From Brevinematales bacterium (lineage in GTDB: Bacteria > Spirochaetota > Brevinematia > Brevinematales > GWF1-51-8), in NCBI GenBank assembly GCA_020059465.1, contig JAGVBZ010000043.1, positions 1 to 64,000 on the forward strand: a DNA stretch of 64,000 nucleotides. The letters are read 5' to 3'. How positions within the stretch are numbered: position 1 is the stretch's first letter; each line of letters starts with the position of its first letter. Shown one piece after another: positions 1 through 64,000 of this stretch. The position numbers and the translations under genes were made by a program. The notes beneath the pieces were generated by a model. The model was not told where the DNA came from and did not search any database. It saw only the letters and a list, made by a program, of their open reading frames with translations.

Positions 1-640
1 AAATACTAAGGATTTTGTAACCAAATACCTGAAAGCGACGCTTTCGGAAAACGATTATGTGCTTTGGAAACTTTCTCAATTGAAAGCGTTCTCTAAAAAA
101 ATATTCCTGCACTCGGTAAATACAGCGTTTATAGCGCTGATCGGTTATTACACCTATAACAATTTCAACCTTCAGGGTATGCTGGACGGAATTATGATCG
201 ACCGGATTATGACCGCCGGATTCCTGCATGATATCGGTTTCATGAAATTCGAGGCCAGAATAGCTGAAAAAAAACGGGTCGAGATTCCCGATAATGAAAT
301 GCACCGATACCTTCAGCACCCCATTATGAGTTTTAAAATTATCGAATCCGAGAAGGAAAAGCACGAGCTGGATAAAACTGTTTTCGATATGATCCTGAAC
401 CATGAAGAACATATAGACGGTTCGGGCGGTCCGAGAGGGCTGGGTGCGGACGGAATGGAATTTCCCGTGCGTTTGTTATCCATCGCGAATTACTTCGAAC
501 TTTTATTAGGCGGTGACTGGTCGGTACGTCCGCGAACCAACCGCGAGCATATGGGGAAATTGAGAACATCCAAGACGGTATTTGATGAGAAAATAGTCGA
601 AGCGCTGGACGTAAGCTTCAACCATCTTTCTCAAGACTAA
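1..640 (+). CDS. HD-GYP-type protein, probably degenerate (5' end cut by window)
   Basis: The reading frame is open from the first bases of the window, so the gene starts upstream; a GTG at 59 lies in frame but is probably internal. The protein carries an HD hydrolase core: HDIG, a later HP.M.FKII helix, and NHEEHIDGSGGP. HD-GYP proteins are cyclic-di-GMP phosphodiesterases in which the last block usually reads HHE..DGSGYP. Here the second His is Glu, the Tyr of GYP is Gly, and the late metal-binding Asp of the usual ADVYDAL stretch appears as Asn (IANYFELL). Activity is therefore doubtful, and it may act as a binding or regulatory domain. The next gene, 13 nt downstream, encodes a degenerate GGDEF domain, so the pair probably belongs to one signalling unit. 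The family assignment is firm; loss of catalysis is inference. Confidence 0.75.
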   Translation, partial: NTKDFVTKYLKATLSENDYVLWKLSQLKAFSKKIFLHSVNTAFIALIGYYTYNNFNLQGMLDGIMIDRIMTAGFLHDIGFMKFEARIAEKKRVEIPDNEMHRYLQHPIMSFKIIESEKEKHELDKTVFDMILNHEEHIDGSGGPRGLGADGMEFPVRLLSIANYFELLLGGDWSVRPRTNREHMGKLRTSKTVFDEKIVEALDVSFNHLSQD

Positions 641-653
641 GGGCGGAAAACAA

Positions 654-1517
654 ATGGCTACACCCTCCGAGATCGAAAACGATATTCTTGTTGTTTTTCA
701 TGATAATGTCGAAGATTATTTACGGATGAAATCCGCAGTCGAGATGCTTTATAAAACCTTTCCTGATTTTCCGGTGCTGAAATTCCTTTTTTTCAAAATA
801 ACACGTTTGACCCTCAGCGAATCCGACGCCCGCCGGCTGTTCGAGAATATTATCAATCATTGCTCTATTATATCAGCCAAACTGGAAAAGAATATCAGTT
901 ATTATGTGGGAATGATGGATTATATAATCGAACGGAACCGGATTATTCTCAACCCTGTTTTTATCGATATCTATGTCGCCGATCAGATTGAGGAAAAGAA
1001 TTTCAAGGATCCGTTGACAAATGCGTATAACCGGAATTATCTTGACCGTGTGTTAAAGGCCGAGATCAACCGTTCCGATCGAAACCATTACAATTTTACT
1101 CTGATGACTATCGATATCATTAAGTTCTCTATTATCAACAATAACTATGGATACCATGTCGGGAATTATGTGCTGATAGAAGTTGTGGATAGAGTTCGTA
1201 GAACAATCCGTACCGAGGATACGATTATCCGTTATATGGACGACCGTTTTATCCTGCTGCTCCTGCGAACCGGGGCGGACGGCGCGAGGGTGCTGGCTGA
1301 GAGGATATTATCCAGCTTTTTAACCGATATGATTCAGGTGGAGAACCGCTTGTTAAATCTCGCGTTGACAATCGGATTGATCGAATACCCCACGAATGGA
1401 ATGACCGAGGAAGAATTGCTGAGCGAGTTACAGCGGATGAGGTATAAGTCTAAAGAAAGTGGCCCGAATACGATTGCGGTAGCCGAGGGGCGGCAAAACG
1501 GCCATTCGGCGGGGTAA
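654..1517 (+). CDS. GGDEF-domain protein with degenerate active site
   Basis: This 287-residue protein has an N-terminal helical half and a C-terminal GGDEF fold. The fold opens with the typical DPLTNAYNR turn at about residues 118-126. The active-site loop reads RYMDDRF where diguanylate cyclases have R.GGDEF, so both glycines and the Glu are missing. The flanking framework is intact (IDI.KF, N..YG...G..VL, R..RT.R..D), so this is a true family member that probably cannot make cyclic-di-GMP. It may bind nucleotide or act as a scaffold. The gene lies between a degenerate HD-GYP gene and a RecQ-like gene, separated by a few bases on each side, which suggests one transcript. The start is ATG after GGCGGAAAA. 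Confidence 0.75.
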   Translation: MATPSEIENDILVVFHDNVEDYLRMKSAVEMLYKTFPDFPVLKFLFFKITRLTLSESDARRLFENIINHCSIISAKLEKNISYYVGMMDYIIERNRIILNPVFIDIYVADQIEEKNFKDPLTNAYNRNYLDRVLKAEINRSDRNHYNFTLMTIDIIKFSIINNNYGYHVGNYVLIEVVDRVRRTIRTEDTIIRYMDDRFILLLLRTGADGARVLAERILSSFLTDMIQVENRLLNLALTIGLIEYPTNGMTEEELLSELQRMRYKSKESGPNTIAVAEGRQNGHSAG

Positions 1518-1518
1518 A

Positions 1519-2325
1519 ATGCCGGATCTTTCCTTTCTGCGCGATGATAGGATACGGATTTCAGTACGGTTTGTCAGCGACAAAACTCATTATCTGCTGC
1601 GGGAATTTCCCCGTCGATCTAACTCAATAATTATTTCAGGATCGGAATACCGGCGAGGGTTTTTGGGATACTCTTTTAAAAATTCAGCGGATAGATCGCA
1701 CGTCATGGAAATGGAAAGTGAGGAAGTAAAAGAATCTATCGTCAAAAGTTTGAAAAAGTTAGAAATGCCTTATATTCTAATAACTGACCGTTTTCATCAT
1801 GCAATCCCGGGAGATTGGGAATACTTGATGTATTTCAGTTCCCCCCTTCGGATTGACGCGCTGTTATCCGATATAAATATGATAGAGCGCCGGAAGGGAC
1901 TGCAGGTCGTAGTTTTATGCGATTGGCGGGAATACGAGGGGCTTCATCTTCACGCCGGAAGCGGCCGGGACGAGGCCGCTGTCATGCGGGAATGGTTATC
2001 CGGTTCCCGCTGCAGAATCGCCTCGATCGATGAGGGGGAGGATTGCGGAAGGTGCGATTTTTGTTTATCGCCGGGGAAAGATGGATTGACGGATACGGAG
2101 ATCCGGCTGCTCGCGATGCTGAGAGCGGACGGGAAATTGTTCGCGCGCGGCCGGCTATTTGAGCTTGGATACGGGCTTCACCTGCGCGATCTGGCTTTTC
2201 CGGGGTACGGGGTTCTCAGGGGGATACGCAGGGATGCGGCTCTGGGGGCATTGTTTACACTAAAAAATAAGGGTTTGATAGAGTTTTCGGGGCGCGGTAC
2301 TGAGATTTTAATAAGAGGGATATAA
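1519..2325 (+). CDS. RecQ-like C-terminal half protein (no helicase motor)
   Basis: The 268-residue protein resembles only the back half of RecQ helicase. Residues about 96-140 follow the pattern of the end of helicase domain 2 (a hydrophobic strand, then a short helix, then VVVLCD.REYE) but the RecQ arginine-finger stretch QETGRAGRDG is replaced by an unrelated sequence. A RecQ-type zinc site follows: C165-R, then C176-G-x-C179-D-x-C182-L. Residues about 189-268 look like the winged-helix RQC domain. Walker A and the DEAH box are absent, so ATP-driven unwinding is not expected. It could bind DNA, or be a decayed RecQ kept for another use. The start codon lies 1 nt after the stop of the GGDEF gene, indicating coupled translation. 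The similarity is by eye and should be tested by profile search. Confidence 0.5.
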   Translation: MPDLSFLRDDRIRISVRFVSDKTHYLLREFPRRSNSIIISGSEYRRGFLGYSFKNSADRSHVMEMESEEVKESIVKSLKKLEMPYILITDRFHHAIPGDWEYLMYFSSPLRIDALLSDINMIERRKGLQVVVLCDWREYEGLHLHAGSGRDEAAVMREWLSGSRCRIASIDEGEDCGRCDFCLSPGKDGLTDTEIRLLAMLRADGKLFARGRLFELGYGLHLRDLAFPGYGVLRGIRRDAALGALFTLKNKGLIEFSGRGTEILIRGI

Positions 2326-2342
2326 TCGCAAATGGGTGTTGA

Positions 2343-2840
2343 ATGAGACTGAAACGAAAAAGCGCAGTATTTTTACTCGACTTATTTTATTTTCTTATCC
2401 GTAAAACCTTTTCTAAAAGCCGAATGGAAAAGATATATCAGTATATCTGCAGGATATTCGAGGAAGAGGCGGTGGATTGCTATATGCGGGATATAAAGGA
2501 TATCGGGTTTTTCGAGATCATGATACTGGGTTCCGACGAGACGAAAGAGATGTCGCGTGAAACCACCGAGACTATGCAAAAAATCAAACGCACCGAATTT
2601 ATGGAGCGGCTGGTGGGGTATGTTCCGTCTACCCATCTGCGCAGGAGTCAGGAGACGGAGGTTGTATGGGTGAATATCGAAGCTAAGAAGAAACGGGTGG
2701 TAGAGGTGTTGACCGAGAAGGGTGAATTGATTAAATATCTCGGGCGCAGAATAGTTTCCCGTGATGAAAAACTATATGAAAGAATTGAACGGGTTTACAG
2801 TAATTTGGAGATTGATCTAAATAAAATTCTTCCGGATTAG
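2343..2840 (+). CDS. hypothetical protein, basic and helical
   Basis: I do not recognise this 165-residue protein. It begins with a short basic and hydrophobic segment (residues about 5-22, FLLDLFYFLIRK), which could be an amphipathic or membrane-touching helix rather than a cleaved signal. The remainder is charged and predicted helical, with several KK and RR pairs and no cysteine pattern beyond two scattered Cys. The start is ATG 17 nt after the stop of the RecQ-like gene, with only a weak ribosome site. It is probably the last gene of the operon, since a new promoter follows at 2850. Function unknown. Confidence 0.55.
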   Translation: MRLKRKSAVFLLDLFYFLIRKTFSKSRMEKIYQYICRIFEEEAVDCYMRDIKDIGFFEIMILGSDETKEMSRETTETMQKIKRTEFMERLVGYVPSTHLRRSQETEVVWVNIEAKKKRVVEVLTEKGELIKYLGRRIVSRDEKLYERIERVYSNLEIDLNKILPD

Positions 2841-2849
2841 CATATCTAC

Positions 2850-2878
2850 TTGGAATTTTGAAAAATTGTGTGTATATT
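2850..2878 (+). promoter_or_regulatory. sigma-70-type promoter for the TPR lipoprotein gene
   Basis: TTGGAA (2850-2855), 17 bp, then TATATT (2873-2878). It lies 44 bp before the ATG at 2922, which has a good AAGGAGG site. Confidence 0.6.
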
Positions 2879-2921
2879 ATTTTGGGCGAGCGGGCTGTGT
2901 GTTTTGTAATAAGGAGGCTTT

Positions 2922-3911
2922 ATGAAGCTGAAAATTATCGCTGTATTTATCATATTAATTAGCGCCCTCACAATCAGTTCGTGCTTTAATGTTTTCTCGC
3001 TGCTGAACCCCGCTGAGCCTGCGCAAGTCGACAGTATTCCGATGCTTCTTTCATTAGGCGACGGTTACATTTCACAGGGTGAATACCAGAAGGCCTACGA
3101 TGCGTATGCGCGTGTCCTGCAGCTGGACGATAACAACGCGCTTGCGCTGGAAGGAATATCGACGGCTTACTTGTACTGGAAGATTCCTCCCACTCAGTTC
3201 ATCCGTGCCGTTCTATCGAATAATTATTCCCTGATCAATATGAATACTTTATATGATGTAAGCGAGTTCGTGCAGGCAAAACTCTATATGATTGTATCCA
3301 GCGCCGGAGACGGGGTTATTCCGTATAACGATATCAATATCAACCTGAACTTTTTTATTTTCAATACCGCGTTTGCGGCGTTCCTGCTCGGCGATACGGA
3401 TTTGGACAGGAATATTATTATGGATACCAACGACTATTTGATGTTCTATCCGGATTTTTCGATTTCGAATAATCTCCCGAATACCACGAATTTTGTTCAG
3501 GCAATAAAAATGCTGAAAACAATTGGGACATTAGTTCCGAGATTTAATACCTATATCGCCCATTCCGAATACAGTTTGGGTATCATAGAGAACAGCGTCT
3601 ACACCCCGGAGGCCAAGGCGACTGTCTCTAACGTAAGAGCCTCGATTAACATGGTGTTACAGACAGTCGTGTCGAACTTCGAATCAATTTCAAATCTGAC
3701 GTCCCTATCACAGTTCGGTTTGACAAATACCTATGGATTGACCAATCTCTGGTTCTTCGAAGGATTTTCACCGACAAATTATACTGAGTTTACCAACGCG
3801 ATGGCGCAGGCGGGGGTTTCGAACCTTGCGAATATGCAGCCGGAATTAATGCTGCTTCTCCCGGATTTAACAAACTTTAATCTGGTTCTGTCCAATTACT
3901 TCGGGCTTTAG
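2922..3911 (+). CDS. TPR-containing lipoprotein
   Basis: The 329-residue protein opens with a lipoprotein signal: basic MKLK, a hydrophobic stretch, and a lipobox ending LTISSC (Cys about 21). A tetratricopeptide unit follows at about residues 42-80 (SLGDGYISQGEYQKAYDAYARV, here in part). The last hundred residues are rich in Asn, Thr, Ser and Leu. It is likely to be anchored in the periplasm-facing leaflet or at the cell surface and to bind a partner through the TPR. Its stop is 16 nt before the start of an outer-membrane barrel gene, so the two may form a lipoprotein/barrel pair. The exact role is unknown. Confidence 0.75.
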   Translation: MKLKIIAVFIILISALTISSCFNVFSLLNPAEPAQVDSIPMLLSLGDGYISQGEYQKAYDAYARVLQLDDNNALALEGISTAYLYWKIPPTQFIRAVLSNNYSLINMNTLYDVSEFVQAKLYMIVSSAGDGVIPYNDININLNFFIFNTAFAAFLLGDTDLDRNIIMDTNDYLMFYPDFSISNNLPNTTNFVQAIKMLKTIGTLVPRFNTYIAHSEYSLGIIENSVYTPEAKATVSNVRASINMVLQTVVSNFESISNLTSLSQFGLTNTYGLTNLWFFEGFSPTNYTEFTNAMAQAGVSNLANMQPELMLLLPDLTNFNLVLSNYFGL

Positions 3912-3927
3912 TGGGCGGGAGGAAAAT

Positions 3928-5079
3928 ATGCTGAAGAAACTATTTTTATTTATTTCAATCACCCTTGTACTCGCCGGCGCAGGATACGGATTGCAGAAGG
4001 AAGTGAAAATCACACAGCCTATCGATGTGATAGCGACCGGCGGCGCAGGCGTAGCCGATACGGCGCGTTTCGGAATAGTTTTCATGAATCCCGCCGCCCT
4101 CGGAGCGAATGAGTTTAAGGGTTTCTCGGTGCTAAAAGCCGGTCTGCGGGCTAACCTCGATCTTTACGATCTTGCGATGCTGGCACTTCGCTTCGGGAAT
4201 GGCCAGACTACGATGGAAAGTTTGACCGACGCCGAATGGCAGAAGATTCTGAATTTGAAAAGCACTATCGGGGTAACCGGTCCGTTGATGCTCGGATATG
4301 TCGGCAACGGGCTTGGATTACTGCTCTATGACGATATATATACATCGGTAACAGTCAAGCAGGCTCCGGGTTTGCCCTATGTTAAATTCGCGACCTATGC
4401 GGATATCGGGTTTACTGTAGGATACGGTTTCGAGTTTCCTATTCCCTTCTTCCTGGGCAAGTTTACCCGTGTATACGCCGGCATCAACCTGAAATATCTC
4501 AATAGAATGAAATATGTCAATGACCGGCTGAGTATTTTAGAGGCGCTGGATATTGGAACAAGCATCGCGGCGTTCGATAGAGGATTCCTGATGGGCCAGA
4601 ATATCGGTTCGGATGTCGGGTTAATGGTTAAAATGCTCGATTTCTCGATAGGACTGGTTTGCCGCGACTGGTTCTCGACGGGATTTAACTGGAGTGAATA
4701 CACCGCGGATTTTAAAAAGATCGAGGGCGGGCCTGTCTATGAAGCGACCTATTTTACCCCCTCGCTCGATTTGGGGATTTACTGGAAATTGAATTTCGGG
4801 AATTTCCTGATCAACAGTATGGAAATATATTTCGATATTGTGAATTCCCTGGATTTCACCGAAAGCTATTTATTGAAGCTGAGAGCCGGTACGCAGATAA
4901 AATTCTTCACTTTCCTGATTGCCCGCGCGGGGCTGTACAAAGGCTATCCGACTCTGGGTATCGGAATCGATATCCCGGTGCTTAAAATTAACGCGGCTTA
5001 TTATATCGAAGAATTGGGAAATCTGCCGGGTACGATACCGCAGCCCAACGTCATGCTGGATTTCCATATACTGATATAG
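3928..5079 (+). CDS. outer-membrane beta-barrel protein, UPF0164/PorV-like
   Basis: This 383-residue protein has an N-terminal signal peptide (residues 1 to about 21, cleaved near AGYG-LQ). It then shows the sequence GGAGVADTARFGIVFMNPAA, typical of the N-terminus of FadL/PorV/UPF0164 barrels, where the NPA turn is strongly conserved. The rest alternates hydrophobic and polar residues with many aromatic girdle residues and ends in a strand with a terminal Ile, as in barrel proteins. UPF0164 members are common in treponemes, supporting the spirochaete reading. It is co-transcribed with the TPR lipoprotein upstream. A second barrel of similar type is at 54013. The substrate is unknown. Confidence 0.7.
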   Translation: MLKKLFLFISITLVLAGAGYGLQKEVKITQPIDVIATGGAGVADTARFGIVFMNPAALGANEFKGFSVLKAGLRANLDLYDLAMLALRFGNGQTTMESLTDAEWQKILNLKSTIGVTGPLMLGYVGNGLGLLLYDDIYTSVTVKQAPGLPYVKFATYADIGFTVGYGFEFPIPFFLGKFTRVYAGINLKYLNRMKYVNDRLSILEALDIGTSIAAFDRGFLMGQNIGSDVGLMVKMLDFSIGLVCRDWFSTGFNWSEYTADFKKIEGGPVYEATYFTPSLDLGIYWKLNFGNFLINSMEIYFDIVNSLDFTESYLLKLRAGTQIKFFTFLIARAGLYKGYPTLGIGIDIPVLKINAAYYIEELGNLPGTIPQPNVMLDFHILI

Positions 5080-5190
5080 CATGGTCGATTAGGGATTGCT
5101 GGGCACGTCCGCGTAATATGGATTGGATTTTGTTATCTCATGGATACCGCAGACAGGAAAAAAATATCTATAAACAAAAGGTACGATTCT

Positions 5191-5219
5191 TTTACAGAAT
5201 AATATATTTTACTTAAAAT
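5191..5219 (+). promoter_or_regulatory. sigma-70-type promoter for the first STAS gene
   Basis: TTTACA (5191-5196), 17 bp, TAAAAT (5214-5219), 31 bp before the ATG at 5251. Confidence 0.55.
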
Positions 5220-5250
5220 ACTATAAGCAAAAAGCTGCTTGGAGGATTCG

Positions 5251-5589
5251 ATGGCAGGAGTTGAAATTTCCGCGAAGATGGACGGACAGGCCGGTATTAT
5301 ATCGGTCGCCGGTTCGGTGGATGCGCATACAGTGGGTGAGTTCGATAAGAAGCTCAAGGAAGTATTGACCAAGACGAAGAGTATTGTGATAGATGTCACC
5401 GCGCTGGAATACATCGCGACCGCCGGATTAGGCGCGCTTATGGCCTCGTTTAACGAGGTAAAAAAGGCGGGCGGAAATATTATCCTCGCCGGGATGAGCG
5501 ATAAGATCAAGAAGGTGTTCGACACGATGGGATTCTCCAAGGTGTTCAAGATAGTCGGGACGGTTCCCGAAGCGAAATCGGCTCTTTAG
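5251..5589 (+). CDS. STAS-domain anti-sigma factor antagonist with Thr at the phospho-site
   Basis: A single-domain STAS protein of 112 residues, the SpoIIAA/RsbV fold. These proteins bind an anti-sigma kinase when unphosphorylated, releasing the target. The conserved loop reads YIATAGLG, so the residue that is Ser in SpoIIAA and RsbV is Thr57 here. I chose ATG 5251 because GGAGG lies at 5241-5245, five bases upstream; an in-frame TTG at 5239 would place the ribosome site inside the gene. The kinase gene follows 13 nt downstream. It is the first of four STAS genes in 2 kb and the only one with Thr. Confidence 0.85.
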   Translation: MAGVEISAKMDGQAGIISVAGSVDAHTVGEFDKKLKEVLTKTKSIVIDVTALEYIATAGLGALMASFNEVKKAGGNIILAGMSDKIKKVFDTMGFSKVFKIVGTVPEAKSAL

Positions 5590-5602
5590 CCGGATTGCCA
5601 GA

Positions 5603-6022
5603 GTGACTTTACGAATCGCCGGGGTTACCGATTCTTTATCCCGTATCAGGGAATTTGTACTTTCTTTCGCGAAAGAACAGGGTTTCAGTGAGGAAAAATT
5701 AGGCGAGATAGAGATGGCTGTCGACGAAGCCGCCACGAACGTGATTCGTCACAGTTATGCGGAGGATCCGGAAATTCCGGACGATAACCGGGTACTCGAG
5801 ATCGAAGTCAAAGGTATTGAAAAAGGGATCGAGGTGGTTGTTTCCGATTTCGGGAAGGCGTTTAATCCGGTAGGAGTGCCGTTGCCCGACCTTGAACGGC
5901 ATACGACAGCACGGAAAACCCACGGCCTCGGGATTTTCTCGATGAAGGTTTTTATGGATGAAATGGCGCATGAATTCATTCCGGGGATTGGAAACAGGAT
6001 CATTATGCGAAAATTTCTTTAA
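5603..6022 (+). CDS. HATPase anti-sigma kinase, SpoIIAB/RsbW type
   Basis: The 139-residue protein is a lone GHKL ATPase domain. The N-box has E42-A-A-T-N46, the G1 box is VVVSDFGKAF (Asp82, Gly84), and the G2 box is THGLGIF near residue 107. Anti-sigma kinases of this family hold a sigma factor or other output protein and phosphorylate the STAS partner on Ser or Thr. It is the only kinase among four STAS genes, so it probably serves several of them, or works with others elsewhere. The start is GTG at 5603; no ATG is available nearby and no strong ribosome site is seen, which fits translational coupling to the STAS gene. No sigma factor or PP2C phosphatase gene is in the window. Confidence 0.85.
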   Translation: MTLRIAGVTDSLSRIREFVLSFAKEQGFSEEKLGEIEMAVDEAATNVIRHSYAEDPEIPDDNRVLEIEVKGIEKGIEVVVSDFGKAFNPVGVPLPDLERHTTARKTHGLGIFSMKVFMDEMAHEFIPGIGNRIIMRKFL

Positions 6023-6038
6023 GGATTCACGATATATA

Positions 6039-6067
6039 TTGTAAATTGATATAAAATTATTTATAAT
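6039..6067 (+). promoter_or_regulatory. sigma-70-type promoter for the second STAS gene
   Basis: TTGTAA (6039-6044), 17 bp, perfect TATAAT (6062-6067), 36 bp before the ATG at 6103. The three later STAS genes therefore have their own promoter and can be expressed apart from the kinase. Confidence 0.6.
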
Positions 6068-6102
6068 ACTGTACCGAAGCGGAAAGGGGCTGAGGAGTTT
6101 TT

Positions 6103-6453
6103 ATGGAAACGATAATCCAGTATGAGATCAAGATGGACGGCAATTTCGTAATTCTATCCATCATAGGCGAACTCAACTCTCAGGATGTTCCGGAATTTAA
6201 CGATCAAATGCGAGGGGTGCTTGAAAAATCGAAGCTCGTGATTATCGATGCGGCCCGGCTTGACTATATCTGCAGCGCTGGAATGGGCAGTCTTTTGGCT
6301 TCCTTCAACAGTGCTAAGGCCGGCGGCGGAAATATTGTCCTTGTCCACATGACTGGAAATGTACGGAAAGTTTTCGATTTCGTTGGGTTTGGTAAATTCA
6401 TGAGAATTGCCGATTCGCTGAATGATGCGAAGACTTATTTTGAATTAAAATAG
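6103..6453 (+). CDS. STAS-domain anti-sigma factor antagonist
   Basis: A 116-residue STAS protein. The phospho-loop is YICSAGMG with Ser58 at the position phosphorylated in SpoIIAA/RsbV, preceded by the usual strand VIIDAARLD. It is closely similar in plan to the other three STAS proteins here, which suggests local duplication. It starts at ATG 6103 behind a GCTGAGGAG site and is followed 8 nt later by the next STAS gene. Its partner is likely to be the kinase at 5603 or a homologue elsewhere. Confidence 0.85.
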   Translation: METIIQYEIKMDGNFVILSIIGELNSQDVPEFNDQMRGVLEKSKLVIIDAARLDYICSAGMGSLLASFNSAKAGGGNIVLVHMTGNVRKVFDFVGFGKFMRIADSLNDAKTYFELK

Positions 6454-6461
6454 GGGAATTT

Positions 6462-6815
6462 ATGTCGGATCTCAGGGTTTCTGACAAGTTAATGGGAGAC
6501 TATGCTGTTGTAAAGATCGGCGGCGAGCTTTATCCGAAAATGGTTTCCGTGTTGGACGCAAAAATGGCCGAAATTCTCGATAAAACCAAACGTATTATCA
6601 TCGATTTTTCTCATCTGGAGTATATCTGCAGCGCTGCGGTGGGTTATATTGTCGCTTATAATAATCAAGCCGCTGACGCCGGTGGCAGGATAATCGTAAC
6701 CGAAGTCAATCAGAAAATAAAAAAGATTCTCGAGATCATCGGGTTTCCGCGTATGATCGATATGACCGATACGATGGACGAGGCGGTCGAAATGATGCAG
6801 GACGATAATCCGTAA
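6462..6815 (+). CDS. STAS-domain anti-sigma factor antagonist
   Basis: A 117-residue STAS protein. The phospho-loop is YICSAAVG with Ser57 in place; the Gly after it in the canonical SSGLG is Ala here. The loop difference may alter kinase choice. It lies 8 nt after the previous STAS gene and 15 nt before the next, in one transcript. Among the four it has a distinctive acidic C-terminus (MMQDDNP). Confidence 0.85.
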   Translation: MSDLRVSDKLMGDYAVVKIGGELYPKMVSVLDAKMAEILDKTKRIIIDFSHLEYICSAAVGYIVAYNNQAADAGGRIIVTEVNQKIKKILEIIGFPRMIDMTDTMDEAVEMMQDDNP

Positions 6816-6830
6816 CATAAGGAAGGAAAA

Positions 6831-7193
6831 ATGGAAGACGCCGGATATTCGATACATTTCGACGAAGACGGTATTGCTGTTATTACGATTCGCGGCGAAC
6901 TGAATACTTATAATACCGAGGATTTCAAAGCCAATCTGCATGAAACCCTTCTGAAGACGAATAAGGTAATCTGCGACTTCTCGTTCCTTGAATTTATCTG
7001 CAGCGCGAGTGTCGGCGTACTGATAAACAGTCTGAAGGAAGCCCGTCTGCACGGCGGGAACATTATCGTATTCGGGATTCAGGAACGCCTGAAAAAACTT
7101 TTCGAGGCCATCGGGTTTACAAAAGTTTTCAATATCGGATATTCTCTGGTGGATACATATGAGGAAGCCAAGCAGTTGATCCTGGGGGAATAG
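6831..7193 (+). CDS. STAS-domain anti-sigma factor antagonist
   Basis: A 120-residue STAS protein, last of the run. The phospho-loop is FICSASVG with Ser58 in place and the canonical Gly replaced by Ser. The start is ATG after AAGGAAGG. A new promoter at 7211 follows the stop, so the cluster ends here. As in the other copies the only visible domain is STAS. Confidence 0.85.
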   Translation: MEDAGYSIHFDEDGIAVITIRGELNTYNTEDFKANLHETLLKTNKVICDFSFLEFICSASVGVLINSLKEARLHGGNIIVFGIQERLKKLFEAIGFTKVFNIGYSLVDTYEEAKQLILGE

Positions 7194-7210
7194 CCCGTCT
7201 GTACATTAAA

Positions 7211-7239
7211 TTGAAATCTTTAGGAAAATGTTCTATCAT
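7211..7239 (+). promoter_or_regulatory. sigma-70-type promoter for purS-murB-ddl-ftsQAZ
   Basis: TTGAAA (7211-7216), 17 bp, TATCAT (7234-7239), 30 bp before purS. It would head the whole division operon. Confidence 0.55.
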
Positions 7240-7269
7240 GATGAAAATAAAAAATGCGAGGGTTAGCGA

Positions 7270-7512
7270 ATGAAAGCTAAAATAGAAGTGATGCTCAAGC
7301 CGGGTGTATTCGACCCGCAGGGGAAAGTGCTGATGAACGCGCTCCATCATCTGGATTATGCTTCCGTGAAGGATGTCCGCGCCGCGAAGCTTTTTTATAT
7401 CGAGATAGACGAAGCGACGCCCGACGCCGCGAAGAAGAAACTCGACGAGATGGCGGACGAGCTTTTCGCTAATCCCGTGATTGAGAACTATCACATCGAG
7501 ATAACTTCCTAA
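7270..7512 (+). CDS. purS: phosphoribosylformylglycinamidine synthase subunit PurS
   Basis: The 80-residue protein matches PurS in length and pattern: KAKIEVMLKPGVFDPQG at the start, followed by a VRAAKLFYIEID strand and a C-terminal NPVIENYHIEI. PurS dimers bridge PurQ (glutaminase) and PurL (synthase) in the fourth step of purine synthesis. Here it stands apart from purQ and purL and is coupled to murB, overlapping its start by one base (TAATG). PurS genes often sit beside purQ, so this location is unusual, though the protein itself looks intact. Confidence 0.85.
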   Translation: MKAKIEVMLKPGVFDPQGKVLMNALHHLDYASVKDVRAAKLFYIEIDEATPDAAKKKLDEMADELFANPVIENYHIEITS

Positions 7513-8414
7513 TGAATTCCGCCGCCCGGAATTCGATCATCAGGTTATTTCCCGGCGCAAGGACAGACGTACCGTTCTCTACGCTGACCACGATGCGGGT
7601 CGGCGGGAACGCCGCCGTATTGGCCGAGCCGGGGAATATCGGCGAACTCCAATCCCTACTGAATATTATCCGCGAGCACGATCTCCCGTCCCTGATCATC
7701 GGTAAAGGTTCGAATCTTGTGGTCAGCGACAGGGGTTTCGACGGCGTGGTATACCGTCTCGGCGGGGATTTTAAGGCCGTCGAGTTCCGCGGCGATACGG
7801 TTATCGCGGGCGGGGGCGCCGGATTGATCGAGCTTTCGCGCGCGGCCGCAGAACACGGCTTCTCCGGCCTCGAATTCGCGGCGGGTATTCCCGGAACAGT
7901 CGGCGGCGCGGTGGTGATGAACGCCGGGGCGCATGGGGAGTCCGTATCGGGAATTACAGCCGAAGTGCATACGGTTACCTTAAACGGTGTTACGGAAACG
8001 GTCGCCGGCGGGGCGGTTAAGTGGGGATATAGGCATGGAATAGACGATAGTAGGATTATTTTTACTACTATTTTCAAAATTTTCAATAAAAGTATTGACA
8101 TAATCCTGAAAAAGATGGATAATAATCGAAATGTAAGAAAAGATTCACAACCGGCGGGTTATTCCGCGGGGAGTGTTTTTCGCAACCCCGAAGGCGGAAA
8201 GGCGTGGCAGCTCATCCGCGATGCGGGGTTTTCAGGGTTCGCGATCGGCGGGGCGGTAGTCTCCGACAAGCATGCGAACTTCATTCTGAACACCGGGAAC
8301 GCGACTGCGGCGGATGTCGCCGGGCTGATACGCACGGTGCAGAAGGGCGTCCGGGAGAAATTCGGGATCGAACTGATCCCTGAGATACGGATGATAGGCG
8401 ATTTTGAGGAATAG
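7512..8414 (+). CDS. murB: UDP-N-acetylenolpyruvoylglucosamine reductase
   Basis: MurB reduces UDP-GlcNAc-enolpyruvate to UDP-MurNAc with NADPH and FAD in the cytoplasm. The 300-residue protein has the FAD-binding stretch IIGKGSNLVVSD, then GIPGTVGGAVVMNAGA, Arg174 in GYRHG, the catalytic Ser221 in SAGSVFRNP, and Glu291 in LIPEIRM. This fits the type II family. It starts at ATG 7512, overlapping the purS stop by one base. Codons 180-210 are far more AT-rich than the rest of the gene and encode the family's variable segment. That stretch also contains a promoter-like sequence (see 8095). Confidence 0.93.
   Translation: MNSAARNSIIRLFPGARTDVPFSTLTTMRVGGNAAVLAEPGNIGELQSLLNIIREHDLPSLIIGKGSNLVVSDRGFDGVVYRLGGDFKAVEFRGDTVIAGGGAGLIELSRAAAEHGFSGLEFAAGIPGTVGGAVVMNAGAHGESVSGITAEVHTVTLNGVTETVAGGAVKWGYRHGIDDSRIIFTTIFKIFNKSIDIILKKMDNNRNVRKDSQPAGYSAGSVFRNPEGGKAWQLIRDAGFSGFAIGGAVVSDKHANFILNTGNATAADVAGLIRTVQKGVREKFGIELIPEIRMIGDFEE
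8095..8123 (+). promoter_or_regulatory. promoter-like sequence inside murB
   Basis: TTGACA (8095-8100), 17 bp, GATAAT (8118-8123): 11 of 12 consensus bases in an AT-rich island in murB. If active it would give a second start for ddl-ftsQAZ with a leader of over 300 nt. It could also be chance in AT-rich coding DNA. Confidence 0.35.
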
Positions 8415-8467
8415 TACCTTTTTATAGACACCAACTATTCATAACGCATTTTCCGGGAGGGGATTAA

Positions 8468-9427
8468 ATGCCGAATGACGGCTTAGATATTTCCCGTTAT
8501 ACCAATAAAACCATCGGTGTGCTGATGGGCGGTATGTCGTCCGAACGCGAGATCAGTCAGCGTTCAGGCGCCAACGTCTTCCGCGCGCTCCAGTCTCTCG
8601 GTATTCGCGCCGTACAGATCGACGCCGGCCGCGATATCGCTTCCCGTCTCATATCGGAAAAAATCGACATTGCATTTATAGCCCTCCACGGTACCTACGG
8701 GGAAGACGGCTGTATCCAGGGTTTACTCGAGGTCATGGGGATACCGTACACAGGTTCGGGAGTCGCCGCGAGCGCTATCGCGATGGATAAGATGCTGACT
8801 AAGAAAATCTGGTCGGCATCCGGGATACCCGTGCCCGCTTCGGTGGAGATCGACGCGGTTCATCCCGACGCCAGTATCCGCGCGGTCAGCGAGGAACTCG
8901 GATATCCGGTCGTGCTGAAACCGTTCAGCGAGGGCTCCAGTGTGGGAGTCGAACTGGTCAAATCGGAAGACATGCTGCGTAATCATATCGCGGAATATTC
9001 CCGTAAATACCGTTATGCGTTCGCGGAACAATATATATCGGGAAAGGAACTGACAGTGGGGATACTGGACGACGGAAAGTCAGTGACCGCGCTCCCGATA
9101 CTCGAGCTCCGTCCTAAAAACGAATTCTACGACTTCGAGGCGAAATATACGCAGGGGATGACCGATTTTATTATTCCCGCGGAAATTCCCGAAGAAGTGA
9201 CGAAGACGATAAAAGATGTCACCAAGCTCGCGTTCCGTGAACTCGGCCTCAGCGGTTTCGCGCGTATCGACGTGATGCTCGAGCCGGACGGGGAATTTTA
9301 TTACCTCGAGGCCAACTCGCTTCCGGGATTGACCGATACGAGCGATATTCCCGCTATGGCGCGCGAGATCGGGATGGATATGCCGCAATTGGTATTGAAG
9401 ATTCTCGACTGCGTGCAGATAAAATGA
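8468..9427 (+). CDS. ddl: D-alanine--D-alanine ligase
   Basis: Ddl joins two D-Ala with ATP to make the dipeptide for peptidoglycan. The 319-residue protein shows the N-terminal GVLMGGMSSEREIS, the HGTYGEDG loop, the ATP-grasp stretch YPVVLKPFSEGSSVGV, and the C-terminal EANSLPGLTDTSDIP that binds Mg and substrate. The start is ATG behind CGGGAGGGG. Its last four bases overlap the ftsQ start (ATGA), so ftsQ is coupled to it. Position between murB and ftsQ is standard for division-wall clusters. Confidence 0.93.
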   Translation: MPNDGLDISRYTNKTIGVLMGGMSSEREISQRSGANVFRALQSLGIRAVQIDAGRDIASRLISEKIDIAFIALHGTYGEDGCIQGLLEVMGIPYTGSGVAASAIAMDKMLTKKIWSASGIPVPASVEIDAVHPDASIRAVSEELGYPVVLKPFSEGSSVGVELVKSEDMLRNHIAEYSRKYRYAFAEQYISGKELTVGILDDGKSVTALPILELRPKNEFYDFEAKYTQGMTDFIIPAEIPEEVTKTIKDVTKLAFRELGLSGFARIDVMLEPDGEFYYLEANSLPGLTDTSDIPAMAREIGMDMPQLVLKILDCVQIK

Positions 9428-10134
9428 AGAGGGGGTTTTCCGTCTTCGTTCTCGTGGTTGTTTTTTGCTTTCTGCTCTACGGGATACATTACCTGATATA
9501 CTTTTTTCTGCAGGAGCAGGGCGCATTTAACATCAAGAACATTATTGTTACAAACCAGCATTATGTGAATTCCGCCGATGTCGCGGCGGTTTCCGGGGTA
9601 CGGTACGGGGAGTCTGTTTTCTCCTACGACCTCGGGCATATAGCCGGCGAAATCGCGAAAATCCGTCTCGTCGACTATGCGGTTGTCGAACGGGTGATAC
9701 CGGATACGATCAAGATAACCGTTTACGAGCGCAAGCCTGTGGCGGCGGTTACCGACGGGAAGACGACGGTCATTTGCGACCGGAACGGGCAGATTATATC
9801 CGCGGGCACGTCCCCGGACCTCCCGATCATCACGCTCGATTTCCCGCTTCTGACCGTCAAAGATACGGTGATCGGGGACGAGTTTGTGATCGCGACCCTC
9901 CGGAATATCGATGGTTTCGACCGGAAGGATGAGATTTCACGGGTATATATCAAGAAAAAGGAAGGGGTGTATTTTTTATTGAAGGGGCTCTCGACCCTGT
10001 TTTATATCGGGCTGAAAGTCCCGGATAACGAGTACCTGAAACGCCTCGTACTGACGGGCGACAAGATAAAGAAGGACAAGCTTTCCATCAAGTATGTGGA
10101 TATTGATAAAGCCAGCGCGATAGGCTTCCAGTAA
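9424..10134 (+). CDS. ftsQ: cell division protein FtsQ/DivIB
   Basis: The 236-residue protein has a short cytoplasmic tail, a single membrane segment (residues about 5-25), then a POTRA domain beginning FNIKNIIVTNQHYVN, followed by the beta domain. FtsQ links FtsA/FtsZ-dependent assembly to the periplasmic FtsB/FtsL complex. Sequence identity in this family is low; the call rests on topology, the POTRA pattern (IRLVDYAVVERVIPDTIKITVYERKPVA in part) and the position between ddl and ftsA. The start overlaps the ddl stop by four bases. Confidence 0.85.
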   Translation: MKRGFSVFVLVVVFCFLLYGIHYLIYFFLQEQGAFNIKNIIVTNQHYVNSADVAAVSGVRYGESVFSYDLGHIAGEIAKIRLVDYAVVERVIPDTIKITVYERKPVAAVTDGKTTVICDRNGQIISAGTSPDLPIITLDFPLLTVKDTVIGDEFVIATLRNIDGFDRKDEISRVYIKKKEGVYFLLKGLSTLFYIGLKVPDNEYLKRLVLTGDKIKKDKLSIKYVDIDKASAIGFQ

Positions 10135-10157
10135 GCGGCGCGCACGGGAGGAAGAAT

Positions 10158-11393
10158 TTGAGTTCAAGGATAGTGACCGGGTTAGACATCGGCACCACCA
10201 AGGTTTGCGCGGTAATCGCGATGATAACCGATTCCAATGAACTCGAGATATTAGGCGTGGGGGTAGTCCCGTCGAAAGGACTGCGGAAGGGCGTCGTCAT
10301 CAATATCGACGAATCCGCCGCGTCTATCGCCGCCGCTATCGAGATGTCCGAAATTCAGGCCGGTGTGGAAATCAGCGGGGTCTATATCGGGATTTCCGGC
10401 GGTCATATCGAAGGAATAAACAGTAAAGGCGTTATCGCCATCATCGATAAAAGAAAAGAGATCACCGAATCTGACGTGCGCCGGGTCATCGACGCGGCCG
10501 CCGCGATTGTTATTCCGATCGACCGCGATGTGATCCACATCCTCCCGCAGGAATTTATTGTGGACGATCAGGACGGCGTGAAAGACCCTGTGGGGATGTC
10601 CGGCATGCGTCTTGAGGCGATCGTGCATATCATCACCGCCGCGGGAACATCGATCAACAACCTGATAAAGAGCGTCAATAAGGCCGGGTATGACGCCGAC
10701 GAAATAGTGCTCGAACCTCTCGCGTCCGCGCAGGCTGTGCTGACCGAAGAGGAACGCGAAATGGGGGTCGCGCTGGTCGATATCGGCGGCGGGACTACCG
10801 ACTATATTGTATTCGAGCAGGGCTCGCTCAGGCATACCGGGGTTCTCGCGATCGGCGGGAATCATATCACGACAGACATTTCCATAGGATTGAAGACTCC
10901 CAACGCCGCCGCCGAGGAAATCAAGCTGAAATACGGCGCGGCTGTCGCTGATTTTATCAAGGAAGAGGAACAGATAGAAGTACCCGGTATCGGCGGGCGC
11001 CCTCCGCATATGGAACAGCGCCGGATACTGGTGGAATATATGCAGCCGCGTATCGAGGAAATTCTCGCGCTGGTGAATAACGAGCTTGAGAAGAGCGGCA
11101 AGAAGAACACTCTCGGCGCGGGTATCGTGCTGACAGGCGGCGTATCGCTTACCCCTTATATCGGGGATCTCGCGAGTGAAGTGTTCGGCCTTCCGGTGCG
11201 TGTGGGCGCGCCGCTCGGTATCAAGGGACTCCACGATATCGTGGACAGCCCAATCTTCTCGACCGCGGTCGGGCTTACTCTCTATGCGCAGGACAACCTG
11301 CCGAAGCTCGGGCCGACGAATACTAAGGACGAGGAGAAGAACCGGGAATCTGTTATTTCACGGATTCGGAAGTGGCTGGACGAATTTTTTTAA
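10158..11393 (+). CDS. ftsA: cell division protein FtsA
   Basis: FtsA is the actin-like protein that tethers FtsZ to the membrane. The 411-residue protein has the phosphate-1 loop TGLDIGTTKVCAVI, the 1C domain, the phosphate-2 motif DIGGGTTDYIVFE, and the adenosine motif GIVLTGGVSL. The C-terminus ends in an amphipathic stretch (ISRIRKWLDEFF), the expected membrane-targeting helix. The start is TTG at 10158, chosen because GGAGGA lies 5 bases upstream and the next codons give the conserved N-terminus. Confidence 0.95.
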   Translation: MSSRIVTGLDIGTTKVCAVIAMITDSNELEILGVGVVPSKGLRKGVVINIDESAASIAAAIEMSEIQAGVEISGVYIGISGGHIEGINSKGVIAIIDKRKEITESDVRRVIDAAAAIVIPIDRDVIHILPQEFIVDDQDGVKDPVGMSGMRLEAIVHIITAAGTSINNLIKSVNKAGYDADEIVLEPLASAQAVLTEEEREMGVALVDIGGGTTDYIVFEQGSLRHTGVLAIGGNHITTDISIGLKTPNAAAEEIKLKYGAAVADFIKEEEQIEVPGIGGRPPHMEQRRILVEYMQPRIEEILALVNNELEKSGKKNTLGAGIVLTGGVSLTPYIGDLASEVFGLPVRVGAPLGIKGLHDIVDSPIFSTAVGLTLYAQDNLPKLGPTNTKDEEKNRESVISRIRKWLDEFF

Positions 11394-11425
11394 GCATTTG
11401 AAAACGCCTGATATTAGAAGGGTGT

Positions 11426-11456
11426 ACTGTCATCCCGAGCGAAGTCGAGGGACAGT
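11426..11456. repeat. small hairpin repeat between ftsA and ftsZ
   Basis: ACTGT and CCC arms pair with GGG and ACAGT across the core GAGCGAAGTCGA. The CCCGAGCGAAGTCGAGGG core is of a type widely seen as an intergenic repeat in bacterial genomes. No T-run follows, so it is unlikely to be a terminator. A related but longer hairpin lies after ftsZ at 12787. Confidence 0.45.
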
Positions 11457-11551
11457 AGTACGATCTTCTTTATGGCGAATTTTACCGTCGATAGAAGGAA
11501 GGGAGAACGCGGGTCTTTAAAAGCGACTTTTACTTGAGGAGGGGAATAGAT

Positions 11552-12766
11552 ATGTATCGGAATCAGTACGAGAAACCGTCGCGGGAGAACGAAGCGGAGT
11601 TCTTTGAGGACGGAAAAGTTACTAACATCAAAGTAGTGGGTATCGGCGGAGCGGGATGCAACGCGGTGAACCGGATGATCGAGGAAGGTATCCGGAACGT
11701 CGAATTCATCGCCGTGAACACCGATAAGCAGGTACTGCAGCAGTCCCTTGCGCCGATCAAACTCCAGATCGGTATGCGCTCTACGCGCGGGCTGGGGGCG
11801 GGAGCAAGGCCTGAAGTAGGCGAAAAGGCCGCGCAGGAGGATATCGAGCTGATCAAGCAGCACCTCGAAGGCGCGGATATGGTATTTATCACCGCAGGGA
11901 TGGGAGGCGGTACCGGTACAGGGGCGTCGCCGATCTTCGCGAAGGTCGCGAAGGAAATGGGCGCGCTGACTGTCGCGGTAATCACTCTCCCGTTCGAGTA
12001 CGAAGGGCCGAAGCGTCAGGGAGTGGCGCGGCAGGGTATCGAACGACTCAAGGAAAATGTCGATACGATGCTGATTATCACCAATTCCAGGATTCTCAAG
12101 ATTATCGACCGTAAAACCCCCATTAAGGATGCGTTCCGCAAAATCGATGAAGTACTCAAGCAGTCCGTGCAGGGTATTTCCGATATTATTTCGGACGTGG
12201 GACTCATCAACGTCGATTTCGCGGACGTGAAGACCGTCCTGTCGAACAAAGGCGAGGCGATTATGGGGATCGGTGTGGCGCACGGTGAAAACCGCGCGGT
12301 GGAAGCGGTCAAGATGGCGATGGAAAATCCGCTGATCGAAAACAACTCGTTCAAGAACGCCGGCGCTATGCTGGTCGTGTTCATCGGCGGACAGGACTTC
12401 CCGATGGAGGAGTACGACGAGGCGTCGAGAACGATCGCGAACTACTGCCGTCCCAACGCGGATATTATTATGGGTGTGGATATTGACGAAAACCTCAAAG
12501 ATAAAGTAAAGGTCATCGTGGTCGCTACCGATTTTGCGAAGGACTACGAAGAAGAGATGATAGACGAACCGTTGAACGACGACGATATTTTCGACGACAG
12601 AAAGGTCATCGATGTGGCGTCGCACTACCAGAACAAACAGAGCCAGCGTTTCCGCCTGCTGTATACCAATCAGCAGAAGGATTTCGCGTCCAAGCCGGAG
12701 AAGGTGTTCGAGACCAATCTCGAAACGCCGACATTTATCAGGAACAGAAGAGAGAAATTAGGTTAG
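11552..12766 (+). CDS. ftsZ: cell division protein FtsZ
   Basis: FtsZ is the tubulin-like GTPase of the division ring. The 404-residue protein has GGAGCN at 32-37, the tubulin signature GMGGGTGTG at 116-124, and the T7 synergy loop region (VGLINVDFADVK). After the GTPase core there is an acidic linker (residues about 330-375) and a conserved-looking C-terminal tail (PTFIRNRREKLG). The start is ATG 11552 behind GAGGAGGGG; an in-frame TTG at 11534 lies before the ribosome site and was rejected. The 158-bp gap from ftsA holds a hairpin repeat, so FtsZ level may be set separately. Confidence 0.97.
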   Translation: MYRNQYEKPSRENEAEFFEDGKVTNIKVVGIGGAGCNAVNRMIEEGIRNVEFIAVNTDKQVLQQSLAPIKLQIGMRSTRGLGAGARPEVGEKAAQEDIELIKQHLEGADMVFITAGMGGGTGTGASPIFAKVAKEMGALTVAVITLPFEYEGPKRQGVARQGIERLKENVDTMLIITNSRILKIIDRKTPIKDAFRKIDEVLKQSVQGISDIISDVGLINVDFADVKTVLSNKGEAIMGIGVAHGENRAVEAVKMAMENPLIENNSFKNAGAMLVVFIGGQDFPMEEYDEASRTIANYCRPNADIIMGVDIDENLKDKVKVIVVATDFAKDYEEEMIDEPLNDDDIFDDRKVIDVASHYQNKQSQRFRLLYTNQQKDFASKPEKVFETNLETPTFIRNRREKLG

Positions 12767-12786
12767 GATATTTATTCCCCTCAAAG

Positions 12787-12854
12787 TTTTCAGGCGCTTT
12801 CGCTTGTCCCGAGCGTAGCCGCAGGACTTTCCGCAAAGCGCGGGCGCCTGGAAA
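12787..12854. repeat. long imperfect hairpin downstream of ftsZ
   Basis: TTTTCAGGCGC (12787-12797) pairs with GCGCCTGGAAA (12844-12854), 11 bp with one G-T. Inside, GTCC pairs with GGAC, and GCGCTTT with AAAGCGC gives an alternative fold. It has REP-like character and may stabilise the 3' end of the ftsZ message. No T-run follows. Confidence 0.5.
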
Positions 12855-13010
12855 TCCTTATCCTTCGTAGGGCTAATCCCGATGTCATGCGAATCAAAAT
12901 TATCGATCGCCGTTCTGTGATGATAACGGGCGCTCTGTGCGGCTGAGTACGGGCCGGCAATCAATGGATTCATTTACTAAAATATCGGCGATAGCCTGCG
13001 CAGCAGTTAG

Positions 13011-13039
13011 TTGATAAAAACTCGAAAATAGTCTAAAAT
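13011..13039 (+). promoter_or_regulatory. sigma-70-type promoter for the aminotransferase operon
   Basis: TTGATA (13011-13016), 17 bp, TAAAAT (13034-13039), 26 bp before the ATG at 13066 with its CGGAGGG site. Confidence 0.65.
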
Positions 13040-13065
13040 CATTGGTCTAACAAACGGAGGGAAAC

Positions 13066-14184
13066 ATGATTTCCGAAAGATCTAAAAGAGTTGATTCTTC
13101 CGGTATACGGAAAGTATTTGAACTGGCGGCGAAAATAGAGAACCCGATCAATTTCAGTATCGGCCAGCCCGATTTCGATGTGCCTGATGCGGTCAAGGAC
13201 GCCGCGATCGAGGCTATCCGCAAAGGGATGAACCGTTATACCCTCACGCAGGGTATCGCCGAACTGCGGGAACGGATTATTCACGACGCTTCGGTCACCT
13301 ATAAAAAGAAATTTGATATCAATCAGGCTATTATCACATCAGGGGTATCCGGCGGCCTGATGCTTGCGCTGATGTCGATCATCGATCCCGGCGACGAGGT
13401 CGTCGTGTTCGATCCGTATTTTGTCATGTATAAGCATCTGGTGCACCTGCTTGACGGAAAGGCTGTGATAGTCGACACTTACCCGGATTTTAAAATCGAC
13501 TATGCCAAACTCAAGGCGGCGGTTTCGCCCAGGACGAAAGCGATCATCCTCAATAGCCCCAGCAACCCTACCGGGTATGTCTATACAAAATCCGATATCG
13601 ACGCCGCTGTGAAGGTCGCGAAGGAGAATAATATCCTGATTATCTCCGACGAGATTTACGACGGGTTTGTTTACGACGGGAAATTCGACAGCCCCGCGAA
13701 CTATTACGATAATGTCCTGATACTCGGAGGGTTCTCGAAAACGTACGCGATGACCGGATGGCGTATGGGGTTTGCGCTCGGCAGTCCCGAACTGATCGGC
13801 GCAATGATTAAGCTTCAGCAGTATTCGTTCGTCTGCGCGCCCAGCCCTTTCCAGTACGCCGCTCTTACGGCGCTCGATCTCGATACGGCATCGTTCCGGG
13901 ACACCTACAGGAAGAAGCGCGATCTGGTCTATAACGGTCTCAAGGACGCCTTCGATATAGTAAAACCCGAAGGGGCGTTTTACATGTTTCCTGCGCTGAA
14001 GTCGGGGGATGTTTCGAGTTTTGTGGAGCTTGCGATCAGTCACAAGGTACTGGTCATTCCGGGCAACGTTTTCTCCGAGAAAAACACCAATTTCCGCATC
14101 GCGTTTACTGTGACCGACGACGAACTGAAGCGCGGTATCGATATACTGAACCAGATTATCATAGAGTTTGAAAACAGGATATAG
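13066..14184 (+). CDS. class I/II PLP-dependent aminotransferase (aspartate-type)
   Basis: The 372-residue protein is a fold-type I aminotransferase. The PLP lysine is Lys225 in GGFSKTYAMTGWRMGF. Asp195 in ISDEIYDG binds the pyridine nitrogen, Tyr198 follows, and Asn167 lies in NSPSNPTG. The N-terminal INFSIGQPDFDVP is typical of AspC/PatA-like enzymes. The amino-acid preference cannot be told from sequence alone; aspartate or aromatic amino acids are likely. The gene is the first of a row with a lipoprotein, coaBC and ruvC. Confidence 0.85.
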   Translation: MISERSKRVDSSGIRKVFELAAKIENPINFSIGQPDFDVPDAVKDAAIEAIRKGMNRYTLTQGIAELRERIIHDASVTYKKKFDINQAIITSGVSGGLMLALMSIIDPGDEVVVFDPYFVMYKHLVHLLDGKAVIVDTYPDFKIDYAKLKAAVSPRTKAIILNSPSNPTGYVYTKSDIDAAVKVAKENNILIISDEIYDGFVYDGKFDSPANYYDNVLILGGFSKTYAMTGWRMGFALGSPELIGAMIKLQQYSFVCAPSPFQYAALTALDLDTASFRDTYRKKRDLVYNGLKDAFDIVKPEGAFYMFPALKSGDVSSFVELAISHKVLVIPGNVFSEKNTNFRIAFTVTDDELKRGIDILNQIIIEFENRI

Positions 14185-14194
14185 TGAGGGATCT

Positions 14195-15328
14195 ATGCAG
14201 TATTTATTCCGGGCGGTAATGCTGACCGGGTTATTTCTTTCCATGATTTCATGCGCCGGCGGGCCGAACTTCATGCCCTACGAGACTGTTTTCTACGCCC
14301 AGCTCGGCAGTAAACCGGATCAGGTCGGCAGCAACCTTCCCGAATTGAAAGTGGCGTTTACCGATGAAAAACAATTCATGATACCCGATTATATTGACGT
14401 ACCGTCGAGTATCCAGATATACAGAAATAAGGTCTATATCGCCGACAAGTATAACAAGCGTGTCAGTGTGTTCAATATGAACCGCGATCCCGTGACGAAC
14501 CTGATTATTCCTAACAAGGGTGACGGATACGAATTTGATATACCGTTCCAGGTGATTCTCAATAAGTACGGCGAAATTTTTATTCTGGCCTCGGTTTCCA
14601 ATGCCAATTTGGCGGACATCTACGAGCAGTATTATATCTATAAGTTTTCCATCTATGGGAAATTTGTTTACCGCATCGGCGTGAACGGGATCAATACCGG
14701 GCCGATGGCCTATCCCGACCGTGTAGACGTCGATTTGTTCGGAAACCTTTATGCGTATATCCGCGAGGAAAACAACGAACAGTTATCATGGGTGGTCAAA
14801 CGTTTCCTGCCGTCGGGAGAAATGAGCTTCGAGTTCCGTACCGATTATCTTTCGCAGACGCATACCGAAGGCGATAAGACTTTCATGGTGGTCTACAGCG
14901 ACGTTTATAACCTGATGAACGACGAAAAACTGCTTCTTTTCAGCCAGCAGTACCTGATAAAAAAGAAGGATGTTCCGGTGGACATACCTACCGAGGTATA
15001 CTCCAGTCTGAACCTCTACAGTATATTGCAGAACAGTATGGAAAAAACCATCTACCGTTCCGCCGACAATATGGACAGCCTTCTCGGCGTAACACGCGAC
15101 GACAAGGTGGTCACTTATTCCTACGACGAGAAAAATAAAGGGATTCGTTTCCGTTTTCTCGACCTGACCGATACTCCGGCGTCCCAGAGTGTGTTTTATT
15201 CGCCGCATATCATGGACTATGCAATTACGATGGGGTATTTTATTGATATTCGCGGTGAGATATACAGCGCGGTGATTAAGGACGGTGAGTATTTTGTCAT
15301 CCTGCATTGGATCAAGATAAATCCGTAG
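14195..15328 (+). CDS. lipoprotein, NHL/propeller-like
   Basis: A 377-residue lipoprotein with a lipobox ending LSMISC (Cys about 19). The mature part begins with Gly/Pro and then shows strand-rich segments with spaced motifs such as IQIYRNKVYIADKYNKRVSVF and VDLFGNLYAYI, similar to NHL or six-bladed propeller repeats. I chose ATG 14195 because GTGAGGG lies just before it; a longer frame starts upstream inside the aminotransferase gene but lacks a ribosome site and would bury the lipobox. The stop is 9 nt before coaBC. Function unknown. Confidence 0.7.
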   Translation: MQYLFRAVMLTGLFLSMISCAGGPNFMPYETVFYAQLGSKPDQVGSNLPELKVAFTDEKQFMIPDYIDVPSSIQIYRNKVYIADKYNKRVSVFNMNRDPVTNLIIPNKGDGYEFDIPFQVILNKYGEIFILASVSNANLADIYEQYYIYKFSIYGKFVYRIGVNGINTGPMAYPDRVDVDLFGNLYAYIREENNEQLSWVVKRFLPSGEMSFEFRTDYLSQTHTEGDKTFMVVYSDVYNLMNDEKLLLFSQQYLIKKKDVPVDIPTEVYSSLNLYSILQNSMEKTIYRSADNMDSLLGVTRDDKVVTYSYDEKNKGIRFRFLDLTDTPASQSVFYSPHIMDYAITMGYFIDIRGEIYSAVIKDGEYFVILHWIKINP

Positions 15329-15336
15329 GCGGTAGA

Positions 15337-16515
15337 ATGAAAATATTAATCGGAGTAACCGGAGGGATAGCGGTTTATAAGGTGCTCGGGGTTGTCCGGC
15401 AGCTCGAATCCGAAGGCCATGAAATTCGGGTGATAATGACTCCCGCCGCCGCGAAATTTATCCAGCCGATCCTTTTTAAAACCCTTTGTCATAACGAAGT
15501 CTATGTCGACGATTTCGATATCTCGCGGCCTATCGCGCATGTCTCGCTTGCGGACTGGGCGGACGTATTCGCGGTAGTGCCCGCAACAGGAAATACTATT
15601 GCAAAGATCGCGCACGGGTTAGCCGATAACCTGCTTACCTCGACCGCGCTCGCATGCGTATCCCGCCGCATCGTGTTCCCGTCGATGAACGTACATATGT
15701 ACGAGAATCCCGCTACTCAGGCAAATCTCCAAATCCTGTCGGAAAAGCTCGGCTATGAAGTGATCGAACCGGACTCCGGGAATCTCGCATGCGGTTACTC
15801 CGGAAAGGGGCGATTGGTAAACGAAGATACTATTGCCGCGGTCATAGCCCGCGATCCCTCGACGCCGCTCAGGGGCAGGAAATTTATCGTGACGGCGGGC
15901 GGTACTATCGAGAAACTCGACCCGGTACGGTACTTATCCAATTTTTCGAGCGGCCGGATGGGAATCGAGATCGCGAAGGCGCTTTACCGGAAAGGCGCGG
16001 ATGTTCTGCTGATCACCGGGAATATACAGGCCGCAGTTCCGGCGTATATCCCGTCGGCCGCCGTACAGTCCGCGGTCGAGATGCTCGACGCGGTCCGCGG
16101 GAAAATGAAGGATTACGACGGACTGTTCATGGCGGCGGCTGTCGCGGATTACCGTCCGTTAAAACCGTCCCCCGCGAAGATAAAAAAGACCGGTGCGAAT
16201 ATGAATATCGAGCTTGTTCAGAACCCCGATGTCCTGAAAACGATTGCCTCGGAATTCGCCGGTAAGCAGTTGATTGGATTTGCGCTCGAAACAGATTCCG
16301 CCGAAGGGAACGCGACTGACAAACTGAAGAATAAAGGGCTTGATTATATAGTACTCAACCGGATCGGCGAATCGTTTAATCCGCTCGGAAGCGGCGAGAA
16401 CGAGGTCGTTCTGATCGATAAGTCCGGCGGCAGAGCGGAAAGCGGGCGGATGGATAAAAAGGCGGTCGCCGAATGGCTGATCGGGCGAATCCTTCAGCAA
16501 AAGGCGCCGAGTTAG
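15337..16515 (+). CDS. coaBC: bifunctional phosphopantothenoylcysteine decarboxylase / synthetase
   Basis: CoaBC makes 4'-phosphopantetheine in two steps of coenzyme A synthesis: CTP-dependent joining of cysteine and FMN-dependent decarboxylation. The 392-residue protein has the flavoprotein half first: His68 in IAHVSL (E. coli His75), PSMNVHMYENPA with Asn118, and catalytic Cys152 in NLACGYSGKGR. The CoaB half follows with TAGGTIEKLDPVRYLSNFSS (dimerisation and CTP site) and KIKK near residue 288. The start is ATG 15337; an in-frame frame reaches into the upstream gene but has no better site. The last base overlaps the ruvC start (TAGTG). Confidence 0.93.
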   Translation: MKILIGVTGGIAVYKVLGVVRQLESEGHEIRVIMTPAAAKFIQPILFKTLCHNEVYVDDFDISRPIAHVSLADWADVFAVVPATGNTIAKIAHGLADNLLTSTALACVSRRIVFPSMNVHMYENPATQANLQILSEKLGYEVIEPDSGNLACGYSGKGRLVNEDTIAAVIARDPSTPLRGRKFIVTAGGTIEKLDPVRYLSNFSSGRMGIEIAKALYRKGADVLLITGNIQAAVPAYIPSAAVQSAVEMLDAVRGKMKDYDGLFMAAAVADYRPLKPSPAKIKKTGANMNIELVQNPDVLKTIASEFAGKQLIGFALETDSAEGNATDKLKNKGLDYIVLNRIGESFNPLGSGENEVVLIDKSGGRAESGRMDKKAVAEWLIGRILQQKAPS

Positions 16516-16982
16516 TGCGGGTACTCGGTATCGATCCCGGCATCCAGCGGCTCGGCTACGCGGTACTCGAAATCGAAGGCTCCGAAGTCACGCCGTTATC
16601 TTACGGTCTTATCTCCACCGAACCCGGCATCCCGAAAAACGACCGTCTCTATCAGGTTTACAACGATGTAGAAACCCTGATTCAAAAGTACACTCCCCAG
16701 GTAATGGGGCTTGAGACCCTGATTTTCGCGAAAAATACCCGTACTGCTACGATAATCAGCGAGGTACGCGGCGCGTTGCTGGTGCTCGGAAAAATCCATA
16801 ATATGGATATCGTCGAGTTCTCGCCGCTTCAGGTCAAGACCGCTGTTTGCGGATACGGCCGGGCGTCGAAGGCGCAGATCCAGCAGGCGGTCCGTATCCT
16901 TCTCTCGCTCGCGGAAACTCCGTCCCCGGACGATGTCGCGGACGCGATCGCGATCGCGCTGTGCTCCGCCCACCGGAGATAA
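16515..16982 (+). CDS. ruvC: Holliday junction resolvase RuvC
   Basis: RuvC cuts Holliday junctions in recombination. The 155-residue protein begins VRVLGIDPG and carries the four acidic catalytic residues: Asp7, Glu67 (GLETLIF), Asp140 and Asp143 (SPDDVADAIAIAL). I chose GTG 16515, which overlaps the coaBC stop by one base and gives the standard N-terminus; an ATG 42 bases earlier would add an unlikely 14-residue tail. ruvA and ruvB are not beside it. Confidence 0.92.
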   Translation: MRVLGIDPGIQRLGYAVLEIEGSEVTPLSYGLISTEPGIPKNDRLYQVYNDVETLIQKYTPQVMGLETLIFAKNTRTATIISEVRGALLVLGKIHNMDIVEFSPLQVKTAVCGYGRASKAQIQQAVRILLSLAETPSPDDVADAIAIALCSAHRR

Positions 16983-17222
16983 ATGCTCCAACCCCGGAAA
17001 TAACTTCTAATCAAGTGAACTGGTTTTATAATGCATCGCCCGGATTGAATCCTGCATTCCGGCGGCCGCAGAGGGCAGACGAGTATTATCGGGTAAAAAA
17101 TATTTATATTTTTCTAACCGCCGAAGCTGAAATATATCTAATATGATGTAAAAGGGAAAGCACACACCCAATCTTTTCATAGAGATGGCGCCGGCAGCCT
17201 AGATACCGGCGCCTATTTTTTT
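16983..17222 (+). ncRNA. possible small RNA or 3' UTR (weak)
   Basis: This gene-free stretch has a TATAAT at 17027-17032 with only a weak -35, and ends at a perfect intrinsic terminator (17187-17222). A transcript from about 17039 would be near 185 nt. I see no convincing ORF in it. It may simply be the long 3' end of the ruvC message. No known RNA family was recognised. Confidence 0.2.
17187..17222 (+). terminator. intrinsic terminator
   Basis: GGCGCCGG (17187-17194), 11-nt loop, CCGGCGCC (17206-17213), then TATTTTTTT. A perfect 8-bp GC stem with T-run closes the ruvC-side transcript. Confidence 0.85.
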
Positions 17223-17232
17223 CCGCTGCGCC

Positions 17233-17305
17233 TTGATTTTTTATTTTCGTTTTATTAAATTATTTTCAGGCGCTTCTTCTATCTATCGAAGACAATGAAT
17301 TGTCT
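17233..17305 (+). promoter_or_regulatory. promoter and palindromic site upstream of htrA
   Basis: TTGATT (17233-17238), 17 bp, TAAATT (17256-17261) gives a fair promoter. Downstream, AGACAAT-GA-ATTGTCT (17290-17305) is a perfect 16-bp palindrome that could be an operator or a short hairpin in the leader. htrA starts at 17340. Confidence 0.4.
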
Positions 17306-17339
17306 AATAAATATATGAAAATCCTTAAGGGAGGAAACA

Positions 17340-18851
17340 ATGACCTCGATGAAGAAAATTATGATTTTTGCCGGGATCGGTTTCGGAGTCCTTACTGCGT
17401 TTATCGGCGGGGCATGTATGGGGGCCTCCGCGCAGCAGACTAAGTTCCCGTTCAAGACGGAGAACGAGGCTGTCAGCAAGATACCCGGCGTCGATACGAT
17501 TGTCAATATGCAGAATGTGTTTCGAGAGATTTCCAAGACGGTTCAACCGTCGGTAGTGAGTATCCATGTCGAAAGTACCGTCAAGGTAAATAAAGCGATG
17601 AACCCGTTCTATAACGACCCCTTCTTTAAAAACGATCCCTTCTTCAAATTCTACTTCGGCCAGCCCGGAGAGGAGATGGAAAAGAAATCGCAGGCGCAGG
17701 GTTCGGGTATTATTTTCTCTAAAGACGGTTACTTATTCTCGAATTACCATGTTGTAGCCAAGGCTGATAAAATTACAGTCATTCTCTCGGATAACCGGAT
17801 GTTCGAGGCGAAAATCATCGGCGTCGATCCCGAAACCGATATTGCTGTGCTCAAGATCGAAGCGAACGAGGAGTTTCCGTACGCCGCTTTGGGGGATTCC
17901 TCTGAAGTGCAGACCGGCGACCTTGTCATCGCTATCGGCAACCCGTTCGGGCTCGCGGGATCGTTCACGTTCGGTATCGTGAGCGCGATCAGCCGTCCGG
18001 GTTTATCGTCGAGCTTCCAGAGCCTGATCCAGACCGATGTTGCGGTAAACCCCGGCAACTCCGGCGGCCCCCTCGTCAATATCAAGGGACAGGTTATCGG
18101 GATGAATACTGCGATCCAATCGCAGACCGGCGGATATATGGGCATCAGCTACGCCGTACCTATCAACCTGATGAAAGAAATTGCGCTGCAGATTATCGAT
18201 AAAGGCAAGGTCGAGCGCGGATATTTCGGTATAGTCCCGTCGCCGTTGGACGACGCCGCCAGAAAGACGCTCGGATTGAAACCCGGCGAAGGAGTGCTGG
18301 TCTCCAAAGTGCTCGAGGACAGCCCCGCCGCGGTGTCGAAAATAGAGCAGGGCGACGTCATACTCTCGATCAACGGCAAGCCGGTGGGCGACCCCGATAT
18401 GCTCCGCCTGATGATCGGCAACTTTCCCCCGAAGACTAAGGTGGATATCCTCATTCTGCGGAACGCTCAGCAGATCACTGTATCGGTTGTTCTGGCAGAT
18501 AGGGAAGAGGCGAATACCGTGTTCGGCGAGAAAAATAAGCCGGGCAAGGATGCTCCGCAGGGCGATTTGACGGAGACGTATAACTTTCTGGGGGCGGAGT
18601 TCGTAACACCGTCGTCCAAGGACTACAAGAAGAACGGCGTGGATTTCGGGGTGATGGTCAAATCCGTCGATAAGAAGAGCTTCTTCTACGGCACCCTGCG
18701 CCCCGGCGAGATCGTGGTCGGGATCAATAATCAAAAAATCAAGGACCTCGGAGATCTGAAAATGTTCGGGGAAAAGAACAAGGATAAAAAATCCTTCCTC
18801 CTGCAGGTAGTGAATAACGGGCTGTTGTTCTACCGGGGAGTCGAGAAATAG
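17340..18851 (+). CDS. periplasmic serine protease, HtrA/DegP family
   Basis: HtrA proteins degrade or refold damaged envelope proteins. The 503-residue protein has an N-terminal membrane/signal segment (residues about 5-30), then a trypsin-like domain with the triad His137 (SNYHVV), Asp167 (TDIAVLK) and Ser241 (GNSGGPL). A first PDZ domain spans about 290-385 (GYFGIVPSPL then GVLVSKVLEDSPA) and a weaker second PDZ lies at about 420-500. The length is as expected for two-PDZ DegP. The N-terminal segment is followed by an FxNDPFFK.DPFF-rich loop, like the LA loop of DegP. A palindrome in the leader suggests control. Confidence 0.92.
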   Translation: MTSMKKIMIFAGIGFGVLTAFIGGACMGASAQQTKFPFKTENEAVSKIPGVDTIVNMQNVFREISKTVQPSVVSIHVESTVKVNKAMNPFYNDPFFKNDPFFKFYFGQPGEEMEKKSQAQGSGIIFSKDGYLFSNYHVVAKADKITVILSDNRMFEAKIIGVDPETDIAVLKIEANEEFPYAALGDSSEVQTGDLVIAIGNPFGLAGSFTFGIVSAISRPGLSSSFQSLIQTDVAVNPGNSGGPLVNIKGQVIGMNTAIQSQTGGYMGISYAVPINLMKEIALQIIDKGKVERGYFGIVPSPLDDAARKTLGLKPGEGVLVSKVLEDSPAAVSKIEQGDVILSINGKPVGDPDMLRLMIGNFPPKTKVDILILRNAQQITVSVVLADREEANTVFGEKNKPGKDAPQGDLTETYNFLGAEFVTPSSKDYKKNGVDFGVMVKSVDKKSFFYGTLRPGEIVVGINNQKIKDLGDLKMFGEKNKDKKSFLLQVVNNGLLFYRGVEK

Positions 18852-18917
18852 GGATAGAATGAACGAATGCGGGCGTCCGGAAGGGCATGTTGACGAACAG
18901 GGAATTCCGTATGTTTG

Positions 18918-19053
18918 ATGTTACTGCGAGGCGCAACGAGATGAAGCAGTCTGTTTTATTCCTGGAACGCTAGTAAAATAGATTGCTTCTGCCGCGCTTC
19001 AAAAAGCCGGTGCAGCGCGGTATCGCAATGACAAAAGCAGTTCGTCATCAATC
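18918..19053 (+). repeat. 136-bp dispersed repeat, copy A
   Basis: This copy matches the reverse complement of 22347-22482 over its full length, by eye about 90%. It contains an internal hairpin in which GAAGCAGTCTGTTTT pairs with AAAATAGATTGCTTC through G-T pairs. The TGCGAGGCGCAACG and GAAGCARTCT motifs resemble a GTCATTGCGAG...GAAGCAATCT repeat type common in bacterial intergenic DNA. It lies between htrA and the minus-strand block. Confidence 0.85.
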
Positions 19054-19083
19054 TTGGAAGGGCGCCCGTTTTTATTGAAACGG

Positions 19084-19455
19084 TTATTTATATAGCGCAT
19101 CGTTTTCCTTTACTCTGAACTCCACGATCTTCTTCACCAATTCGAACGGTACCGGCTGATCGAACGGGAATTGAACCGAACCTTTTGCGTTTTTATAGGA
19201 AGACAATTCTTGCTGGAATCCGGCGATTCCCGACGATGCGGGATAGAACCCGATATGCTTTTTAAATGCCGCAAAATGCACCAGATTTTTCCCGTTGAGC
19301 TTGAACGTAGGTATCGCGTAGGATATCGTTTCTGTCGCGCTCGGCGCGGTATCGGCGATTACCCGCCTCATCTGTTCTAAAATCTCCCGGACATCCTTCG
19401 GGAACATCGCAATATATTCGTCGATATTCGAATACTTTTTTTTCTCAGCGGCCAT
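19084..19455 (-). CDS. DUF1801 (YdhG-like) protein
   Basis: The 123-residue protein fits the DUF1801 family: IDEYIAMFPKDVREILEQMRR, then ETISYAIPTFKLNGKNLVHFAAFKKHIGFYP (in part), then QFPFDQPVPFELVKKIVEFR. Members adopt a small alpha-beta fold related to YdhG/frataxin-like proteins; their role is poorly known. It is the last gene of the minus-strand block, 19 nt after the SDR gene. The start is ATG with GGAGAT just upstream. Confidence 0.8.
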   Translation of the reverse strand: MAAEKKKYSNIDEYIAMFPKDVREILEQMRRVIADTAPSATETISYAIPTFKLNGKNLVHFAAFKKHIGFYPASSGIAGFQQELSSYKNAKGSVQFPFDQPVPFELVKKIVEFRVKENDALYK

Positions 19456-19474
19456 ACATAATCTCCGGTTATTC

Positions 19475-20263
19475 TTAATAATGCGATCCGCCGTCGGAAT
19501 TAATAACCTCGCCGGAAATCCATTGAGACGCGGGACTGACTAAAAACGCGATAATATTCGCGGCGTCCTCCGGGGTTCCCCATCGATTCTGCGGAAAATG
19601 CTTGAGCACATCCGCATAAATCTCAGGATAATGCTTTTCGCAGTCGTAGCTGTTTGTGGGGCCGGGATTGATAGTATTGACCGTAATCCCCCTCCTGACT
19701 AATTCCGCGGAGAGACTGAGGGTTAACTGGTGAATCGCGCCTTTTGAGGCGACATAGGATAGTACGCCGGGATCTGGGGCGATATGCTGACCCGAAGTCA
19801 TCATGACGACACGTCCGGCAATTCCGGAATTCTGAAAGCGAAGGCTCCATTCTTTAACAAGTAGAAGCGTCGAGCGGATATTGATATTATTATGTAAATC
19901 GATATTTTCCGCAGTCAGCTCGGCAAGATTTCCCTGAGTGCAGTACGCATGATTGAGAACCAAAGCGTGAACATTGTTATATGCGGAAAATGCGGCTTCG
20001 ATTACCAGTTCCGGCGATTCTTTTTGACTGAAATCGGCCTCAATATGTTCAACCCGTCCGCCGGTTTTTTCTAATTCCGTAATGATGGTCGATATTTCAT
20101 CTTTATTTGTTTTCCATGGAAACTGAGAATCGTAGGGGGAAAACGAATGAATAAAAAGATCAGCACCCTGCTCAGCGAGCTTTTTTGCGACGGCGAATCC
20201 TATTCCCTTGATACGGCTCACCCCCGTAACTAACGCAACCGTCCCATCCGGTAGTTTGTTGAT
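19475..20263 (-). CDS. short-chain dehydrogenase/reductase (start codon probably ATC)
   Basis: SDR enzymes reduce or oxidise with NAD(P). The protein has the cofactor motif VALVTGVSRIKGIG, the active-site Tyr and Lys in LSYVASKGA, and the C-terminal ASQWISGEVINSDGG. The nearest standard start, GTG at 20221, would cut the protein inside the TGxxxGIG loop. In frame upstream the sequence reads INKLPDGTVALVTG, and an ATC at 20263-20261 stands 5 nt after a perfect GGGAGG ribosome site. ATC as start, or an ATG changed by mutation, fits best. With ATC the protein has 262 residues. The gene follows the caspase-like gene by 36 nt. Substrate unknown. Confidence 0.7.
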   Translation of the reverse strand: MNKLPDGTVALVTGVSRIKGIGFAVAKKLAEQGADLFIHSFSPYDSQFPWKTNKDEISTIITELEKTGGRVEHIEADFSQKESPELVIEAAFSAYNNVHALVLNHAYCTQGNLAELTAENIDLHNNINIRSTLLLVKEWSLRFQNSGIAGRVVMMTSGQHIAPDPGVLSYVASKGAIHQLTLSLSAELVRRGITVNTINPGPTNSYDCEKHYPEIYADVLKHFPQNRWGTPEDAANIIAFLVSPASQWISGEVINSDGGSHY

Positions 20264-20299
20264 AAGATCCTCCCAAAAAGTTACTTGTTTTATACTGAA

Positions 20300-22195
20300 C
20301 TATTTCAGATTGATGATCACCTCGCCGGGCTTCCCGCTCACCTGCGGGATCTGGCGGAAATTCAACAGGAGCATGGACTGCTCCGGTACGGCTTTCCCCA
20401 TATATTCCTGCATCTCCGCGAGAGTTATGGTCTTATTTTTGTCCGCATCGGCGTCTCCGCCCAGCCCCCTTAGCAGGAAGTAGGTGAAAAGCCCCTGTCC
20501 CATATCCTTATACCATGCCGCGTAGGAGTCGCCGGTGGTCGCGAGGAAAACCGTGCCGATCTCTGCCGCCGCAAGCTCGTTCTGCACCTTCGCCATAATC
20601 GGGGAAACGTTATCGATCAGCATGCCCGCCGCCGAGTCGCCTGAGAAACAGGAGTCGAGTATCAGCACGACCTTCTTCACACCCGCGTCCTTCAGCTTGG
20701 TCAGGTTACGGTAGAGCGTGTCGAGCGCGTATCCGGTGGCCTCGGGGTTGAACTTCTTGAGCGACACCGGGGCGAGGTAGCCCTTCTTATCGCTCAGTCC
20801 GGGGATGCCGTGCCCGCTGTAATAAATATAGACCGCATCGGCATTTTTGCTTTTCGCGAGCTTGTACACCTGACTGGTCTCGAAACTGTCGGCGGCGCCG
20901 AAAATATCGATAAATTCCGTCAGGTCGGCGTTCTCACGGTACAGGATATTTTTTTCGTCGATACCGAATGTTTTTATCAGGTACTGTTTCATGAGCTTTG
21001 CGTCGTTCAGCGCAAACTGAACGGGGGGAATTCCCGGCTGGTAGTCCTTATTACCGATCACGACGGCGACCGGGGAGGAGTAGGGGGATTTTCCCTCAGG
21101 GATATTCATCGCGGTCTCGGATAGGGGGCTGTCCATCCCGGATATCGACGGGTAGACTGCGCCGCTGATCCCGGGGCCGGCATCGAGACAGTAGAAATTG
21201 TAATCGAGGCCGCCGAACATGACCTTATCGTTATAGAAACATGCCGATGAAAACAGCATGTTGTCGGTTCCGTATTGCCAAATCACCTTGCCGGTTTCCA
21301 TATTCATGCAGTAGAAGAATCTGTCCTGGCTTCCGAAATAAACGCTGCCGTTCGCGATTACGGGGCTGGAGAGCACGGGCTTATAGGTGCGGAATTTCCA
21401 TTTCAATTCGCCGGTATCCGAGTTGAGCGCGTAGAGGTTACTGTCGCCGCTCCCGATGAACACCTTGCCCGCGTATGCCACCGGACTGGAAATTATCTCA
21501 TCCCCGGTCTTGAACTTCCACAGCATCGTACCCTTACTCGCGTCGATGCAATAAAGGTGAAAATCCTTACTGCCGACATAGACCTTTCCGCCGGAAACGA
21601 AGGGGCTGGAGTACACTTCCCCGCCGGTTTGGTATTTCCATACCTCCGAGCCGTCGGAGGCGTTCAGGCAATAGACATAACCGTCCATCCCGCCGAAATA
21701 GATACGGTTGTTCCACAGGCACGGGCTGGAAAAAATCTGGCCGGCGGTCTTATAGCTCCATATTTCATCGCCGTACTCCGTATCGAAGCAATACATCCGA
21801 TTATCCCAGCTTCCCACATAGACCTTATTATCATAAACATAAGGGCTTGAGATGATAGTATCCTTTACCCCGGTGGTCCATACCATCGCCCCTGTCTTGG
21901 CGTCCAGACAGTATAGGTTCCGGTCGGTGCCCCCGAAAAACACCTTACCCTGCCATACCGTGGGGCTGGAGTAGATTTTATCGCCGGCGGAAAATTTCCA
22001 ACGGAGTTTCCCGTTCTTTGAACTGACGCAGTAGAGGTTATGGTCGATTCCGCCGAAATATACAAAGTCCTCCCATACGCACGGGCTGGAGGAGACCCAA
22101 TTCATCGTCTTGAACCGCCAGACAAAATCGCCGGGCTTTGCCGACAGGAGACCGGCCGAAAATGCTAGAATAATTGTAATAATAATACGGTTCAT
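20300..22195 (-). CDS. secreted beta-propeller / caspase-fold peptidase fusion
   Basis: The 631-residue protein has a signal peptide (1-18), then eight PQQ-type repeats of exactly 40 residues: the SSP triplet recurs at residues 36, 76, 116, 156, 196, 236 and 276, with a variant SSA at 316. Each repeat ends with G.D.NLYC and a W.F/W.Y pattern, so they should form an eight-bladed propeller. The C-terminal part (375-631) is a caspase-like C14 domain with His462 in YIYYSGHG and Cys516 in LDSCFSGD. Propeller plus caspase suggests a sensor-triggered protease in the periplasm or outside. The start is ATG with TAGGAGGG. The gene lies in the block bounded by inverted repeats. Confidence 0.9.
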   Translation of the reverse strand: MNRIIITIILAFSAGLLSAKPGDFVWRFKTMNWVSSSPCVWEDFVYFGGIDHNLYCVSSKNGKLRWKFSAGDKIYSSPTVWQGKVFFGGTDRNLYCLDAKTGAMVWTTGVKDTIISSPYVYDNKVYVGSWDNRMYCFDTEYGDEIWSYKTAGQIFSSPCLWNNRIYFGGMDGYVYCLNASDGSEVWKYQTGGEVYSSPFVSGGKVYVGSKDFHLYCIDASKGTMLWKFKTGDEIISSPVAYAGKVFIGSGDSNLYALNSDTGELKWKFRTYKPVLSSPVIANGSVYFGSQDRFFYCMNMETGKVIWQYGTDNMLFSSACFYNDKVMFGGLDYNFYCLDAGPGISGAVYPSISGMDSPLSETAMNIPEGKSPYSSPVAVVIGNKDYQPGIPPVQFALNDAKLMKQYLIKTFGIDEKNILYRENADLTEFIDIFGAADSFETSQVYKLAKSKNADAVYIYYSGHGIPGLSDKKGYLAPVSLKKFNPEATGYALDTLYRNLTKLKDAGVKKVVLILDSCFSGDSAAGMLIDNVSPIMAKVQNELAAAEIGTVFLATTGDSYAAWYKDMGQGLFTYFLLRGLGGDADADKNKTITLAEMQEYMGKAVPEQSMLLLNFRQIPQVSGKPGEVIINLK

Positions 22196-22220
22196 TTTTC
22201 CCTCCTAAAGTTGTCCGTTT

Positions 22221-22249
22221 ATTGTAGCATGCGGGGAAAAAAGCGTAAA
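22221..22249 (-). promoter_or_regulatory. promoter for the propeller/caspase operon
   Basis: On the minus strand: TTTACG (22249-22244), 17 bp, TACAAT (22226-22221). It lies 26 bp from the ATG at 22195, inside the repeat-bounded block, so the operon carries its own promoter. Confidence 0.5.
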
Positions 22250-22346
22250 ATTTCCGGGGATTGTATCGGCGAATCATTAGGGGGATACGAAATGAATCAG
22301 GGAGAGGGGGGATATGGATAATTCTGCAAAAAAACGCCGTTTTTGG

Positions 22347-22482
22347 GATTGATGACGAACTGCTATTGTCATTGCGATACCGCGCTGCACCAGCTTTTTA
22401 AAGCGCGGTAGAAGCAATCTATTTTAATACCGTCTAAGGAATAAAACAGACTGCTTCATCGCGTTGCGCCTCGCAGTGACAT
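22347..22482 (-). repeat. 136-bp dispersed repeat, copy B (inverted to copy A)
   Basis: This is the reverse-complement partner of 18918-19053, with the same internal hairpin arms. Copies A and B face each other around the three minus-strand genes. The rest of the gene-free stretch 22196-22768 holds the promoter above, some A/T-rich short palindromes near 22540 and a -10 box at 22720; I see no further gene. Confidence 0.85.
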
Positions 22483-22719
22483 AAAACAAGCGGAGAAACG
22501 GATACCGAAGAAAAGGGATATTTCTTCTAAAAAGCCGGTTTTTCTATCCCTAATATCCCTAATGAAGTGACAGGTGACAAGTCAGAAATAACATGCGGCA
22601 GGTAAAAATTTATTAAACGCCGGGGCTAGGCAGGGTGCGGGAAAATGGGCGCCGGATATTGATATACGCCGTCAGGTTACGGATTATTACGCGCAGTAGC
22701 GTTTTTTCCCGAACGGATT

Positions 22720-22725
22720 TATAAT
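22720..22725 (+). promoter_or_regulatory. -10 box upstream of serine acetyltransferase
   Basis: A perfect TATAAT, 43 bp before the ATG at 22769. The matching -35 position (TAGCGT at 22697) is poor, so an activator or extra element may be needed. Confidence 0.35.
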
Positions 22726-22768
22726 ATGGCCGCCTATAGTGCATACCGAACATTATGAGGAGCATGTT

Positions 22769-23689
22769 ATGAAAGGGATTGAAAATGAGCTTAACGATGT
22801 CGTAAAACAGCTTTGCGAGGAGAGTTCGTACAGGAAGGTCGCCCACCGCGCGAACCATGACGTACCGATGCCGTCGATCGAGGCGTTGGACGAATTTGTC
22901 GAACTCTGCCGTCAGGTGATTTTCCCCGGCTACTTCGGGAACTCCGAACTCCGCCCGGAAACGATGGAATACTATATCGGGACGCATCTCGATAGAATCT
23001 ATAAAATACTCGCCGAGCAGGCCAAACGCGGGTACTGCTTCGAATGCGACCAGATGAATACCGACCGATGCCCGAACTGCGAGCTGAAGTCCCGTCAGGA
23101 GGCCGCCGGATTTATCAGGGCTATTCCCGGTATCCGAAGGCTCTGCGCCACCGATGTGGTCGCGGCGTACGAGGGCGACCCCGCGGCGAAAAGCTACGGC
23201 GAGGCGATATTCTGCTACCCCAGCATCCTCGCGGTCACGAACCAGCGTATCGCGCACGAACTCCTTAAGCTCGGCGTGCCGCTCATCCCGCGTATTATCA
23301 CCGAAATGGCGCATTCCCGCACGGGGATCGATATCCATCCCGGCGCGCAGATCGGCGAGAAGTTCTTTATCGACCACGGCACGGGCGTGGTGATCGGCGA
23401 GACCAGTGTGATCGGCAACGGTGTCCAGCTCTATCAGGGCGTGACCCTCGGCGCGAAAAATTTCCCGCTCGACGAGCACGGCAACCCCATCAAGGGAATC
23501 CCGCGCCATCCGGTTGTGGAGGACGATGTGGTGATCTACGCCCAGGCCACAGTGCTCGGACGGGTGACTGTCGGGAAGGGCGCGGTGATCGGCGGCAACG
23601 TGTGGATCACGGACGATGTGCCCGCGGGCGCGAAGGTGATGCAGAGCAAGACTGTGCCGGGGAAGTTCACTGAGGGCGGCGGGATCTGA
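22769..23689 (+). CDS. serine O-acetyltransferase with four-Cys insert
   Basis: Serine acetyltransferase makes O-acetylserine, the first step to cysteine. The 306-residue protein has an N-terminal helical region and a C-terminal left-handed beta-helix of hexapeptide repeats (GIDIHPGAQIGEKFFIDHGT, then GVVIGETSVIGNGV). His residues in MAHSRTGIDIHP and IDHGTG are the expected catalytic pair. Between the two parts is C90-x2-C93-x7-C101-x2-C104, a pattern that could bind zinc or an Fe-S cluster. This matches the longer EpsC-type group rather than E. coli CysE. ATG 22769 is chosen because GAGGAG lies 6 bases before it; an earlier in-frame ATG at 22739 has no such site. Confidence 0.88.
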   Translation: MKGIENELNDVVKQLCEESSYRKVAHRANHDVPMPSIEALDEFVELCRQVIFPGYFGNSELRPETMEYYIGTHLDRIYKILAEQAKRGYCFECDQMNTDRCPNCELKSRQEAAGFIRAIPGIRRLCATDVVAAYEGDPAAKSYGEAIFCYPSILAVTNQRIAHELLKLGVPLIPRIITEMAHSRTGIDIHPGAQIGEKFFIDHGTGVVIGETSVIGNGVQLYQGVTLGAKNFPLDEHGNPIKGIPRHPVVEDDVVIYAQATVLGRVTVGKGAVIGGNVWITDDVPAGAKVMQSKTVPGKFTEGGGI

Positions 23690-23721
23690 TAGAATATAGA
23701 GATTTTAAAAAAGGATAAATT

Positions 23722-24777
23722 ATGACTGATTTTTGTTCGATTTTATCAAACAATGTTGGTTTTATTATTGGGATACTCGGATTTATATTAACCGTTATTT
23801 CAGTAATTATAAATATTTTTCCAAGTTATAAAGGGAAAATATGTTTATTAATGAATAATCTATACAATATTTTTGACCTTTCTATTAAAAAATTTAAAAA
23901 TCTTTCCATATTATACAATGGTGAAACAATAGATTCTCAGATATATGTTTTTCACGGTTTTCTTTTAAATAATGGACGAAAAGATTTTGATAAAAATAGC
24001 CTCGATGATCCATTGTATATAACATTTCCACCTGATACGATAATACTAGAAATAAAGATAAATTCAGAAATAGAAATATTTGAAGTTGAACCTGAAATTA
24101 ATAGGATATCAATAAAAATAAATAGATTGTTTAAGATAAATGATTTGGTATCGATTGAGGTTTTATTCAAATCAGAAAAGTATTATGACTTATACGATTT
24201 TAAAAAAGAGGTTAGGGTATTAGGAAGAATTAATGGAGCAGGTAAAATAAAAATACTTTTTGGATATGATAATAAGTATATAAAAGAATCATTAAAAATA
24301 AATATACTTGTGATTTTTGGATACATACTTACTTTTGTTCTTTTATATTGGATATCTTTAGATTCATTTGCAAACAAGTATCATGAGAATCCTTTTCAGT
24401 ATAAAGTAATATCATTAAAAAATGATAATGAAATATACTATACTGGTTTAGCAACTTCAAATATTTACACGATTACAAATAATTTGCTTGAAAGCTATGA
24501 GAAGTTGAAATTAACGAAATATCTGGAATACATTGATTCAAACATAGTATCGAACATTGGAATAGATTTAGTTTTCAACACCAATGGATTCACAAATATC
24601 TTATTTTTTCAAAAAAGTATTACATCTAAAAAACTTATAAACCTAAAAAATCTTTACTGTATTATATTCATTCTGTTCATTGCACATTTAGGATATATTA
24701 TTATTGATTTATTGAAACATATAATAATTATAAGAAGAATAAAGATATATTTATTAGAATATAAGCATAAATTATAA
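23722..24777 (+). CDS. AT-rich membrane protein, unknown
   Basis: I do not recognise this 351-residue protein. It has a hydrophobic segment near the N-terminus (about 11-33), a second at about 195-215 and a third at about 308-330. Between the first two is a soluble region of beta character (about 60-180) and between the last two a loop of about 90 residues. Lys, Ile, Asn and Tyr are very frequent and the DNA is far richer in A and T than all neighbours, so it is probably acquired from elsewhere. The start is ATG after AAAAAAGGATAAATT. No partner gene is obvious. Confidence 0.75.
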   Translation: MTDFCSILSNNVGFIIGILGFILTVISVIINIFPSYKGKICLLMNNLYNIFDLSIKKFKNLSILYNGETIDSQIYVFHGFLLNNGRKDFDKNSLDDPLYITFPPDTIILEIKINSEIEIFEVEPEINRISIKINRLFKINDLVSIEVLFKSEKYYDLYDFKKEVRVLGRINGAGKIKILFGYDNKYIKESLKINILVIFGYILTFVLLYWISLDSFANKYHENPFQYKVISLKNDNEIYYTGLATSNIYTITNNLLESYEKLKLTKYLEYIDSNIVSNIGIDLVFNTNGFTNILFFQKSITSKKLINLKNLYCIIFILFIAHLGYIIIDLLKHIIIIRRIKIYLLEYKHKL

Positions 24778-24797
24778 AACACAATTATTGCTTGTTT

Positions 24798-25133
24798 TTA
24801 CTGCGGTTTCGGGACTAATTGCTGGAGGGAGATTTTCTCAAGGAGCGCGTAAGCGTCGGGGAGTTTGTTCAGGACGTCGTCATAGACCTCGGTGACCGAG
24901 ACCGAGTCGTTTTCCTTATAGAGCACGAAGTACAGCGTATCGGTCATACCCTCGAATACGAAGACGCTTTTTCCCTCGGGGAACGCGTCACGCCGGAGGA
25001 GTGCGATTTTAGCGACATAGCCGGACATCTGCGCGATCTTCGGCTTCAGTTTGAAATGGAACAGGAAAAAGACCTTGATCTTCAGGAAAAAGTTCTTAAT
25101 TCGCGTTCCGATGTTTTTAAAAAATCCGCTCAT
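24798..25133 (-). CDS. hypothetical protein
   Basis: The 111-residue protein opens with a basic amphipathic stretch (about 1-32, Lys and Phe rich) and continues with a compact soluble part ending LEKISLQQLVPKPQ. I do not recognise a family. Support comes from a GGCGGGGAAAT ribosome site before ATG and from normal codon use compared with the AT-rich gene next door, which converges on it with 20 nt between stops. The stretch 25134-25281 upstream shows no clear feature. Confidence 0.5.
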   Translation of the reverse strand: MSGFFKNIGTRIKNFFLKIKVFFLFHFKLKPKIAQMSGYVAKIALLRRDAFPEGKSVFVFEGMTDTLYFVLYKENDSVSVTEVYDDVLNKLPDAYALLEKISLQQLVPKPQ

Positions 25134-25281
25134 ATTTCCCCGCCCACATTGATGTCAGTGTGGTGTTTTTTATTTTGCGTCAGCCCGTTCTATTCCCGCG
25201 ATTGGAAACGCCGGATTGAAAGCGGAGAGTTGTCCGCCTTCGGCATTCTTAAGAAGGTTGACAGGTCCTCGTTGCGAGAAA

Positions 25282-25674
25282 TTACTTCTTCCAATTGAAG
25301 TTGTTGGAGCCGCAACGGGGGCAGATACGTTCGAAGTCGTTCTGGTATTCATCCTCGGTGATCGTATCCTGCCAGTCCTGTCCGCAGTCGTCGCATTCGA
25401 GGATAACCGGAATTTCGTTCTGAATATCCTCGTCGACAAATATTTTCTCATCGAGTTCGTCGTTCATAGTATTATCCTCGTCGTCATCGTCGAGAAACTC
25501 TTCGTCCTCGTCAAGAAAAAGATCCTCAAGGTCGTCAAATTCGTTATCCATATCAGTACCCGAATCGTAATCGTCGTTTTCGGGAATAAATTGCTGGATG
25601 TAGTCGAAATCGTCGAGATCGTCAAATTCCGCGTCGTCAGAGAATGAATTATCCAACATGTCCTTCAGGTACAT
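25282..25674 (-). CDS. very acidic protein with C-terminal zinc ribbon
   Basis: The 130-residue protein has an N-terminal 90 residues made mainly of Asp and Glu with Phe, Leu and Tyr, then a zinc ribbon: C94-D-D-C97 and C118-P-R-C121-G. Long acidic tails occur in proteins that mimic nucleic acid or bind RNA polymerase or ribosomes; the zinc ribbon is the usual binding head. No family is recognised beyond that. It has its own strong promoter (25707-25734). The start is ATG with AAGGA nine bases upstream. Confidence 0.7.
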   Translation of the reverse strand: MYLKDMLDNSFSDDAEFDDLDDFDYIQQFIPENDDYDSGTDMDNEFDDLEDLFLDEDEEFLDDDDEDNTMNDELDEKIFVDEDIQNEIPVILECDDCGQDWQDTITEDEYQNDFERICPRCGSNNFNWKK

Positions 25675-25706
25675 ACCACTATTTCCTTATTTAATTTCTC
25701 CTTGTT

Positions 25707-25734
25707 ATTTTAATTCCCCGCAGATTTCTGTCAA
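25707..25734 (-). promoter_or_regulatory. strong promoter for the acidic zinc-ribbon gene
   Basis: On the minus strand: TTGACA (25734-25729), 16 bp, TAAAAT (25712-25707), 32 bp before the ATG. Confidence 0.65.
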
Positions 25735-25754
25735 GAATCTGAGGGCATATTTTT

Positions 25755-25783
25755 TTGCAAAAAATCGATGGTTAAGTTATAAT
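25755..25783 (+). promoter_or_regulatory. promoter for the HIT gene
   Basis: TTGCAA (25755-25760), 17 bp, perfect TATAAT (25778-25783), 31 bp before the TTG start at 25815. Confidence 0.7.
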
Positions 25784-25814
25784 ACACAGCTATAGTGAAA
25801 AAGCGGAGGATAGT

Positions 25815-26165
25815 TTGCCGGAAAATCAGGCGGATTGTTTATTCTGCAGGATTGCATCGAAGCAGATTAAGTCCGATATAGTTTACGAGGATGAATTTAC
25901 GGCGGCGTTTAACGACATCAGTCCACAGGCGCCGGTGCATGTCCTCGTAATCCCCAAGGCGCATTATGCGGCGTTGGACGATGTAGACGATCATGGGATT
26001 TACACGCATATATTCGATACGGTCGGTAAGATCGTAGAGATAAAGAAGCTGAAAAGCGACGGTTATCGGGTAGTTGCGAACTGCGGGAGCCATGGCGGCC
26101 AGGCAGTCGGACATGTGCATTTTCATGTTTTAGGCGGGCGCCCGATGAAGTGGCCTCCGGGATGA
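25815..26165 (+). CDS. HIT-family nucleotide hydrolase (HinT-like)
   Basis: HinT proteins hydrolyse phosphoramidate bonds on purine nucleotides. The 116-residue protein has CLFCRIASKQI near the start, INDISPQAPVHVLVIPK in form, and the histidine triad GHVHFHVLGG near residues 97-106, followed by the C-terminal P.KWPPG. The start is TTG at 25815, four bases after GGAGGA; no ATG gives a full-length N-terminus. It leads into rpsU and yqeY. Confidence 0.92.
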   Translation: MPENQADCLFCRIASKQIKSDIVYEDEFTAAFNDISPQAPVHVLVIPKAHYAALDDVDDHGIYTHIFDTVGKIVEIKKLKSDGYRVVANCGSHGGQAVGHVHFHVLGGRPMKWPPG

Positions 26166-26233
26166 TCAGGCGGGTTTTATTCTGCCGAAACTGTTTATAA
26201 CTATTAAAACTTTTTATAAAGGAGTTGATTTGC

Positions 26234-26446
26234 ATGTTAAGAATCGAAGTCAGGGATAATGAATCCATCGATGGAGTTTTAAAGAGGTTCAAGAAGGAAG
26301 TCGAAAAAGACGGAATCCTTACTGAAGAAAAGAAGCATCGCTTTTTCGAGAAGCCTTCAGAGACCCGCAAAAAGAAAATCGCTGCGGTGAAGAGAAAAAT
26401 CGAAAAGAAAATCCGCAAAATGCGGCAGATGAACCGTTATATATAA
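26234..26446 (+). CDS. rpsU: 30S ribosomal protein S21
   Basis: The 70-residue basic protein matches S21: RIEVRDNESIDGVLKRFKKE, then the RRRSFFEKPSE-like HRFFEKPSETRKKK, then a Lys/Arg-rich helix. S21 sits on the small subunit platform near the anti-Shine-Dalgarno region. ATG 26234 is chosen over an in-frame TTG nine bases earlier because AAAGGAG fits it. rpsU followed by yqeY is a common pair. Confidence 0.93.
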   Translation: MLRIEVRDNESIDGVLKRFKKEVEKDGILTEEKKHRFFEKPSETRKKKIAAVKRKIEKKIRKMRQMNRYI

Positions 26447-26464
26447 ATCCTCGCGAGGTGCAGG

Positions 26465-26911
26465 ATGGGGTTATTCGAAGATATTCAAAGAGAATTTATA
26501 GACGTCCGTAAAAAACGGGATAAATTCGCGTCAAACGTGTTAAGTATGCTGATTTCCGATCTGAAATACGAGAAGATCAATAAGCAGAAAGAACTCGAGG
26601 ACGCCGATGTTATTGCGTTTATACAAAAAACGATCAAACAGAAGACCGAGGTGATCGTCGAGTTCGAAAAAGGCGGACGGCAGGATCTGGTTGATAAAGA
26701 AAAGGGCGAAATACAGTATCTGCAGAAATACCTGCCCGAAATGATGTCGGGGGATGAAATCCTGAAGATCGCGCTCGAAGTAAAGGCGGCTACAGGGGCT
26801 TCTTCGCCCGGGGATATCGGAAAGGTTATGAAGGAAATGATGCCGCGTGTAAAAGGCAAGGCCGACGGAGCGTTGGTCAAGGATATTGTCGCGAAAGTCC
26901 TTAGTGAATAA
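26465..26911 (+). CDS. yqeY: GatB/YqeY-domain protein
   Basis: The 148-residue protein has the whole YqeY pattern: LRMLISDLKYEKINK-type N-terminal helix, VIAFIQKTIKQK, and the C-terminal helical domain with GKVMKEMMPRVKGKADGALVKDIV in form. The C-terminal domain is shared with GatB of the amidotransferase and is thought to contact tRNA. It lies 18 nt after rpsU, so the two are co-transcribed. Confidence 0.92.
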   Translation: MGLFEDIQREFIDVRKKRDKFASNVLSMLISDLKYEKINKQKELEDADVIAFIQKTIKQKTEVIVEFEKGGRQDLVDKEKGEIQYLQKYLPEMMSGDEILKIALEVKAATGASSPGDIGKVMKEMMPRVKGKADGALVKDIVAKVLSE

Positions 26912-26957
26912 GTTATCAGGTTGCAGTAATGCAGAAAAAAATATAACAGTTATGCCG

Positions 26958-26985
26958 GGCTTGCTTATGGCAAGCCGTTTTTATT
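26958..26985 (+). terminator. intrinsic terminator before dapF
   Basis: GGCTTGC (26958-26964), TTATG loop, GCAAGCC (26970-26976), GTTTTTATT. It ends the rpsU-yqeY message only 11 nt before dapF. As no separate promoter is evident between it and dapF, it may act as a partial terminator. Confidence 0.8.
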
Positions 26986-26995
26986 AGGAGGCCCT

Positions 26996-27889
26996 ATGCG
27001 CTTCGATTTTACAAAAATGCAGGCGTTGGGAAACGACTACATATTTATAAACGGTTTCAAGTACGGCGAGCTTTCCGTCGGCGCTGAGAAACTGGCGATC
27101 GGAATGAGCGACCGCCACTTCGGGATAGGCGGAGACGGTATCATCTTCGTACTCCCGTCGGAGTCCGCCGACGCCCGCATGCGTATATTTAACGCGGACG
27201 GGAGCGAAGCCGAGATGTGCGGTAACGGTATCCGGCAGGCCGCGAAATACCTTTATGATAAAAGTATTCTCCGGCGCGATAAAATGGCCATCGATACCGG
27301 GGCGGGCGTGAAACAGATCGCCCTTGAGATATCGGGAAATACCATGACACGCGCGACTGTCGATATGGGGGAACCGGTACTCGATCCGCGTTACTTACCC
27401 GCCAACGCCGAATTGAACCGCGGCGAATATACGGTGATCAGCCTGAAACCCGAGGGTCGTGATTTCGATTTTACCCTTGTATCGATGGGGAATCCCCACG
27501 CTGTAGCTTTTGTCAATGAGGTCTGCGGGATGGACGTACGGAAATACGGACGGGCGGTCGAAACAATGACCGATGTTTTCCCGCGCCGGACGAATGTTGA
27601 GTTTATCGAAATGATCTCCCCGAACGAGATACGGATGCGTGTATGGGAGCGCGGAAGCGGGGAGACTCTCGCGTGCGGGACAGGCGCCTCGGCGAGCGTG
27701 GTAGCGGCCGTATTGAACGGATTAACCGAAAGGAAAGTTACCGTGCGCCTTTTGGGAGGCGACCTGATGATCGATTGGATGGATAATAATCATGTTGCGA
27801 TGACCGGCGGCGCGGAGATCGCGTTTGAGGGTGAGGGCGATACCGATTATTTCCTGAACATCGCAGATAATGCCCCAAAACAAGACTGA
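26996..27889 (+). CDS. dapF: diaminopimelate epimerase
   Basis: DapF turns LL- into meso-diaminopimelate for lysine and peptidoglycan. The 297-residue protein has the paired catalytic cysteines Cys75 (EMCGNGIR) and Cys227 (LACGTGASA), plus ALGNDYIF and SMGNPHAV. It implies DAP-type chemistry, in contrast to ornithine-type treponemes. The start is ATG behind AGGAGG. Confidence 0.94.
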   Translation: MRFDFTKMQALGNDYIFINGFKYGELSVGAEKLAIGMSDRHFGIGGDGIIFVLPSESADARMRIFNADGSEAEMCGNGIRQAAKYLYDKSILRRDKMAIDTGAGVKQIALEISGNTMTRATVDMGEPVLDPRYLPANAELNRGEYTVISLKPEGRDFDFTLVSMGNPHAVAFVNEVCGMDVRKYGRAVETMTDVFPRRTNVEFIEMISPNEIRMRVWERGSGETLACGTGASASVVAAVLNGLTERKVTVRLLGGDLMIDWMDNNHVAMTGGAEIAFEGEGDTDYFLNIADNAPKQD

Positions 27890-27983
27890 GATTTTCCATG
27901 CTCTAATTTTTACATTCCAGATCGGATATTTCATAGATTTTTACCTCCCGATAAAAAAATAGAAAAATATTTCCTGAAAGTTA

Positions 27984-28012
27984 TTGACATCATCATCGAT
28001 TTATGATATATT
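27984..28012 (+). promoter_or_regulatory. strong promoter of the lipoprotein-export operon
   Basis: TTGACA (27984-27989), 17 bp, TATATT (28007-28012): 11 of 12 consensus bases. Transcription should start near 28019, exactly at the first operator. Confidence 0.8.
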
Positions 28013-28018
28013 ATTTCG

Positions 28019-28064
28019 ATGACCGAGTGGTCATTTTGTAAAGATAAGATGACCGGATGGTCAT
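28019..28064 (+). promoter_or_regulatory. two tandem palindromic operators (TetR-type)
   Basis: Two 16-bp sites, ATGACC-GAGT-GGTCAT (28019-28034) and ATGACC-GGAT-GGTCAT (28049-28064), share perfect inverted arms. Their centres are 30 bp apart, near three helical turns, so two dimers would sit on the same face. The first overlaps the expected transcription start. TetR-family repressors use operators of this kind; no such gene is in the window near the site. Confidence 0.75.
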
Positions 28065-28087
28065 CAGTAAACATTGAGGAGGTTTCT

Positions 28088-28813
28088 ATGATCAGATGGA
28101 TTCTTATAATGGCGTTGGTACCCATGACCGCGTTCTCGCTGACGGCAGAAGAGATCATCCAGAAGGTGGATGATAACCAACTCTATAAGACTGAAAAATT
28201 CGAAGCGGTCATGACTATCCAGAAAGGTTCTCAGAAGCTGACTAAAAAGTTCTGGGGATACTCCCAGAACGAAGGGAAAAAATCCTTCATGGAGTTCACC
28301 AACCCGGAAGATAAGGGAGTTAAGTACCTCAAATTGAATAACGAACTGTGGATTTATTTTCCGGATGCCGACGATACGATGAAAATCTCGGGGTATATGC
28401 TTCAGAAAGGAATGATGGGCAGCGATATTTCCTACGAGGATATGCTGGAGGAAAACAGTCTGGAAGAGGACTACAATACCCTTCTTAAGGGAGATACCAA
28501 TGTAAACGGTATTCTCTGCTATCATATTACGCTGACCGCGAAAAACGATAAGGTTACCTATGCCAAACAGGATTTATTTATCGATAAAGATAAGTATGTT
28601 TGGGTCGAATCTATTCTCTATGCGATTGGCGACCGTCCGATCAAACGGATGACTGCGTTGAAAGTGGAGAAAAAGGGCGGACGGTGGGTAATTACCGAGA
28701 TGGAGATCGTTGATCTTCGCCAGCAGAATACGAAAACCACCATTGGTTTTACTAAAATCGATTTTAATGTCGGGCTTCCCAAGGACGGTTTCTCGAAGAG
28801 TAAGCTGAAGTAG
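28088..28813 (+). CDS. outer-membrane lipoprotein-sorting protein, LolA-like
   Basis: The 241-residue protein has a signal peptide (residues 1 to about 19) followed by AEEIIQKVDDN and a LolA/LolB-like beta sheet with the pattern KKFWGYSQNEGKKSFMEF, then an YMLQKGMMGSDISYEDM stretch typical of the outer-membrane-lipoprotein-sorting family. Such proteins carry lipids or lipoproteins across the periplasm. ATG 28088 is chosen because GAGGAGG lies 5 bases before it; the frame is open from the ATG of the first operator at 28019, which is not a real start. First gene of an operon of six. Confidence 0.85.
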   Translation: MIRWILIMALVPMTAFSLTAEEIIQKVDDNQLYKTEKFEAVMTIQKGSQKLTKKFWGYSQNEGKKSFMEFTNPEDKGVKYLKLNNELWIYFPDADDTMKISGYMLQKGMMGSDISYEDMLEENSLEEDYNTLLKGDTNVNGILCYHITLTAKNDKVTYAKQDLFIDKDKYVWVESILYAIGDRPIKRMTALKVEKKGGRWVITEMEIVDLRQQNTKTTIGFTKIDFNVGLPKDGFSKSKLK

Positions 28814-28821
28814 GAGGGTTT

Positions 28822-29883
28822 ATGAAGAAACTGCGCAGCGCGCTCTGGGCCGCGGCGGTACTGCTGATGACAGTCATACCGCTCTCCGCTGAGATAGAAT
28901 TATCGGGCGCGATTCGGAACGATTTCATGGTGCTTAAGCCTACCAATGCGTCGCCGAATTATAACAATACCCTCGAGATGAAACTGATATTCGGACGCAA
29001 GACCGAGGAATGGAAATTTTACGCCGACGCGAGACTCTCGCTGTACGCGGGGATTATCACCAATTACACCGGCGCGTCCGTAGGGTTAAATCTCCTGCGC
29101 GCATTCATCCGGTACTATTCCCCTATAGGCGCGGTCACAGTCGGTAAGACGTATATGAACTACGGTATCCGCGGGATGTTCAACCCGTTCGAGATGGTAA
29201 AAAACGTCAATTTCACCGACCTGAACTACGACCTTGAGGGTATGGTCGGGCTGACATGGGAACCGCCGTTCGACGACCTATCCGGTATGAAGATTTACGT
29301 TCGTCCGGATACGTCCCTTTCCAATTCCGGGGGAGGTCTGAGTATCTATACCCATCTCGGCACGTTCGATATGGGGATAGTCTATAACCGGAAAATGTGG
29401 AATCAGAATGTCACCGGGTTGTACTTCAAGGGCGACCTCGAAGTGGGAATAAACGGCGCGTGGGCATACCATTTCGACGACTACGGCACGAATCGTTTCA
29501 ACGAAGCAAACTTTGGGATCGATTACAGCTTTTTTGAAAATAAACTGATCTTCATGTTCGTGTTTTATTACGACGAATACGGCGCTGAAAATCCGGATAA
29601 GTATAATTATTTTTCCAGGGAGGATAAGTATTTTCTCGCAAAATACTACCTGTTCGGCGATATTTCGGTTGTATTCGACGAGTTCCTGAGTATGCAGTTC
29701 GACGGATTCTTCAATCTTGTCGACGGGAGCGGATTGTTTATGCCGCAGATAAAATATTTATTGAGCGACGGATTGACCGTTTCAGCTCTCGCGGGAATCC
29801 CGTGGGGCGGTGACAAATCGGAATTCGCGCCCGCTAAAAACGGCGAGTACAGCCTGGTAGGGCGTTTCGAAGCGAAATTATAG
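28822..29883 (+). CDS. outer-membrane beta-barrel protein of the export operon
   Basis: The 353-residue protein has a signal peptide (1 to about 23, IPLSAEI) and then strand-turn-strand segments with many Tyr, Phe, Trp and Asn/Asp turns, as in porin-like barrels. It begins with ELSGAIRNDFMVLKP and ends ...GRFEAKL. It lies 8 nt after the LolA-like gene and 9 nt before the ABC ATPase. It may be the outer-membrane partner of the export machine, but no defined family is recognised. Confidence 0.75.
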   Translation: MKKLRSALWAAAVLLMTVIPLSAEIELSGAIRNDFMVLKPTNASPNYNNTLEMKLIFGRKTEEWKFYADARLSLYAGIITNYTGASVGLNLLRAFIRYYSPIGAVTVGKTYMNYGIRGMFNPFEMVKNVNFTDLNYDLEGMVGLTWEPPFDDLSGMKIYVRPDTSLSNSGGGLSIYTHLGTFDMGIVYNRKMWNQNVTGLYFKGDLEVGINGAWAYHFDDYGTNRFNEANFGIDYSFFENKLIFMFVFYYDEYGAENPDKYNYFSREDKYFLAKYYLFGDISVVFDEFLSMQFDGFFNLVDGSGLFMPQIKYLLSDGLTVSALAGIPWGGDKSEFAPAKNGEYSLVGRFEAKL

Positions 29884-29892
29884 GAGGCTATT

Positions 29893-30564
29893 ATGCTTTT
29901 AGAGATTAAGAATATCAATAAGATCTATCACTCGGGAAAAGTGGATTTTCAGGCTCTGTATGATATTAATCTTAATATCGATAAGGGCGAATTCGTGGCG
30001 CTGGCAGGGCCGAGCGGTTCCGGGAAGACTACCCTGCTGAATATCATCGGGTGTATCGACAGCGCCGAGAGCGGAGAGGTTGTCCTCGACGGGATCAACC
30101 TGATCGGGAAAAAGCCCGACGAATTGGCGCACCTGAGAAGGGATTACTTCGGGTTCATCTTCCAGACATACAACCTTATCCCGGTGTTGACGGTGTTCGA
30201 AAATGTCGAGCTCCCGCTGAAGCTCCTGAAAAAGTACTCGGACAGCGATATAAAGGATATGGTGCTTGACACCCTGAAACGGGTAGGCCTCGAGGGATTG
30301 GATAAGCGCATGCCCGCCGAACTTTCGGGCGGACAGCAGCAACGTGTCTCTATCGCGCGCGCGATTATCAAAAAACCGAAAATGATACTTGCCGACGAAC
30401 CTACCGCGAACCTCGATTCCAAAACGGGCGAGGGGATTGTGGATATCATGAAAGAGATGAACGGACAGGACGGAGTCACATTCGTATTCTCCACTCACGA
30501 CAGACTGATTATGGAGCATGCAAAACGGATGGTAAAACTGCGCGATGGAAAAATAGTACAATAA
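29893..30564 (+). CDS. ABC transporter ATPase, LolD/MacB type
   Basis: The 223-residue ATPase has Walker A at 39-47 (GPSGSGKTT), the Q-loop IFQTYNLIP, signature LSGGQ at 144-148, Walker B MILADEP at 164-170, and the H-loop STHD. The pattern, in particular the [15 protein letters not shown] stretch, is that of LolD/MacB/FtsE-like ATPases that drive mechanotransmission rather than substrate channelling. The three permeases downstream share the FtsX fold, which fits. Confidence 0.93.
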
Positions 30565-30582
30565 CACCTGCGGAGTTATTGA

Positions 30583-31803
30583 ATGAAATATCTGATAAAA
30601 CTGGCATTAGCCAATATAAGACGCGCGACACGACGGACGGTGCTCACCTTTCTCATACTCGGTTTCGGTATCTCACTCTATATTTTTCTGGAGAGTTTTA
30701 TCGTAGGTTTCGAGAACTCGTCCTTCGATAACCTGATAAATTTCCAAACCGGGCATATTAAAGTACATAGTCGGGATTATGCGGGTGAAAAGCCCTATGC
30801 TCTCTCGAACCTGATCGAGAATTACCAAACGGTGCTGGACGAGATCGGGCAAAAACCGTTCGTGACCGGAGTGACCGCGCGGGCGTCATTCCTCGGCGAA
30901 CTGGATAATATGAGGGACGCCGTTGCTGTGGTGATCAGCGGGATAGATTTTAAAAGCGACCCGATGGTCTACATTCTCACCAATTACATTATCGAGGGAG
31001 TGTTTGATAAAAGCGGAGTGCTGCTTGGAAAATCCCTCGCGGACGATATGGGACTGAAAACCGGCGATTACTGCTACCTGTCGCTGCGGAAGCAGCAGGG
31101 CGCATATGTATCGATTGAGAAAAAGATCACGGGAATTGTAAATACCACCGACCCGACTGTCAACACAAGTACCGTATTCCTCGAATTGGACGAGACGTTA
31201 GCGCTCTACGGGGTGACGGGAGTCACTGAAATAGGGATAAAGACGGATAATGTGAAGAAAACCGCCGAATATACAGCCGAAATAAAAAAGGCATTCCCCG
31301 CGCTCAAGGTCGAGGAATGGAAGGAAGCCGCTCAGCAGACTATCCAGATGATGGAATTGGAACGGCAGTTCGACGGGGTTATTATTCTATTCATCATCAT
31401 TATTGCTCTTGTGGGAATCATCAACACGATGCTGATGTCCGTCTATGAGAAACAGCGCGAAATAGGAACGTTGAAAGCGCTGGGGATGACCGACGCCGAG
31501 GTGATGAGACTCTTCGTGATGGAAGGGGCGATCATCGGGTTTCTCGGCGGTCTATGCGGGATTGTCCTCGGTGTATTATTTACATGGTATTTCGCGGAAG
31601 TGGGGGTCGATTTCTTAGCGATGTGGGGTTCGTCCGATATCGGATTGAGTATTCCCATGGGAGTGATTAAGGCGGAATGGATAATCTGGCCTTATATTTG
31701 GGGGATGGTTTTGGGAATTGCGGCCAGCGTTGCAGCCAGCTATTATCCCGCGAAGAAAACTTCCCTCATGCAGCCGATGGAATGTCTCCGTGTGAGACAA
31801 TAA
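30583..31803 (+). CDS. FtsX-type ABC permease, LolC/E-like (1)
   Basis: The 406-residue permease has one N-terminal membrane helix (about 20-40), a large periplasmic domain (about 45-265), and three C-terminal helices beginning near residue 266. The C-terminal part has GTLKALGMT and ends with YYPAKK..LMQPMECLR. This MacB/FtsX architecture is that of lipoprotein release or efflux systems. It is clearly a duplicate of the next gene: the stretch around residues 270-305 is almost unchanged between them. Confidence 0.88.
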   Translation: MKYLIKLALANIRRATRRTVLTFLILGFGISLYIFLESFIVGFENSSFDNLINFQTGHIKVHSRDYAGEKPYALSNLIENYQTVLDEIGQKPFVTGVTARASFLGELDNMRDAVAVVISGIDFKSDPMVYILTNYIIEGVFDKSGVLLGKSLADDMGLKTGDYCYLSLRKQQGAYVSIEKKITGIVNTTDPTVNTSTVFLELDETLALYGVTGVTEIGIKTDNVKKTAEYTAEIKKAFPALKVEEWKEAAQQTIQMMELERQFDGVIILFIIIIALVGIINTMLMSVYEKQREIGTLKALGMTDAEVMRLFVMEGAIIGFLGGLCGIVLGVLFTWYFAEVGVDFLAMWGSSDIGLSIPMGVIKAEWIIWPYIWGMVLGIAASVAASYYPAKKTSLMQPMECLRVRQ

Positions 31804-31813
31804 GGAGGAGATA

Positions 31814-33028
31814 ATGAAGTATATTCTAAATCTGGCTATGGCAAATATCAAACGCGCTACAAGGCGTACCGTCCTGACATTCATGATTCTTGGCGTCGGT
31901 ATAGGCTTGTTTATCATCATGGAATGTATGCTGGCCGGTATGGAGACTATGTCGTTCAGGAATATCATCGATCTTCAAACCGGGCATATTAAGATTCACA
32001 GCATGGCTTACAGTGAGGAAAAACCTTACGAACTCTCCAATTTAATAGTGAACTACGAAAGCGTGGTGGATGAAATAGCGAAACAACCTTTTGTCAAAGG
32101 TGTAACCGCGCGGGCGCTTTTTCTTGGAGAAGTAGATAATATGAGAGATTCCCTACCGGTTGTGATCACGGGTATCGATTTTAATAGAGACCCGTCGGTA
32201 TACTCCCTGACGAATTTTATTTCGGAGGGCGTGTACGATCAGGAGGGACTCATGATGGGGAAAACCCTTGCCGACGATCTCGAACTCAAAGTCGGAGACT
32301 ATGTTTACCTATCCTTCAGGAAGAAACAGGGCGCGTATGTCTCGATAGAAAAGAGAATAAGTGCGCTGCTGAGTTCGGGCGACCCCAGCGTTAACTCCGG
32401 GTCCGTATATATCGGCATCCATGAGGTGCTTTCCCTGTACGGCGTCGACGGCGTGACAGATATATCCGTGAAGACCGACAATGTCGATAAACTTTCCCTA
32501 TATACGGCGGAACTGAGAAAATTATTTCCTTCCTTAAATATTGTCGACTGGAAGAAGGCCGCCGAGCATACGATACTGGTATCGCAGATGAAAAGCAAAT
32601 TTTCAGGGATAATCATACTGTTTGTGATAATAATCGCGCTGGTGGGTATTATCAATACGATGCTGATGTCGGTCTATGAAAAACAGCGCGAGATCGGTAC
32701 GCTGAAGGCGCTCGGGATGACCGACAAACAGGTTCACCGTCTGTTCCTGATCGAGGGCGGGCTGATAGGCGTTATGGGAGGCATACTCGGGATCATCTTT
32801 GCGGTACTTGTAAACTGGTATATGACGACCGTCGGATTCGATATGAATCAGATGATGGGGGATAGAGATTTAGGAGTGGCGATATCCGGCGTTTTCCGAT
32901 CCGACTGGAAGATTGAGTCGTTTATCAAAGGGTTTGTCATCGGATTGCTGGCAAGTTTGTTTGCCAGTTACTACCCGGCGAAAAAAACAACCCGGATGCA
33001 GCCGATGGAATGTCTGCGGGTAAAGTAA
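31814..33028 (+). CDS. FtsX-type ABC permease, LolC/E-like (2)
   Basis: A 404-residue permease of the same plan as the previous gene, and paralogous over its full length with identity high in the C-terminal membrane helices and lower in the periplasmic domain. LolC and LolE work as a heterodimer with a LolD dimer, so two close copies could form such a pair. It follows 10 nt after the first. Confidence 0.88.
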   Translation: MKYILNLAMANIKRATRRTVLTFMILGVGIGLFIIMECMLAGMETMSFRNIIDLQTGHIKIHSMAYSEEKPYELSNLIVNYESVVDEIAKQPFVKGVTARALFLGEVDNMRDSLPVVITGIDFNRDPSVYSLTNFISEGVYDQEGLMMGKTLADDLELKVGDYVYLSFRKKQGAYVSIEKRISALLSSGDPSVNSGSVYIGIHEVLSLYGVDGVTDISVKTDNVDKLSLYTAELRKLFPSLNIVDWKKAAEHTILVSQMKSKFSGIIILFVIIIALVGIINTMLMSVYEKQREIGTLKALGMTDKQVHRLFLIEGGLIGVMGGILGIIFAVLVNWYMTTVGFDMNQMMGDRDLGVAISGVFRSDWKIESFIKGFVIGLLASLFASYYPAKKTTRMQPMECLRVK

Positions 33029-33040
33029 GAGGAGGCAAGA

Positions 33041-34243
33041 ATGTTTGTAAAATATGCTTTCAGAAATGTATTACGGAATAAGAAACGTTCCTTTCTGACT
33101 ACATTGGCGATATTTTTCGCGGCATTTATCGTAATGGTTTCGCAGGGAATGATTTCCGGGATGCTGGATTATTTCGTCAAGAATTTTGTCAACTTCCAGA
33201 CCGGAAACGTCAGGATAACGACAGAGGAGTTTATCAAACGGGAACGGTTTATGCCTGTGGACAGTCTGGTTTACGGGTCGGAGGAACTGATCCGGAAAAT
33301 CTACGAAATCGAAGGTGTTGATCATGTAAACGAACGCATCCGTTTCGGGTTACTCTTAAGCTATCATGACAATACGGTCGAATCGCTCGGAATGGGCATT
33401 AATCTCCTTACCAACGAGTTTAAGCTCGGTGAAAAACTGGTCGAGGGTAGGCTGGAAGACTCCGGAATGTACATCGGAGTAGGACTGGCGAAGAAGCTGG
33501 GTGTCGGGATGAACGAAGAGATACTGATGGCGACCAAGACCTCAGAGGGCGGGCTGAATGCTATCAAACTCCCGGTTAAGGGCATTTTTAAGACCACTAT
33601 CGATATGTTCGACGCCAACGTGTTCTTTCTAAGCTCCGAGGACGCGAAACGTCTGCTGAAAGTATTCGGTGCGACCACGGAAATTTATGTGTTCACCAAG
33701 AAGACTGATATGACCGAGAAGGTTCAGGACGAGATAAAGAAGATACTCCCGCCCGGTGTTGTGGCTTTAAATTATAAGGAAACCATCGGCCCGCTTTATT
33801 CCCTGCTGGAACAGATGCGAATTATTTTCGTGTTTGCCGAAGCGATCATCCTTTTCCTCGCATCGTTTGTGATCATCAATACCATGATGATGGCTATTTT
33901 CGAGCGAATGCAGGAGATCGGTACCCTAAAAGCGATGGGAATGACTCAACGCGACCTTTTCAATAATTTTACATTGGAAGGCGCATATATGGGACTGATC
34001 GGCGGTATCCTCGGGACAGTTGTCGGCTTTATCGCAATTACTGTTATCGGAGCGGTGGGGCTGGATATGGGCGATGTTTATAAAGGAATGGAATTCCCTA
34101 TAGAAAGCGTACTCCGTGTCGAAACGAAGGGGACGGACTTTCTTATCTCTTTGATGGTCTCAATAATCATACCGCCTCTTGCGGCGATGATTCCCGCGCG
34201 TTTTGCGGGGAGACTGACCCCCGCCGAGGCGTTACGTAAATAA
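33041..34243 (+). CDS. FtsX-type ABC permease, LolC/E-like (3, divergent)
   Basis: A 400-residue permease with the same four-helix FtsX plan (N-terminal helix about 17-37; C-terminal helices from about 265) and motif GTLKAMGMT, but much less similar to the two before. It ends ...RLTPAEALRK, typical of the family. It may replace one partner under some conditions or belong to a second complex. It is the last gene; a bidirectional terminator follows at once. Confidence 0.88.
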   Translation: MFVKYAFRNVLRNKKRSFLTTLAIFFAAFIVMVSQGMISGMLDYFVKNFVNFQTGNVRITTEEFIKRERFMPVDSLVYGSEELIRKIYEIEGVDHVNERIRFGLLLSYHDNTVESLGMGINLLTNEFKLGEKLVEGRLEDSGMYIGVGLAKKLGVGMNEEILMATKTSEGGLNAIKLPVKGIFKTTIDMFDANVFFLSSEDAKRLLKVFGATTEIYVFTKKTDMTEKVQDEIKKILPPGVVALNYKETIGPLYSLLEQMRIIFVFAEAIILFLASFVIINTMMMAIFERMQEIGTLKAMGMTQRDLFNNFTLEGAYMGLIGGILGTVVGFIAITVIGAVGLDMGDVYKGMEFPIESVLRVETKGTDFLISLMVSIIIPPLAAMIPARFAGRLTPAEALRK

Positions 34244-34258
34244 CCCCTGATATATCCC

Positions 34259-34294
34259 AATTAACGGCATGTCCATACGGACATGCCGTTAATT
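34259..34294. terminator. bidirectional intrinsic terminator
   Basis: A perfect 16-bp stem, AATTAACGGCATGTCC / GGACATGCCGTTAATT, with ATAC loop and flanking A/T runs on both sides. It separates the converging export operon and the miaB operon; its last base is also the first base of the miaB stop. Confidence 0.9.
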
Positions 34295-35598
34295 TATATT
34301 ATTTCTCCCTTCATTCCCATACCCGATGCTCCGGTGATCATCACCCGGACAATCGTTCCGATCAAAGTTTCCTCGCCCGGAACGAATATCTGTATATTAT
34401 TATGCGTTCTGCCGGAAAGGATATGACGGCTTTTTTTACTGACCGATTCTATCAGCGCGGTATGGATTTCTCCGGTGTATGGTGTGAGAAGTTCGCGGCC
34501 GATAGTCTTCTGACGGGGGATGAGCCGGGCAAGCCGTTCCAGTTTAACTTTCTCCGGTACTTGGTCTGGAAGCTTCTCGGCCGCAGTACCGGGGCGGGTA
34601 CTATATCGGTACATATATGCGTCCTGGAAACGGACTTCCTCGACAATTCGCATCGTCGCCTCGAAATCCTCGTCTGTCTCGCCGGGGAATCCGACCAGTA
34701 TATCGGTCGACAGCGCGATACCTGGGATTTCCTTAGCCCATCCGATTTTCTCCATATAGTCGGCGGCGGTATATTTACGGTTCATCGCCGCGAGGATGCG
34801 GTCGCTTCCCGATTGGAACGGCAGGTGCAGGAACGGCATAATCGACGGGTGTTCCGACATCGTACGCGCGAGTTCTTTCGAGAAATCCTTGGGGTGCGAG
34901 GTGAGGAATGTAATACGCGGGATTCCGCTTTCGGCGGCGATTTTCGCGAGCAGTTCCGGGAAACGCATATTTCCGTCACGGTATGAATTCACGTTCTGGC
35001 CGAGCAGGCAGATATCCAGTACGCCCTGTGATGCGAGCTTTGCGATATTATCCATGATCTCCCCGGCGGGACGGTGTACCTCGTGTCCGCGGACATACGG
35101 GACGATGCAGTACGAACAGTAATTATCGCACCCGTGCGCGATCGGGACGAACGCCTTGAACGGGAACTGCTCCTCCGGGGACGCTTCGAGGAAGTCGAAT
35201 GTATCCCAGTCGAGGTGCTCTTCTTTTATCGTGATGCCCGAAGCGAGCCGGTTGAGATACGGGATGATCTGTTCTTTGTGATAGGTGCCCCAGACGAGTC
35301 CGACTATATCCGGGAATTGCGCGCGCAGTTCCTTTCCGCTATGGAGGGACATGCATCCCATGATGACGGAACGGATTTTCGTGCCGTTCTGCTGGTTCAG
35401 CCCGCGGTAGAAACCCAGCCTCCCGATGATACGCTGTTCGGCGGTCTTTCGGACGCTGCATGTATTGATGATGACGATATCCGCGCGGGCGGGGTCAGTT
35501 TCCTCGGCATGTCCCGACGCGATCAGGAGTGTACGGAGCGAGTCCGCCTCGGCCGCGTTCATCTGGCACCCGTAGTTCTCTATGAAAAAACGCGCCAT
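34294..35598 (-). CDS. miaB: tRNA-2-methylthio-N6-dimethylallyladenosine synthase
   Basis: MiaB adds the methylthio group to A37 of tRNAs that read UNN codons. The 434-residue protein has the UPF0004 domain with Cys11, Cys47 and Cys82 for one 4Fe-4S cluster, the radical SAM motif Cys157-x3-Cys161-x2-Cys164 (HGCDNYCSYC), and a TRAM domain at the C-terminus. ATG at 35598 is chosen because it gives the standard N-terminus (MARFFIENYGCQMN); it follows the stop of the TPR gene by 1 nt. Confidence 0.94.
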   Translation of the reverse strand: MARFFIENYGCQMNAAEADSLRTLLIASGHAEETDPARADIVIINTCSVRKTAEQRIIGRLGFYRGLNQQNGTKIRSVIMGCMSLHSGKELRAQFPDIVGLVWGTYHKEQIIPYLNRLASGITIKEEHLDWDTFDFLEASPEEQFPFKAFVPIAHGCDNYCSYCIVPYVRGHEVHRPAGEIMDNIAKLASQGVLDICLLGQNVNSYRDGNMRFPELLAKIAAESGIPRITFLTSHPKDFSKELARTMSEHPSIMPFLHLPFQSGSDRILAAMNRKYTAADYMEKIGWAKEIPGIALSTDILVGFPGETDEDFEATMRIVEEVRFQDAYMYRYSTRPGTAAEKLPDQVPEKVKLERLARLIPRQKTIGRELLTPYTGEIHTALIESVSKKSRHILSGRTHNNIQIFVPGEETLIGTIVRVMITGASGMGMKGEII

Positions 35599-35599
35599 A

Positions 35600-36850
35600 T
35601 TACTGTTTCCCGATAGGAGCGACATGATCCCCGATGATGACCACACGGTTATCCATCTGGATACCCGCGATAGTCCCGTAGACCGCGACCTTGTCCTTAT
35701 TGCGGATATCGAGCCATCCCGGAATTGTCACAAGCGCGATACCGTCGACAACCCCCTCGTCTACGAAATTGATCAGGAGATCGAACGCGGTCTCGTCATG
35801 TCCCTTATGCTGGAGGTTCGCCACAGTCCCGTTCCACTTGACATACACGTCCTTATAGATCAGCGGGCGCTTCACGACTTCCCGGCAGTCGGGGATATAC
35901 CCGAGGCTGTCGGGATTGGGGTCGGGAATAAAACTCTGAAGGATGATGACATGCTCCTTGACCTGCTCGTGCGCGTTGGAATTGAGGATCTCGTTGATCG
36001 TGATGACGGCTTTATTCCGCTCTTTATTCTCGAGGTAATACTTGACCATATTGAATTTCTGCTCGACCTCTGCCGCGCTGAGAAGGATTTTATAGTTTTC
36101 GCGTTCGGCGACCAGTTTCTCGATATCCTTGATGGTGACCTGGCTGAACGATACCCCGCTGCGTTCCATCCGGTAGGCTTCGAGAATGTTTACTATAGTG
36201 GGTGCAAGGAAATAAAGTAAGATACCGGCCAGCCCCGCAACCAGACCGATAATGATGTAGCGAATGACCGGTTTGCGGATAAATTCCCCGGCCTTCTCCA
36301 TAAACTCGCGGAGAGGGGGCTGATCGGGCAGATTGATGAATAGAAACGTATAGGCTTTGCCCATCTTGAGGAATAACGCGGGGTTCTCCGCAGCGCGTAC
36401 CCGTTCGAGATTCCGTTTGAGCTTGTCGTTTTCCTCGTCGAGATACACCGCGTCTAAAAGATAGGTGATGCCCGTTTCATTTCGTCCGTTGATGAGCTCC
36501 AGATAAGCAAGGGCGTTCAGGGTCTCAGGATCGTTCCGGTTTTGTTTGAACGCCGACTGAAGGTAACCGGCCGCATCCTCAAGCCGTCCGGTCTCTATCA
36601 GGCTGATGCCGAGGAGTTTGAGCGCCATGATGTGGTATTCATATTCCTCTACAAACGGGATAAGCAGGTTCACGGCCTCGACATATTTCTGATTCCGGTA
36701 ATTCGATACCGCGCGGTAAAACACTTCCTGAGGGGAAAGTTTCTTTTGGGGTTTCGGTTTTTTGAGCGGGGGGGTATGAAGTTTAGGCTTTTCAGGTTCA
36801 TTTTCCAGTAATGACTCTGTAGTATAATCGTCTTCTAAATCGATATCCAT
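35600..36850 (-). CDS. TPR membrane protein of unknown role
   Basis: The 416-residue protein starts with a charged and Pro/Lys-rich segment, followed by TPR units (about 50-160: YRNQKYVEAVNLLIPFVEEY, ALKLLGISLIETGRLEDAAGYLQ in part). A single membrane helix lies at about 215-240 (YIIIGLVAGLAGILLYFLAP). A C-terminal beta-rich part (about 320-416) resembles an OB-fold or SH3-like domain: VKWNGTVANLQHKG and DKVAVYGTIAGIQ. ATG 36850 follows a GGGAGTGGGG site; the frame is open much further upstream but crosses the promoter. Function unknown; coupled to miaB. Confidence 0.75.
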   Translation of the reverse strand: MDIDLEDDYTTESLLENEPEKPKLHTPPLKKPKPQKKLSPQEVFYRAVSNYRNQKYVEAVNLLIPFVEEYEYHIMALKLLGISLIETGRLEDAAGYLQSAFKQNRNDPETLNALAYLELINGRNETGITYLLDAVYLDEENDKLKRNLERVRAAENPALFLKMGKAYTFLFINLPDQPPLREFMEKAGEFIRKPVIRYIIIGLVAGLAGILLYFLAPTIVNILEAYRMERSGVSFSQVTIKDIEKLVAERENYKILLSAAEVEQKFNMVKYYLENKERNKAVITINEILNSNAHEQVKEHVIILQSFIPDPNPDSLGYIPDCREVVKRPLIYKDVYVKWNGTVANLQHKGHDETAFDLLINFVDEGVVDGIALVTIPGWLDIRNKDKVAVYGTIAGIQMDNRVVIIGDHVAPIGKQ

Positions 36851-36881
36851 TTTCCCCACTCCCGGAAAATACTCCGGTATA

Positions 36882-36909
36882 ATTATAGTAGAAAATGAAA
36901 AAAATGCAA
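36882..36909 (-). promoter_or_regulatory. promoter for the TPR-miaB operon
   Basis: On the minus strand: TTGCAT (36909-36904), 16 bp, perfect TATAAT (36887-36882), 31 bp before the ATG at 36850. Confidence 0.7.
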
Positions 36910-36994
36910 CTACTATGCACTCATTGTTATCCCGCTTTCGAGGAGGATAATTCCGATTCCGGCTGGGAATAGCGCGCACACAGTACGAAAAATA

Positions 36995-37023
36995 ATGACA
37001 TTTCATTTCAGTAGTTGTATAAT
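36995..37023 (+). promoter_or_regulatory. promoter for ispG
   Basis: ATGACA (36995-37000), 17 bp, perfect TATAAT (37018-37023), 40 bp before ispG. It is divergent from the promoter at 36882. Confidence 0.7.
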
Positions 37024-37063
37024 CATACGACTGGTGTAAAGAAATACTATCATCGAGGGTACT

Positions 37064-38113
37064 ATGCGCGAACGGAGAAAATCGCTATCGGTAAAAATCG
37101 GAAAGGTCGAGATCGGGGGAGAAGCGCCGATATCGATTCAATCGATGACAACGACACCTACTACGGATATCGCGGCTACGCTTGCCGAGATCAGGACGCT
37201 GGCTGAGGCGGGATGCGATATCGTCCGTCTGGGTATACCCGACGAGGCGTCCGCGCGCGCGGTCAAGAAACTCAAATCGGAAGGCTGCCCGCTTCCCGTA
37301 GTGGCGGATATCCATTTCGATTATAAGCTTGCATTGATCTCGGTGGATTCCGGCGCGGACGGCCTGAGGATCAATCCCGGCAACCTGAAAAAACCCGAGC
37401 ATGTCAAGGATATTGTCGCGGCATGCAAGGGTAGAAGGATACCGATCCGCATCGGTGTTAACGCCGGTTCGCTCGATAAAACCCGTTATCCCAAACCCAC
37501 CGCCGAGGCTATGGTTCAATCCGCCCTCGAACATATAGGATACCTCGAAAAGGAAGATTTTTACGATATCAAGGTTTCCCTGAAATCGCATGATGTGGTA
37601 ACAATGATCGAAGCGAACCGCATGTTTATCAAACTCAGGAATTACCCGCTTCACCTCGGAGTGACCGAAGCGGGATATTTCACTCAGGCGGCTGTCAAGA
37701 ATTCCATCGGGATCGGGGCACTGCTTCATGAGGGTATCGGCGATACGATTCGCGTGTCGATCACCGGGGATCCGGTAAGGGAGGTGGAGATTGCGAGGAT
37801 GATCCTGCGTTCGCTCGGCCTGAGAATGGAGGGGGTAGAAATAGTGGCATGCCCCACCTGCGCCCGGAAAGAATTCGATGTCGAGGGAGTGGTCGAGGAG
37901 TTTGTGAAGCGTACGAACGGCATACGGAAGTATGTGAAGGTCGCGATCATGGGGTGCGTGGTAAACGGCCCCGGCGAGGCCTCGGACGCGGATTTCGGGG
38001 TCGCGGTCGGGAAGGGCGGCGCGGTCTTATTCCAGCACGGCGAGGTAGTAAAAAAATTCCCGTCCGATAAAATTCTGGATGTGCTGCTTGAGGAAATCGA
38101 TACATACCGTTAG
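37064..38113 (+). CDS. ispG: 4-hydroxy-3-methylbut-2-en-1-yl diphosphate synthase
   Basis: IspG (GcpE) opens the cyclodiphosphate ring in the penultimate MEP-pathway step. The 349-residue protein has the TIM-barrel start (SIQSMTTTPT) and the 4Fe-4S cysteines Cys263, Cys266 (CPTC) and Cys298, with Glu305 in GCVVNGPGE. This is the short, two-domain bacterial form. The start is ATG behind GAGGGTACT. The organism therefore makes isoprenoids through the MEP route. Confidence 0.95.
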   Translation: MRERRKSLSVKIGKVEIGGEAPISIQSMTTTPTTDIAATLAEIRTLAEAGCDIVRLGIPDEASARAVKKLKSEGCPLPVVADIHFDYKLALISVDSGADGLRINPGNLKKPEHVKDIVAACKGRRIPIRIGVNAGSLDKTRYPKPTAEAMVQSALEHIGYLEKEDFYDIKVSLKSHDVVTMIEANRMFIKLRNYPLHLGVTEAGYFTQAAVKNSIGIGALLHEGIGDTIRVSITGDPVREVEIARMILRSLGLRMEGVEIVACPTCARKEFDVEGVVEEFVKRTNGIRKYVKVAIMGCVVNGPGEASDADFGVAVGKGGAVLFQHGEVVKKFPSDKILDVLLEEIDTYR

Positions 38114-38201
38114 TTCAATATCTCTTCATATATTTCACTTTTAATGTAAAAATTCCGATGAAATGAGTGGAATCTAATATTTTTTCTCCTCCCTAAGGGG
38201 G

Positions 38202-38278
38202 TGTGTAATTATTACACGCCTGTGTATTAGTTATACAAAGTGATATTTAGCATACTGTGAAATATATTTATACAGTAT
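38202..38278 (+). promoter_or_regulatory. tandem palindromes upstream of the sigma-54 promoter
   Basis: Two sites of the form TGTGTA-N5-TAYACR lie at 38202-38218 and 38221-38237, centres 19 bp apart; the first contains the perfect palindrome GTGTAATTATTACAC. A third, ATACTGT-N13-ACAGTAT, is at 38252-38278. They end about 25-100 bp before the -24 element, as expected for enhancer-binding-protein sites. Confidence 0.6.
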
Positions 38279-38300
38279 ATACAGTTATAAACAGAAAATA

Positions 38301-38317
38301 TTGGCACGATAATTGCG
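38301..38317 (+). promoter_or_regulatory. sigma-54 (-24/-12) promoter for the giant surface protein operon
   Basis: TTGGCACG-ATAA-TTGC at 38301-38316 fits the sigma-54 consensus TTGGCACG-N4-TTGCW at every defined base but the last (G at 38317). GG and GC are 10 bp apart as required. No competing sigma-70 box of equal quality is near. Start of transcription is expected near 38327. Confidence 0.85.
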
Positions 38318-38326
38318 AGAATATAT

Positions 38327-38507
38327 TGATATATCAGGGGATGAGGCCGGGAGGGATTCCGGCCAGAGTAAATCTTGAGAAGTCCTTCGGATAACAAATT
38401 CCTTTCTTCCGGAGGTTGAACATCCCCCCGAAAGACGAGTTAAATGTGTTTTGAAGGACTTTTCAAGAAAATTAAAAATTTTCAGTCGTATTATAAGAGG
38501 AGGAGAT
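38327..38507 (+). promoter_or_regulatory. structured 5' leader of the giant surface protein operon
   Basis: About 180 nt with three nested elements: a GGCCGG/CCGGCC hairpin (38345-38364); a 15-bp long-range stem, CTTGAGAAGTCCTTC (38374-38388) with GAAGGACTTTTCAAG (38453-38467); and, inside it, TCTTCCGGAGG with CCCCCCGAAAGA. The ribosome site GAGGAGGAG (38497-38505) is outside the stem. I recognise no known riboswitch. The rest of the gap 38114-38200 shows no feature. Confidence 0.55.
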
Positions 38508-41500
38508 ATGAAGGTGATCAAGGGTCTGGGGTTTTTGGCGTTATTTCTCTCCATTTTTTATAACGGGGGTTATGCATATTTCTACGAAGACTTGTTTTCG
38601 GCTTCTCCCGGTAAGTGGCAATTAAAGTATGAATACAGCCGTTCGCTCGGATACGGACTGGTGGGCGACGGAGAAACTGTAGCGATAAATGCAGGCGCAA
38701 GCGGCGAGCTTCGCTTTACAGGCAACGGCTACACCGCCGGATTTGCCAATGAACTTTACGGGTTCCAGGCGAAGCTGACGAACCTCGGGCCGAATTCCGG
38801 TTATTCCGCTTCGGTACATAAACCTTTCGGTTTTGAAATTACCCGTACTTATGCATGGCTCGATCCTCATAACGATACATCCAACCCTGAATCGGGGCGT
38901 ATGAAATGCGATATGATTCTTTGGCTGGTAAAAAACCAGATGACTGACGCTATACATTTTGACGATTTCCTGACCATCGTCGAATTCAGCCGGCCCCAGC
39001 TCGGTACGAACGACGGTATGCCCTCCGAACCCGATGTTCAGCCGCGTTCCTTCTGGATTCCCAACGAGTCGGGTACGAAGGAAATCAAGTTCGATTTCGT
39101 GAACGCAGTCGATCCTACAGGAAAAAAAGGCGGAAATAATCTCCTCGACGTCATGGAATGGGGATATGACGATTATTGGGGAAAGAATACATATAACGCT
39201 GGCGGTACGGCGAATGCAAATAATCTGAACAACGCCGATATCCGTTTCAGGTTGACGACGGACGGGGAATACGCATATTTTTATGTCAACCCCGCTCCCG
39301 CGGGAAACCCCACTCAAGTTTGGAACAAGTACAACGGGGTTGCCGCGACCTATACGAACACCTACTATCTGGTTGCTAAGCTTCCTATTTCGTTTACCAA
39401 TCTGATTATTCCGATGATCGGGGTCGGGAATAACCGCCCGGATTCCGAACAGGAAGCCGCTTATTTCGACGACTTCCGTATCCGTTCTATCTGCTCATCC
39501 ATTACCTCTTATGTATCTCCCGCCACAGCGGCGGCCGGAGCATCGATACCGCTGAAACTGATCATTACCCCTAATTTCGCAGCCACCGGATACGCCTCGA
39601 CCGACTACGCGGGTATCCATGAGCTTTATGTTCAGCTTCCTGCCGGCTCCGCTTACACTAACTGGGCGAATTATACCAATAAACTTCAGATATTCTGGAC
39701 TACAAACGGCGGAGTCTATCAGACGTTTACTAAACAGCTTGGCAATGTGAACCCGTCGGTGCTGAACGGCGCGAGTATCTCGATAGTCAGCAATAACCTG
39801 CTCCGTATCCGTTTCGATGCTGTCGGAAGCTCTTCCGCCGACTGCCGTGTTTTCCATCCCACTATCCTTAACGGGCTGAGTATCAACACGTTGAATCCCG
39901 AGATCATGCTCGTGATCTCGAACTTTACTACCCCCACGCAGGCGGATTCCGTCGGTAAAACCTTCGTAGTATACGCGAATAACGAGAAATATGCGGATAC
40001 GACGTGGGCTAAAAACGCTACGACCGGCAAAATGAAATCGTACCAGAAGAGCGGAGACGGACTGTTATTCAAGACTGTGAACTCGCCTCTCGGCGTCGCT
40101 TATCTCCGCCCCGGGCAGATTTACGAGGGATCGGCGGGGACATTTTATTACGATGTCAAAGCGCTGAATACCAATAATAATGCGAATATAACTTCAATAC
40201 AGATAAAGGTTCCCGCGGGATTTACAGTCAACCCGGCAAGCATCGACAGTGAACGTCTCGCGGGCAGTACCGGATTGTCGCTCATTTCCAACGGTACTAT
40301 CATTAAGGTCGATTATACTTCCGAGGGAATAAAACTGGTCGCCGGAACCGGTATCGACACAATCAAATTCAATACCACCACTACCACCAATGTACCCGCG
40401 AATACGAATATGGTTGTGGTGAAATTCCCGTCTTATTCCTACTCGACCGTGCAGGGCGTTAGCTTCGTGACGAATAATACCAATCTGGCATACCCGTCAC
40501 AGCAGCTTATAGTGCGGAAGAAACCGCCTGACGCGCAGGCGTATATGCAGAACGGTGTCCCGATTACCGGGCTTCCAAAGAATTATATTAAGAATACCGC
40601 TATCAGTAATGCATATAAATATGTAGTAGCGAATAAGGGATTGACGGGTAATAACCTCCTCAAGCTCCTTATCCGTATCGATACGAAAATTACCAATATA
40701 AAATCGGTAGCGAGCGGGCTTCCGGCAACCATAAGCTCTTTCTCATCGAATACTTATATCTATATCAAAATCGACTATAAGGCACAGAATACCAATATTC
40801 TGAACGGCGGCGGCGACGTTATCACGTTCTATGGATACGACACCGTCCGCTCACTGACCAATTTAATACTGATGGCGAATTTCCCCGCATGGGCGGATAA
40901 CGGAAACGGCGAAGGGTGGGTGAGTGTCGCTGAGCATTCCGATACCTACAAGACTTACTACTATACGCCTCCCGCGATCGCTATCGCAAAGATCAACGCG
41001 CCGGGCGGCGAACTGACAAACGATTTAGTCTCGCACCATATTTTCAATGACAGAGTCACTGCGACAAATATTCAGATTACTATTCAGAACAGCGGTGAAC
41101 TTGGAAACAATATCTATGACGCGCTGATCTATTGTCCCCCGCAGTTAACGAATATATTCGGGATTGCGGCATTCCATCCTATTACGAAGGTTTCCAACGC
41201 GATATGTACAAAGTATCTTACAAACGGCGGGACGAACGTAATTCGTGTACAGTATACGAATATCCTTAAAGCCGCGACGAACCAGATAGGCGATTCCAGT
41301 ATTGTCAGCTTTATGGCATGGGATAATGTAAACAGTTCAAATAATTATTCCTTCCTGATACAGGTCAGGAATACGACCAATTACGCGAAGGCAAAGCCTT
41401 ACGCTGAAGATTCCCGGCAGCTGACACTGAACTTTATATATTCCAAACCGGCAGCGGATTCCTATATTACCGTACCGTTAGGGTATATCAACTCGGCGTC

Positions 41501-44500
41501 GGACGGTACTAATGTTGTTTATACCATCCGGAATCTGGGACGGGTCAGCAATATTATTCAAACAGTCTATATTCATATCCCAACGAATTATATACAAAAT
41601 GTTACGGGTATAGTTAGTTCGCTCGGCGGAGTTCCTGTTTTCTCTGGGGATAAAATCACCCTTACATATTCCGGGAACATGTTTGCGGGCGGGTTGAGCG
41701 ATAATGTATCATTCTTCCTGAACGATAAGGTGGACGCGGGTACTGCGCATATCGATATAAAAGCGAGTGTCCAAAATCAGAGGATGTGGAGCAATACGGT
41801 CAAAGTTACGCCTACCAAAACGCAGACAGTCGATATTATTCCGCCTCCGACATGGTATTCCTATACGTTAGCCCCGTTTGTCATCTATCGGGCCGATTTG
41901 GGTCAGACGAAAACCAATGTGCTGTGCATCAGCGTCAGCAACAGGGGTGTGGGAAGCAACCTTCTCGACCGCGTATGGTTCCAGATCCCGGCGCAGTTCA
42001 TAGGTAAGGTTCTGCTCATCAGTAACGCTCAGTTGAACGGAACGAGTGTTTCCAAACCTGCTGCGATAAAAATTTCCAATGATTATATCCGTGTCGATTA
42101 TGATGTAGATGGGCAGTATGTTAACGCCGGTACGGTCGATAAGACCTATATTTGGCTTTTAGTCAATACTACCAACGTATTCAATACAACGTGGAATATG
42201 CTCGCGGCGAATAACTCTACGAATGCGGACGGAAGCCATAATATGACCAACGGCGGATTGACTCTTTCTCTTGGCGGGCTTACAGGAAGTAAAATCCTTT
42301 CGCAAGCCGATACTCCCCATGGGTATATCACACCTACTGAGATTCTCACTCCGGCTATAAAAAATAACTTCTCATATTATCTCAAGAACGGCGATTACCT
42401 CACCGGTAGAAATATATTCGGTGTGAAAATTGCAATGGTTACCCCGTTTACATTAATCTCGAACTGTTCCGGCGGCGATTCCTACAGTACTTATTACTCG
42501 AACAACTCCGCCGTAGTAGAAGTCGGTTACTCGACGGGTATCGCTCCCAATAATGCGGTCCTGATTAACTTTACCGCGTACGATAACTGGGAAAGCGGTC
42601 CGAACAATGTCGCTACTGAGATATATGTCAACTATAAGGACGGTACGGGATGGCATCCCACTAAAACGAAAACCGGCGCGTATTCCAAGAGTATCACGTT
42701 TAATAACCCGATAGCCAGCGGGTTGGCGTATATCGAACCGAATACGGTTTCGCAGGATTTCCCGACGAATTCCTTCAAGATTCACATAAAAAATAGCGGC
42801 GAAGTGGATAACAACATCCTGATGATGGCGGTAGCGATTCCTCCCGCTATTACGAATCTCACGTCCATCTCCTCTCTTGTCAAAGGCGGGACATGCTACT
42901 ACAAACCCGGTTTATTACTGGTATACTATACCAACGGCGTACAACGCATGAACAGCGCGGAGACCGATGTCGTGCAGTTTATCGGCGCCGATAATATCAC
43001 CAATACCGAAGTGGCGCAGGCATGGACTGTATATGTCGATAACACAACGAATACAAATATTCTGTTAATGCAGACAGCGGTTGCGTTGGGCGGAAAAAGT
43101 CTCGCGCTGAATATTGTTAAGCCCGATTATAATCCGTTTATTTATATCACCGCGAGCAATTCGATTTCGCAGTTCGACCTGAACACGGTTTATTCGACAT
43201 TTACTACAAATTTCTTCTATTTTGAAATATGGAACCAGAGCGGGACGGGAAACCGTATCACTTTTGCGAAAATAAAAATCCCGGGTATCGGCACTGTGCT
43301 GAATACAAACTGGGTATCAGTTACCAGCATGAATAAGACTATTCCGGCTGCAGTAGTATCGAACGGGTATATCTGGCTGAATTATACGTCCGATAAGATA
43401 TTCCCCGGACAGTACGATAAGGTGCTGATAAAAATTCGGGATACGGTTCTTCATTCCGAAACATCGATCAACTGGAGCGCGGATGTGGCGTTCGACTCCA
43501 CGTTTAACCAGTATAAGCCCGCATCCCAGATGGCCGGAAAGTCGCTCACAATAAATTACAAGATGCCTCAGCCTTCCGTGTCGGTAACTAAGACCCCCGG
43601 AGAAATTTACCTGAACCGCCCGAATCTCGCAATCTCCTATAACATCAGTAATACAGGGAACGGCTCCAACGATTTAAATGAGGTGAAGATATTCCTTCCG
43701 AGTATTTTCCGCACGGGCTTCAGCGCATCCAAGGTATCGAATTCTGTTGCGACTAATATCACTTACAGCGCGGGAACCGGGTTGATTACTCTGTTCTATA
43801 ATAATCTTTCGCCGAAATCGGTGGACAAGATTTTCCTGTATGTTACGAATACTGCGTCTACTTATCAGTGGGTTACCATTGAATCGTCGGCAAAGAACTA
43901 TATCAATACGAATTTTACCTCCGGGAATAAAGACCTGCTGGTATCGTCAATTCCTTCGTTCAGCGTTTCGCCTAACGATCTGGATACGACCATCGATCAG
44001 CAGGATTTCGCGTTTACGGTCAATAACAGCGTGACAGCCGCGTCGCTGCATATCCAGAAACTTGTGCTTCAATTCCCTACGCAGTTTACCAATTTCTCGA
44101 TTGTAGGCAGCGGGATTGCGATGTCCAATTATGGAACGATTACCAGCCTGACATTGGACTACCAGGCTATGGGAGAGTCGATTAATGTCAGCGACCAGGA
44201 TACGATTATTATCCGTCTGTATGACAAATATGAAATCGGGAATCTGACCAATCTGTTTAAAGTCTGGGCCGACAACGGTCAGGGATATTACCCGTTGAGC
44301 GTCAGTTCCGGGAAATCGGCAAACGTATTCTTTATAATGCCGGAGGTTTTCGCCAGAACATTATCAACTCCGGATTATATCGAATTAGGAAAGATTTCCA
44401 ACAGCATGACGATTACTTTGGATAATCTGGGAAGCGGGTCCGATAGGATCAGTTTTGCAAGAATTAAGCTGCCTAGCGGAATGGGAAGTATTGCCAATAT

Positions 44501-46259
44501 CACCAGTTCCTACGGCGGAATTGTAAATTACAGTCTCACGAGTAATATAATATATCTCAGGTATACCAATCTTCTGGATATCGGGCAGAGCGACAATATC
44601 AGTTTCGATTTTGTCAATCTGATAAATCAGGTGACCAACCTGAGAATAGAGATGGAAGCCGCGAACCTGACGAATAAACCGGTGTACTATAACTGCCCCG
44701 GTAATCTCGGCCCATACCTCATGCTCAGCGTCGACTATCCCCCTGTTGCAGCGGAAAGCTATTTCTACGGCGATAATAATCTCTATCTGATCGAAACAAA
44801 TGCGACGCTGATATTCCGTATCATGAACCGTTCGTCAGGATCGATACTTACTCAATCGATCATCGTGTTCGGCACAAACATGATGAATGTGTTTAAATCT
44901 ATAAAGATCGATACGGCAAACAGCATTGCGCAGAGCATTCTGTTCGACACGAATAATAACCGGATCATCATGACCTATAGCACTAATCCGGGCGCATCGA
45001 TGGAATTTACCGAATACGACGATGTGCGACTCACGTTTGATTACACGCTGAATAGCGTATTCATAATTCCGGTACATACTACCAATTCAATCAGGCTGGA
45101 AAGCGGGTCGAATACGAACATCATCGGTATTCAGACCGGCGGGAATGTCAGTTATATTGGGATAACCAATTCGGCATGGGGCGCCGTTAAGGGAAATGTA
45201 TATCCCTTCACGAAAGCGGTCAATGTTAAACTCTATTATTCCAATACATCGGTACTCGCTACCAATGACAGCGGTATCAATCTGGGCGCTATCAGCACGA
45301 TTGGGACAGGCCAATATATACTCAGCCGTATCCCGGCAGGGTCATATAATATGGAATTTTCACTTCCCGGCGTGTTCAAGAAAGAAACATATTCGATAAA
45401 CATAGCCGCGAACAAAATCACGAATATTTCGATTATTACGATGCGGAATGCAACTCTCAAGGCGGGAGAGGAAGCTCCCCTTCAGGAAGTGGTTTGTTAT
45501 ATGGCTACCAATACGCGCATCGTATTCCCGAAGGGCTCTGTGGGCAGCGAATTCTCGGTGGATATCAAGGTCATACTGTTGACCCCGCCGCAGAAGGCGA
45601 AGATTGACGAGAGCACATTGATAAAGCCGCCCCTCGGCAAAGACGGTATGTTCGGATACTTGTTCCAATTCTACGATAATAACGATAAACCGATCAAAGG
45701 ATCGCTGCTGCAGCTTGACGCGATCATGTATCTGGCGTTCGATCCTGTCACCAACCTCGGATGGGGCTGGCAGGTCGCCGATCTTGCGATATTCTATTGG
45801 GACGATAACGGCGATACCGACTATTCCGACTCCAAGTGGGTGAGGATAGGCGGTACGGTCGACAGTGTGAACGGTGTAGTCACCGCGAGAGTGGCGTATC
45901 TGCACGGGTTCTATGCGGTTATGGCAAAACTGGTCAACGAACAGGGTATAATACAGAACGTTGTGCTGAGGCCGAAGATTTTTACCCCATTCGGTCCGAA
46001 CGATTACTATACCACTGTGAGGATTTCGTTTGAATTCGATCAGGGGTACGACAGCTACGAGGTGAAAATATACGATCTCTTCGGGATGCAGGTACGAAGC
46101 TTCAAGCGTACTGCCGAGAGCGGGGTAAAGTTTACCCAAGGCGAGGTCGCGTGGGACGGCAAAGATAACGAGGGTTATCCGGTTAAGAGCGGCGTCTATA
46201 TCTATCAGGTGATAGTAGGCGGGCAGACTTATTCCGGCACCTTAGTGATCGTACGGTAG
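38508..46259 (+). CDS. giant secreted Ig-repeat surface protein 1
   Basis: A 2583-residue secreted protein. It has a signal peptide (1 to about 23), an N-terminal domain of about 310 residues ending ..AAYFDDFRIRS (a form seen in lectin-like or galactose-binding-like folds), then about 13 repeats of 150-190 residues. Each repeat has the plan Y(I/V).P...N.(F/L).Y.I.N.G.G.N.(I/L), IP, Y(T/S)N, D.I.F, N. These are Ig-like and rich in Asn and Thr. After them come a carboxypeptidase-regulatory-like domain (about 45180-45450), a domain resembling ZU5 (45450-45940) and a FlgD-Ig-type C-terminal domain (45960-46256) with WDGKDNEGYPVKSGVYIY. ATG 38508 follows GAGGAGGAG; upstream in-frame starts lie in the leader stem. 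Confidence 0.85.
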   Translation: MKVIKGLGFLALFLSIFYNGGYAYFYEDLFSASPGKWQLKYEYSRSLGYGLVGDGETVAINAGASGELRFTGNGYTAGFANELYGFQAKLTNLGPNSGYSASVHKPFGFEITRTYAWLDPHNDTSNPESGRMKCDMILWLVKNQMTDAIHFDDFLTIVEFSRPQLGTNDGMPSEPDVQPRSFWIPNESGTKEIKFDFVNAVDPTGKKGGNNLLDVMEWGYDDYWGKNTYNAGGTANANNLNNADIRFRLTTDGEYAYFYVNPAPAGNPTQVWNKYNGVAATYTNTYYLVAKLPISFTNLIIPMIGVGNNRPDSEQEAAYFDDFRIRSICSSITSYVSPATAAAGASIPLKLIITPNFAATGYASTDYAGIHELYVQLPAGSAYTNWANYTNKLQIFWTTNGGVYQTFTKQLGNVNPSVLNGASISIVSNNLLRIRFDAVGSSSADCRVFHPTILNGLSINTLNPEIMLVISNFTTPTQADSVGKTFVVYANNEKYADTTWAKNATTGKMKSYQKSGDGLLFKTVNSPLGVAYLRPGQIYEGSAGTFYYDVKALNTNNNANITSIQIKVPAGFTVNPASIDSERLAGSTGLSLISNGTIIKVDYTSEGIKLVAGTGIDTIKFNTTTTTNVPANTNMVVVKFPSYSYSTVQGVSFVTNNTNLAYPSQQLIVRKKPPDAQAYMQNGVPITGLPKNYIKNTAISNAYKYVVANKGLTGNNLLKLLIRIDTKITNIKSVASGLPATISSFSSNTYIYIKIDYKAQNTNILNGGGDVITFYGYDTVRSLTNLILMANFPAWADNGNGEGWVSVAEHSDTYKTYYYTPPAIAIAKINAPGGELTNDLVSHHIFNDRVTATNIQITIQNSGELGNNIYDALIYCPPQLTNIFGIAAFHPITKVSNAICTKYLTNGGTNVIRVQYTNILKAATNQIGDSSIVSFMAWDNVNSSNNYSFLIQVRNTTNYAKAKPYAEDSRQLTLNFIYSKPAADSYITVPLGYINSASDGTNVVYTIRNLGRVSNIIQTVYIHIPTNYIQNVTGIVSSLGGVPVFSGDKITLTYSGNMFAGGLSDNVSFFLNDKVDAGTAHIDIKASVQNQRMWSNTVKVTPTKTQTVDIIPPPTWYSYTLAPFVIYRADLGQTKTNVLCISVSNRGVGSNLLDRVWFQIPAQFIGKVLLISNAQLNGTSVSKPAAIKISNDYIRVDYDVDGQYVNAGTVDKTYIWLLVNTTNVFNTTWNMLAANNSTNADGSHNMTNGGLTLSLGGLTGSKILSQADTPHGYITPTEILTPAIKNNFSYYLKNGDYLTGRNIFGVKIAMVTPFTLISNCSGGDSYSTYYSNNSAVVEVGYSTGIAPNNAVLINFTAYDNWESGPNNVATEIYVNYKDGTGWHPTKTKTGAYSKSITFNNPIASGLAYIEPNTVSQDFPTNSFKIHIKNSGEVDNNILMMAVAIPPAITNLTSISSLVKGGTCYYKPGLLLVYYTNGVQRMNSAETDVVQFIGADNITNTEVAQAWTVYVDNTTNTNILLMQTAVALGGKSLALNIVKPDYNPFIYITASNSISQFDLNTVYSTFTTNFFYFEIWNQSGTGNRITFAKIKIPGIGTVLNTNWVSVTSMNKTIPAAVVSNGYIWLNYTSDKIFPGQYDKVLIKIRDTVLHSETSINWSADVAFDSTFNQYKPASQMAGKSLTINYKMPQPSVSVTKTPGEIYLNRPNLAISYNISNTGNGSNDLNEVKIFLPSIFRTGFSASKVSNSVATNITYSAGTGLITLFYNNLSPKSVDKIFLYVTNTASTYQWVTIESSAKNYINTNFTSGNKDLLVSSIPSFSVSPNDLDTTIDQQDFAFTVNNSVTAASLHIQKLVLQFPTQFTNFSIVGSGIAMSNYGTITSLTLDYQAMGESINVSDQDTIIIRLYDKYEIGNLTNLFKVWADNGQGYYPLSVSSGKSANVFFIMPEVFARTLSTPDYIELGKISNSMTITLDNLGSGSDRISFARIKLPSGMGSIANITSSYGGIVNYSLTSNIIYLRYTNLLDIGQSDNISFDFVNLINQVTNLRIEMEAANLTNKPVYYNCPGNLGPYLMLSVDYPPVAAESYFYGDNNLYLIETNATLIFRIMNRSSGSILTQSIIVFGTNMMNVFKSIKIDTANSIAQSILFDTNNNRIIMTYSTNPGASMEFTEYDDVRLTFDYTLNSVFIIPVHTTNSIRLESGSNTNIIGIQTGGNVSYIGITNSAWGAVKGNVYPFTKAVNVKLYYSNTSVLATNDSGINLGAISTIGTGQYILSRIPAGSYNMEFSLPGVFKKETYSINIAANKITNISIITMRNATLKAGEEAPLQEVVCYMATNTRIVFPKGSVGSEFSVDIKVILLTPPQKAKIDESTLIKPPLGKDGMFGYLFQFYDNNDKPIKGSLLQLDAIMYLAFDPVTNLGWGWQVADLAIFYWDDNGDTDYSDSKWVRIGGTVDSVNGVVTARVAYLHGFYAVMAKLVNEQGIIQNVVLRPKIFTPFGPNDYYTTVRISFEFDQGYDSYEVKIYDLFGMQVRSFKRTAESGVKFTQGEVAWDGKDNEGYPVKSGVYIYQVIVGGQTYSGTLVIVR

Positions 46260-46268
46260 GAGGGCTAT

Positions 46269-49200
46269 ATGAAATACATAAAAAAGACGCACAAACTCGG
46301 GAGAAACCCCATGAGCAGAATATATAGCTTAGTCCTGACTGCATCGTTAATTATTCTGACCGCTGTTTCAGGCTTCGGGAAGTCTATGTACTATTATGAG
46401 CCTTTTCCGGATTCGCCTACTGCGGTTGCTCACGGATGGGTATTCAACTTCCGCATGAGCCGCGATATGATCGTGTATGATTTGTTTCAGGATTGGGGCG
46501 GAGACGGTCAGTCCGCATTTGACAGGAACCATCCGGGTACTGTCAATGTAAACGCAGGCGTACTGAATATCTATGGAAAGCCGAACAACTCCGCTTTGAC
46601 ATGGAACAACTGGTATCTCGGCGACGGCGCGAAATGGGATCCTAAACTCTGTCCCGATATGGGAAGCCAGAAAGTGACCGCTTCGGCCGAACAGCCGTTC
46701 GGATATGTGATTATCCGCTATACGAACAGTATTGACCCGCGCGGAGATTCCGGGGAGTCCGGAGGATATGCGAACAGCGCCGCTCAAAAAGGATTGGTTA
46801 CCGCGTGGATGGCGCAGGAGAACGGCGCGGTCGATCCGTATGACACATGGGAAAACTTTGTATATTTTTACGATAAGGCAAACTGGAATGTAGCGAACAA
46901 TACATGGGGATACTATAAGGATTACGAGCATGATGTCGCGATTGCTACATTAACTGCTGATATTGATAATGTTACACCAGGAAATATTACTGGAAATTTC
47001 AGGAAGAATTTCGACGATAATAACCAGAATTATCAGAACTGCCTTGTAGCGCAATTTGACGGCGACGGGTATGTCAATCCTGTCACAACAGAGTTAGGTA
47101 TAAAAATGGTTCATGACGGCAGTTCTATCAAGATGTATGCCAATCCCGATCCGTTGGGTGATACGGCAAATATGTCGAACACGTGGATTCTTGTCGGGAG
47201 CGCAAATGTCGGATGGTATGATGACATTGTTAGTTTCTTCGGAATAGAATCCCCCTTCTTCCGTGAAGGAGAAGTTTGTACGGTTTATGATAATTTCTAT
47301 ATTCGTACGGTCGCGAGTAATCTCACGGCGTCGGTAACCCCGAAGAAAGCGGTCACGGGCGCGAGCGTTACGTTTACCGCAAGCCTGACTCCGCAGATAG
47401 GTTCGATGAACGACAGCGGAATAGGCGAAGTGTATATCAAGAAACCCGCCGGATACGGCGCATGGACGCCCGCAAACGTGACGGTTGTGCATCCCCAAGG
47501 CGGAGCGATGACCCGTCAGACCGCTGCCGCGTATAAGATCGGGGGACTTCCCGCGAATAACTTCTATGTCGAGGACAGAGGCGGATTGCTGTATATCCGT
47601 TTCGGTATGCTCGGTGGTGATGCGGCGAATAACGTGGTTACCAACGGAACGATCAATATTTCGTTCACTATCACTACTCCCGCAACCGGAGACCGTTTAG
47701 GCCAAAACTTCGAGTTATATGCCGATTGCAGCAAGCATGCGAGAACCGGGCAGGACGTCATTTTCGGCGGTACTATGAAATACGCGACTACCGGAATGAA
47801 AAAGGCATATGCGAGCGGTTTTGAGCAGCTTTTAGTCCGGACATATACTCAGCCAAAATTGAACTACGCTAAGGTGGAATACTCCCCGTCGCCGATTATT
47901 GTCGGTACCGAGGAATCGGCGTTTACGGTCAAACTGTCGTCCGAATTGGTTACGGGCGCTCCGGATATATCGCATATCCGAATCCAGATACCGTCCGGGT
48001 TTACTGTCAGTAATAACAGTCCCAGTAAAGTAAATATTCAGTCCATGGTGCTGAAGACGCCGTCCGGCGACCTGAGTTCGAATAACGCGTTCGTATCGGG
48101 CGGATATGTCTATGTGTATTATACAAACAGTCTGATCGGCGGTTTCCCCGGAGAAGACGGTTTCGACCGTATCACGTTCAACGTATACGGTACCCCGTCC
48201 ATCGGAGCGAAAAGCTCGTCTAATTTTACATGGCAGGTACAGGTGAACAGCAGTCTGTTTGTATCCGGTACGACATGGCAGAATGCGACCAATACGCCGT
48301 TGATGCAGGTTACGGTCGCTAAATCGAATGCGGTTGCGGCCGGATCGATAACACCGGACAAAGTGGCGATTTTCGCTCTTGTCGCAAGCAACGCCAACAG
48401 CTATACTTATACCATTAAAAATCAGGGTAAGGGCGATAGTTCTATCCTGAAAGCGAAAATTTCGGTTCCAGTTAACTTCACGAGTATCTCGGTTACCACA
48501 CCCAGCGCGAAAGGCGCGGCGGTTTCCTATACGAACAGCGAACGCATGATTTATATCAACTACGGGACGCCGTTATTGACCAACACCTCGGATACGATTC
48601 AGTTTACGATGACTCATACCAATACGAATGTGAACTCCCCGGCTGTGCTTGCGCCGTTTGTTCTCTATGCCGATAACGGCAACTTGTCGGGCTATGTGCT
48701 GCAAAGCCCCGAATTCGGGAAAACGTGGAGCGTGACTATCAAACCTCCGATACCTTCGGCGGCTAATTATATCACTCCGCCATGGGTTTACACTACTTCG
48801 ATTACCAATACGATCACCAACACCATTTTCAATACTTCGCCTCGCGGGGTAAAGATAAAATATGCTACGATGATGTTTGCGGCCGATAAATTCCCGACTA
48901 TTATCAATGTCACTACTACCTATATGAAGAATCCCGCCAACATTATCCAGACGAATTTTGACGGCACTAACTTTATTTACTTGAAGTTCTTTAACGATAC
49001 AAACGGGGGATTATTCTCCAAGTACGTGAACAACGATAAGGAGAACGTTATCGTAAAGTTTATCGATAGCGTCACTTACGCGACCTTTGCGACGAACAAG
49101 ATGCCCACAAATATCACCATACCGACTTATGTGTTCAAGTCGGACTATATAACCAATAACTCCGATTTTTATGATCTTGCGGAATTTGACCCTAACTACG

Positions 49201-52200
49201 GCGGAACGAACAGATTCTATTTCAAACTGCCTCTTGTCTCCGCAAAGTTTTCTATCTCTCCCCAGACTATTGCGTCCTCGTCGGTAACAAACGATATTAC
49301 GTATGTTCTGACGAATACCGGTCTGCCGGGGAATAGAATCCATTACTTCTATATTCCAATACCCGCAACGATCTCTACCAATGTCTTGCTGATCAATCCA
49401 AGCGTCGGCGTCGCTATACCCGAACCGGCGCAGAACCGTATAAAAATCGTCTTCAGTCCGGCGCTGGACGGCGGGCAGAAATGTGTGGTTACCTTTAAGA
49501 TGGTGGACATTGTCGGACAGGAAGACAAGCAGGCATATTTCTATCCGTCGGTACGGAACGATTATGAGTATATAACGCTCGGCAACCCGGATATCATTTC
49601 CGGGAAGAGCGGAAAGATCGATTTCCAGATACCGAAACCGAGCGGCGGCGGCGGCGGTTCTCCCAATGTAGTATTTGTGCAGAAATCCGAACCTGTCGGA
49701 AGTATTATTACTCAGCAGTTTACGCTGATTGTTACGAATACAGGCGTCGGGCAGGACCTTTTCCAGAAAGTGATGGTCAAGATGCCGCAACCGTTGAAGG
49801 GATTTGTCAAGTCGGTGTACAGCACGAGGCTTAATCTCTCCTCCACTAATTCGGCTTATTTCACGATTACATCCACAAACTTCCAGGTAAACTATATACC
49901 TACTGCAAAAGAAATTACAGTGGGAAAATCGGATACCCTGATTGTCACCGCTATGATATCCAATCTGACTATGCTGCCGACAAACGGTAAATGGGAATTT
50001 TTCGCGGACAACGGGTTCTACGATATCGGAAATCCCGGAAAGACGTTCTATGAACTGACTAATCTTGTGATCGGGAGCGCTTGGGTTTACGGTACGGAAC
50101 GTGTAAAAGTGACATTAACCGGGAATGACTTGACTACTATCAGAACAAACACGTTTACCTATGAAATCAAGAACGGTACGAACGGGAGTCTGTCGGTCAA
50201 TAAGGTGAGGATAAAAATCCCGAGTATCTATAGCGTCAATCCGAGTGATGTTTCTGTTACTCTGACTTCGGCCGATGTCACAGTAAGCGGCGGATATATC
50301 TGGCTGACCTATTCTTCGGGTATGCTCGACCAGAATAAGAAATCTCAGCTTACGATTAAGGCGGTTAAACCTTTATTGGCTGAACCGATGACCGTTAATT
50401 GGACAGCGGAGGTATATTATACCAATAATAATCAAGCTGTGCCGTGTCAGGTTAAGGGAAGCAGTATCCAATATATCAACGCGCCGAATGCGGACTTTTA
50501 TGCGCATGTCTCTCCTATTACTGTAGGAAAGGACTTGTCTTCGCTGAGTTACACTATAACCGTTACTAATATAGGTGCGTTGAGTAACAATATTTATAAA
50601 CTCAAAATTGTTCCGCCTACGACAAACGCGAATAACAAACTTGTTATTACAAATGTTACCGGAATATCGTCGACCTTAGCCAGTAAGAAATGGTACTCGA
50701 ACGACGGATGCATCTATATCGACTATGGAATTAGTAATAAGAATATCGGAGCGAAGGCGAAGGATGTTATCACGTTTACTGCATACGATAACCAGAATAA
50801 CGAAGGTTTTGTAGCAAACTGGAATGTGTACGCGATGAATTTAAAGACTACAAACGCGACATTCTTCTTAACAAAAGACCCGACCGTAATCGGTAAGAGT
50901 CTGCAGTTCAGAGTGATTGTTCCGGCTTATAATACTTCTTACTATGCATTTCCGAATCAGATTTCTACCGCGGAAGCCTCCAATACGATCAGCATCTATG
51001 TGAATAACACCGGTACGGGGACAAATAACGTCACCAGCGTCAAGTTATTCTTTGCGGCGCCCTTTACTAACTTCGGATTGCTTGCCACCAGTTTAAAGGG
51101 CAGCGCGCCTGTAGTCGGCTCAAATTTTGTTTTGGTAAACTATCCCACACCGATACCTCCGTCATCCAACGATGTGATTACCCTGAAGATTAGGGATAAT
51201 ATCACGTTCGGAAACGCATCTTCCTATATAACAGCAACTGTGAAGTACAACACCTCCGGCGGGCAGTATGTGCCGTCCTCGGTGAGTGTAGGAACGAACT
51301 TGATCAGTTTCCAGATGCCTGCGCCTGTGGTAGCGGCTGAAATGAGTCCGAACGACCTTTACAGCAGCCAGAATAGCGGTACCATTACATTCCGCTTTAT
51401 TAATAAGGCGACCGGGAGCAACAAGGCGCAGAAGGTCATTTTATACATACCCAGCCAGTTTACCAACGGGATGGGGCTGTCCAAGCTGACCGATGTAAAC
51501 GGAATGACGACAAATATTGCATATAGCGCCGGGAAATTCATCCTATCATATGCAAATTTCCCAGTAGGGTATACCAACGTACTGACGCTGAATGTCACGA
51601 ATTTCTCGACAAATCTGACCAGTTATATCTTCCAATCAGTCGCATCCAACGGCGTACTCGGGGCGTTTACTACGACAAACACGGATTCGAAATACCTCAA
51701 TATTGTAAAAGCTCCTTCGGCGGAATTAACCGCTGCCTCGATGATTGTATATTCGACGAGGCTGAATAACGTAGTATCGTTTACGATCGATAACAATTCC
51801 AGCGGAAACGAACCCGTGAAATTCGTGCGGATCGATATCCCGACAGTGTTTAACAATATCACATCGCCCTCCAGCGTCAAAGGTGTGATTGCGCAGCAGG
51901 CCGCATCGTATATCGTTATCGCTTATACGAATAGTGCAAACTTCCTAGCGAAGGGCCAGCAGGATACCGTATCTATGACTGTCTGGGACACAACGAATAT
52001 GGTGGAGATCAATCCGCTGACATATGCAGTGAAGGCCAATAACGGGTCCGGATACGGAGTCGTACGTGAAATGATAAATACTCTGAAGCAGAGTATGAAA
52101 ATCCCGTTGGCGGAAATCACGAATTATCAGATTTCCAGCTGGTTCCTGATCAATACAAGTCTGAAAATCGAAACGAATAATTTCATTTTCATACTGAGCA

Positions 52201-53984
52201 ATAAAAATGCCAACCAGAATCTGGTGTATTCAAACGTGATAATTCTGCCGAATGAGATTGGCTCGCATATTGTATCTTCGATCAACGCGACTCACCCCTC
52301 TGCGTCGGCAGTACAGTCCGGAACAAAAATCATTGTGACTTACGGCGGCGCGAACGGGTTCTTCCCCGGTGAGACGAATTTAATTTCGTTCCAATTCACG
52401 AATAATATATTTACCGCGAAGAACCTTCTGATGAAAATATATTCATACAACAAGAGTTCCTTCGGATCGGTGCAGAATAATGTCAACCTCAGCTTTAAAT
52501 CCCCGCAGGAACCTACCGAGGCATATGTATATAATAAGAAGATACTTTACAGCATCGACCATTTCAATGAAATAGTATACAAGGTAAAAAACGGTATGTA
52601 CGATATCGGGATACAGAAGATCAGGATTAATTTCAGTAATCAGTTGAAGATTACTAATATCTATTCCGATTATCATGGAACTTTCCTGCCGTTTACACAG
52701 ACGCCTTCGAATTTAACGATAAACTTCGCGGCTGTGGGACTGCTCCCGTCCAGACTGGACCCGTCGAAGGGTGAAACGACCCTCCGTATCTACGTGATCT
52801 ATACCAACAATTCGAGTTGGACGAATAATATGTCGGCGAAGGTACAGTACTCGGGTAACCTTGAGTGGGCGAGCACGCGCCCCGGTGCCGGGGAATGGGA
52901 TTATACTCCTGTTCTGCTGGCGGACTTCGGGCGAATTATCGGTTATGTTCTGCCCGGATCGGCAAACCCCACAGTGCGCCTGCTTATGCCCGGTACGACC
53001 AACACTCTCATGACGAATAAATTCGGGCAGACTATCACAGCCGCGGCGAACAGTTCGACAGGGTACTATGTGCTCGACTTTGTTCCGCCCGGGACATATA
53101 ATATCAGTTATAGCGGTGACCTCTATAAACCTTCGGTTCTTTCGAATATTACCGCTATAATCAATAAGATTACCAACGGGGTGAACTATAAGATGAAGAA
53201 GGATACTTTTAATCCTAATTCTACTATAGTGCAGCAGTCCCTGTGTCTGGACGATATGCAGAGCGTACTGATTGTCCCGCCCGGAATCATACGGAATTAT
53301 TTTGCCGTCGATATGTGGATTTCCAATATCGCCGCGCAGCAGAAGGAAAAGGTCGGAGGCGGGTATATTCAGACCCCCGCTGACAGGAATAATCTGCAGG
53401 TATTCTACCTCGATATCAGCGACCTGAAAGGCAATGACTTGATGCAGCAGGAAATATGGGGTAATCTTACTCTGAAGCTGTTCTATAATGAGACAAATAT
53501 CGCCGCGCAGGGATGGAGCGAAAACTCGCTGGCTATCTATTATTGGCGCGAAATGACCGGAGAATGGATGCGGATCGGCGGTAAGGTGAATGCGTTGGAG
53601 AACTCTATTTCCGCACAGGTAAGTTATATCCATCAGTATTACGCGATATTCGGCGAGACGGGTATCAAAGAAATAGCTCCGGGATTTGTCAATGTGACGG
53701 TGGATCCCAAAATATTTACTCCATTGAGCACGGATAAGAGTTTTAAAAACCTTAAACTTTCCGTCGGTTTCGCGAGCGAGGTCAGCAAATATGAAATTAA
53801 GATATACACGCTCTACGGCGAACTGGTACGAAGTTTTGTGTTTGAGGGCGGCGGATATACCCAAGCTGAAGTATTCTGGGATGGAAACGATAACGAGGGT
53901 TATCCGGTTAAGGGCGGTGTGTTTATCTATCGTGTAATCGCTGACGCTAATACGTACAGCGGAACGATTGTGATAGCGCGGTAA
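46269..53984 (+). CDS. giant secreted Ig-repeat surface protein 2
   Basis: A 2571-residue paralogue in plan of the protein before it, 9 nt downstream. A longer N-terminus precedes the signal (MSRIYSLVLTASLIILT...). The N-terminal domain (46386-47310) ends ..TVYDNFYIRT. About 13 Ig-like repeats follow, one boundary of which is a poly-Gly linker (about 49641-49662). Then come a carboxypeptidase-regulatory-like domain (about 52930-53200) and the same FlgD-Ig-like end (53690-53981; WDGNDNEGYPVKGGVFIY, YSGTIVIAR). Sequence identity with protein 1 is low in the repeats but high at the C-terminus, so the end is under constraint. Start ATG 46269 follows AGGAGGG. An adhesin or surface-fibre role is inferred. 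Confidence 0.85.
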   Translation: MKYIKKTHKLGRNPMSRIYSLVLTASLIILTAVSGFGKSMYYYEPFPDSPTAVAHGWVFNFRMSRDMIVYDLFQDWGGDGQSAFDRNHPGTVNVNAGVLNIYGKPNNSALTWNNWYLGDGAKWDPKLCPDMGSQKVTASAEQPFGYVIIRYTNSIDPRGDSGESGGYANSAAQKGLVTAWMAQENGAVDPYDTWENFVYFYDKANWNVANNTWGYYKDYEHDVAIATLTADIDNVTPGNITGNFRKNFDDNNQNYQNCLVAQFDGDGYVNPVTTELGIKMVHDGSSIKMYANPDPLGDTANMSNTWILVGSANVGWYDDIVSFFGIESPFFREGEVCTVYDNFYIRTVASNLTASVTPKKAVTGASVTFTASLTPQIGSMNDSGIGEVYIKKPAGYGAWTPANVTVVHPQGGAMTRQTAAAYKIGGLPANNFYVEDRGGLLYIRFGMLGGDAANNVVTNGTINISFTITTPATGDRLGQNFELYADCSKHARTGQDVIFGGTMKYATTGMKKAYASGFEQLLVRTYTQPKLNYAKVEYSPSPIIVGTEESAFTVKLSSELVTGAPDISHIRIQIPSGFTVSNNSPSKVNIQSMVLKTPSGDLSSNNAFVSGGYVYVYYTNSLIGGFPGEDGFDRITFNVYGTPSIGAKSSSNFTWQVQVNSSLFVSGTTWQNATNTPLMQVTVAKSNAVAAGSITPDKVAIFALVASNANSYTYTIKNQGKGDSSILKAKISVPVNFTSISVTTPSAKGAAVSYTNSERMIYINYGTPLLTNTSDTIQFTMTHTNTNVNSPAVLAPFVLYADNGNLSGYVLQSPEFGKTWSVTIKPPIPSAANYITPPWVYTTSITNTITNTIFNTSPRGVKIKYATMMFAADKFPTIINVTTTYMKNPANIIQTNFDGTNFIYLKFFNDTNGGLFSKYVNNDKENVIVKFIDSVTYATFATNKMPTNITIPTYVFKSDYITNNSDFYDLAEFDPNYGGTNRFYFKLPLVSAKFSISPQTIASSSVTNDITYVLTNTGLPGNRIHYFYIPIPATISTNVLLINPSVGVAIPEPAQNRIKIVFSPALDGGQKCVVTFKMVDIVGQEDKQAYFYPSVRNDYEYITLGNPDIISGKSGKIDFQIPKPSGGGGGSPNVVFVQKSEPVGSIITQQFTLIVTNTGVGQDLFQKVMVKMPQPLKGFVKSVYSTRLNLSSTNSAYFTITSTNFQVNYIPTAKEITVGKSDTLIVTAMISNLTMLPTNGKWEFFADNGFYDIGNPGKTFYELTNLVIGSAWVYGTERVKVTLTGNDLTTIRTNTFTYEIKNGTNGSLSVNKVRIKIPSIYSVNPSDVSVTLTSADVTVSGGYIWLTYSSGMLDQNKKSQLTIKAVKPLLAEPMTVNWTAEVYYTNNNQAVPCQVKGSSIQYINAPNADFYAHVSPITVGKDLSSLSYTITVTNIGALSNNIYKLKIVPPTTNANNKLVITNVTGISSTLASKKWYSNDGCIYIDYGISNKNIGAKAKDVITFTAYDNQNNEGFVANWNVYAMNLKTTNATFFLTKDPTVIGKSLQFRVIVPAYNTSYYAFPNQISTAEASNTISIYVNNTGTGTNNVTSVKLFFAAPFTNFGLLATSLKGSAPVVGSNFVLVNYPTPIPPSSNDVITLKIRDNITFGNASSYITATVKYNTSGGQYVPSSVSVGTNLISFQMPAPVVAAEMSPNDLYSSQNSGTITFRFINKATGSNKAQKVILYIPSQFTNGMGLSKLTDVNGMTTNIAYSAGKFILSYANFPVGYTNVLTLNVTNFSTNLTSYIFQSVASNGVLGAFTTTNTDSKYLNIVKAPSAELTAASMIVYSTRLNNVVSFTIDNNSSGNEPVKFVRIDIPTVFNNITSPSSVKGVIAQQAASYIVIAYTNSANFLAKGQQDTVSMTVWDTTNMVEINPLTYAVKANNGSGYGVVREMINTLKQSMKIPLAEITNYQISSWFLINTSLKIETNNFIFILSNKNANQNLVYSNVIILPNEIGSHIVSSINATHPSASAVQSGTKIIVTYGGANGFFPGETNLISFQFTNNIFTAKNLLMKIYSYNKSSFGSVQNNVNLSFKSPQEPTEAYVYNKKILYSIDHFNEIVYKVKNGMYDIGIQKIRINFSNQLKITNIYSDYHGTFLPFTQTPSNLTINFAAVGLLPSRLDPSKGETTLRIYVIYTNNSSWTNNMSAKVQYSGNLEWASTRPGAGEWDYTPVLLADFGRIIGYVLPGSANPTVRLLMPGTTNTLMTNKFGQTITAAANSSTGYYVLDFVPPGTYNISYSGDLYKPSVLSNITAIINKITNGVNYKMKKDTFNPNSTIVQQSLCLDDMQSVLIVPPGIIRNYFAVDMWISNIAAQQKEKVGGGYIQTPADRNNLQVFYLDISDLKGNDLMQQEIWGNLTLKLFYNETNIAAQGWSENSLAIYYWREMTGEWMRIGGKVNALENSISAQVSYIHQYYAIFGETGIKEIAPGFVNVTVDPKIFTPLSTDKSFKNLKLSVGFASEVSKYEIKIYTLYGELVRSFVFEGGGYTQAEVFWDGNDNEGYPVKGGVFIYRVIADANTYSGTIVIAR

Positions 53985-54012
53985 TGGGTTGCTTGGAAAA
54001 AGGAGGAATAAG

Positions 54013-55287
54013 ATGAAAAAGTTACTGACAGTGATAGCAATATTGATGGTGAGCGGTTATCTGCACGCGGCGTTTGAAGACCTCGGTTATACAGCGAGGA
54101 GTATGGCTTTGGGTAACGCTATGTTCGGGGAATTCGACGGTGTCAATTCAATGCATTATAACCCTGCGACTATAGCGCTTGCGAAAAGCTTTCAGGTATA
54201 CGGCGGATGGAATACCCCGTATGCTCAGTTTAACGACGGCTCGATGATAAATACTATAGATGCGAATATTGTGCTGCCGTTTTTTAACGGGTTCTCGTTA
54301 AGCTTCGATCCGTTTATTACAAAACGCGCCGCGTTGGGCTTCGCCTTCCATCGCATGTCGGTATCCGACGGTACTATGGAGATCTATCACGAGGGTGTAT
54401 ACAGCTTTATTTATGCGAAAGATCTGAACGATGTGATTTCACGCGGAGCAAAAATTTCCATCGGAATCCGTCTGAACGTATATGATATTGCGGTCGGCGC
54501 GCATCCTGATGTGGTACTGAATCCCGCGCTCGGCGGAGTGATGTCGAAGGTCTCGTTCGGCCTTGACGTCGGTCTGACCTACGACTTCTCGGAAACTATC
54601 CGTTTAGGCCTCAGCTTTAAAAACCTGATATCGCCGAACGTATCCATTTCGCCCGACGGTACCGATTCATTACCCTCGGAATTCCGTCTGGGAGCGAACT
54701 GGAATATCGGCAATATCCTTTTTATGAAAAACTCGATGGTCGGGATCGGTTTGGTAACCTACGGAAAGGATGCCAGTGATAACCGTCAGGCGAACTCCTC
54801 CTATAATATCGGGTTCGAATTCAAGCAGTTGTCCGCGCATGAAATATTTGAATCCAAGCCGTTCAAGGGTGAGATTCTTTCCATTCGGCTGGGAGCTATT
54901 TGGCAGCAGATGAAAGTGGGTGAAGATGTGATAACCGGGTCTGCCGGTATCGGTTTTATGTATGTATTCGGAAAGGCACACCAGATAAACATCGACTACG
55001 CTTTCAAATACGGGTTCAATGACGGATCGATGAAACACGTCGCCGGCCTGACATATCAATACCTTTTACCGAACAGCGCGTTTGTCTACGAGAAGGGAAT
55101 GGAAGCGGATCAGGAGCTTGATGAACTTTCTAAGGCGAGCACCAATATAAATAATCCAGACAGCGGAGTGAATAACGCAAAACCAGACGCGAATGTTCAG
55201 CCCGATGCGAAAAAACCCAATCCTGCTGACGATAAGAATAAGCCCGTTGTAGACGACAAGAATAAGAAAAAGGACAAAATTAAGTAA
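54013..55287 (+). CDS. outer-membrane barrel protein, PorV/UPF0164-like
   Basis: A 424-residue protein with signal peptide (1 to about 18, GYLHA-AF) and ARSMALGNAMFGEFDGVNSMHYNPATIA in part, the N-terminal signature of PorV/PorQ and UPF0164 barrels. The barrel is followed by a C-terminal tail of about 60 residues rich in Asn, Asp, Lys and Pro. PorV brings C-terminal-domain cargo to the type IX translocon in Bacteroidetes. It is co-transcribed with two cargo-like giants, 28 nt after the second. Whether it handles them is inference. ATG 54013 follows AGGAGGAATAAG. Confidence 0.8.
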   Translation: MKKLLTVIAILMVSGYLHAAFEDLGYTARSMALGNAMFGEFDGVNSMHYNPATIALAKSFQVYGGWNTPYAQFNDGSMINTIDANIVLPFFNGFSLSFDPFITKRAALGFAFHRMSVSDGTMEIYHEGVYSFIYAKDLNDVISRGAKISIGIRLNVYDIAVGAHPDVVLNPALGGVMSKVSFGLDVGLTYDFSETIRLGLSFKNLISPNVSISPDGTDSLPSEFRLGANWNIGNILFMKNSMVGIGLVTYGKDASDNRQANSSYNIGFEFKQLSAHEIFESKPFKGEILSIRLGAIWQQMKVGEDVITGSAGIGFMYVFGKAHQINIDYAFKYGFNDGSMKHVAGLTYQYLLPNSAFVYEKGMEADQELDELSKASTNINNPDSGVNNAKPDANVQPDAKKPNPADDKNKPVVDDKNKKKDKIK

Positions 55288-55316
55288 AAACAGATTCCCC
55301 TCCTTTTATATCTGTA

Positions 55317-55352
55317 AGAGCTCCGTCTCGAGAGAGGCGGGGCTTGTTTTTT
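55317..55352 (+). terminator. intrinsic terminator after the barrel gene
   Basis: AGCTCCGTCTC (55319-55329), GAGA loop, GAGGCGGGGCT (55334-55344): 11 bp with two G-T pairs, then TGTTTTTT. It ends the sigma-54 operon. Confidence 0.85.
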
Positions 55353-55353
55353 G

Positions 55354-55382
55354 TAGACGAAACCGCGGATTCGGTTTATAAT
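55354..55382 (+). promoter_or_regulatory. possible promoter for the phosphohexomutase gene
   Basis: TAGACG (55354-55359), 17 bp, perfect TATAAT (55377-55382), 27 bp before the GTG start at 55410. Confidence 0.45.
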
Positions 55383-55409
55383 CTTTGCAATATCGATACG
55401 GAGGAAAGT

Positions 55410-56771
55410 GTGTCGGAACTCAAGGTAAGTGTATCAGGGGTTAGGGGGATATGGGGCGATACTTTAACACTGGAAACGCTCATGGACTATACCCGGGCGT
55501 TCGGCGAATATATCCGCAAACGCGGCGGCGGTATGATACTGATCGGACGGGATGCCCGTCCGACGGGCGCAATGATATCCGCGTACGCCGCGTCTATCCT
55601 GAACGCGATGGGACTCGATGTCGCCGATTGCGGGATAGTTCCTACGCCCACTGTGCTCTACGGTGTACGGAAGTACGGTTACGCCGGAGGGCTGATTATC
55701 ACCGCGTCGCACAATCCGGTGGAGTGGAACGCCCTCAAGTATGTCAAATCGGGAGGGGTATTCACCGGGGAAAAGGATATCGCGGAAATCAAGGGTTATC
55801 TCGGTATGCATAACGGGGTCGAGGCGAAATACGACGCGGTCGGGAAGTTTGCGTTCGACAGTGAAATTCTCTCGTCGCATGTCCGCGCGGTTGTCGATTA
55901 TCTGGACGCAGAAAAGATTAAAGCGAAAAAGTATAGAGTGCTGGTCGATCCGGTGAACAGCGCGGGAGGAGAATCGTCGCGTCTTTTGCTTGAGGCGTTG
56001 GGGTGCGAGTACAAGATCATCAACGGCGAGATCAGCGGGCGTTTCGAGCGCGGTACCGAACCGACCCCGGAGAATCTCCGGCATATGGAGAAGGCCGTTC
56101 GCGATTTTTCCGCTGATATCGGTTTCGCGACCGACCCCGACGCCGACCGTCTGGTTGTCGTGGACGGGAAGGGAAACGTCCTCTCGGAGGAGATGACTCT
56201 CGCCCTCGGACTGGAAAGCGTACTCTCCGATCCCGCGACGTCCAGTGGGGATGTGGTGGTCAATATGTCCACTTCCCGGATGGCCGAGGATATCGCGGAA
56301 CGCTACGGTGTGCGCGCATACCGTTCCAAGGTCGGCGAGGCGAATGTGGTCGAGGGTATCGAAGAGCATGACGCGCTGATCGGCGGCGAGGGTAACGGCG
56401 GGGTGATATTTCCCGCGATCAATACCGCGCGCGACAGTCTGGTGGGAATCGGGCTGATCCTCCAACTGATGGCCCGGACGGAGAAATCCCTGTCGGAGAT
56501 TGCGGCGGGTATCCCGAAGTACGCGATGAAGAAGACGAAGTTCGATTATTCCGGCGACGTAGAGGATTTATATAAGAAGATACGGAACCGTTATCCGAAC
56601 GCCTCGGCGTCCGTTCTCGACGGATTGCGAATCGATTGGGAGCAGGACGGCGCGAAGGTATGGGCGCATATCCGCCCGTCTAATACCGAACCGGTCGTGA
56701 GGCTGATCGGCGAATCGGACGATCCTGCGCTACTGGACAGGGTATTCCGGGAGATCGGCGAACTTCTTTAG
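55410..56771 (+). CDS. phosphohexomutase (phosphoglucosamine/phosphomannomutase family)
   Basis: The 453-residue protein has the four sites of alpha-D-phosphohexomutases: the phosphoserine Ser100 in TASHNP, the Mg site DPDADR (about 229-234), the sugar loop GGEGNGG (about 316) and the phosphate loop RPSNTEP (about 424). Substrate, glucosamine, mannose or glucose phosphate, cannot be fixed from these motifs. GTG 55410 is chosen, behind GGAGGAAA; the open frame runs back to 55344 but that point lies in the terminator. The last four bases overlap the 3' end of a convergent gene. Confidence 0.88.
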   Translation: MSELKVSVSGVRGIWGDTLTLETLMDYTRAFGEYIRKRGGGMILIGRDARPTGAMISAYAASILNAMGLDVADCGIVPTPTVLYGVRKYGYAGGLIITASHNPVEWNALKYVKSGGVFTGEKDIAEIKGYLGMHNGVEAKYDAVGKFAFDSEILSSHVRAVVDYLDAEKIKAKKYRVLVDPVNSAGGESSRLLLEALGCEYKIINGEISGRFERGTEPTPENLRHMEKAVRDFSADIGFATDPDADRLVVVDGKGNVLSEEMTLALGLESVLSDPATSSGDVVVNMSTSRMAEDIAERYGVRAYRSKVGEANVVEGIEEHDALIGGEGNGGVIFPAINTARDSLVGIGLILQLMARTEKSLSEIAAGIPKYAMKKTKFDYSGDVEDLYKKIRNRYPNASASVLDGLRIDWEQDGAKVWAHIRPSNTEPVVRLIGESDDPALLDRVFREIGELL

Positions 56772-58087
56772 CTCTCAGCTTCCGCCGATCGACGAAAACC
56801 GACTTCCATTTCTTTCAGGCGCGCGAGGTACTCCGGGTCGAACCCGCTCCTGTAGATATAGACCGAATTATTATGGAATAATGGATCGTCAAGCGGGGTG
56901 ATTTTTTCCGCGAGACGGAAGTCCGGCGTCCCGGGGATAGGGGAATAAAACGCCAGCCTTGGTACCGCGCCGTTCGCGAAAATATACCGCATCGTGTCAT
57001 CCGCGCCCGCGGCGTCCTGCCCCGGAATATTTACCAATGTATAAACATGGATATTTTCACGCCTGAATCCCGCCTCATGCAAAATCCCCATCGCGTACTC
57101 GAACTCCGAATTGGTAGCCTTGGTATCCTGCGTGTTATGGAAACGGGGATCGCTCGATTCCAGCGACAGCCGGATATCGGTAAATCCGCATTCCTTCATC
57201 AACCGCGCAGTCCGTTGTGTGAGCAGCCGGATGTGCATACCGTTGGGGGTATAGAACCGCCCGTCGAATCCCGCGCCGATCAGCGCCTCCAAGATCCTGT
57301 CCAGATGGTTTCCGGAGTTGACCAATAGAGCGTCGTCGTAGAACGCGAAATGCCGTACGCCGTACATGTTCCGCAGCCGCAGGATATTGTCCGCGACCCG
57401 CTCCGGGGGGAATTGGACGAAACTGCCGAGGAGATTTGACGCGCAGTAGGCGCATGCGAATACGCAGCCGAGCGACGTATAGACCGGCGCGTAGGCGAAC
57501 TCGCCCGTCATTTCGTACTCCGGCGAACGGTATTCCTCTGCGGAAAATTCCGTCCCGATAATTTTCCCGATATCGCTCAGCACGCTGTCAAGACGCTGAT
57601 GGGGGATAATGAAGTCCGCGGGAATTGTCCGTTTCGAATGCTCCGGCATGAGCGACGGATAAATCCCCCCGAGCACGACAGGGGTATCGCCGAATTCCTC
57701 GCGGATCAGGCCGATCGTATGCAGTACCCCGGTATACCAGTAGGTCATCACCGATGTGACAAATATATAGTCCGGGCGGAACGGGGTATCACGCAGTCTG
57801 TCGCGGAATAAATCGTCCGGCAGCCCGTACCGTTTGAAACGGCGGGGAATGTCGGATAACTGTCCCGGCTTCGGGATAACGGTTTTATAGAAGTGCCCGG
57901 TTCCGTTTTCGCGGAATTTCATACCCGTCAGGCCGGGATGCGTCCGGTTCATCGCGTCGATGAAATGCAGATCGAAACATGGTTTGAGGTATGCCGCGAG
58001 CCGGAGAAGCCCGAGGGGTTTTGAGAAATGGTCGTAGGCGGCGAAATCCTCGATATGGGGATTGACGAGGAGAATCCGTTTTTTCAT
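56768..58087 (-). CDS. B12-binding-domain radical SAM protein
   Basis: The 439-residue protein has an N-terminal cobalamin-binding-like domain (RILLVNPHIEDFAAY, then LGLLRLAAYL, then PVVLGGIYPSLMPE) and a radical SAM core with Cys208-x3-Cys212-x2-Cys215 (GCVFACAYC). Members modify small molecules, lipids or RNA; no substrate can be assigned. The canonical D.H..G residue that holds the cobalamin base is not obvious, so B12 binding may be base-off without His. Start ATG overlaps the truB stop by four bases. Confidence 0.82.
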   Translation of the reverse strand: MKKRILLVNPHIEDFAAYDHFSKPLGLLRLAAYLKPCFDLHFIDAMNRTHPGLTGMKFRENGTGHFYKTVIPKPGQLSDIPRRFKRYGLPDDLFRDRLRDTPFRPDYIFVTSVMTYWYTGVLHTIGLIREEFGDTPVVLGGIYPSLMPEHSKRTIPADFIIPHQRLDSVLSDIGKIIGTEFSAEEYRSPEYEMTGEFAYAPVYTSLGCVFACAYCASNLLGSFVQFPPERVADNILRLRNMYGVRHFAFYDDALLVNSGNHLDRILEALIGAGFDGRFYTPNGMHIRLLTQRTARLMKECGFTDIRLSLESSDPRFHNTQDTKATNSEFEYAMGILHEAGFRRENIHVYTLVNIPGQDAAGADDTMRYIFANGAVPRLAFYSPIPGTPDFRLAEKITPLDDPLFHNNSVYIYRSGFDPEYLARLKEMEVGFRRSAEAES

Positions 58088-58968
58088 ATCCCGCTGAATA
58101 CTCGGATGTAGCGGTATTGCCCGCCGGAACGTTCCGCCAGCGCGAGGAGCCGCGTTCCCTGAATCACGCGATAGATGCCGTCAGCAGTAGCGGGAGACTC
58201 GAACTGCGCGGCGGATAACGGTTTACCGGATAGGACATAGTCCGCAGGGGGAATCAGCACGAGGGGCGGGATATGCGGCAGCGAGTCGTTTAAAGGTATC
58301 ATCAGTTCGATAAAATTTTCGCGGGTGATTGTTTCGATAGGGTGACAACGGTCGAGAGCGATCCCCGCGCTTTTCAGGCGAGTCAGTTCAGCGAGGTAAC
58401 CGCCGCATCCGAGGGCCTGGCCCATATCGCGGGCGATCGCGCGGATATAAGTGCCGGACGAACATGTGACCGTCATTACCGCGGTCTGCGCATCGGGATC
58501 GAAGCTTTCCATAACGAGACCGATAATTGTGACTGTCCGGGGTTTATCGGGGATATCCATATCGTTCCTGGCGAGCTTATAGTTCCGTACCCCGTTGGTT
58601 TTGATCGCGGAATATTTCGGCGGAATCTGGGTGATCTCGCCCGTGAAACTGGGCAGGAGCGCGGTAATATCATCCGCGCCGATCCGGCGGTCGAAGCGCT
58701 CGGTAATCTCCCCGTCGGCGTCGTCGGTTTCCGTGAATGCGCCGAACCGGACGACTGCGCGGTAGATTTTATCGGTGCGGAGGAGGAAATCGAACAGTTT
58801 GGTGGCCTCGCCGAGAAGCAGGGGAAGTACGCCGTTCGCGGGCATATCGAGAGTGCCGCCGTGGCCTATTTTCTTTACGCCGATGATTTTAGACAGACGC
58901 CGGATGACGTCGAACGAACTGATGCCGGAGGGTTTATGGACTGGAAGGATGCCTGAAACAGCGCTCAT
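58084..58968 (-). CDS. truB: tRNA pseudouridine-55 synthase
   Basis: TruB makes pseudouridine 55 in the T loop of tRNA. The 294-residue protein has HKPSGISSFDVI, the catalytic block GHGGTLDMPANGVLPL with Asp41, YRAVVRFG, and CSSGTYIRAIARDMG. The usual HTGTLDPLATG here reads HGGTLDMPANG. The first four bases overlap the end of the lipoprotein gene, showing an operon of three minus-strand genes. Confidence 0.93.
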   Translation of the reverse strand: MSAVSGILPVHKPSGISSFDVIRRLSKIIGVKKIGHGGTLDMPANGVLPLLLGEATKLFDFLLRTDKIYRAVVRFGAFTETDDADGEITERFDRRIGADDITALLPSFTGEITQIPPKYSAIKTNGVRNYKLARNDMDIPDKPRTVTIIGLVMESFDPDAQTAVMTVTCSSGTYIRAIARDMGQALGCGGYLAELTRLKSAGIALDRCHPIETITRENFIELMIPLNDSLPHIPPLVLIPPADYVLSGKPLSAAQFESPATADGIYRVIQGTRLLALAERSGGQYRYIRVFSGI

Positions 58969-59312
58969 GAATTATCGACCTTGACCTGAATGACGTCAGT
59001 CAGGGGATAACTGCCCAACTGGTCGTAGACTTCGACCGAAATTTTATACCATCCGTTGGTCAGAAGAGTCGTGTCCCATTCGTACTGGTAGGGTGAGACA
59101 GTCAACGTCTTTTCAAGCTGGAAATTAATATAAAGATAGATCGAATCGACCAGTGTATTATCCGGCGGAGCGACTACGATTGTCTGTACCCCGCGCACGG
59201 TCTGGCCATTATACGGGGTGGCGATCAGCCCGCCGGAGTTCAGGAACTCCGAACAGGAAAGAAACGTTATCAGTAAAAAGGCAAAAGCCAGATATAAACG
59301 TACAAAACGCAT
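58965..59312 (-). CDS. small lipoprotein with Ig-like domain
   Basis: A 115-residue lipoprotein with signal and lipobox LITFLSC (Cys about 20). The mature part is one beta-sandwich of Ig-like type: LIATPYNGQTVRGVQTIVV, SIYLYINFQLEKTL, YQYEWDTTLLTNGWYKISVEVYD in part, which resembles the Big or Fn3-like pattern found in surface proteins. Role unknown. First gene of the operon with truB and the radical SAM gene. Confidence 0.75.
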   Translation of the reverse strand: MRFVRLYLAFAFLLITFLSCSEFLNSGGLIATPYNGQTVRGVQTIVVAPPDNTLVDSIYLYINFQLEKTLTVSPYQYEWDTTLLTNGWYKISVEVYDQLGSYPLTDVIQVKVDNS

Positions 59313-59337
59313 TCGATTCTCCTTTTGCTACATATAT

Positions 59338-59365
59338 ATTTTACATTGAAAAACGGAAAAGTTAA
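59338..59365 (-). promoter_or_regulatory. possible promoter of the lipoprotein-truB operon
   Basis: On the minus strand: TTAACT (59365-59360), 16 bp, TAAAAT (59343-59338), 26 bp before the ATG. Confidence 0.4.
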
Positions 59366-59394
59366 AGCAAAAAGGAGAATATATTATCAATAAG

Positions 59395-59423
59395 TTGATA
59401 TAAAGGCAATGAGTGACTATAAT
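59395..59423 (+). promoter_or_regulatory. promoter for the fliJ operon
   Basis: TTGATA (59395-59400), 17 bp, perfect TATAAT (59418-59423). It is sigma-70-like rather than the flagellar sigma-28 type, and lies 78 bp before fliJ. Confidence 0.65.
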
Positions 59424-59501
59424 AAGGGCATGTAAATAAGTTACAGAACTCGGAGTTGAAAGTAGAATGGTACGTAAGGAAGCATAAAGCGAGGGGAGGG
59501 G

Positions 59502-59987
59502 ATGAAGCGATTCTCGTTCCGTCTGGAACGGCTTCTGGAAATCCGAAAGGATAGGGAAGAGGAAGCGAAGATCGAACTTGCGAAGGCGAGCGGCGCATAC
59601 CAGCTGGAAGTGAATAAAAAAACCGGCATGCTGGATACGTTGAAAAATTTACGCTCCGAGCTTTCCCGCCGCGAACGGCATTCGCTCGAGGAATTGAAGG
59701 AATACGATAAGCTCTCCCAGGACACAGACCTTGCGATCATCGTACTTGACCGTGAAATCGAAGCGAAGCGAAAGGTGATGGAACAGAAGCTGGCAGTGTA
59801 TACCAAACTGAAGCAGGAACGCCGCGCGGTGGAAATTCTGAAAGAAAAGGCGTGGGAAAAGTACCAATTGGACGAAAAGCGCGAAGAACAGCAGATTTTA
59901 GACGAAATCGGGCAGAATATACACCGAAAGAATCAAGGGGATCGGGAAAATTCCGACAATCAGAATGAGGGTTCATCTGAAATCTGA
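59502..59987 (+). CDS. fliJ: flagellar export chaperone FliJ
   Basis: FliJ is the coiled-coil stalk of the flagellar type III export ATPase. The 161-residue protein opens with FSFRLERLLEIRKDREEEAK, the usual FliJ start, and is a long helical hairpin with heptads through to about residue 140. The tail is polar. ATG 59502 follows GGGGAGGGG. fliI and fliH are not seen upstream; the gene begins a short operon. Confidence 0.85.
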   Translation: MKRFSFRLERLLEIRKDREEEAKIELAKASGAYQLEVNKKTGMLDTLKNLRSELSRRERHSLEELKEYDKLSQDTDLAIIVLDREIEAKRKVMEQKLAVYTKLKQERRAVEILKEKAWEKYQLDEKREEQQILDEIGQNIHRKNQGDRENSDNQNEGSSEI

Positions 59988-60002
59988 TTACGGGAGGGAA
60001 CG

Positions 60003-60704
60003 ATGATAGAATCCATTCAGGGCGCATTATACCGGATACATGAGATCACCAAGCGAATCGACGAGATCAGCGCGTTCACGAAACCGCCGTCGATAAACCC
60101 GACTCCGGGGATACAGAAACAACCCGATCAGCAGGATCCCAATCAGCCCAATTTTTCGCAGATACTTCAGGATTATATGCAGCAAAGCGCTTCCCCGTCT
60201 GTCCCCGGGAAAGAAATGTATCTCAATGACCTGAGTGTGGATGAGCTGGTAGGGACTTATCAGGATTCGGCAAGCATACTGCAGTCGATGTACAAGAGCG
60301 CTAATGCTGTGAATAATGACGTAGATTCCATAATTACCGAAGCCTCGCAGACTTTCGGGGTGGATGAATCGCTGGTGAAGGCGGTGATAAAACAGGAATC
60401 TCAGTATAATCCGAAGGCCGTATCGAAGGCCGGGGCGATGGGACTGATGCAGCTGATGCCGCAGACCGCCGAGATTCTGGGAGTAACCGATCCGTTTGAC
60501 GTTCGCCAGAATATATTCGGCGGGACGAACTACCTGAGCGATATGCTGACGCGGTTTAACGGTAATGTCGTCAAGGCTCTCGCTGCGTATAACGCTGGCC
60601 CGAACAAGGTGGATAAAGCAGGGGGCGTGCCTAATATCGAGGAAACCAAGGATTATGTGAATAAAGTGATGAATTTCTATTACGAGTATAAGAATTCCAA
60701 GTAA
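60003..60704 (+). CDS. lytic transglycosylase (SLT) of the flagellar operon, no signal peptide
   Basis: The 233-residue protein has an SLT-type muramidase domain at about 107-233: catalytic Glu132 in IKQESQYNP, GLMQLMPQTA, and ALAAYNAGP. The first 105 residues are hydrophilic and Gln/Pro rich, with no signal peptide. Flagellar transglycosylases clear peptidoglycan for the rod, and some (FlgJ, for example) leave through the flagellar export apparatus. Its place between fliJ and a FlbB-like gene supports this. The start is ATG after GGGAGGG. Confidence 0.85.
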   Translation: MIESIQGALYRIHEITKRIDEISAFTKPPSINPTPGIQKQPDQQDPNQPNFSQILQDYMQQSASPSVPGKEMYLNDLSVDELVGTYQDSASILQSMYKSANAVNNDVDSIITEASQTFGVDESLVKAVIKQESQYNPKAVSKAGAMGLMQLMPQTAEILGVTDPFDVRQNIFGGTNYLSDMLTRFNGNVVKALAAYNAGPNKVDKAGGVPNIEETKDYVNKVMNFYYEYKNSK

Positions 60705-60724
60705 CGGTTCGGGGATAGGATGTT

Positions 60725-61306
60725 ATGGAACGAAAGAAGCGGATATTTTTTCTTCTGCTCATTAATCTTACGCTGGCGTTTTTATCGCTGTATATTCTCG
60801 ATTTCCTTCAAATAATCGACTACCGCCAGATTCTCCAGCAGTTTCCCCTGCTGAAGGAAGTGTATCAGGCGAAAAAAGAAGACCCCGATCTGCTTTCAAA
60901 GATGGAACTTGATAAAAAGTGGCAAATCCTTCAGCAGAAGGAAATGACCTATCAGCAGGATCTTGTCAAACTCGAGGAAGAAAAACGTATGATCGAGGAA
61001 GAGAAGGAAGCGATCGTGAAGGCGAAGGATGAAATTATTGCGATGCGCGAAAACTATTCCAACGAGTTGGCGATACAGAACGCTTATGAAATGCGCGTTG
61101 AAGAAGTCGCAATCCAGATAGAAAACCTGCCCCCCGCCGTATCGGTCAAACTGATCGAGAAGCAGGAAGATATGATGATCGTCGATATTTTCCGGAAGAT
61201 AGAGGAACGCGCCGCCGCGGAAGGCAAAGCGTCCATCCTTCCCGGTATCCTGAAACTGATGGACCCCGATCTTTTAGCGCGTGTCCAGAGGAAAATGCTT
61301 CAATAA
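60725..61306 (+). CDS. FlbB/MotE-like flagellar collar protein
   Basis: The 193-residue protein has a short cytoplasmic N-terminus, one membrane helix (about 7-27), a coiled-coil (about 45-115) and a MotE/MgtE-N-like helical domain (about 125-193: VEEVAIQIENLPPAVSVKLIEKQ in part). Borrelia FlbB, which builds the periplasmic collar of the flagellar motor, has this arrangement and lies directly after fliJ (flbA). The assignment rests on topology and context. It is one of the best hints that the organism is a spirochaete. Confidence 0.75.
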   Translation: MERKKRIFFLLLINLTLAFLSLYILDFLQIIDYRQILQQFPLLKEVYQAKKEDPDLLSKMELDKKWQILQQKEMTYQQDLVKLEEEKRMIEEEKEAIVKAKDEIIAMRENYSNELAIQNAYEMRVEEVAIQIENLPPAVSVKLIEKQEDMMIVDIFRKIEERAAAEGKASILPGILKLMDPDLLARVQRKMLQ

Positions 61307-61324
61307 TTCTACGGAGTATATACT

Positions 61325-61702
61325 ATGAAGAAATGGGTAACAGCGTTCGCGCTTGTTGTATTATTTACGGCGGCGTATGCCAAGGGTGTAAAGTCGAAAG
61401 ACCTTATCGGAAAATGGGTCGGCGCAAAGGATAATACAGTATCGTTTACGTTCGAAGCGAATAATAAGCTGACGCATTCCGATAAGAACGGCCCTGTAAA
61501 CGTCAAATGGGAATTGCTCGACGATGAAATCCTCCTTCTGACCTATAAGAATAATGGCGCGCTTATATTGAAAACATATAAGGTAAAAAAGTGTAAGGGC
61601 AAAGATCTGGAGATCAAGTTGATTTACGTATATGATGTATTGAAGGAAACGGCGGTTGTACCCGAAAAAGGCGCCAAAATTTTCAAGTATATAAAAAAGT
61701 AG
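61325..61702 (+). CDS. small secreted lipocalin-like protein
   Basis: A 125-residue protein with signal peptide (1 to about 19, TAAYA-KG). The mature part starts LIGKWVGAKDNTVSFTFEANN and has strand-turn-strand pattern with KWELLDDEILLLTY, as in short lipocalin-like domains. No ligand-binding residues can be named. It follows the FlbB-like gene by 18 nt, and is similar in plan to the lipoprotein after it. Confidence 0.65.
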   Translation: MKKWVTAFALVVLFTAAYAKGVKSKDLIGKWVGAKDNTVSFTFEANNKLTHSDKNGPVNVKWELLDDEILLLTYKNNGALILKTYKVKKCKGKDLEIKLIYVYDVLKETAVVPEKGAKIFKYIKK

Positions 61703-61718
61703 CGTAACAGGAGTTATC

Positions 61719-62078
61719 ATGAAAGGTTTTTTGACAATTATCGCATTGCTGACAATACTGACGGGATGCCAGTCCGGCGGGAAGACCGTGCCCGCTGTTT
61801 CAATCGATGAAAAAGCGCTGACCGGTGAATGGCTTGCGCAGGACGAAACGAAACTTCACCTGACGCTGAACGACGGCGGGAATTTGGTGTATTGTAAGGG
61901 AGAACTTTGCGCGATGGGGAAATGGAAAATCTCCGGCGATAAACTGGTGCTGAATTATACTGAGGCGGAGAAAAATGTGGAACTCGAACTGACAATGCGC
62001 TCTCTTACCAACGGGGCTCTCAAATGCGAGTATTCCCAGGGTAAGAAAGTGGTCTTTCTCAAGGAAACCAATCAATAA
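61719..62078 (+). CDS. small lipocalin-like lipoprotein
   Basis: A 119-residue lipoprotein with lipobox ILTGC (Cys about 17) and a mature domain that begins LTGEWLAQDETKLHLTLNDGG and KWKISGDKLVLNYTE. The layout (GKW/GEW start, K(W/I)..S/LDD..L.L.Y) resembles the protein before it, so the two may come from duplication. It ends head to head with an NlpC/P60 gene, with stops adjacent at 62078/62079. Confidence 0.65.
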   Translation: MKGFLTIIALLTILTGCQSGGKTVPAVSIDEKALTGEWLAQDETKLHLTLNDGGNLVYCKGELCAMGKWKISGDKLVLNYTEAEKNVELELTMRSLTNGALKCEYSQGKKVVFLKETNQ

Positions 62079-62744
62079 TCATTCGACTGGATTTGATTTA
62101 TCTTTGATTTTTATATGCGCGAACGAATGAAAGAAGAAGGCGGAAATATACTGATTATCGGGATATTTTTCGCCCTTTTTCTTTTTCTTCAGGTAGGAAT
62201 TGATGATTATTTTATCCTTAGTCCCTTTTTTGATAAACGCATAAGTCTTGGGGTAATAGAGGTTCATAGTATCGTAGACGACACCCTGGGATGAGAAATG
62301 AATATAGGTAATTGTACCGTGCTTTCCTATGGATTCCACGATTCCCACGTGCGATAACGGGTCGTCCCATTTCTTGTTTTTATTTACGTCGTAGGTGTTA
62401 TCGAAGAAGATGATATCGCCGGGCTTTGCTATTTGCGCGCGATAGACGAAGCTGTAGTTCTCAAGCCCGTAGTAGAGGGCGTCTACCCCACGGTTCCCGT
62501 CCCCGTAGACTTTCTGCAGATCGATCCCTGCCTTATAGTATACGTAATTCACGAAACCGATACAGTCGCTGGTAAATCCCTTCCCTCCGACTTTCGGTAT
62601 CTTTTTCACACCGACAACACTTTTCGCGTAATCGACGACTAATCCGTAGAATTTTGCCTCGGTAGGATTGGAATACGAAATATCGAGCATCGCATGTGAA
62701 ACCGTACTAAATCCTAAGAGAACGACAAGGACGATACGTATCAT
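62079..62744 (-). CDS. secreted NlpC/P60- or CHAP-type cysteine hydrolase
   Basis: The 221-residue protein has a signal peptide (1 to about 18, TVSHA) and a papain-like core: Cys61 in FTSDCIGFVNYVY, His132 in PLSHVGIVE and a third polar residue near 149. This is the pattern of NlpC/P60/CHAP hydrolases that cut peptidoglycan peptides. The substrate cannot be fixed from sequence. A basic Lys-rich loop (NSYLKKKKKG) lies before the C-terminus. Confidence 0.8.
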   Translation of the reverse strand: MIRIVLVVLLGFSTVSHAMLDISYSNPTEAKFYGLVVDYAKSVVGVKKIPKVGGKGFTSDCIGFVNYVYYKAGIDLQKVYGDGNRGVDALYYGLENYSFVYRAQIAKPGDIIFFDNTYDVNKNKKWDDPLSHVGIVESIGKHGTITYIHFSSQGVVYDTMNLYYPKTYAFIKKGTKDKIIINSYLKKKKKGEKYPDNQYISAFFFHSFAHIKIKDKSNPVE

Positions 62745-62822
62745 GACATTTCCTTATTACTTCGCTATTATATTTATCGAACAGGAAACGAAAAAATTAA
62801 GATATAAATCATAGAAATATTA

Positions 62823-63488
62823 TTATTTGACCGCGCAGGCCTGCCGGGCGAGCTTGTCCACATGGGAATTCCAACGGTCTCCGGAATGCGCGGCGACCTT
62901 GACCCATTTGACACGGATGGAATTCGACCGGAAAAACGCCGCATACGCCTGCGAGACCGGGTGATTCGCCTTCCATTCGCCGGACGCCCATTTCTCGATA
63001 CCGGCATAATCGTAATGCAGCTCGATTTCACCGATGCCCTGCGCGCGGCACCATTCCAGCGCCTCGGTCGCCGCGCGAAGTTCCCCGGCGATCTGCGCGC
63101 TCTCCGCCGTATCGGATTCGCCGACAATCCCCGCGTGCTCATGTACGACCCGGTGATCCTTGACCGCTGCGAACGCATACCCGGTGGAATTGTTGCATCG
63201 GGAGCCGTCCACATAGATTCTTAAACCGTGTTCCCCGTTATGGCCGTGCCATGCGTCCTCGAGCGCGGGAATGACCGCCTTATCGGAGACCTCGCCGAAG
63301 TCCGCGGTAAATGTCCTTTTCGACGGCTTATAATATACCTTTACCGCGCCCTTGCCGTCGACCCGCACCTTCACGAGGTAATCCCGGAACGAGCCTTCGT
63401 CGAGCGACGAGACGATTCCTTCGTCGCCCAGTTTAGCGATATATTTTTCCGCGCGTACGCGGAGTTCGTTTTGTCCAATAGTCGGCAT
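62823..63488 (-). CDS. RNase H-like protein with N-terminal extension
   Basis: The 221-residue protein has an RNase HI-type domain at about 88-221: Asp94 in IYVDGS, Glu136 in AGELRAATEAL, Asp160 in HYDYAGIEKW, then His201 and Asp211 in AHSGDRWNSHVDKLA. All catalytic positions are present, so RNA in RNA/DNA hybrids is a likely substrate. The first 85 residues are not a known hybrid-binding domain and read like a small separate domain. The start is ATG behind GGAGAG. Confidence 0.85.
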   Translation of the reverse strand: MPTIGQNELRVRAEKYIAKLGDEGIVSSLDEGSFRDYLVKVRVDGKGAVKVYYKPSKRTFTADFGEVSDKAVIPALEDAWHGHNGEHGLRIYVDGSRCNNSTGYAFAAVKDHRVVHEHAGIVGESDTAESAQIAGELRAATEALEWCRAQGIGEIELHYDYAGIEKWASGEWKANHPVSQAYAAFFRSNSIRVKWVKVAAHSGDRWNSHVDKLARQACAVK

Positions 63489-63505
63489 AATTCTCTCCGG
63501 CGAAT

Positions 63506-63534
63506 AGTATAAACCGGGGAGGGGTAAATGTCAA
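63506..63534 (-). promoter_or_regulatory. promoter of the RNase H-like gene
   Basis: On the minus strand: TTGACA (63534-63529), 17 bp, TATACT (63511-63506), 17 bp from the ATG. Confidence 0.65.
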
Positions 63535-63553
63535 AATCAGTCCCTGCCCCTGC

Positions 63554-63581
63554 TTGACACATGCGGTGGGTATTATATAAT
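63554..63581 (+). promoter_or_regulatory. strong plus-strand promoter without an obvious gene
   Basis: TTGACA (63554-63559), 16 bp, TATAAT (63576-63581): both boxes perfect. Downstream to 63685 only a 15-codon frame (ATG 63642) is seen, before the minus-strand methyltransferase stop. The product may be a small or antisense RNA. Confidence 0.5.
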
Positions 63582-63685
63582 GAACTAAAGAAAAATAGGG
63601 GGCGGCGATTGCCGTATTTAGAAATAATTTATAGGGTTTCCATGTTTAGAAAATACTTCAACTGCGAGATAAATGATTGGGTATA

Positions 63686-64000
63686 TTAGATTACTATTTC
63701 ATATATCAACTGGAGTTCCTGATAGGTGAAACACTTCTCTATCCAGCGTAGGTTGATAGGAAAGTAGGTATTTGAAGTCAGTGAATACCCTTCGAGATCG
63801 ATTAAATTATTTTTTAATAAAAAAGCCTTATCGATGAAAGTTTTATGGGTTTTATCAAACCGGAATCCTTTTTCTCCAGGAACTACAATAATTATTTTTT
63901 TTATACCAATACCACGGCACGCATTAAATAATGCTTTTAGAATTTGCTCAGGATTTTGAAGGTGTTCGAGAACATGACTCATAATAAATGTTTGGAATAC
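63686..64000 (-). CDS. class I SAM methyltransferase, C-terminal part (cut by window)
   Basis: The frame is open to the right edge, so the gene begins outside. The visible part reads ..VFQTFIMSHVLEHLQNPEQILKA, the SHVLEHL turn of class I methyltransferases, followed by KIIIVVPGEKGFRFDKTH, a strand-loop typical of those that act on sugars or lipids in surface polysaccharide clusters. The DNA is notably AT-rich compared with the RNase H gene. Substrate unknown. Confidence 0.75.
   Translation of the reverse strand, partial: VFQTFIMSHVLEHLQNPEQILKALFNACRGIGIKKIIIVVPGEKGFRFDKTHKTFIDKAFLLKNNLIDLEGYSLTSNTYFPINLRWIEKCFTYQELQLIYEIVI

Follow-up and report, generated by a model that had tools for sequence, protein, structure and literature searches.

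A giant-giant-barrel operon of a Brevinematales genome as a likely cargo-plus-carrier cassette of an SprA-dependent, T9SS-like export route in Spirochaetota

Introduction

SprB of F. johnsoniae is a giant adhesin with a C-terminal domain (CTD), and the PorV-like barrel SprF, which is encoded directly downstream of it, binds SprB and is needed for its secretion through the SprA pore; type B CTD-PorP pairs are the published analogue (PMC9143113, PMC12618676, PMC10202324). The mechanism by which SprA works with PorV has been described for the type IX secretion system (T9SS) (PMC10994853). The T9SS has been regarded as restricted to Bacteroidetes (PMC4793230) or as present in the FCB phyla and "absent from other bacterial phyla" (PMC11285876). 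CTD proteins have been called restricted to Bacteroidota (PMC10202324), and T9SS genes and CTD proteins confined to Bacteroidota or the FCB phyla (PMC12618676). CTDs have been reported in Poribacteria, where no Por secretion genes were found (PMC3909097). We found no report of SprA or a T9SS in Spirochaetota in the open-access papers searched.

Here we analyse an operon in a 64,000-nucleotide stretch of DNA (the window) from a Brevinematales metagenome-assembled genome (MAG; Spirochaetota, environmental lineage, 3.19 Mb, 96.6% complete). It resembles the SprB-SprF pair in having a giant repeat protein with a CTD, a PorV-like barrel gene directly downstream (46269-55287) and an SprA homologue in the same genome. 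It differs in its phylum, in having two giants per barrel, in its putative sigma-54 control, in a CTD that lies nearer to the FlgD_ig and type A tail models than to recognised type B ones, and in that GldM and GldN went undetected.

Results

Layout and predicted control of the operon

The operon comprises a sigma-54-type promoter, two ORFs for giant, predicted secreted proteins, an ORF for a 14-strand barrel and a terminator, with the following features:

38203-38217 (GTGTAATTATTACAC) and 38221-38237 (TGTGTATTAGTTATACA), no strand assigned: two adjoining palindromes read from the sequence, candidate upstream activator sites
38302-38317, plus strand: sigma-54-type -24/-12 promoter element TGGCACGATAATTGCG, identified by top window match and conservation
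38451-46259, plus strand: giant protein 1, predicted surface protein, 2602 aa as called or 2583 aa from ATG 38508
45972-46256, plus strand: CTD of giant 1, last 95 aa, with FlgD_ig, Por_Secre_tail and CHU_C matches and a match to the CTD profile
46269-53984, plus strand: giant protein 2, predicted surface protein of 2571 aa that is homologous to giant 1 throughout
53697-53981, plus strand: CTD of giant 2, last 95 aa, with an FlgD_ig match and a match to the CTD profile
53989-55287, plus strand: PorV-like outer-membrane barrel of 14 predicted strands, 432 aa as called or 424 aa from ATG 54013
55318-55345, plus strand: intrinsic terminator-like hairpin with a 12-pair stem, the longest of the region, and a T run behind it

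All three ORFs lie on the plus strand, separated by gaps of 9 nt and then 4-28 nt. The element TGGCACGATAATTGC at 38302-38317 is the top match to the sigma-54 consensus on both strands of the 64 kb window (11 positions vs 10 for the runners-up), and its GG-N10-GC core is positionally kept in three congeners, so that each of the genus's four genomes has it. The palindrome pair sits 65-99 bp upstream of this element, and the block (38203-38237) is kept at the equivalent position in genomes G001 and G002 and in part in G003, suggesting that the operon may be switched on by sigma-54 together with an enhancer-binding activator at the palindromes. The sigma-54 element was not found upstream in G005 (family f3). 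Both the sigma-54 promoter and the single closing terminator that a first-pass annotation of this DNA had marked are borne out by these data. Elsewhere in the window (20300-22195, minus strand), a protein combines PQQ/beta-propeller repeats with a caspase-like (C14) domain.

Two homologous giants with T9SS-tail-like C-termini

Both giants carry N-terminal signal sequences, in keeping with the earlier description of two secreted proteins of more than 2500 residues. The likelier start of giant 1 is ATG 38508 behind AGGAGG, as judged from the ribosome-binding site and the signal sequence; the signal peptide is followed by repeats of about 140 aa, by a CarboxypepD_reg-like domain and further beta domains, and by the CTD. 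The giants are homologous over their full length (24% identity, E=2e-158) and are probably surface-exposed. With a period of about 140 aa, giant 1 has 12 strong repeats and one weak one, as the first-pass count of about 13 in each protein had it, and giant 2 has 11 strong repeats plus degenerate copies. The label "Ig repeat" given to them earlier is not supported, the repeats themselves having no Pfam Ig match.

In a tree, giants 1 and 2 form separate orthologue clades across families f1, f2 and f3, which indicates that the pair predates these families. The giant pair of family f20 was considered as orthologous to the Brevinematales pair and rejected: the two f20 giants group with each other, so that each pair seems to have arisen on its own or to have been homogenised.

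The CTDs lie at the extreme C-terminus and have a conserved ending. That of giant 1 scored 25.5 bits against FlgD_ig (cut-off 27), 20.1 against Por_Secre_tail/TIGR04183 (cut-off 23) and 18 against CHU_C (cut-off 27), and for that of giant 2 only FlgD_ig was matched (17.3 bits, cut-off 27). By these matches, all of them under the curated cut-offs, the CTD resembles the FlgD_ig and T9SS-tail domains. The two CTDs had been described as almost identical, and proved to be homologous, with 53% identity over the last 95 aa and 31% across the C-terminal 378 aa. Foldseek matches of the giant C-terminal model to PorU and PorZ were set aside: their TM-scores are about 0.2, and many further proteins of Ig type are listed beside them. 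Two further proteins of the same genome (L059:5312-9544 and L058:8127-10805) differ from the CTD cargo in carrying FlgD_ig-like domains at several internal positions and in ending with an OmpA-like part.

A barrel of the FadL/PorV fold

The barrel more likely starts at ATG 54013, given the ribosome-binding site and signal sequence there, and it has an N-terminal signal peptide and a charged C-terminal tail. It matched the PorV family NF033709 (PorV_fam; E=4e-9, 36.5 bits, curated cut-off 90) and the PorP/SprF family TIGR03519 (PorP_fam; E=1e-5, 25.1 bits, cut-off 90.55). The PorV half of the PorV/UPF0164 signature proposed earlier thus holds weakly, and the UPF0164 half was rejected, because UPF0164 (PF03687) does not appear among the Pfam matches at E<=0.1. 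A UPF0164 search of the genome found none, but its controls gave no match either. The AlphaFold model has 14 strands at a mean pLDDT of 72.6. Foldseek with this model gave its best E-values for FadL and TodX and also matched PorV of 6h3i and 8gl6; among these matches the TM-score for PorV (6h3i_F, TMt 0.63) exceeds that for FadL (TMt up to 0.55). The modelled fold is consistent with the FadL/PorV family.

Two other barrels of the genome exceed the PorV_fam cut-off, at 105 and 99.6 bits. Two more pairs in which a CTD-type gene is followed by a PorV-family barrel passing the curated cut-off were seen there, at L113:5175-10260 (contig C31) and L061:7690-10083 (contig C11). For another CTD gene (L060, contig C29) a partner barrel was considered and dropped, the adjoining ORF matching no PorV-type family.

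A distant SprA homologue, with sortase and motor parts undetected

On contig C4 (L112:6940-12909), with no linkage to the operon, the genome encodes a protein of 1989 aa that matches the SprA/Sov model TIGR04189 (hmmscan E=2.9e-24, 84.5 bits, equivalog cut-off 200 bits). A profile built from 11 Spirochaetota homologues retrieved the solved F. johnsoniae SprA (6h3i) at E=5e-32 and nothing else. On this sequence evidence, the Spirochaetota protein is a distant homologue of SprA. Its nearest records are from Brevinematales, "Spirochaetes bacterium GWF1_51_8" and "GWF1_49_6". At E<=1e-8, SprA homologues were present in 77 of the 297 Spirochaetota genomes sampled; the named Spirochaetota records are MAGs, some of them titled Leptospiraceae or Turneriella.

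In a tree of 46 SprA sequences, the Spirochaetota rows make up one side, and Elusimicrobiota, Poribacteria, Coatesbacteria and Bacteroidota stand on the opposite one, where TIGR04189 backs the four checked. Two other labels on the Spirochaetota side, Caldithrix and Hydrogenedentota, belong to MAG contigs that are nested within Spirochaetota and are perhaps mis-binned. SprA contigs L158 (Caldithrix title) and L131 (Omnitrophota title) resemble Spirochaetota sequence and are probably mis-binned. SprA homologues of about 1700-1850 aa were also seen in records L160-L195, mostly from Elusimicrobiota with a few other phyla, and SprA homologues are held by the Poribacteria records L198, L201, L202 and L204.

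Other T9SS parts were not detected. The C25 peptidase of PorU-type sortases had no match in the genome and weak matches only in two congeners; that the search works is seen from one true match (1.3e-48) in a genome from a different family, though a divergent sortase could have escaped it. GldM was not found in 60 genomes (Bacteroidota control 6e-113) and GldN was not found in 14 Spirochaetota genomes (Bacteroidota control 2e-57); since the Bacteroidota model finds SprA only at a distance, a divergent motor or ring protein could have been missed by these searches. With three defining T9SS parts looked for and not found, we do not class the operon's system as a T9SS member, although it likely works like one. 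The first-pass annotation had suggested a separate or reduced system: "separate" is not supported in a genome that has an SprA homologue, and "reduced" may hold, with C25, GldM and GldN undetected.

Co-occurrence of CTDs, SprA and barrels in relatives

A profile of the operon's CTD (E<=1e-8) was positive in 29 of the 297 Spirochaetota genomes, and 27 of these 29 have SprA, against a frequency of 77 in 297 for the whole sample (Fisher test without correction for kinship, p ~8e-16). SprA occurs without a close CTD match in 50 of the 77 SprA-positive genomes. In family f4 of the same order (four genomes, two of them 95% complete), SprA, the CTD and the operon-type barrel are all missing; weak PorV-family matches are retained in three of the four.

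At about 32 of some 54 non-redundant barrel loci, a CTD gene lies directly upstream of the barrel on the same strand, a descriptive count made by hand, since each genome contributes its best loci and these are partly related; a CTD gene downstream was seen once. Across its recurrences the pairing involves cargo bodies as small as under 400 aa and as large as over 2500 aa. Barrels and CTD proteins clearly do co-occur in relatives, and the combination of CTD cargo with a PorV-like barrel that had been noticed in this spirochaete is a recurrent one. Barrels of the same superfamily also stand without a CTD neighbour in many genomes.

Gene order varies among families. In f1 and f3 the giant-giant-barrel cassette is flanked by ispG and glmM; f5 has a giant and then the barrel, with a second CTD end upstream in G015; the order in f20 is barrel, giant, giant; and f2 has two giant pairs, both away from the barrel. 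A large cargo and carrier expansion was seen in G029, G041 and G051, with 54 to 61 CTD-profile and 30 to 32 PorV-family matches per genome.

Discussion

The anatomy of the operon matches that of SprB-SprF, with two giants per barrel, and on this ground we propose that export depends on SprA and employs a dedicated carrier. Because the genome holds an SprA homologue, an SprA-dependent, T9SS-like route is a simpler reading than a barrel-only exporter. Taking sequence, model and analogy together, we consider it likely that the operon is a cargo-plus-carrier cassette of such a route in Spirochaetota. The giants would most likely pass the outer membrane by way of SprA and be collected or anchored by their own barrel. 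The co-occurrence of CTD and SprA, their joint absence with the barrel from f4, the recurrent placing of the barrel gene behind a CTD gene and the barrel fold speak for this reading. Against it count the sub-cut-off scores of CTD and barrel, the undetected C25 peptidase, GldM and GldN, the lack of linkage between the SprA gene and the operon, the barrel of f2 that stands apart from the giants, the 50 of 77 SprA-positive genomes without a close CTD match, and the occurrence of FlgD_ig-like domains in proteins with no need of such export, such as the OmpA-like ones of this genome.

Other described systems resemble the operon in part. It shares with the type A CTD/PorV/PorU branch a weak likeness to TIGR04183 (20.1 bits, cut-off 23) and NF033709 (36.5 bits, cut-off 90) and the presence of an SprA homologue; unlike that branch, in which one PorV serves all cargo, it encodes its barrel together with the cargo, and no C25 sortase was found in the genome. 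As in the Poribacteria, where TIGR04183 proteins were described, CTD proteins occur here outside Bacteroidota. No Por structural genes were found in that case (PMC3909097), whereas an SprA homologue accompanies the CTDs here; Poribacteria records too have one. FadL and TodX channels share the 14-strand fold of the barrel, but the operon's barrel type recurrently partners CTD cargo genes.

This last likeness bears on a reading in which the barrel is an ordinary small-molecule transporter of the FadL/TodX kind whose gene shares a transcript with those of unrelated surface proteins. We regard that as quite improbable: it would account for the top Foldseek E-values going to FadL and TodX and for the many superfamily barrels that have no CTD neighbour, but PorV gives the higher TM-score, and the pairing with CTD genes persists across the whole range of cargo sizes. 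Somewhat less improbable, yet still unlikely, is that the barrel alone exports or holds the cargo and that the SprA homologue has other substrates or another purpose. The tight pairing of CTD gene and barrel, the distance of the SprA gene from the operon and the failure to find either a motor or a sortase speak for such a barrel; against it stand the strong co-occurrence of SprA with the CTD and their joint absence from f4, the fact that 14-strand FadL-type barrels are not known to pass folded giant proteins, and the role of the T9SS PorV/PorP barrels, which are carriers and not pores (PMC10994853).

The giants might instead be periplasmic or inner-surface structural proteins that are not exported, with the FlgD_ig-like domain as a mere terminal cap. 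FlgD_ig is indeed a widespread Ig-like module that occurs, among others, in flagellar hook-assembly proteins. The position of the domain at the extreme C-terminus, its conserved ending and the way in which its presence follows that of SprA argue against a cap, and we hold this reading to be very improbable.

Under the preferred reading of SprA-dependent export with a dedicated carrier, sigma-54 and an activator at the palindromes would turn the operon on and the giants would reach the periplasm by Sec. Recognition of their CTDs would follow at the SprA homologue, whose gene lies outside the operon, and the PorV/PorP-like barrel made from the operon itself would collect the CTD, draw the giant out and hold it at the surface, by analogy with SprB-SprF and the type B CTD-PorP pairs. 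The giant pair may then build a coat, a fibre or an adhesin layer. More tentatively, and as somewhat less likely than not, Spirochaetota may have an old, phylum-wide SprA export machine that lacks a PorU sortase and the known Gld/Por motor, is powered otherwise and is supplied by cargo operons with a dedicated carrier barrel.

An SprA translocon present across Spirochaetota, with CTD cargo and carrier barrels to match, would raise the question of how SprA export is powered and its cargo anchored where neither a Gld/Por motor nor a sortase is found. It would also extend the range of T9SS genes and CTD proteins and offer surface-protein candidates in a phylum about whose surface export little is known.

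Follow-up and report, generated by a model that had tools for sequence, protein, structure and literature searches.

Organization of the giant-protein locus

The window, the whole 64,000-nucleotide stretch of DNA analysed here, lies within contig C28 of a 3.19-Mb, 97%-complete genome of 48 contigs (G000). As seen in Table 1, it harbors a predicted operon of approximately 17 kb in which two giant genes separated by 9 bases are followed by a gene for a PorV/FadL-like barrel. All three genes recur in this order in three sister species (G001, G002 and G003), which together with G000 form the genus set used throughout and whose giant 1 is 73 to 83% identical. The nearest named relative that we found is Spirochaetes bacterium GWF1_49_6 (Spirochaetota), whose contig MIBD01000187.1 carries a giant 1 match of 82% identity. 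Adjacent giant-gene pairs were also observed in other families of the order, without the promoter described below, at locus L040 and twice in G007 (C1:346223-361532 and C1:1225694-1241099).

Both giant proteins have a signal-peptide-like start, a combined N, T and S content of about 27%, and 0.3 to 0.4% cysteine. The AlphaFold model of the last 434 residues of giant 1 (pLDDT 82) consists of successive beta-sandwich domains ending in the FlgD_ig/T9SS-tail-like domain; its structural matches were generic surface or adhesin proteins with low TM-scores, PorU and PorZ being among the beta-sandwich matches. The N-terminal model (pLDDT 57) was too poor for use. The structural matches of the C-terminal model lend loose support to a surface role.

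Table 1. Features of the giant-protein operon and its control region (window positions), and enhancer-binding proteins (EBPs) encoded in the same genome (contig names)
Feature	Location	Strand	Description
Distal palindrome	38202-38218		TGTGTAATTATTACACG; second of the predicted activator sites; centred at -93 relative to the -24 GG; kept in G001 and G002, one base changed in G003
Proximal palindrome	38221-38237		TGTGTATTAGTTATACA; predicted EBP site; centred at -74 relative to the -24 GG; same distance in G001, G002 and G003
Third palindrome	38252-38278		ATACTGT-N13-ACAGTAT; not conserved in the four-species alignment
-24/-12 element	38302-38316	+	TGGCACG-N4-TTGC; GG at 38303-38304, GC at 38315-38316; GG and GC kept in 4/4 genus species
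Expected transcription start	38327-38328	+	About 12 bases past the -12 GC; from sigma-54 promoter geometry
5' leader hairpin	38372-38469	+	98 nt; 16-bp long-range closing stem; conserved arms and a loop that varies in sequence and length
Giant protein 1	38508-46259	+	2583 aa; signal-peptide-like N-terminus; N/T/S-rich; C-terminal FlgD_ig/T9SS-tail-like domain
Giant protein 2	46269-53984	+	2571 aa; distant giant 1 paralogue, ~28% identical in the C-terminal half
PorV/FadL-like outer-membrane barrel candidate	54013-55287	+	ORF open from TTG at 53989; 54013 is the MKK start of G001 and G002
Terminator-like hairpin	55318-55355	+	Intrinsic type; 12 pairs and a T run; predicted operon end
EBP, GAF-GAF-AAA-HTH	C10		~12 kb from rpoN, same contig
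EBP, receiver-AAA-HTH	C29		AtoC/NtrC-like
EBP, receiver-AAA-HTH	C17		NtrX-like; kinase gene ahead
EBP without receiver	C5		
EBP, receiver-AAA-Fis HTH	G000:C31:70821-72179		AtoC-like; candidate activator; paired with a GAF histidine kinase

A -24/-12 element and tandem palindromes upstream of giant 1

The ispG (GcpE) stop at 38113 and the giant 1 ATG at 38508 are 394 bases apart. Two TGTGTA-N5-TAYACR palindromes come first in this gap, followed by an AT-rich spacer, the letters TTGGCACGATAATTGCG at 38301-38317, a 180-nt leader, and a AGGAGGAG ribosome site. The full element, TGGCACGATAATTGC, carries GG at -24 and GC at -12 with the standard spacing of a sigma-54 promoter, and its pattern occurs once in the window with zero mismatch. 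The sequence-only reading of this DNA had described a near-perfect sigma-54 promoter here, with two palindromes 19 bp apart just upstream. Both descriptions are borne out, the element being free of mismatches and the palindromes, each 17 bp long, having exactly that spacing. The third palindrome, which the same reading had counted with the other two, does exist as a string; however, its half-sites are different and are not kept in any of the three sister species, and its part in the control region is unsupported. It was rejected as a conserved operator and is probably a chance product of the AT-rich spacer.

A second target and the significance of the combined motifs

The genome-wide statistics rest on pattern searches. 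Exact TGGCACG-N4-TTGC occurs twice in the 3.19-Mb genome, near the chance expectation of one or two, and the relaxed pattern TGGYAYR-N4-TTGC gave 15 matches versus 12 for its reversed control. Palindromes with at most one mismatch numbered 28, as did those of the reversed control. Neither motif is therefore significant by genome-wide count alone.

The search for TGTGTA-N5-TAYACR that the sequence-only reading had proposed returned just three exact matches, two at the giant operon and one at C42:13591. The latter has a partner with one mismatch 24 bp away, at C42:13567, and this tandem pair (centres at -138 and -162 from the GG) lies 138 bp upstream of a second -24/-12 element, TGGTATGAATCTTGC at C42:13736. 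The gene behind it encodes a secreted lipoprotein with CHB_HEX_C and LamG domains. By our own arithmetic, about 14 sites with at most one mismatch in 3.2 Mb should yield some 0.002 pairs within 30 bp, and two were observed, both just upstream of -24/-12 elements and in arrangements conserved in the sister species. Since so few sites make such a pair very unlikely, the combination of palindrome pair and -24/-12 element exceeds chance, whereas the single motifs do not. The recurrence of the switch at a second gene and in all four species examined argues that the motif marks a small dedicated regulon and is not due to chance.

Among the other -24/-12 candidates examined in the genome, none had a palindrome with fewer than two mismatches. 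A wider regulon was rejected: the remaining one-mismatch palindromes that were checked sit inside genes or are without a strong -24/-12 element. Copies of AGTGTACGNAGTACACG were likewise discarded as regulon sites, as they look like an unrelated dispersed repeat. This partly tandem repeat, present in the genus at G001:C151:4510, G000:C29:133076 and other places, mimics the palindrome at one mismatch.

Conservation of the control region

In the sister species, the giant operon has AGGCATGATAATTGC or AGGCATGATTATTGC as its -24/-12 element, and in 4/4 species the palindrome centres are placed at exactly -74 and -93 from the GG. Pairwise identity is 76 to 97% in the palindromic block versus 44 to 67% in the spacer. 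An invariant length with a drifting sequence is what a fixed geometry, through looping or helical phase, would predict. The second target, which adjoins coaE-like and SpoIID-like genes (named by eye), keeps TGGTAYG-N4-TTGC in the genus; one palindrome lies at -138 to -140 and, in 3/4 species, another at -162 or -163; in G003 one clear palindrome was found. The spacing of the palindromes is unequal between the targets, being 19 bp at the giant operon and 24 bp at C42. Tandem dyads at a conserved upstream position, as expected of EBP upstream activating sequences, are present in 4/4 species at the giant operon, and the second target has such a pair at -138/-162.

These comparisons bear on two other explanations. 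The -24/-12 match could be coincidental and the true promoter of the operon a sigma-70-type one within the AT-rich spacer, given that the exact match is near its chance expectation genome-wide and that one weak sigma-70-like match is present at 38240-38268. Nevertheless, shuffles of the region give 1.5 such matches, and this sole candidate was rejected as being at chance level; the spacer that holds it is unconserved, whereas the -24/-12 invariants are retained throughout the four species and recur, with the same palindromes upstream, at a second target. We consider this explanation very improbable. Alternatively, the palindromes might be sites for a repressor, a GntR/TetR-type dimer or some other non-EBP regulator, superimposed on a sigma-54 promoter with a different activator. 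Symmetric operators of this size are indeed common in many regulator families. However, one would expect the site of a repressor to overlap the promoter, and tandem sites 74 to 163 bp upstream of two independent -24/-12 elements, at fixed spacing and with drifting sequence between, are the classical arrangement for EBPs, which makes such a regulator improbable, if less so than a sigma-70-type promoter.

Among 296 genomes of the phylum, strong tandem matches (0 or 1 mismatch) were found only in the 4/4 genus members. The remaining tandem matches were weaker, with 2 or 3 mismatches, and the six of these that were examined had no strong -24/-12 element downstream. Both the palindrome and the tandem pair are absent from the families outside the genus, and the regions upstream of giant genes in other families (L040 to L044) showed no such elements. 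Overall, the comparisons indicate that the -24/-12 element and tandem palindromes form a real and conserved control region; its kind is known and its operator sequence is new. Separately, a longer palindrome of 19 bp, TGTGTATAGTCTATACACA, is common to two sisters (L064, G001:C143:4092, and L074, G002:C25:23680) and has no -24/-12 element nearby.

RpoN, enhancer-binding proteins and the candidate activator

A sigma-54 promoter presupposes an rpoN gene, and one was identified at G000:C10:35808 (PF04552, E 5.4e-56). Together with elements conserved at fixed spacing across the genus, its presence makes an activator-dependent sigma-54 promoter, as first proposed for the giant proteins from the sequence, the best reading of the site. 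We hold it very probable that this is a genuine sigma-54 (RpoN) promoter with EBP sites, a judgement which covers the promoter and those sites and does not extend to a named activator.

The genome encodes five full EBPs (Table 1). The C10, C29, C17 and C5 proteins have orthologues in other families of the order at 55 to 66% identity, whereas orthologues of the C31 regulator were found only in the genus (81 to 92%), the best match elsewhere reaching 47%, in a comparison that left some sister and outgroup EBPs unclassified (for example, L121, L133 and three places in G005). The HTH of the C31 regulator is nearly identical in 4/4 species. Its partner kinase has GAF, HisKA and HATPase_c domains, and the N-terminal part of this kinase is 63 to 84% identical in the genus and at most 35% elsewhere, over short stretches. 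The genes for kinase and regulator follow, in the same orientation, a LolA-like gene, an unassigned gene and rsfS, a setting that would fit an envelope role.

The inventory of EBPs that the sequence-only reading had called for thus yielded five proteins and one genus-restricted candidate, and we infer the activator from among them. Because its genus restriction matches the distribution of the palindrome, the C31 response regulator is nominated as the activator of the TGTGTA-N5-TAYACR sites, with about an even chance of being the right one; the assignment draws on a single clade, and any genus-specific regulator would fit. No palindrome was found near the C31 operon, so autoregulation does not back the pairing, and none of the five EBP loci carries one.

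The sigma-54 promoter may instead be real and served by one of the four order-wide EBPs, its binding site having changed in the genus. All four are present in the genus, and the GAF-GAF protein is encoded close to rpoN. NifA-type regulators, moreover, bind TGT-N10-ACA, not far from the TGT-N11-ACA of the palindromes. On the other side, the other families of the order keep these four EBPs yet are without the palindrome, and the loci of the four are themselves without it, though this is equally true of C31. We give this possibility somewhat less than an even chance.

A conserved hairpin in the 5' leader

The leader downstream of the expected start contains a hairpin, unmentioned in the sequence-only reading, that is conserved in 4/4 genus species. 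Its minimum free energy is -40.9 kcal/mol (z -5.8), with z of -3.6 to -4.7 in the sisters. Across the four species, 63 of 64 pair cells of the stem are standard; the changes are one-sided (for example, U-A, U-G and C-G at one position), and strictly counted two-sided compensatory changes are absent. Evidence from covariation is therefore weak, and the stem speaks for preserved pairing more than it proves the structure by covariation.

A covariance model found one strong copy per genus genome, at the giant operon, and one weak look-alike in G002, so that a dispersed repeat was rejected. A known riboswitch or leader family was likewise discarded for 38372-38469, as no hit to the 5' leader reached the Rfam gathering score, the sole match, to MicA on the opposite strand, being sub-threshold. 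The hairpin probably acts in mRNA stability or translation control. An inverted repeat at an unrelated place of G002 (C24:14054-14133; L168 1501-1580) has arms whose core (ATCCTGAAAAG ... CTTTTCAGGAT) is almost identical to that of the hairpin.

Proposed mechanism

Tight control is expected of sigma-54 promoters generally. In the mechanism that we propose, RNA polymerase with RpoN would wait at the -24/-12 element as a closed complex, while a phosphorylated EBP dimer would bind each TGTGTA-N5-TAYACR palindrome, approximately 100 to 120 bp ahead of the start. From these dimers an active AAA+ oligomer would form, and DNA looping over the spacer together with ATP hydrolysis would open the promoter. 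The activator would most likely be the C31 response regulator, paired with its GAF-domain histidine kinase. It would act in the same way on the unlinked C42 gene for the putative surface lipoprotein, so that both targets would be switched on together. The giant-operon transcript would start with the 180-nt leader and its conserved hairpin.

A more far-reaching version, which we offer tentatively and regard as rather unlikely in full, is that a genus-specific two-component sigma-54 switch, co-encoded with LolA and RsfS, exists to turn on a pair of ~280-kDa surface proteins and a lectin-like lipoprotein, while a dedicated and previously undescribed leader hairpin supplies a second level of control. 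With the promoter assignment, an uncultured spirochaete genus gains a defined regulatory circuit, made up of an operator sequence, its two targets and one leading candidate for the activator, and a switch is named for a giant-protein pair whose genes are adjacent in several genomes of the order.

Comparison with known systems

Type IX secretion substrates, together with PorV, offer one comparison. Giant 1 ends in a domain with similarity to FlgD_ig and TIGR04183 (Por_Secre_tail), and the third gene resembles PorV; the scores, however, fall under the curated cut-offs (FlgD_ig, 25.6 versus 27; TIGR04183, 20.1 versus 23; PorV_fam, 36.5 versus 90).

The architecture of the switch itself is like that of PrsK/PrsR, which provides two-component sigma-54 control of PEP-CTERM proteins in proteobacteria and in which PrsR was found from its DNA motif (PMC1569441). 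The sigma-54 dependence of one PEP-CTERM gene has experimental support in Aquincola (PMC9850573). As in PrsK/PrsR, a response-regulator EBP gene stands beside its histidine kinase gene, a 17-nt upstream motif that is sometimes repeated precedes a -24/-12 element, and the targets are extracellular or surface proteins, putatively so here, with long upstream regions. The distance is also alike, with 63 nt between the proximal palindrome end at 38237 and 38301, against a mean spacer of 62.8 nt (PMC1569441), and among NCBIfam models TIGR02915 (PrsR) ranks second for the C31 regulator. The nomination of C31 uses the same argument by which PrsR was discovered from its motif, here within one clade only.

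There are also differences. The C31 regulator scores 416 against the TIGR02915 equivalog cut-off of 502.6 bits; its kinase, which has a GAF domain, has no PrsK (TIGR02916) match among the best 25 of 77 families; the motif here is TGTGTA-N5-TAYACA, whereas theirs ends in TTTACA; neither giant has a PEP-CTERM match in Pfam or NCBIfam; and the host is a spirochaete rather than a proteobacterium. Because the TIGR02915 score is below its cut-off, the motif differs and the PEP-CTERM domain was not found, we regard the giant-operon switch as one that would work like PrsK/PrsR without being a member of that system.

Within the spirochaetes, the Rrp2-RpoN(-RpoS) pathway of Borrelia burgdorferi links a response-regulator EBP of the AtoC-like group to lipoprotein synthesis (PMC3162934, PMC4014564), and the C31 regulator is likewise AtoC-like. 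Control in Borrelia runs via RpoS, whereas here the genes for the putative surface proteins themselves carry -24/-12 elements and tandem enhancer-like palindromes. Elsewhere in the genome, strong -24/-12 elements lie just upstream of two sigma-70-family genes of 274 and 297 aa (L024, G000:C2:14506, identified by eye; L032, G000:C36:34154, identified by Pfam), which suggests, by analogy, an RpoN-to-sigma-70-family cascade comparable with RpoN-RpoS of Borrelia. A further -24/-12 match lies approximately 30 bases upstream of lpxC (L155, G000:C41:36560). By these comparisons, the giant-operon switch would fit the general theme of sigma-54 governing the bacterial exterior, and it would extend the idea of sigma-54 as mainly a regulator of the outside of the cell (PMC3162934) to a case beyond proteobacteria and Borrelia.
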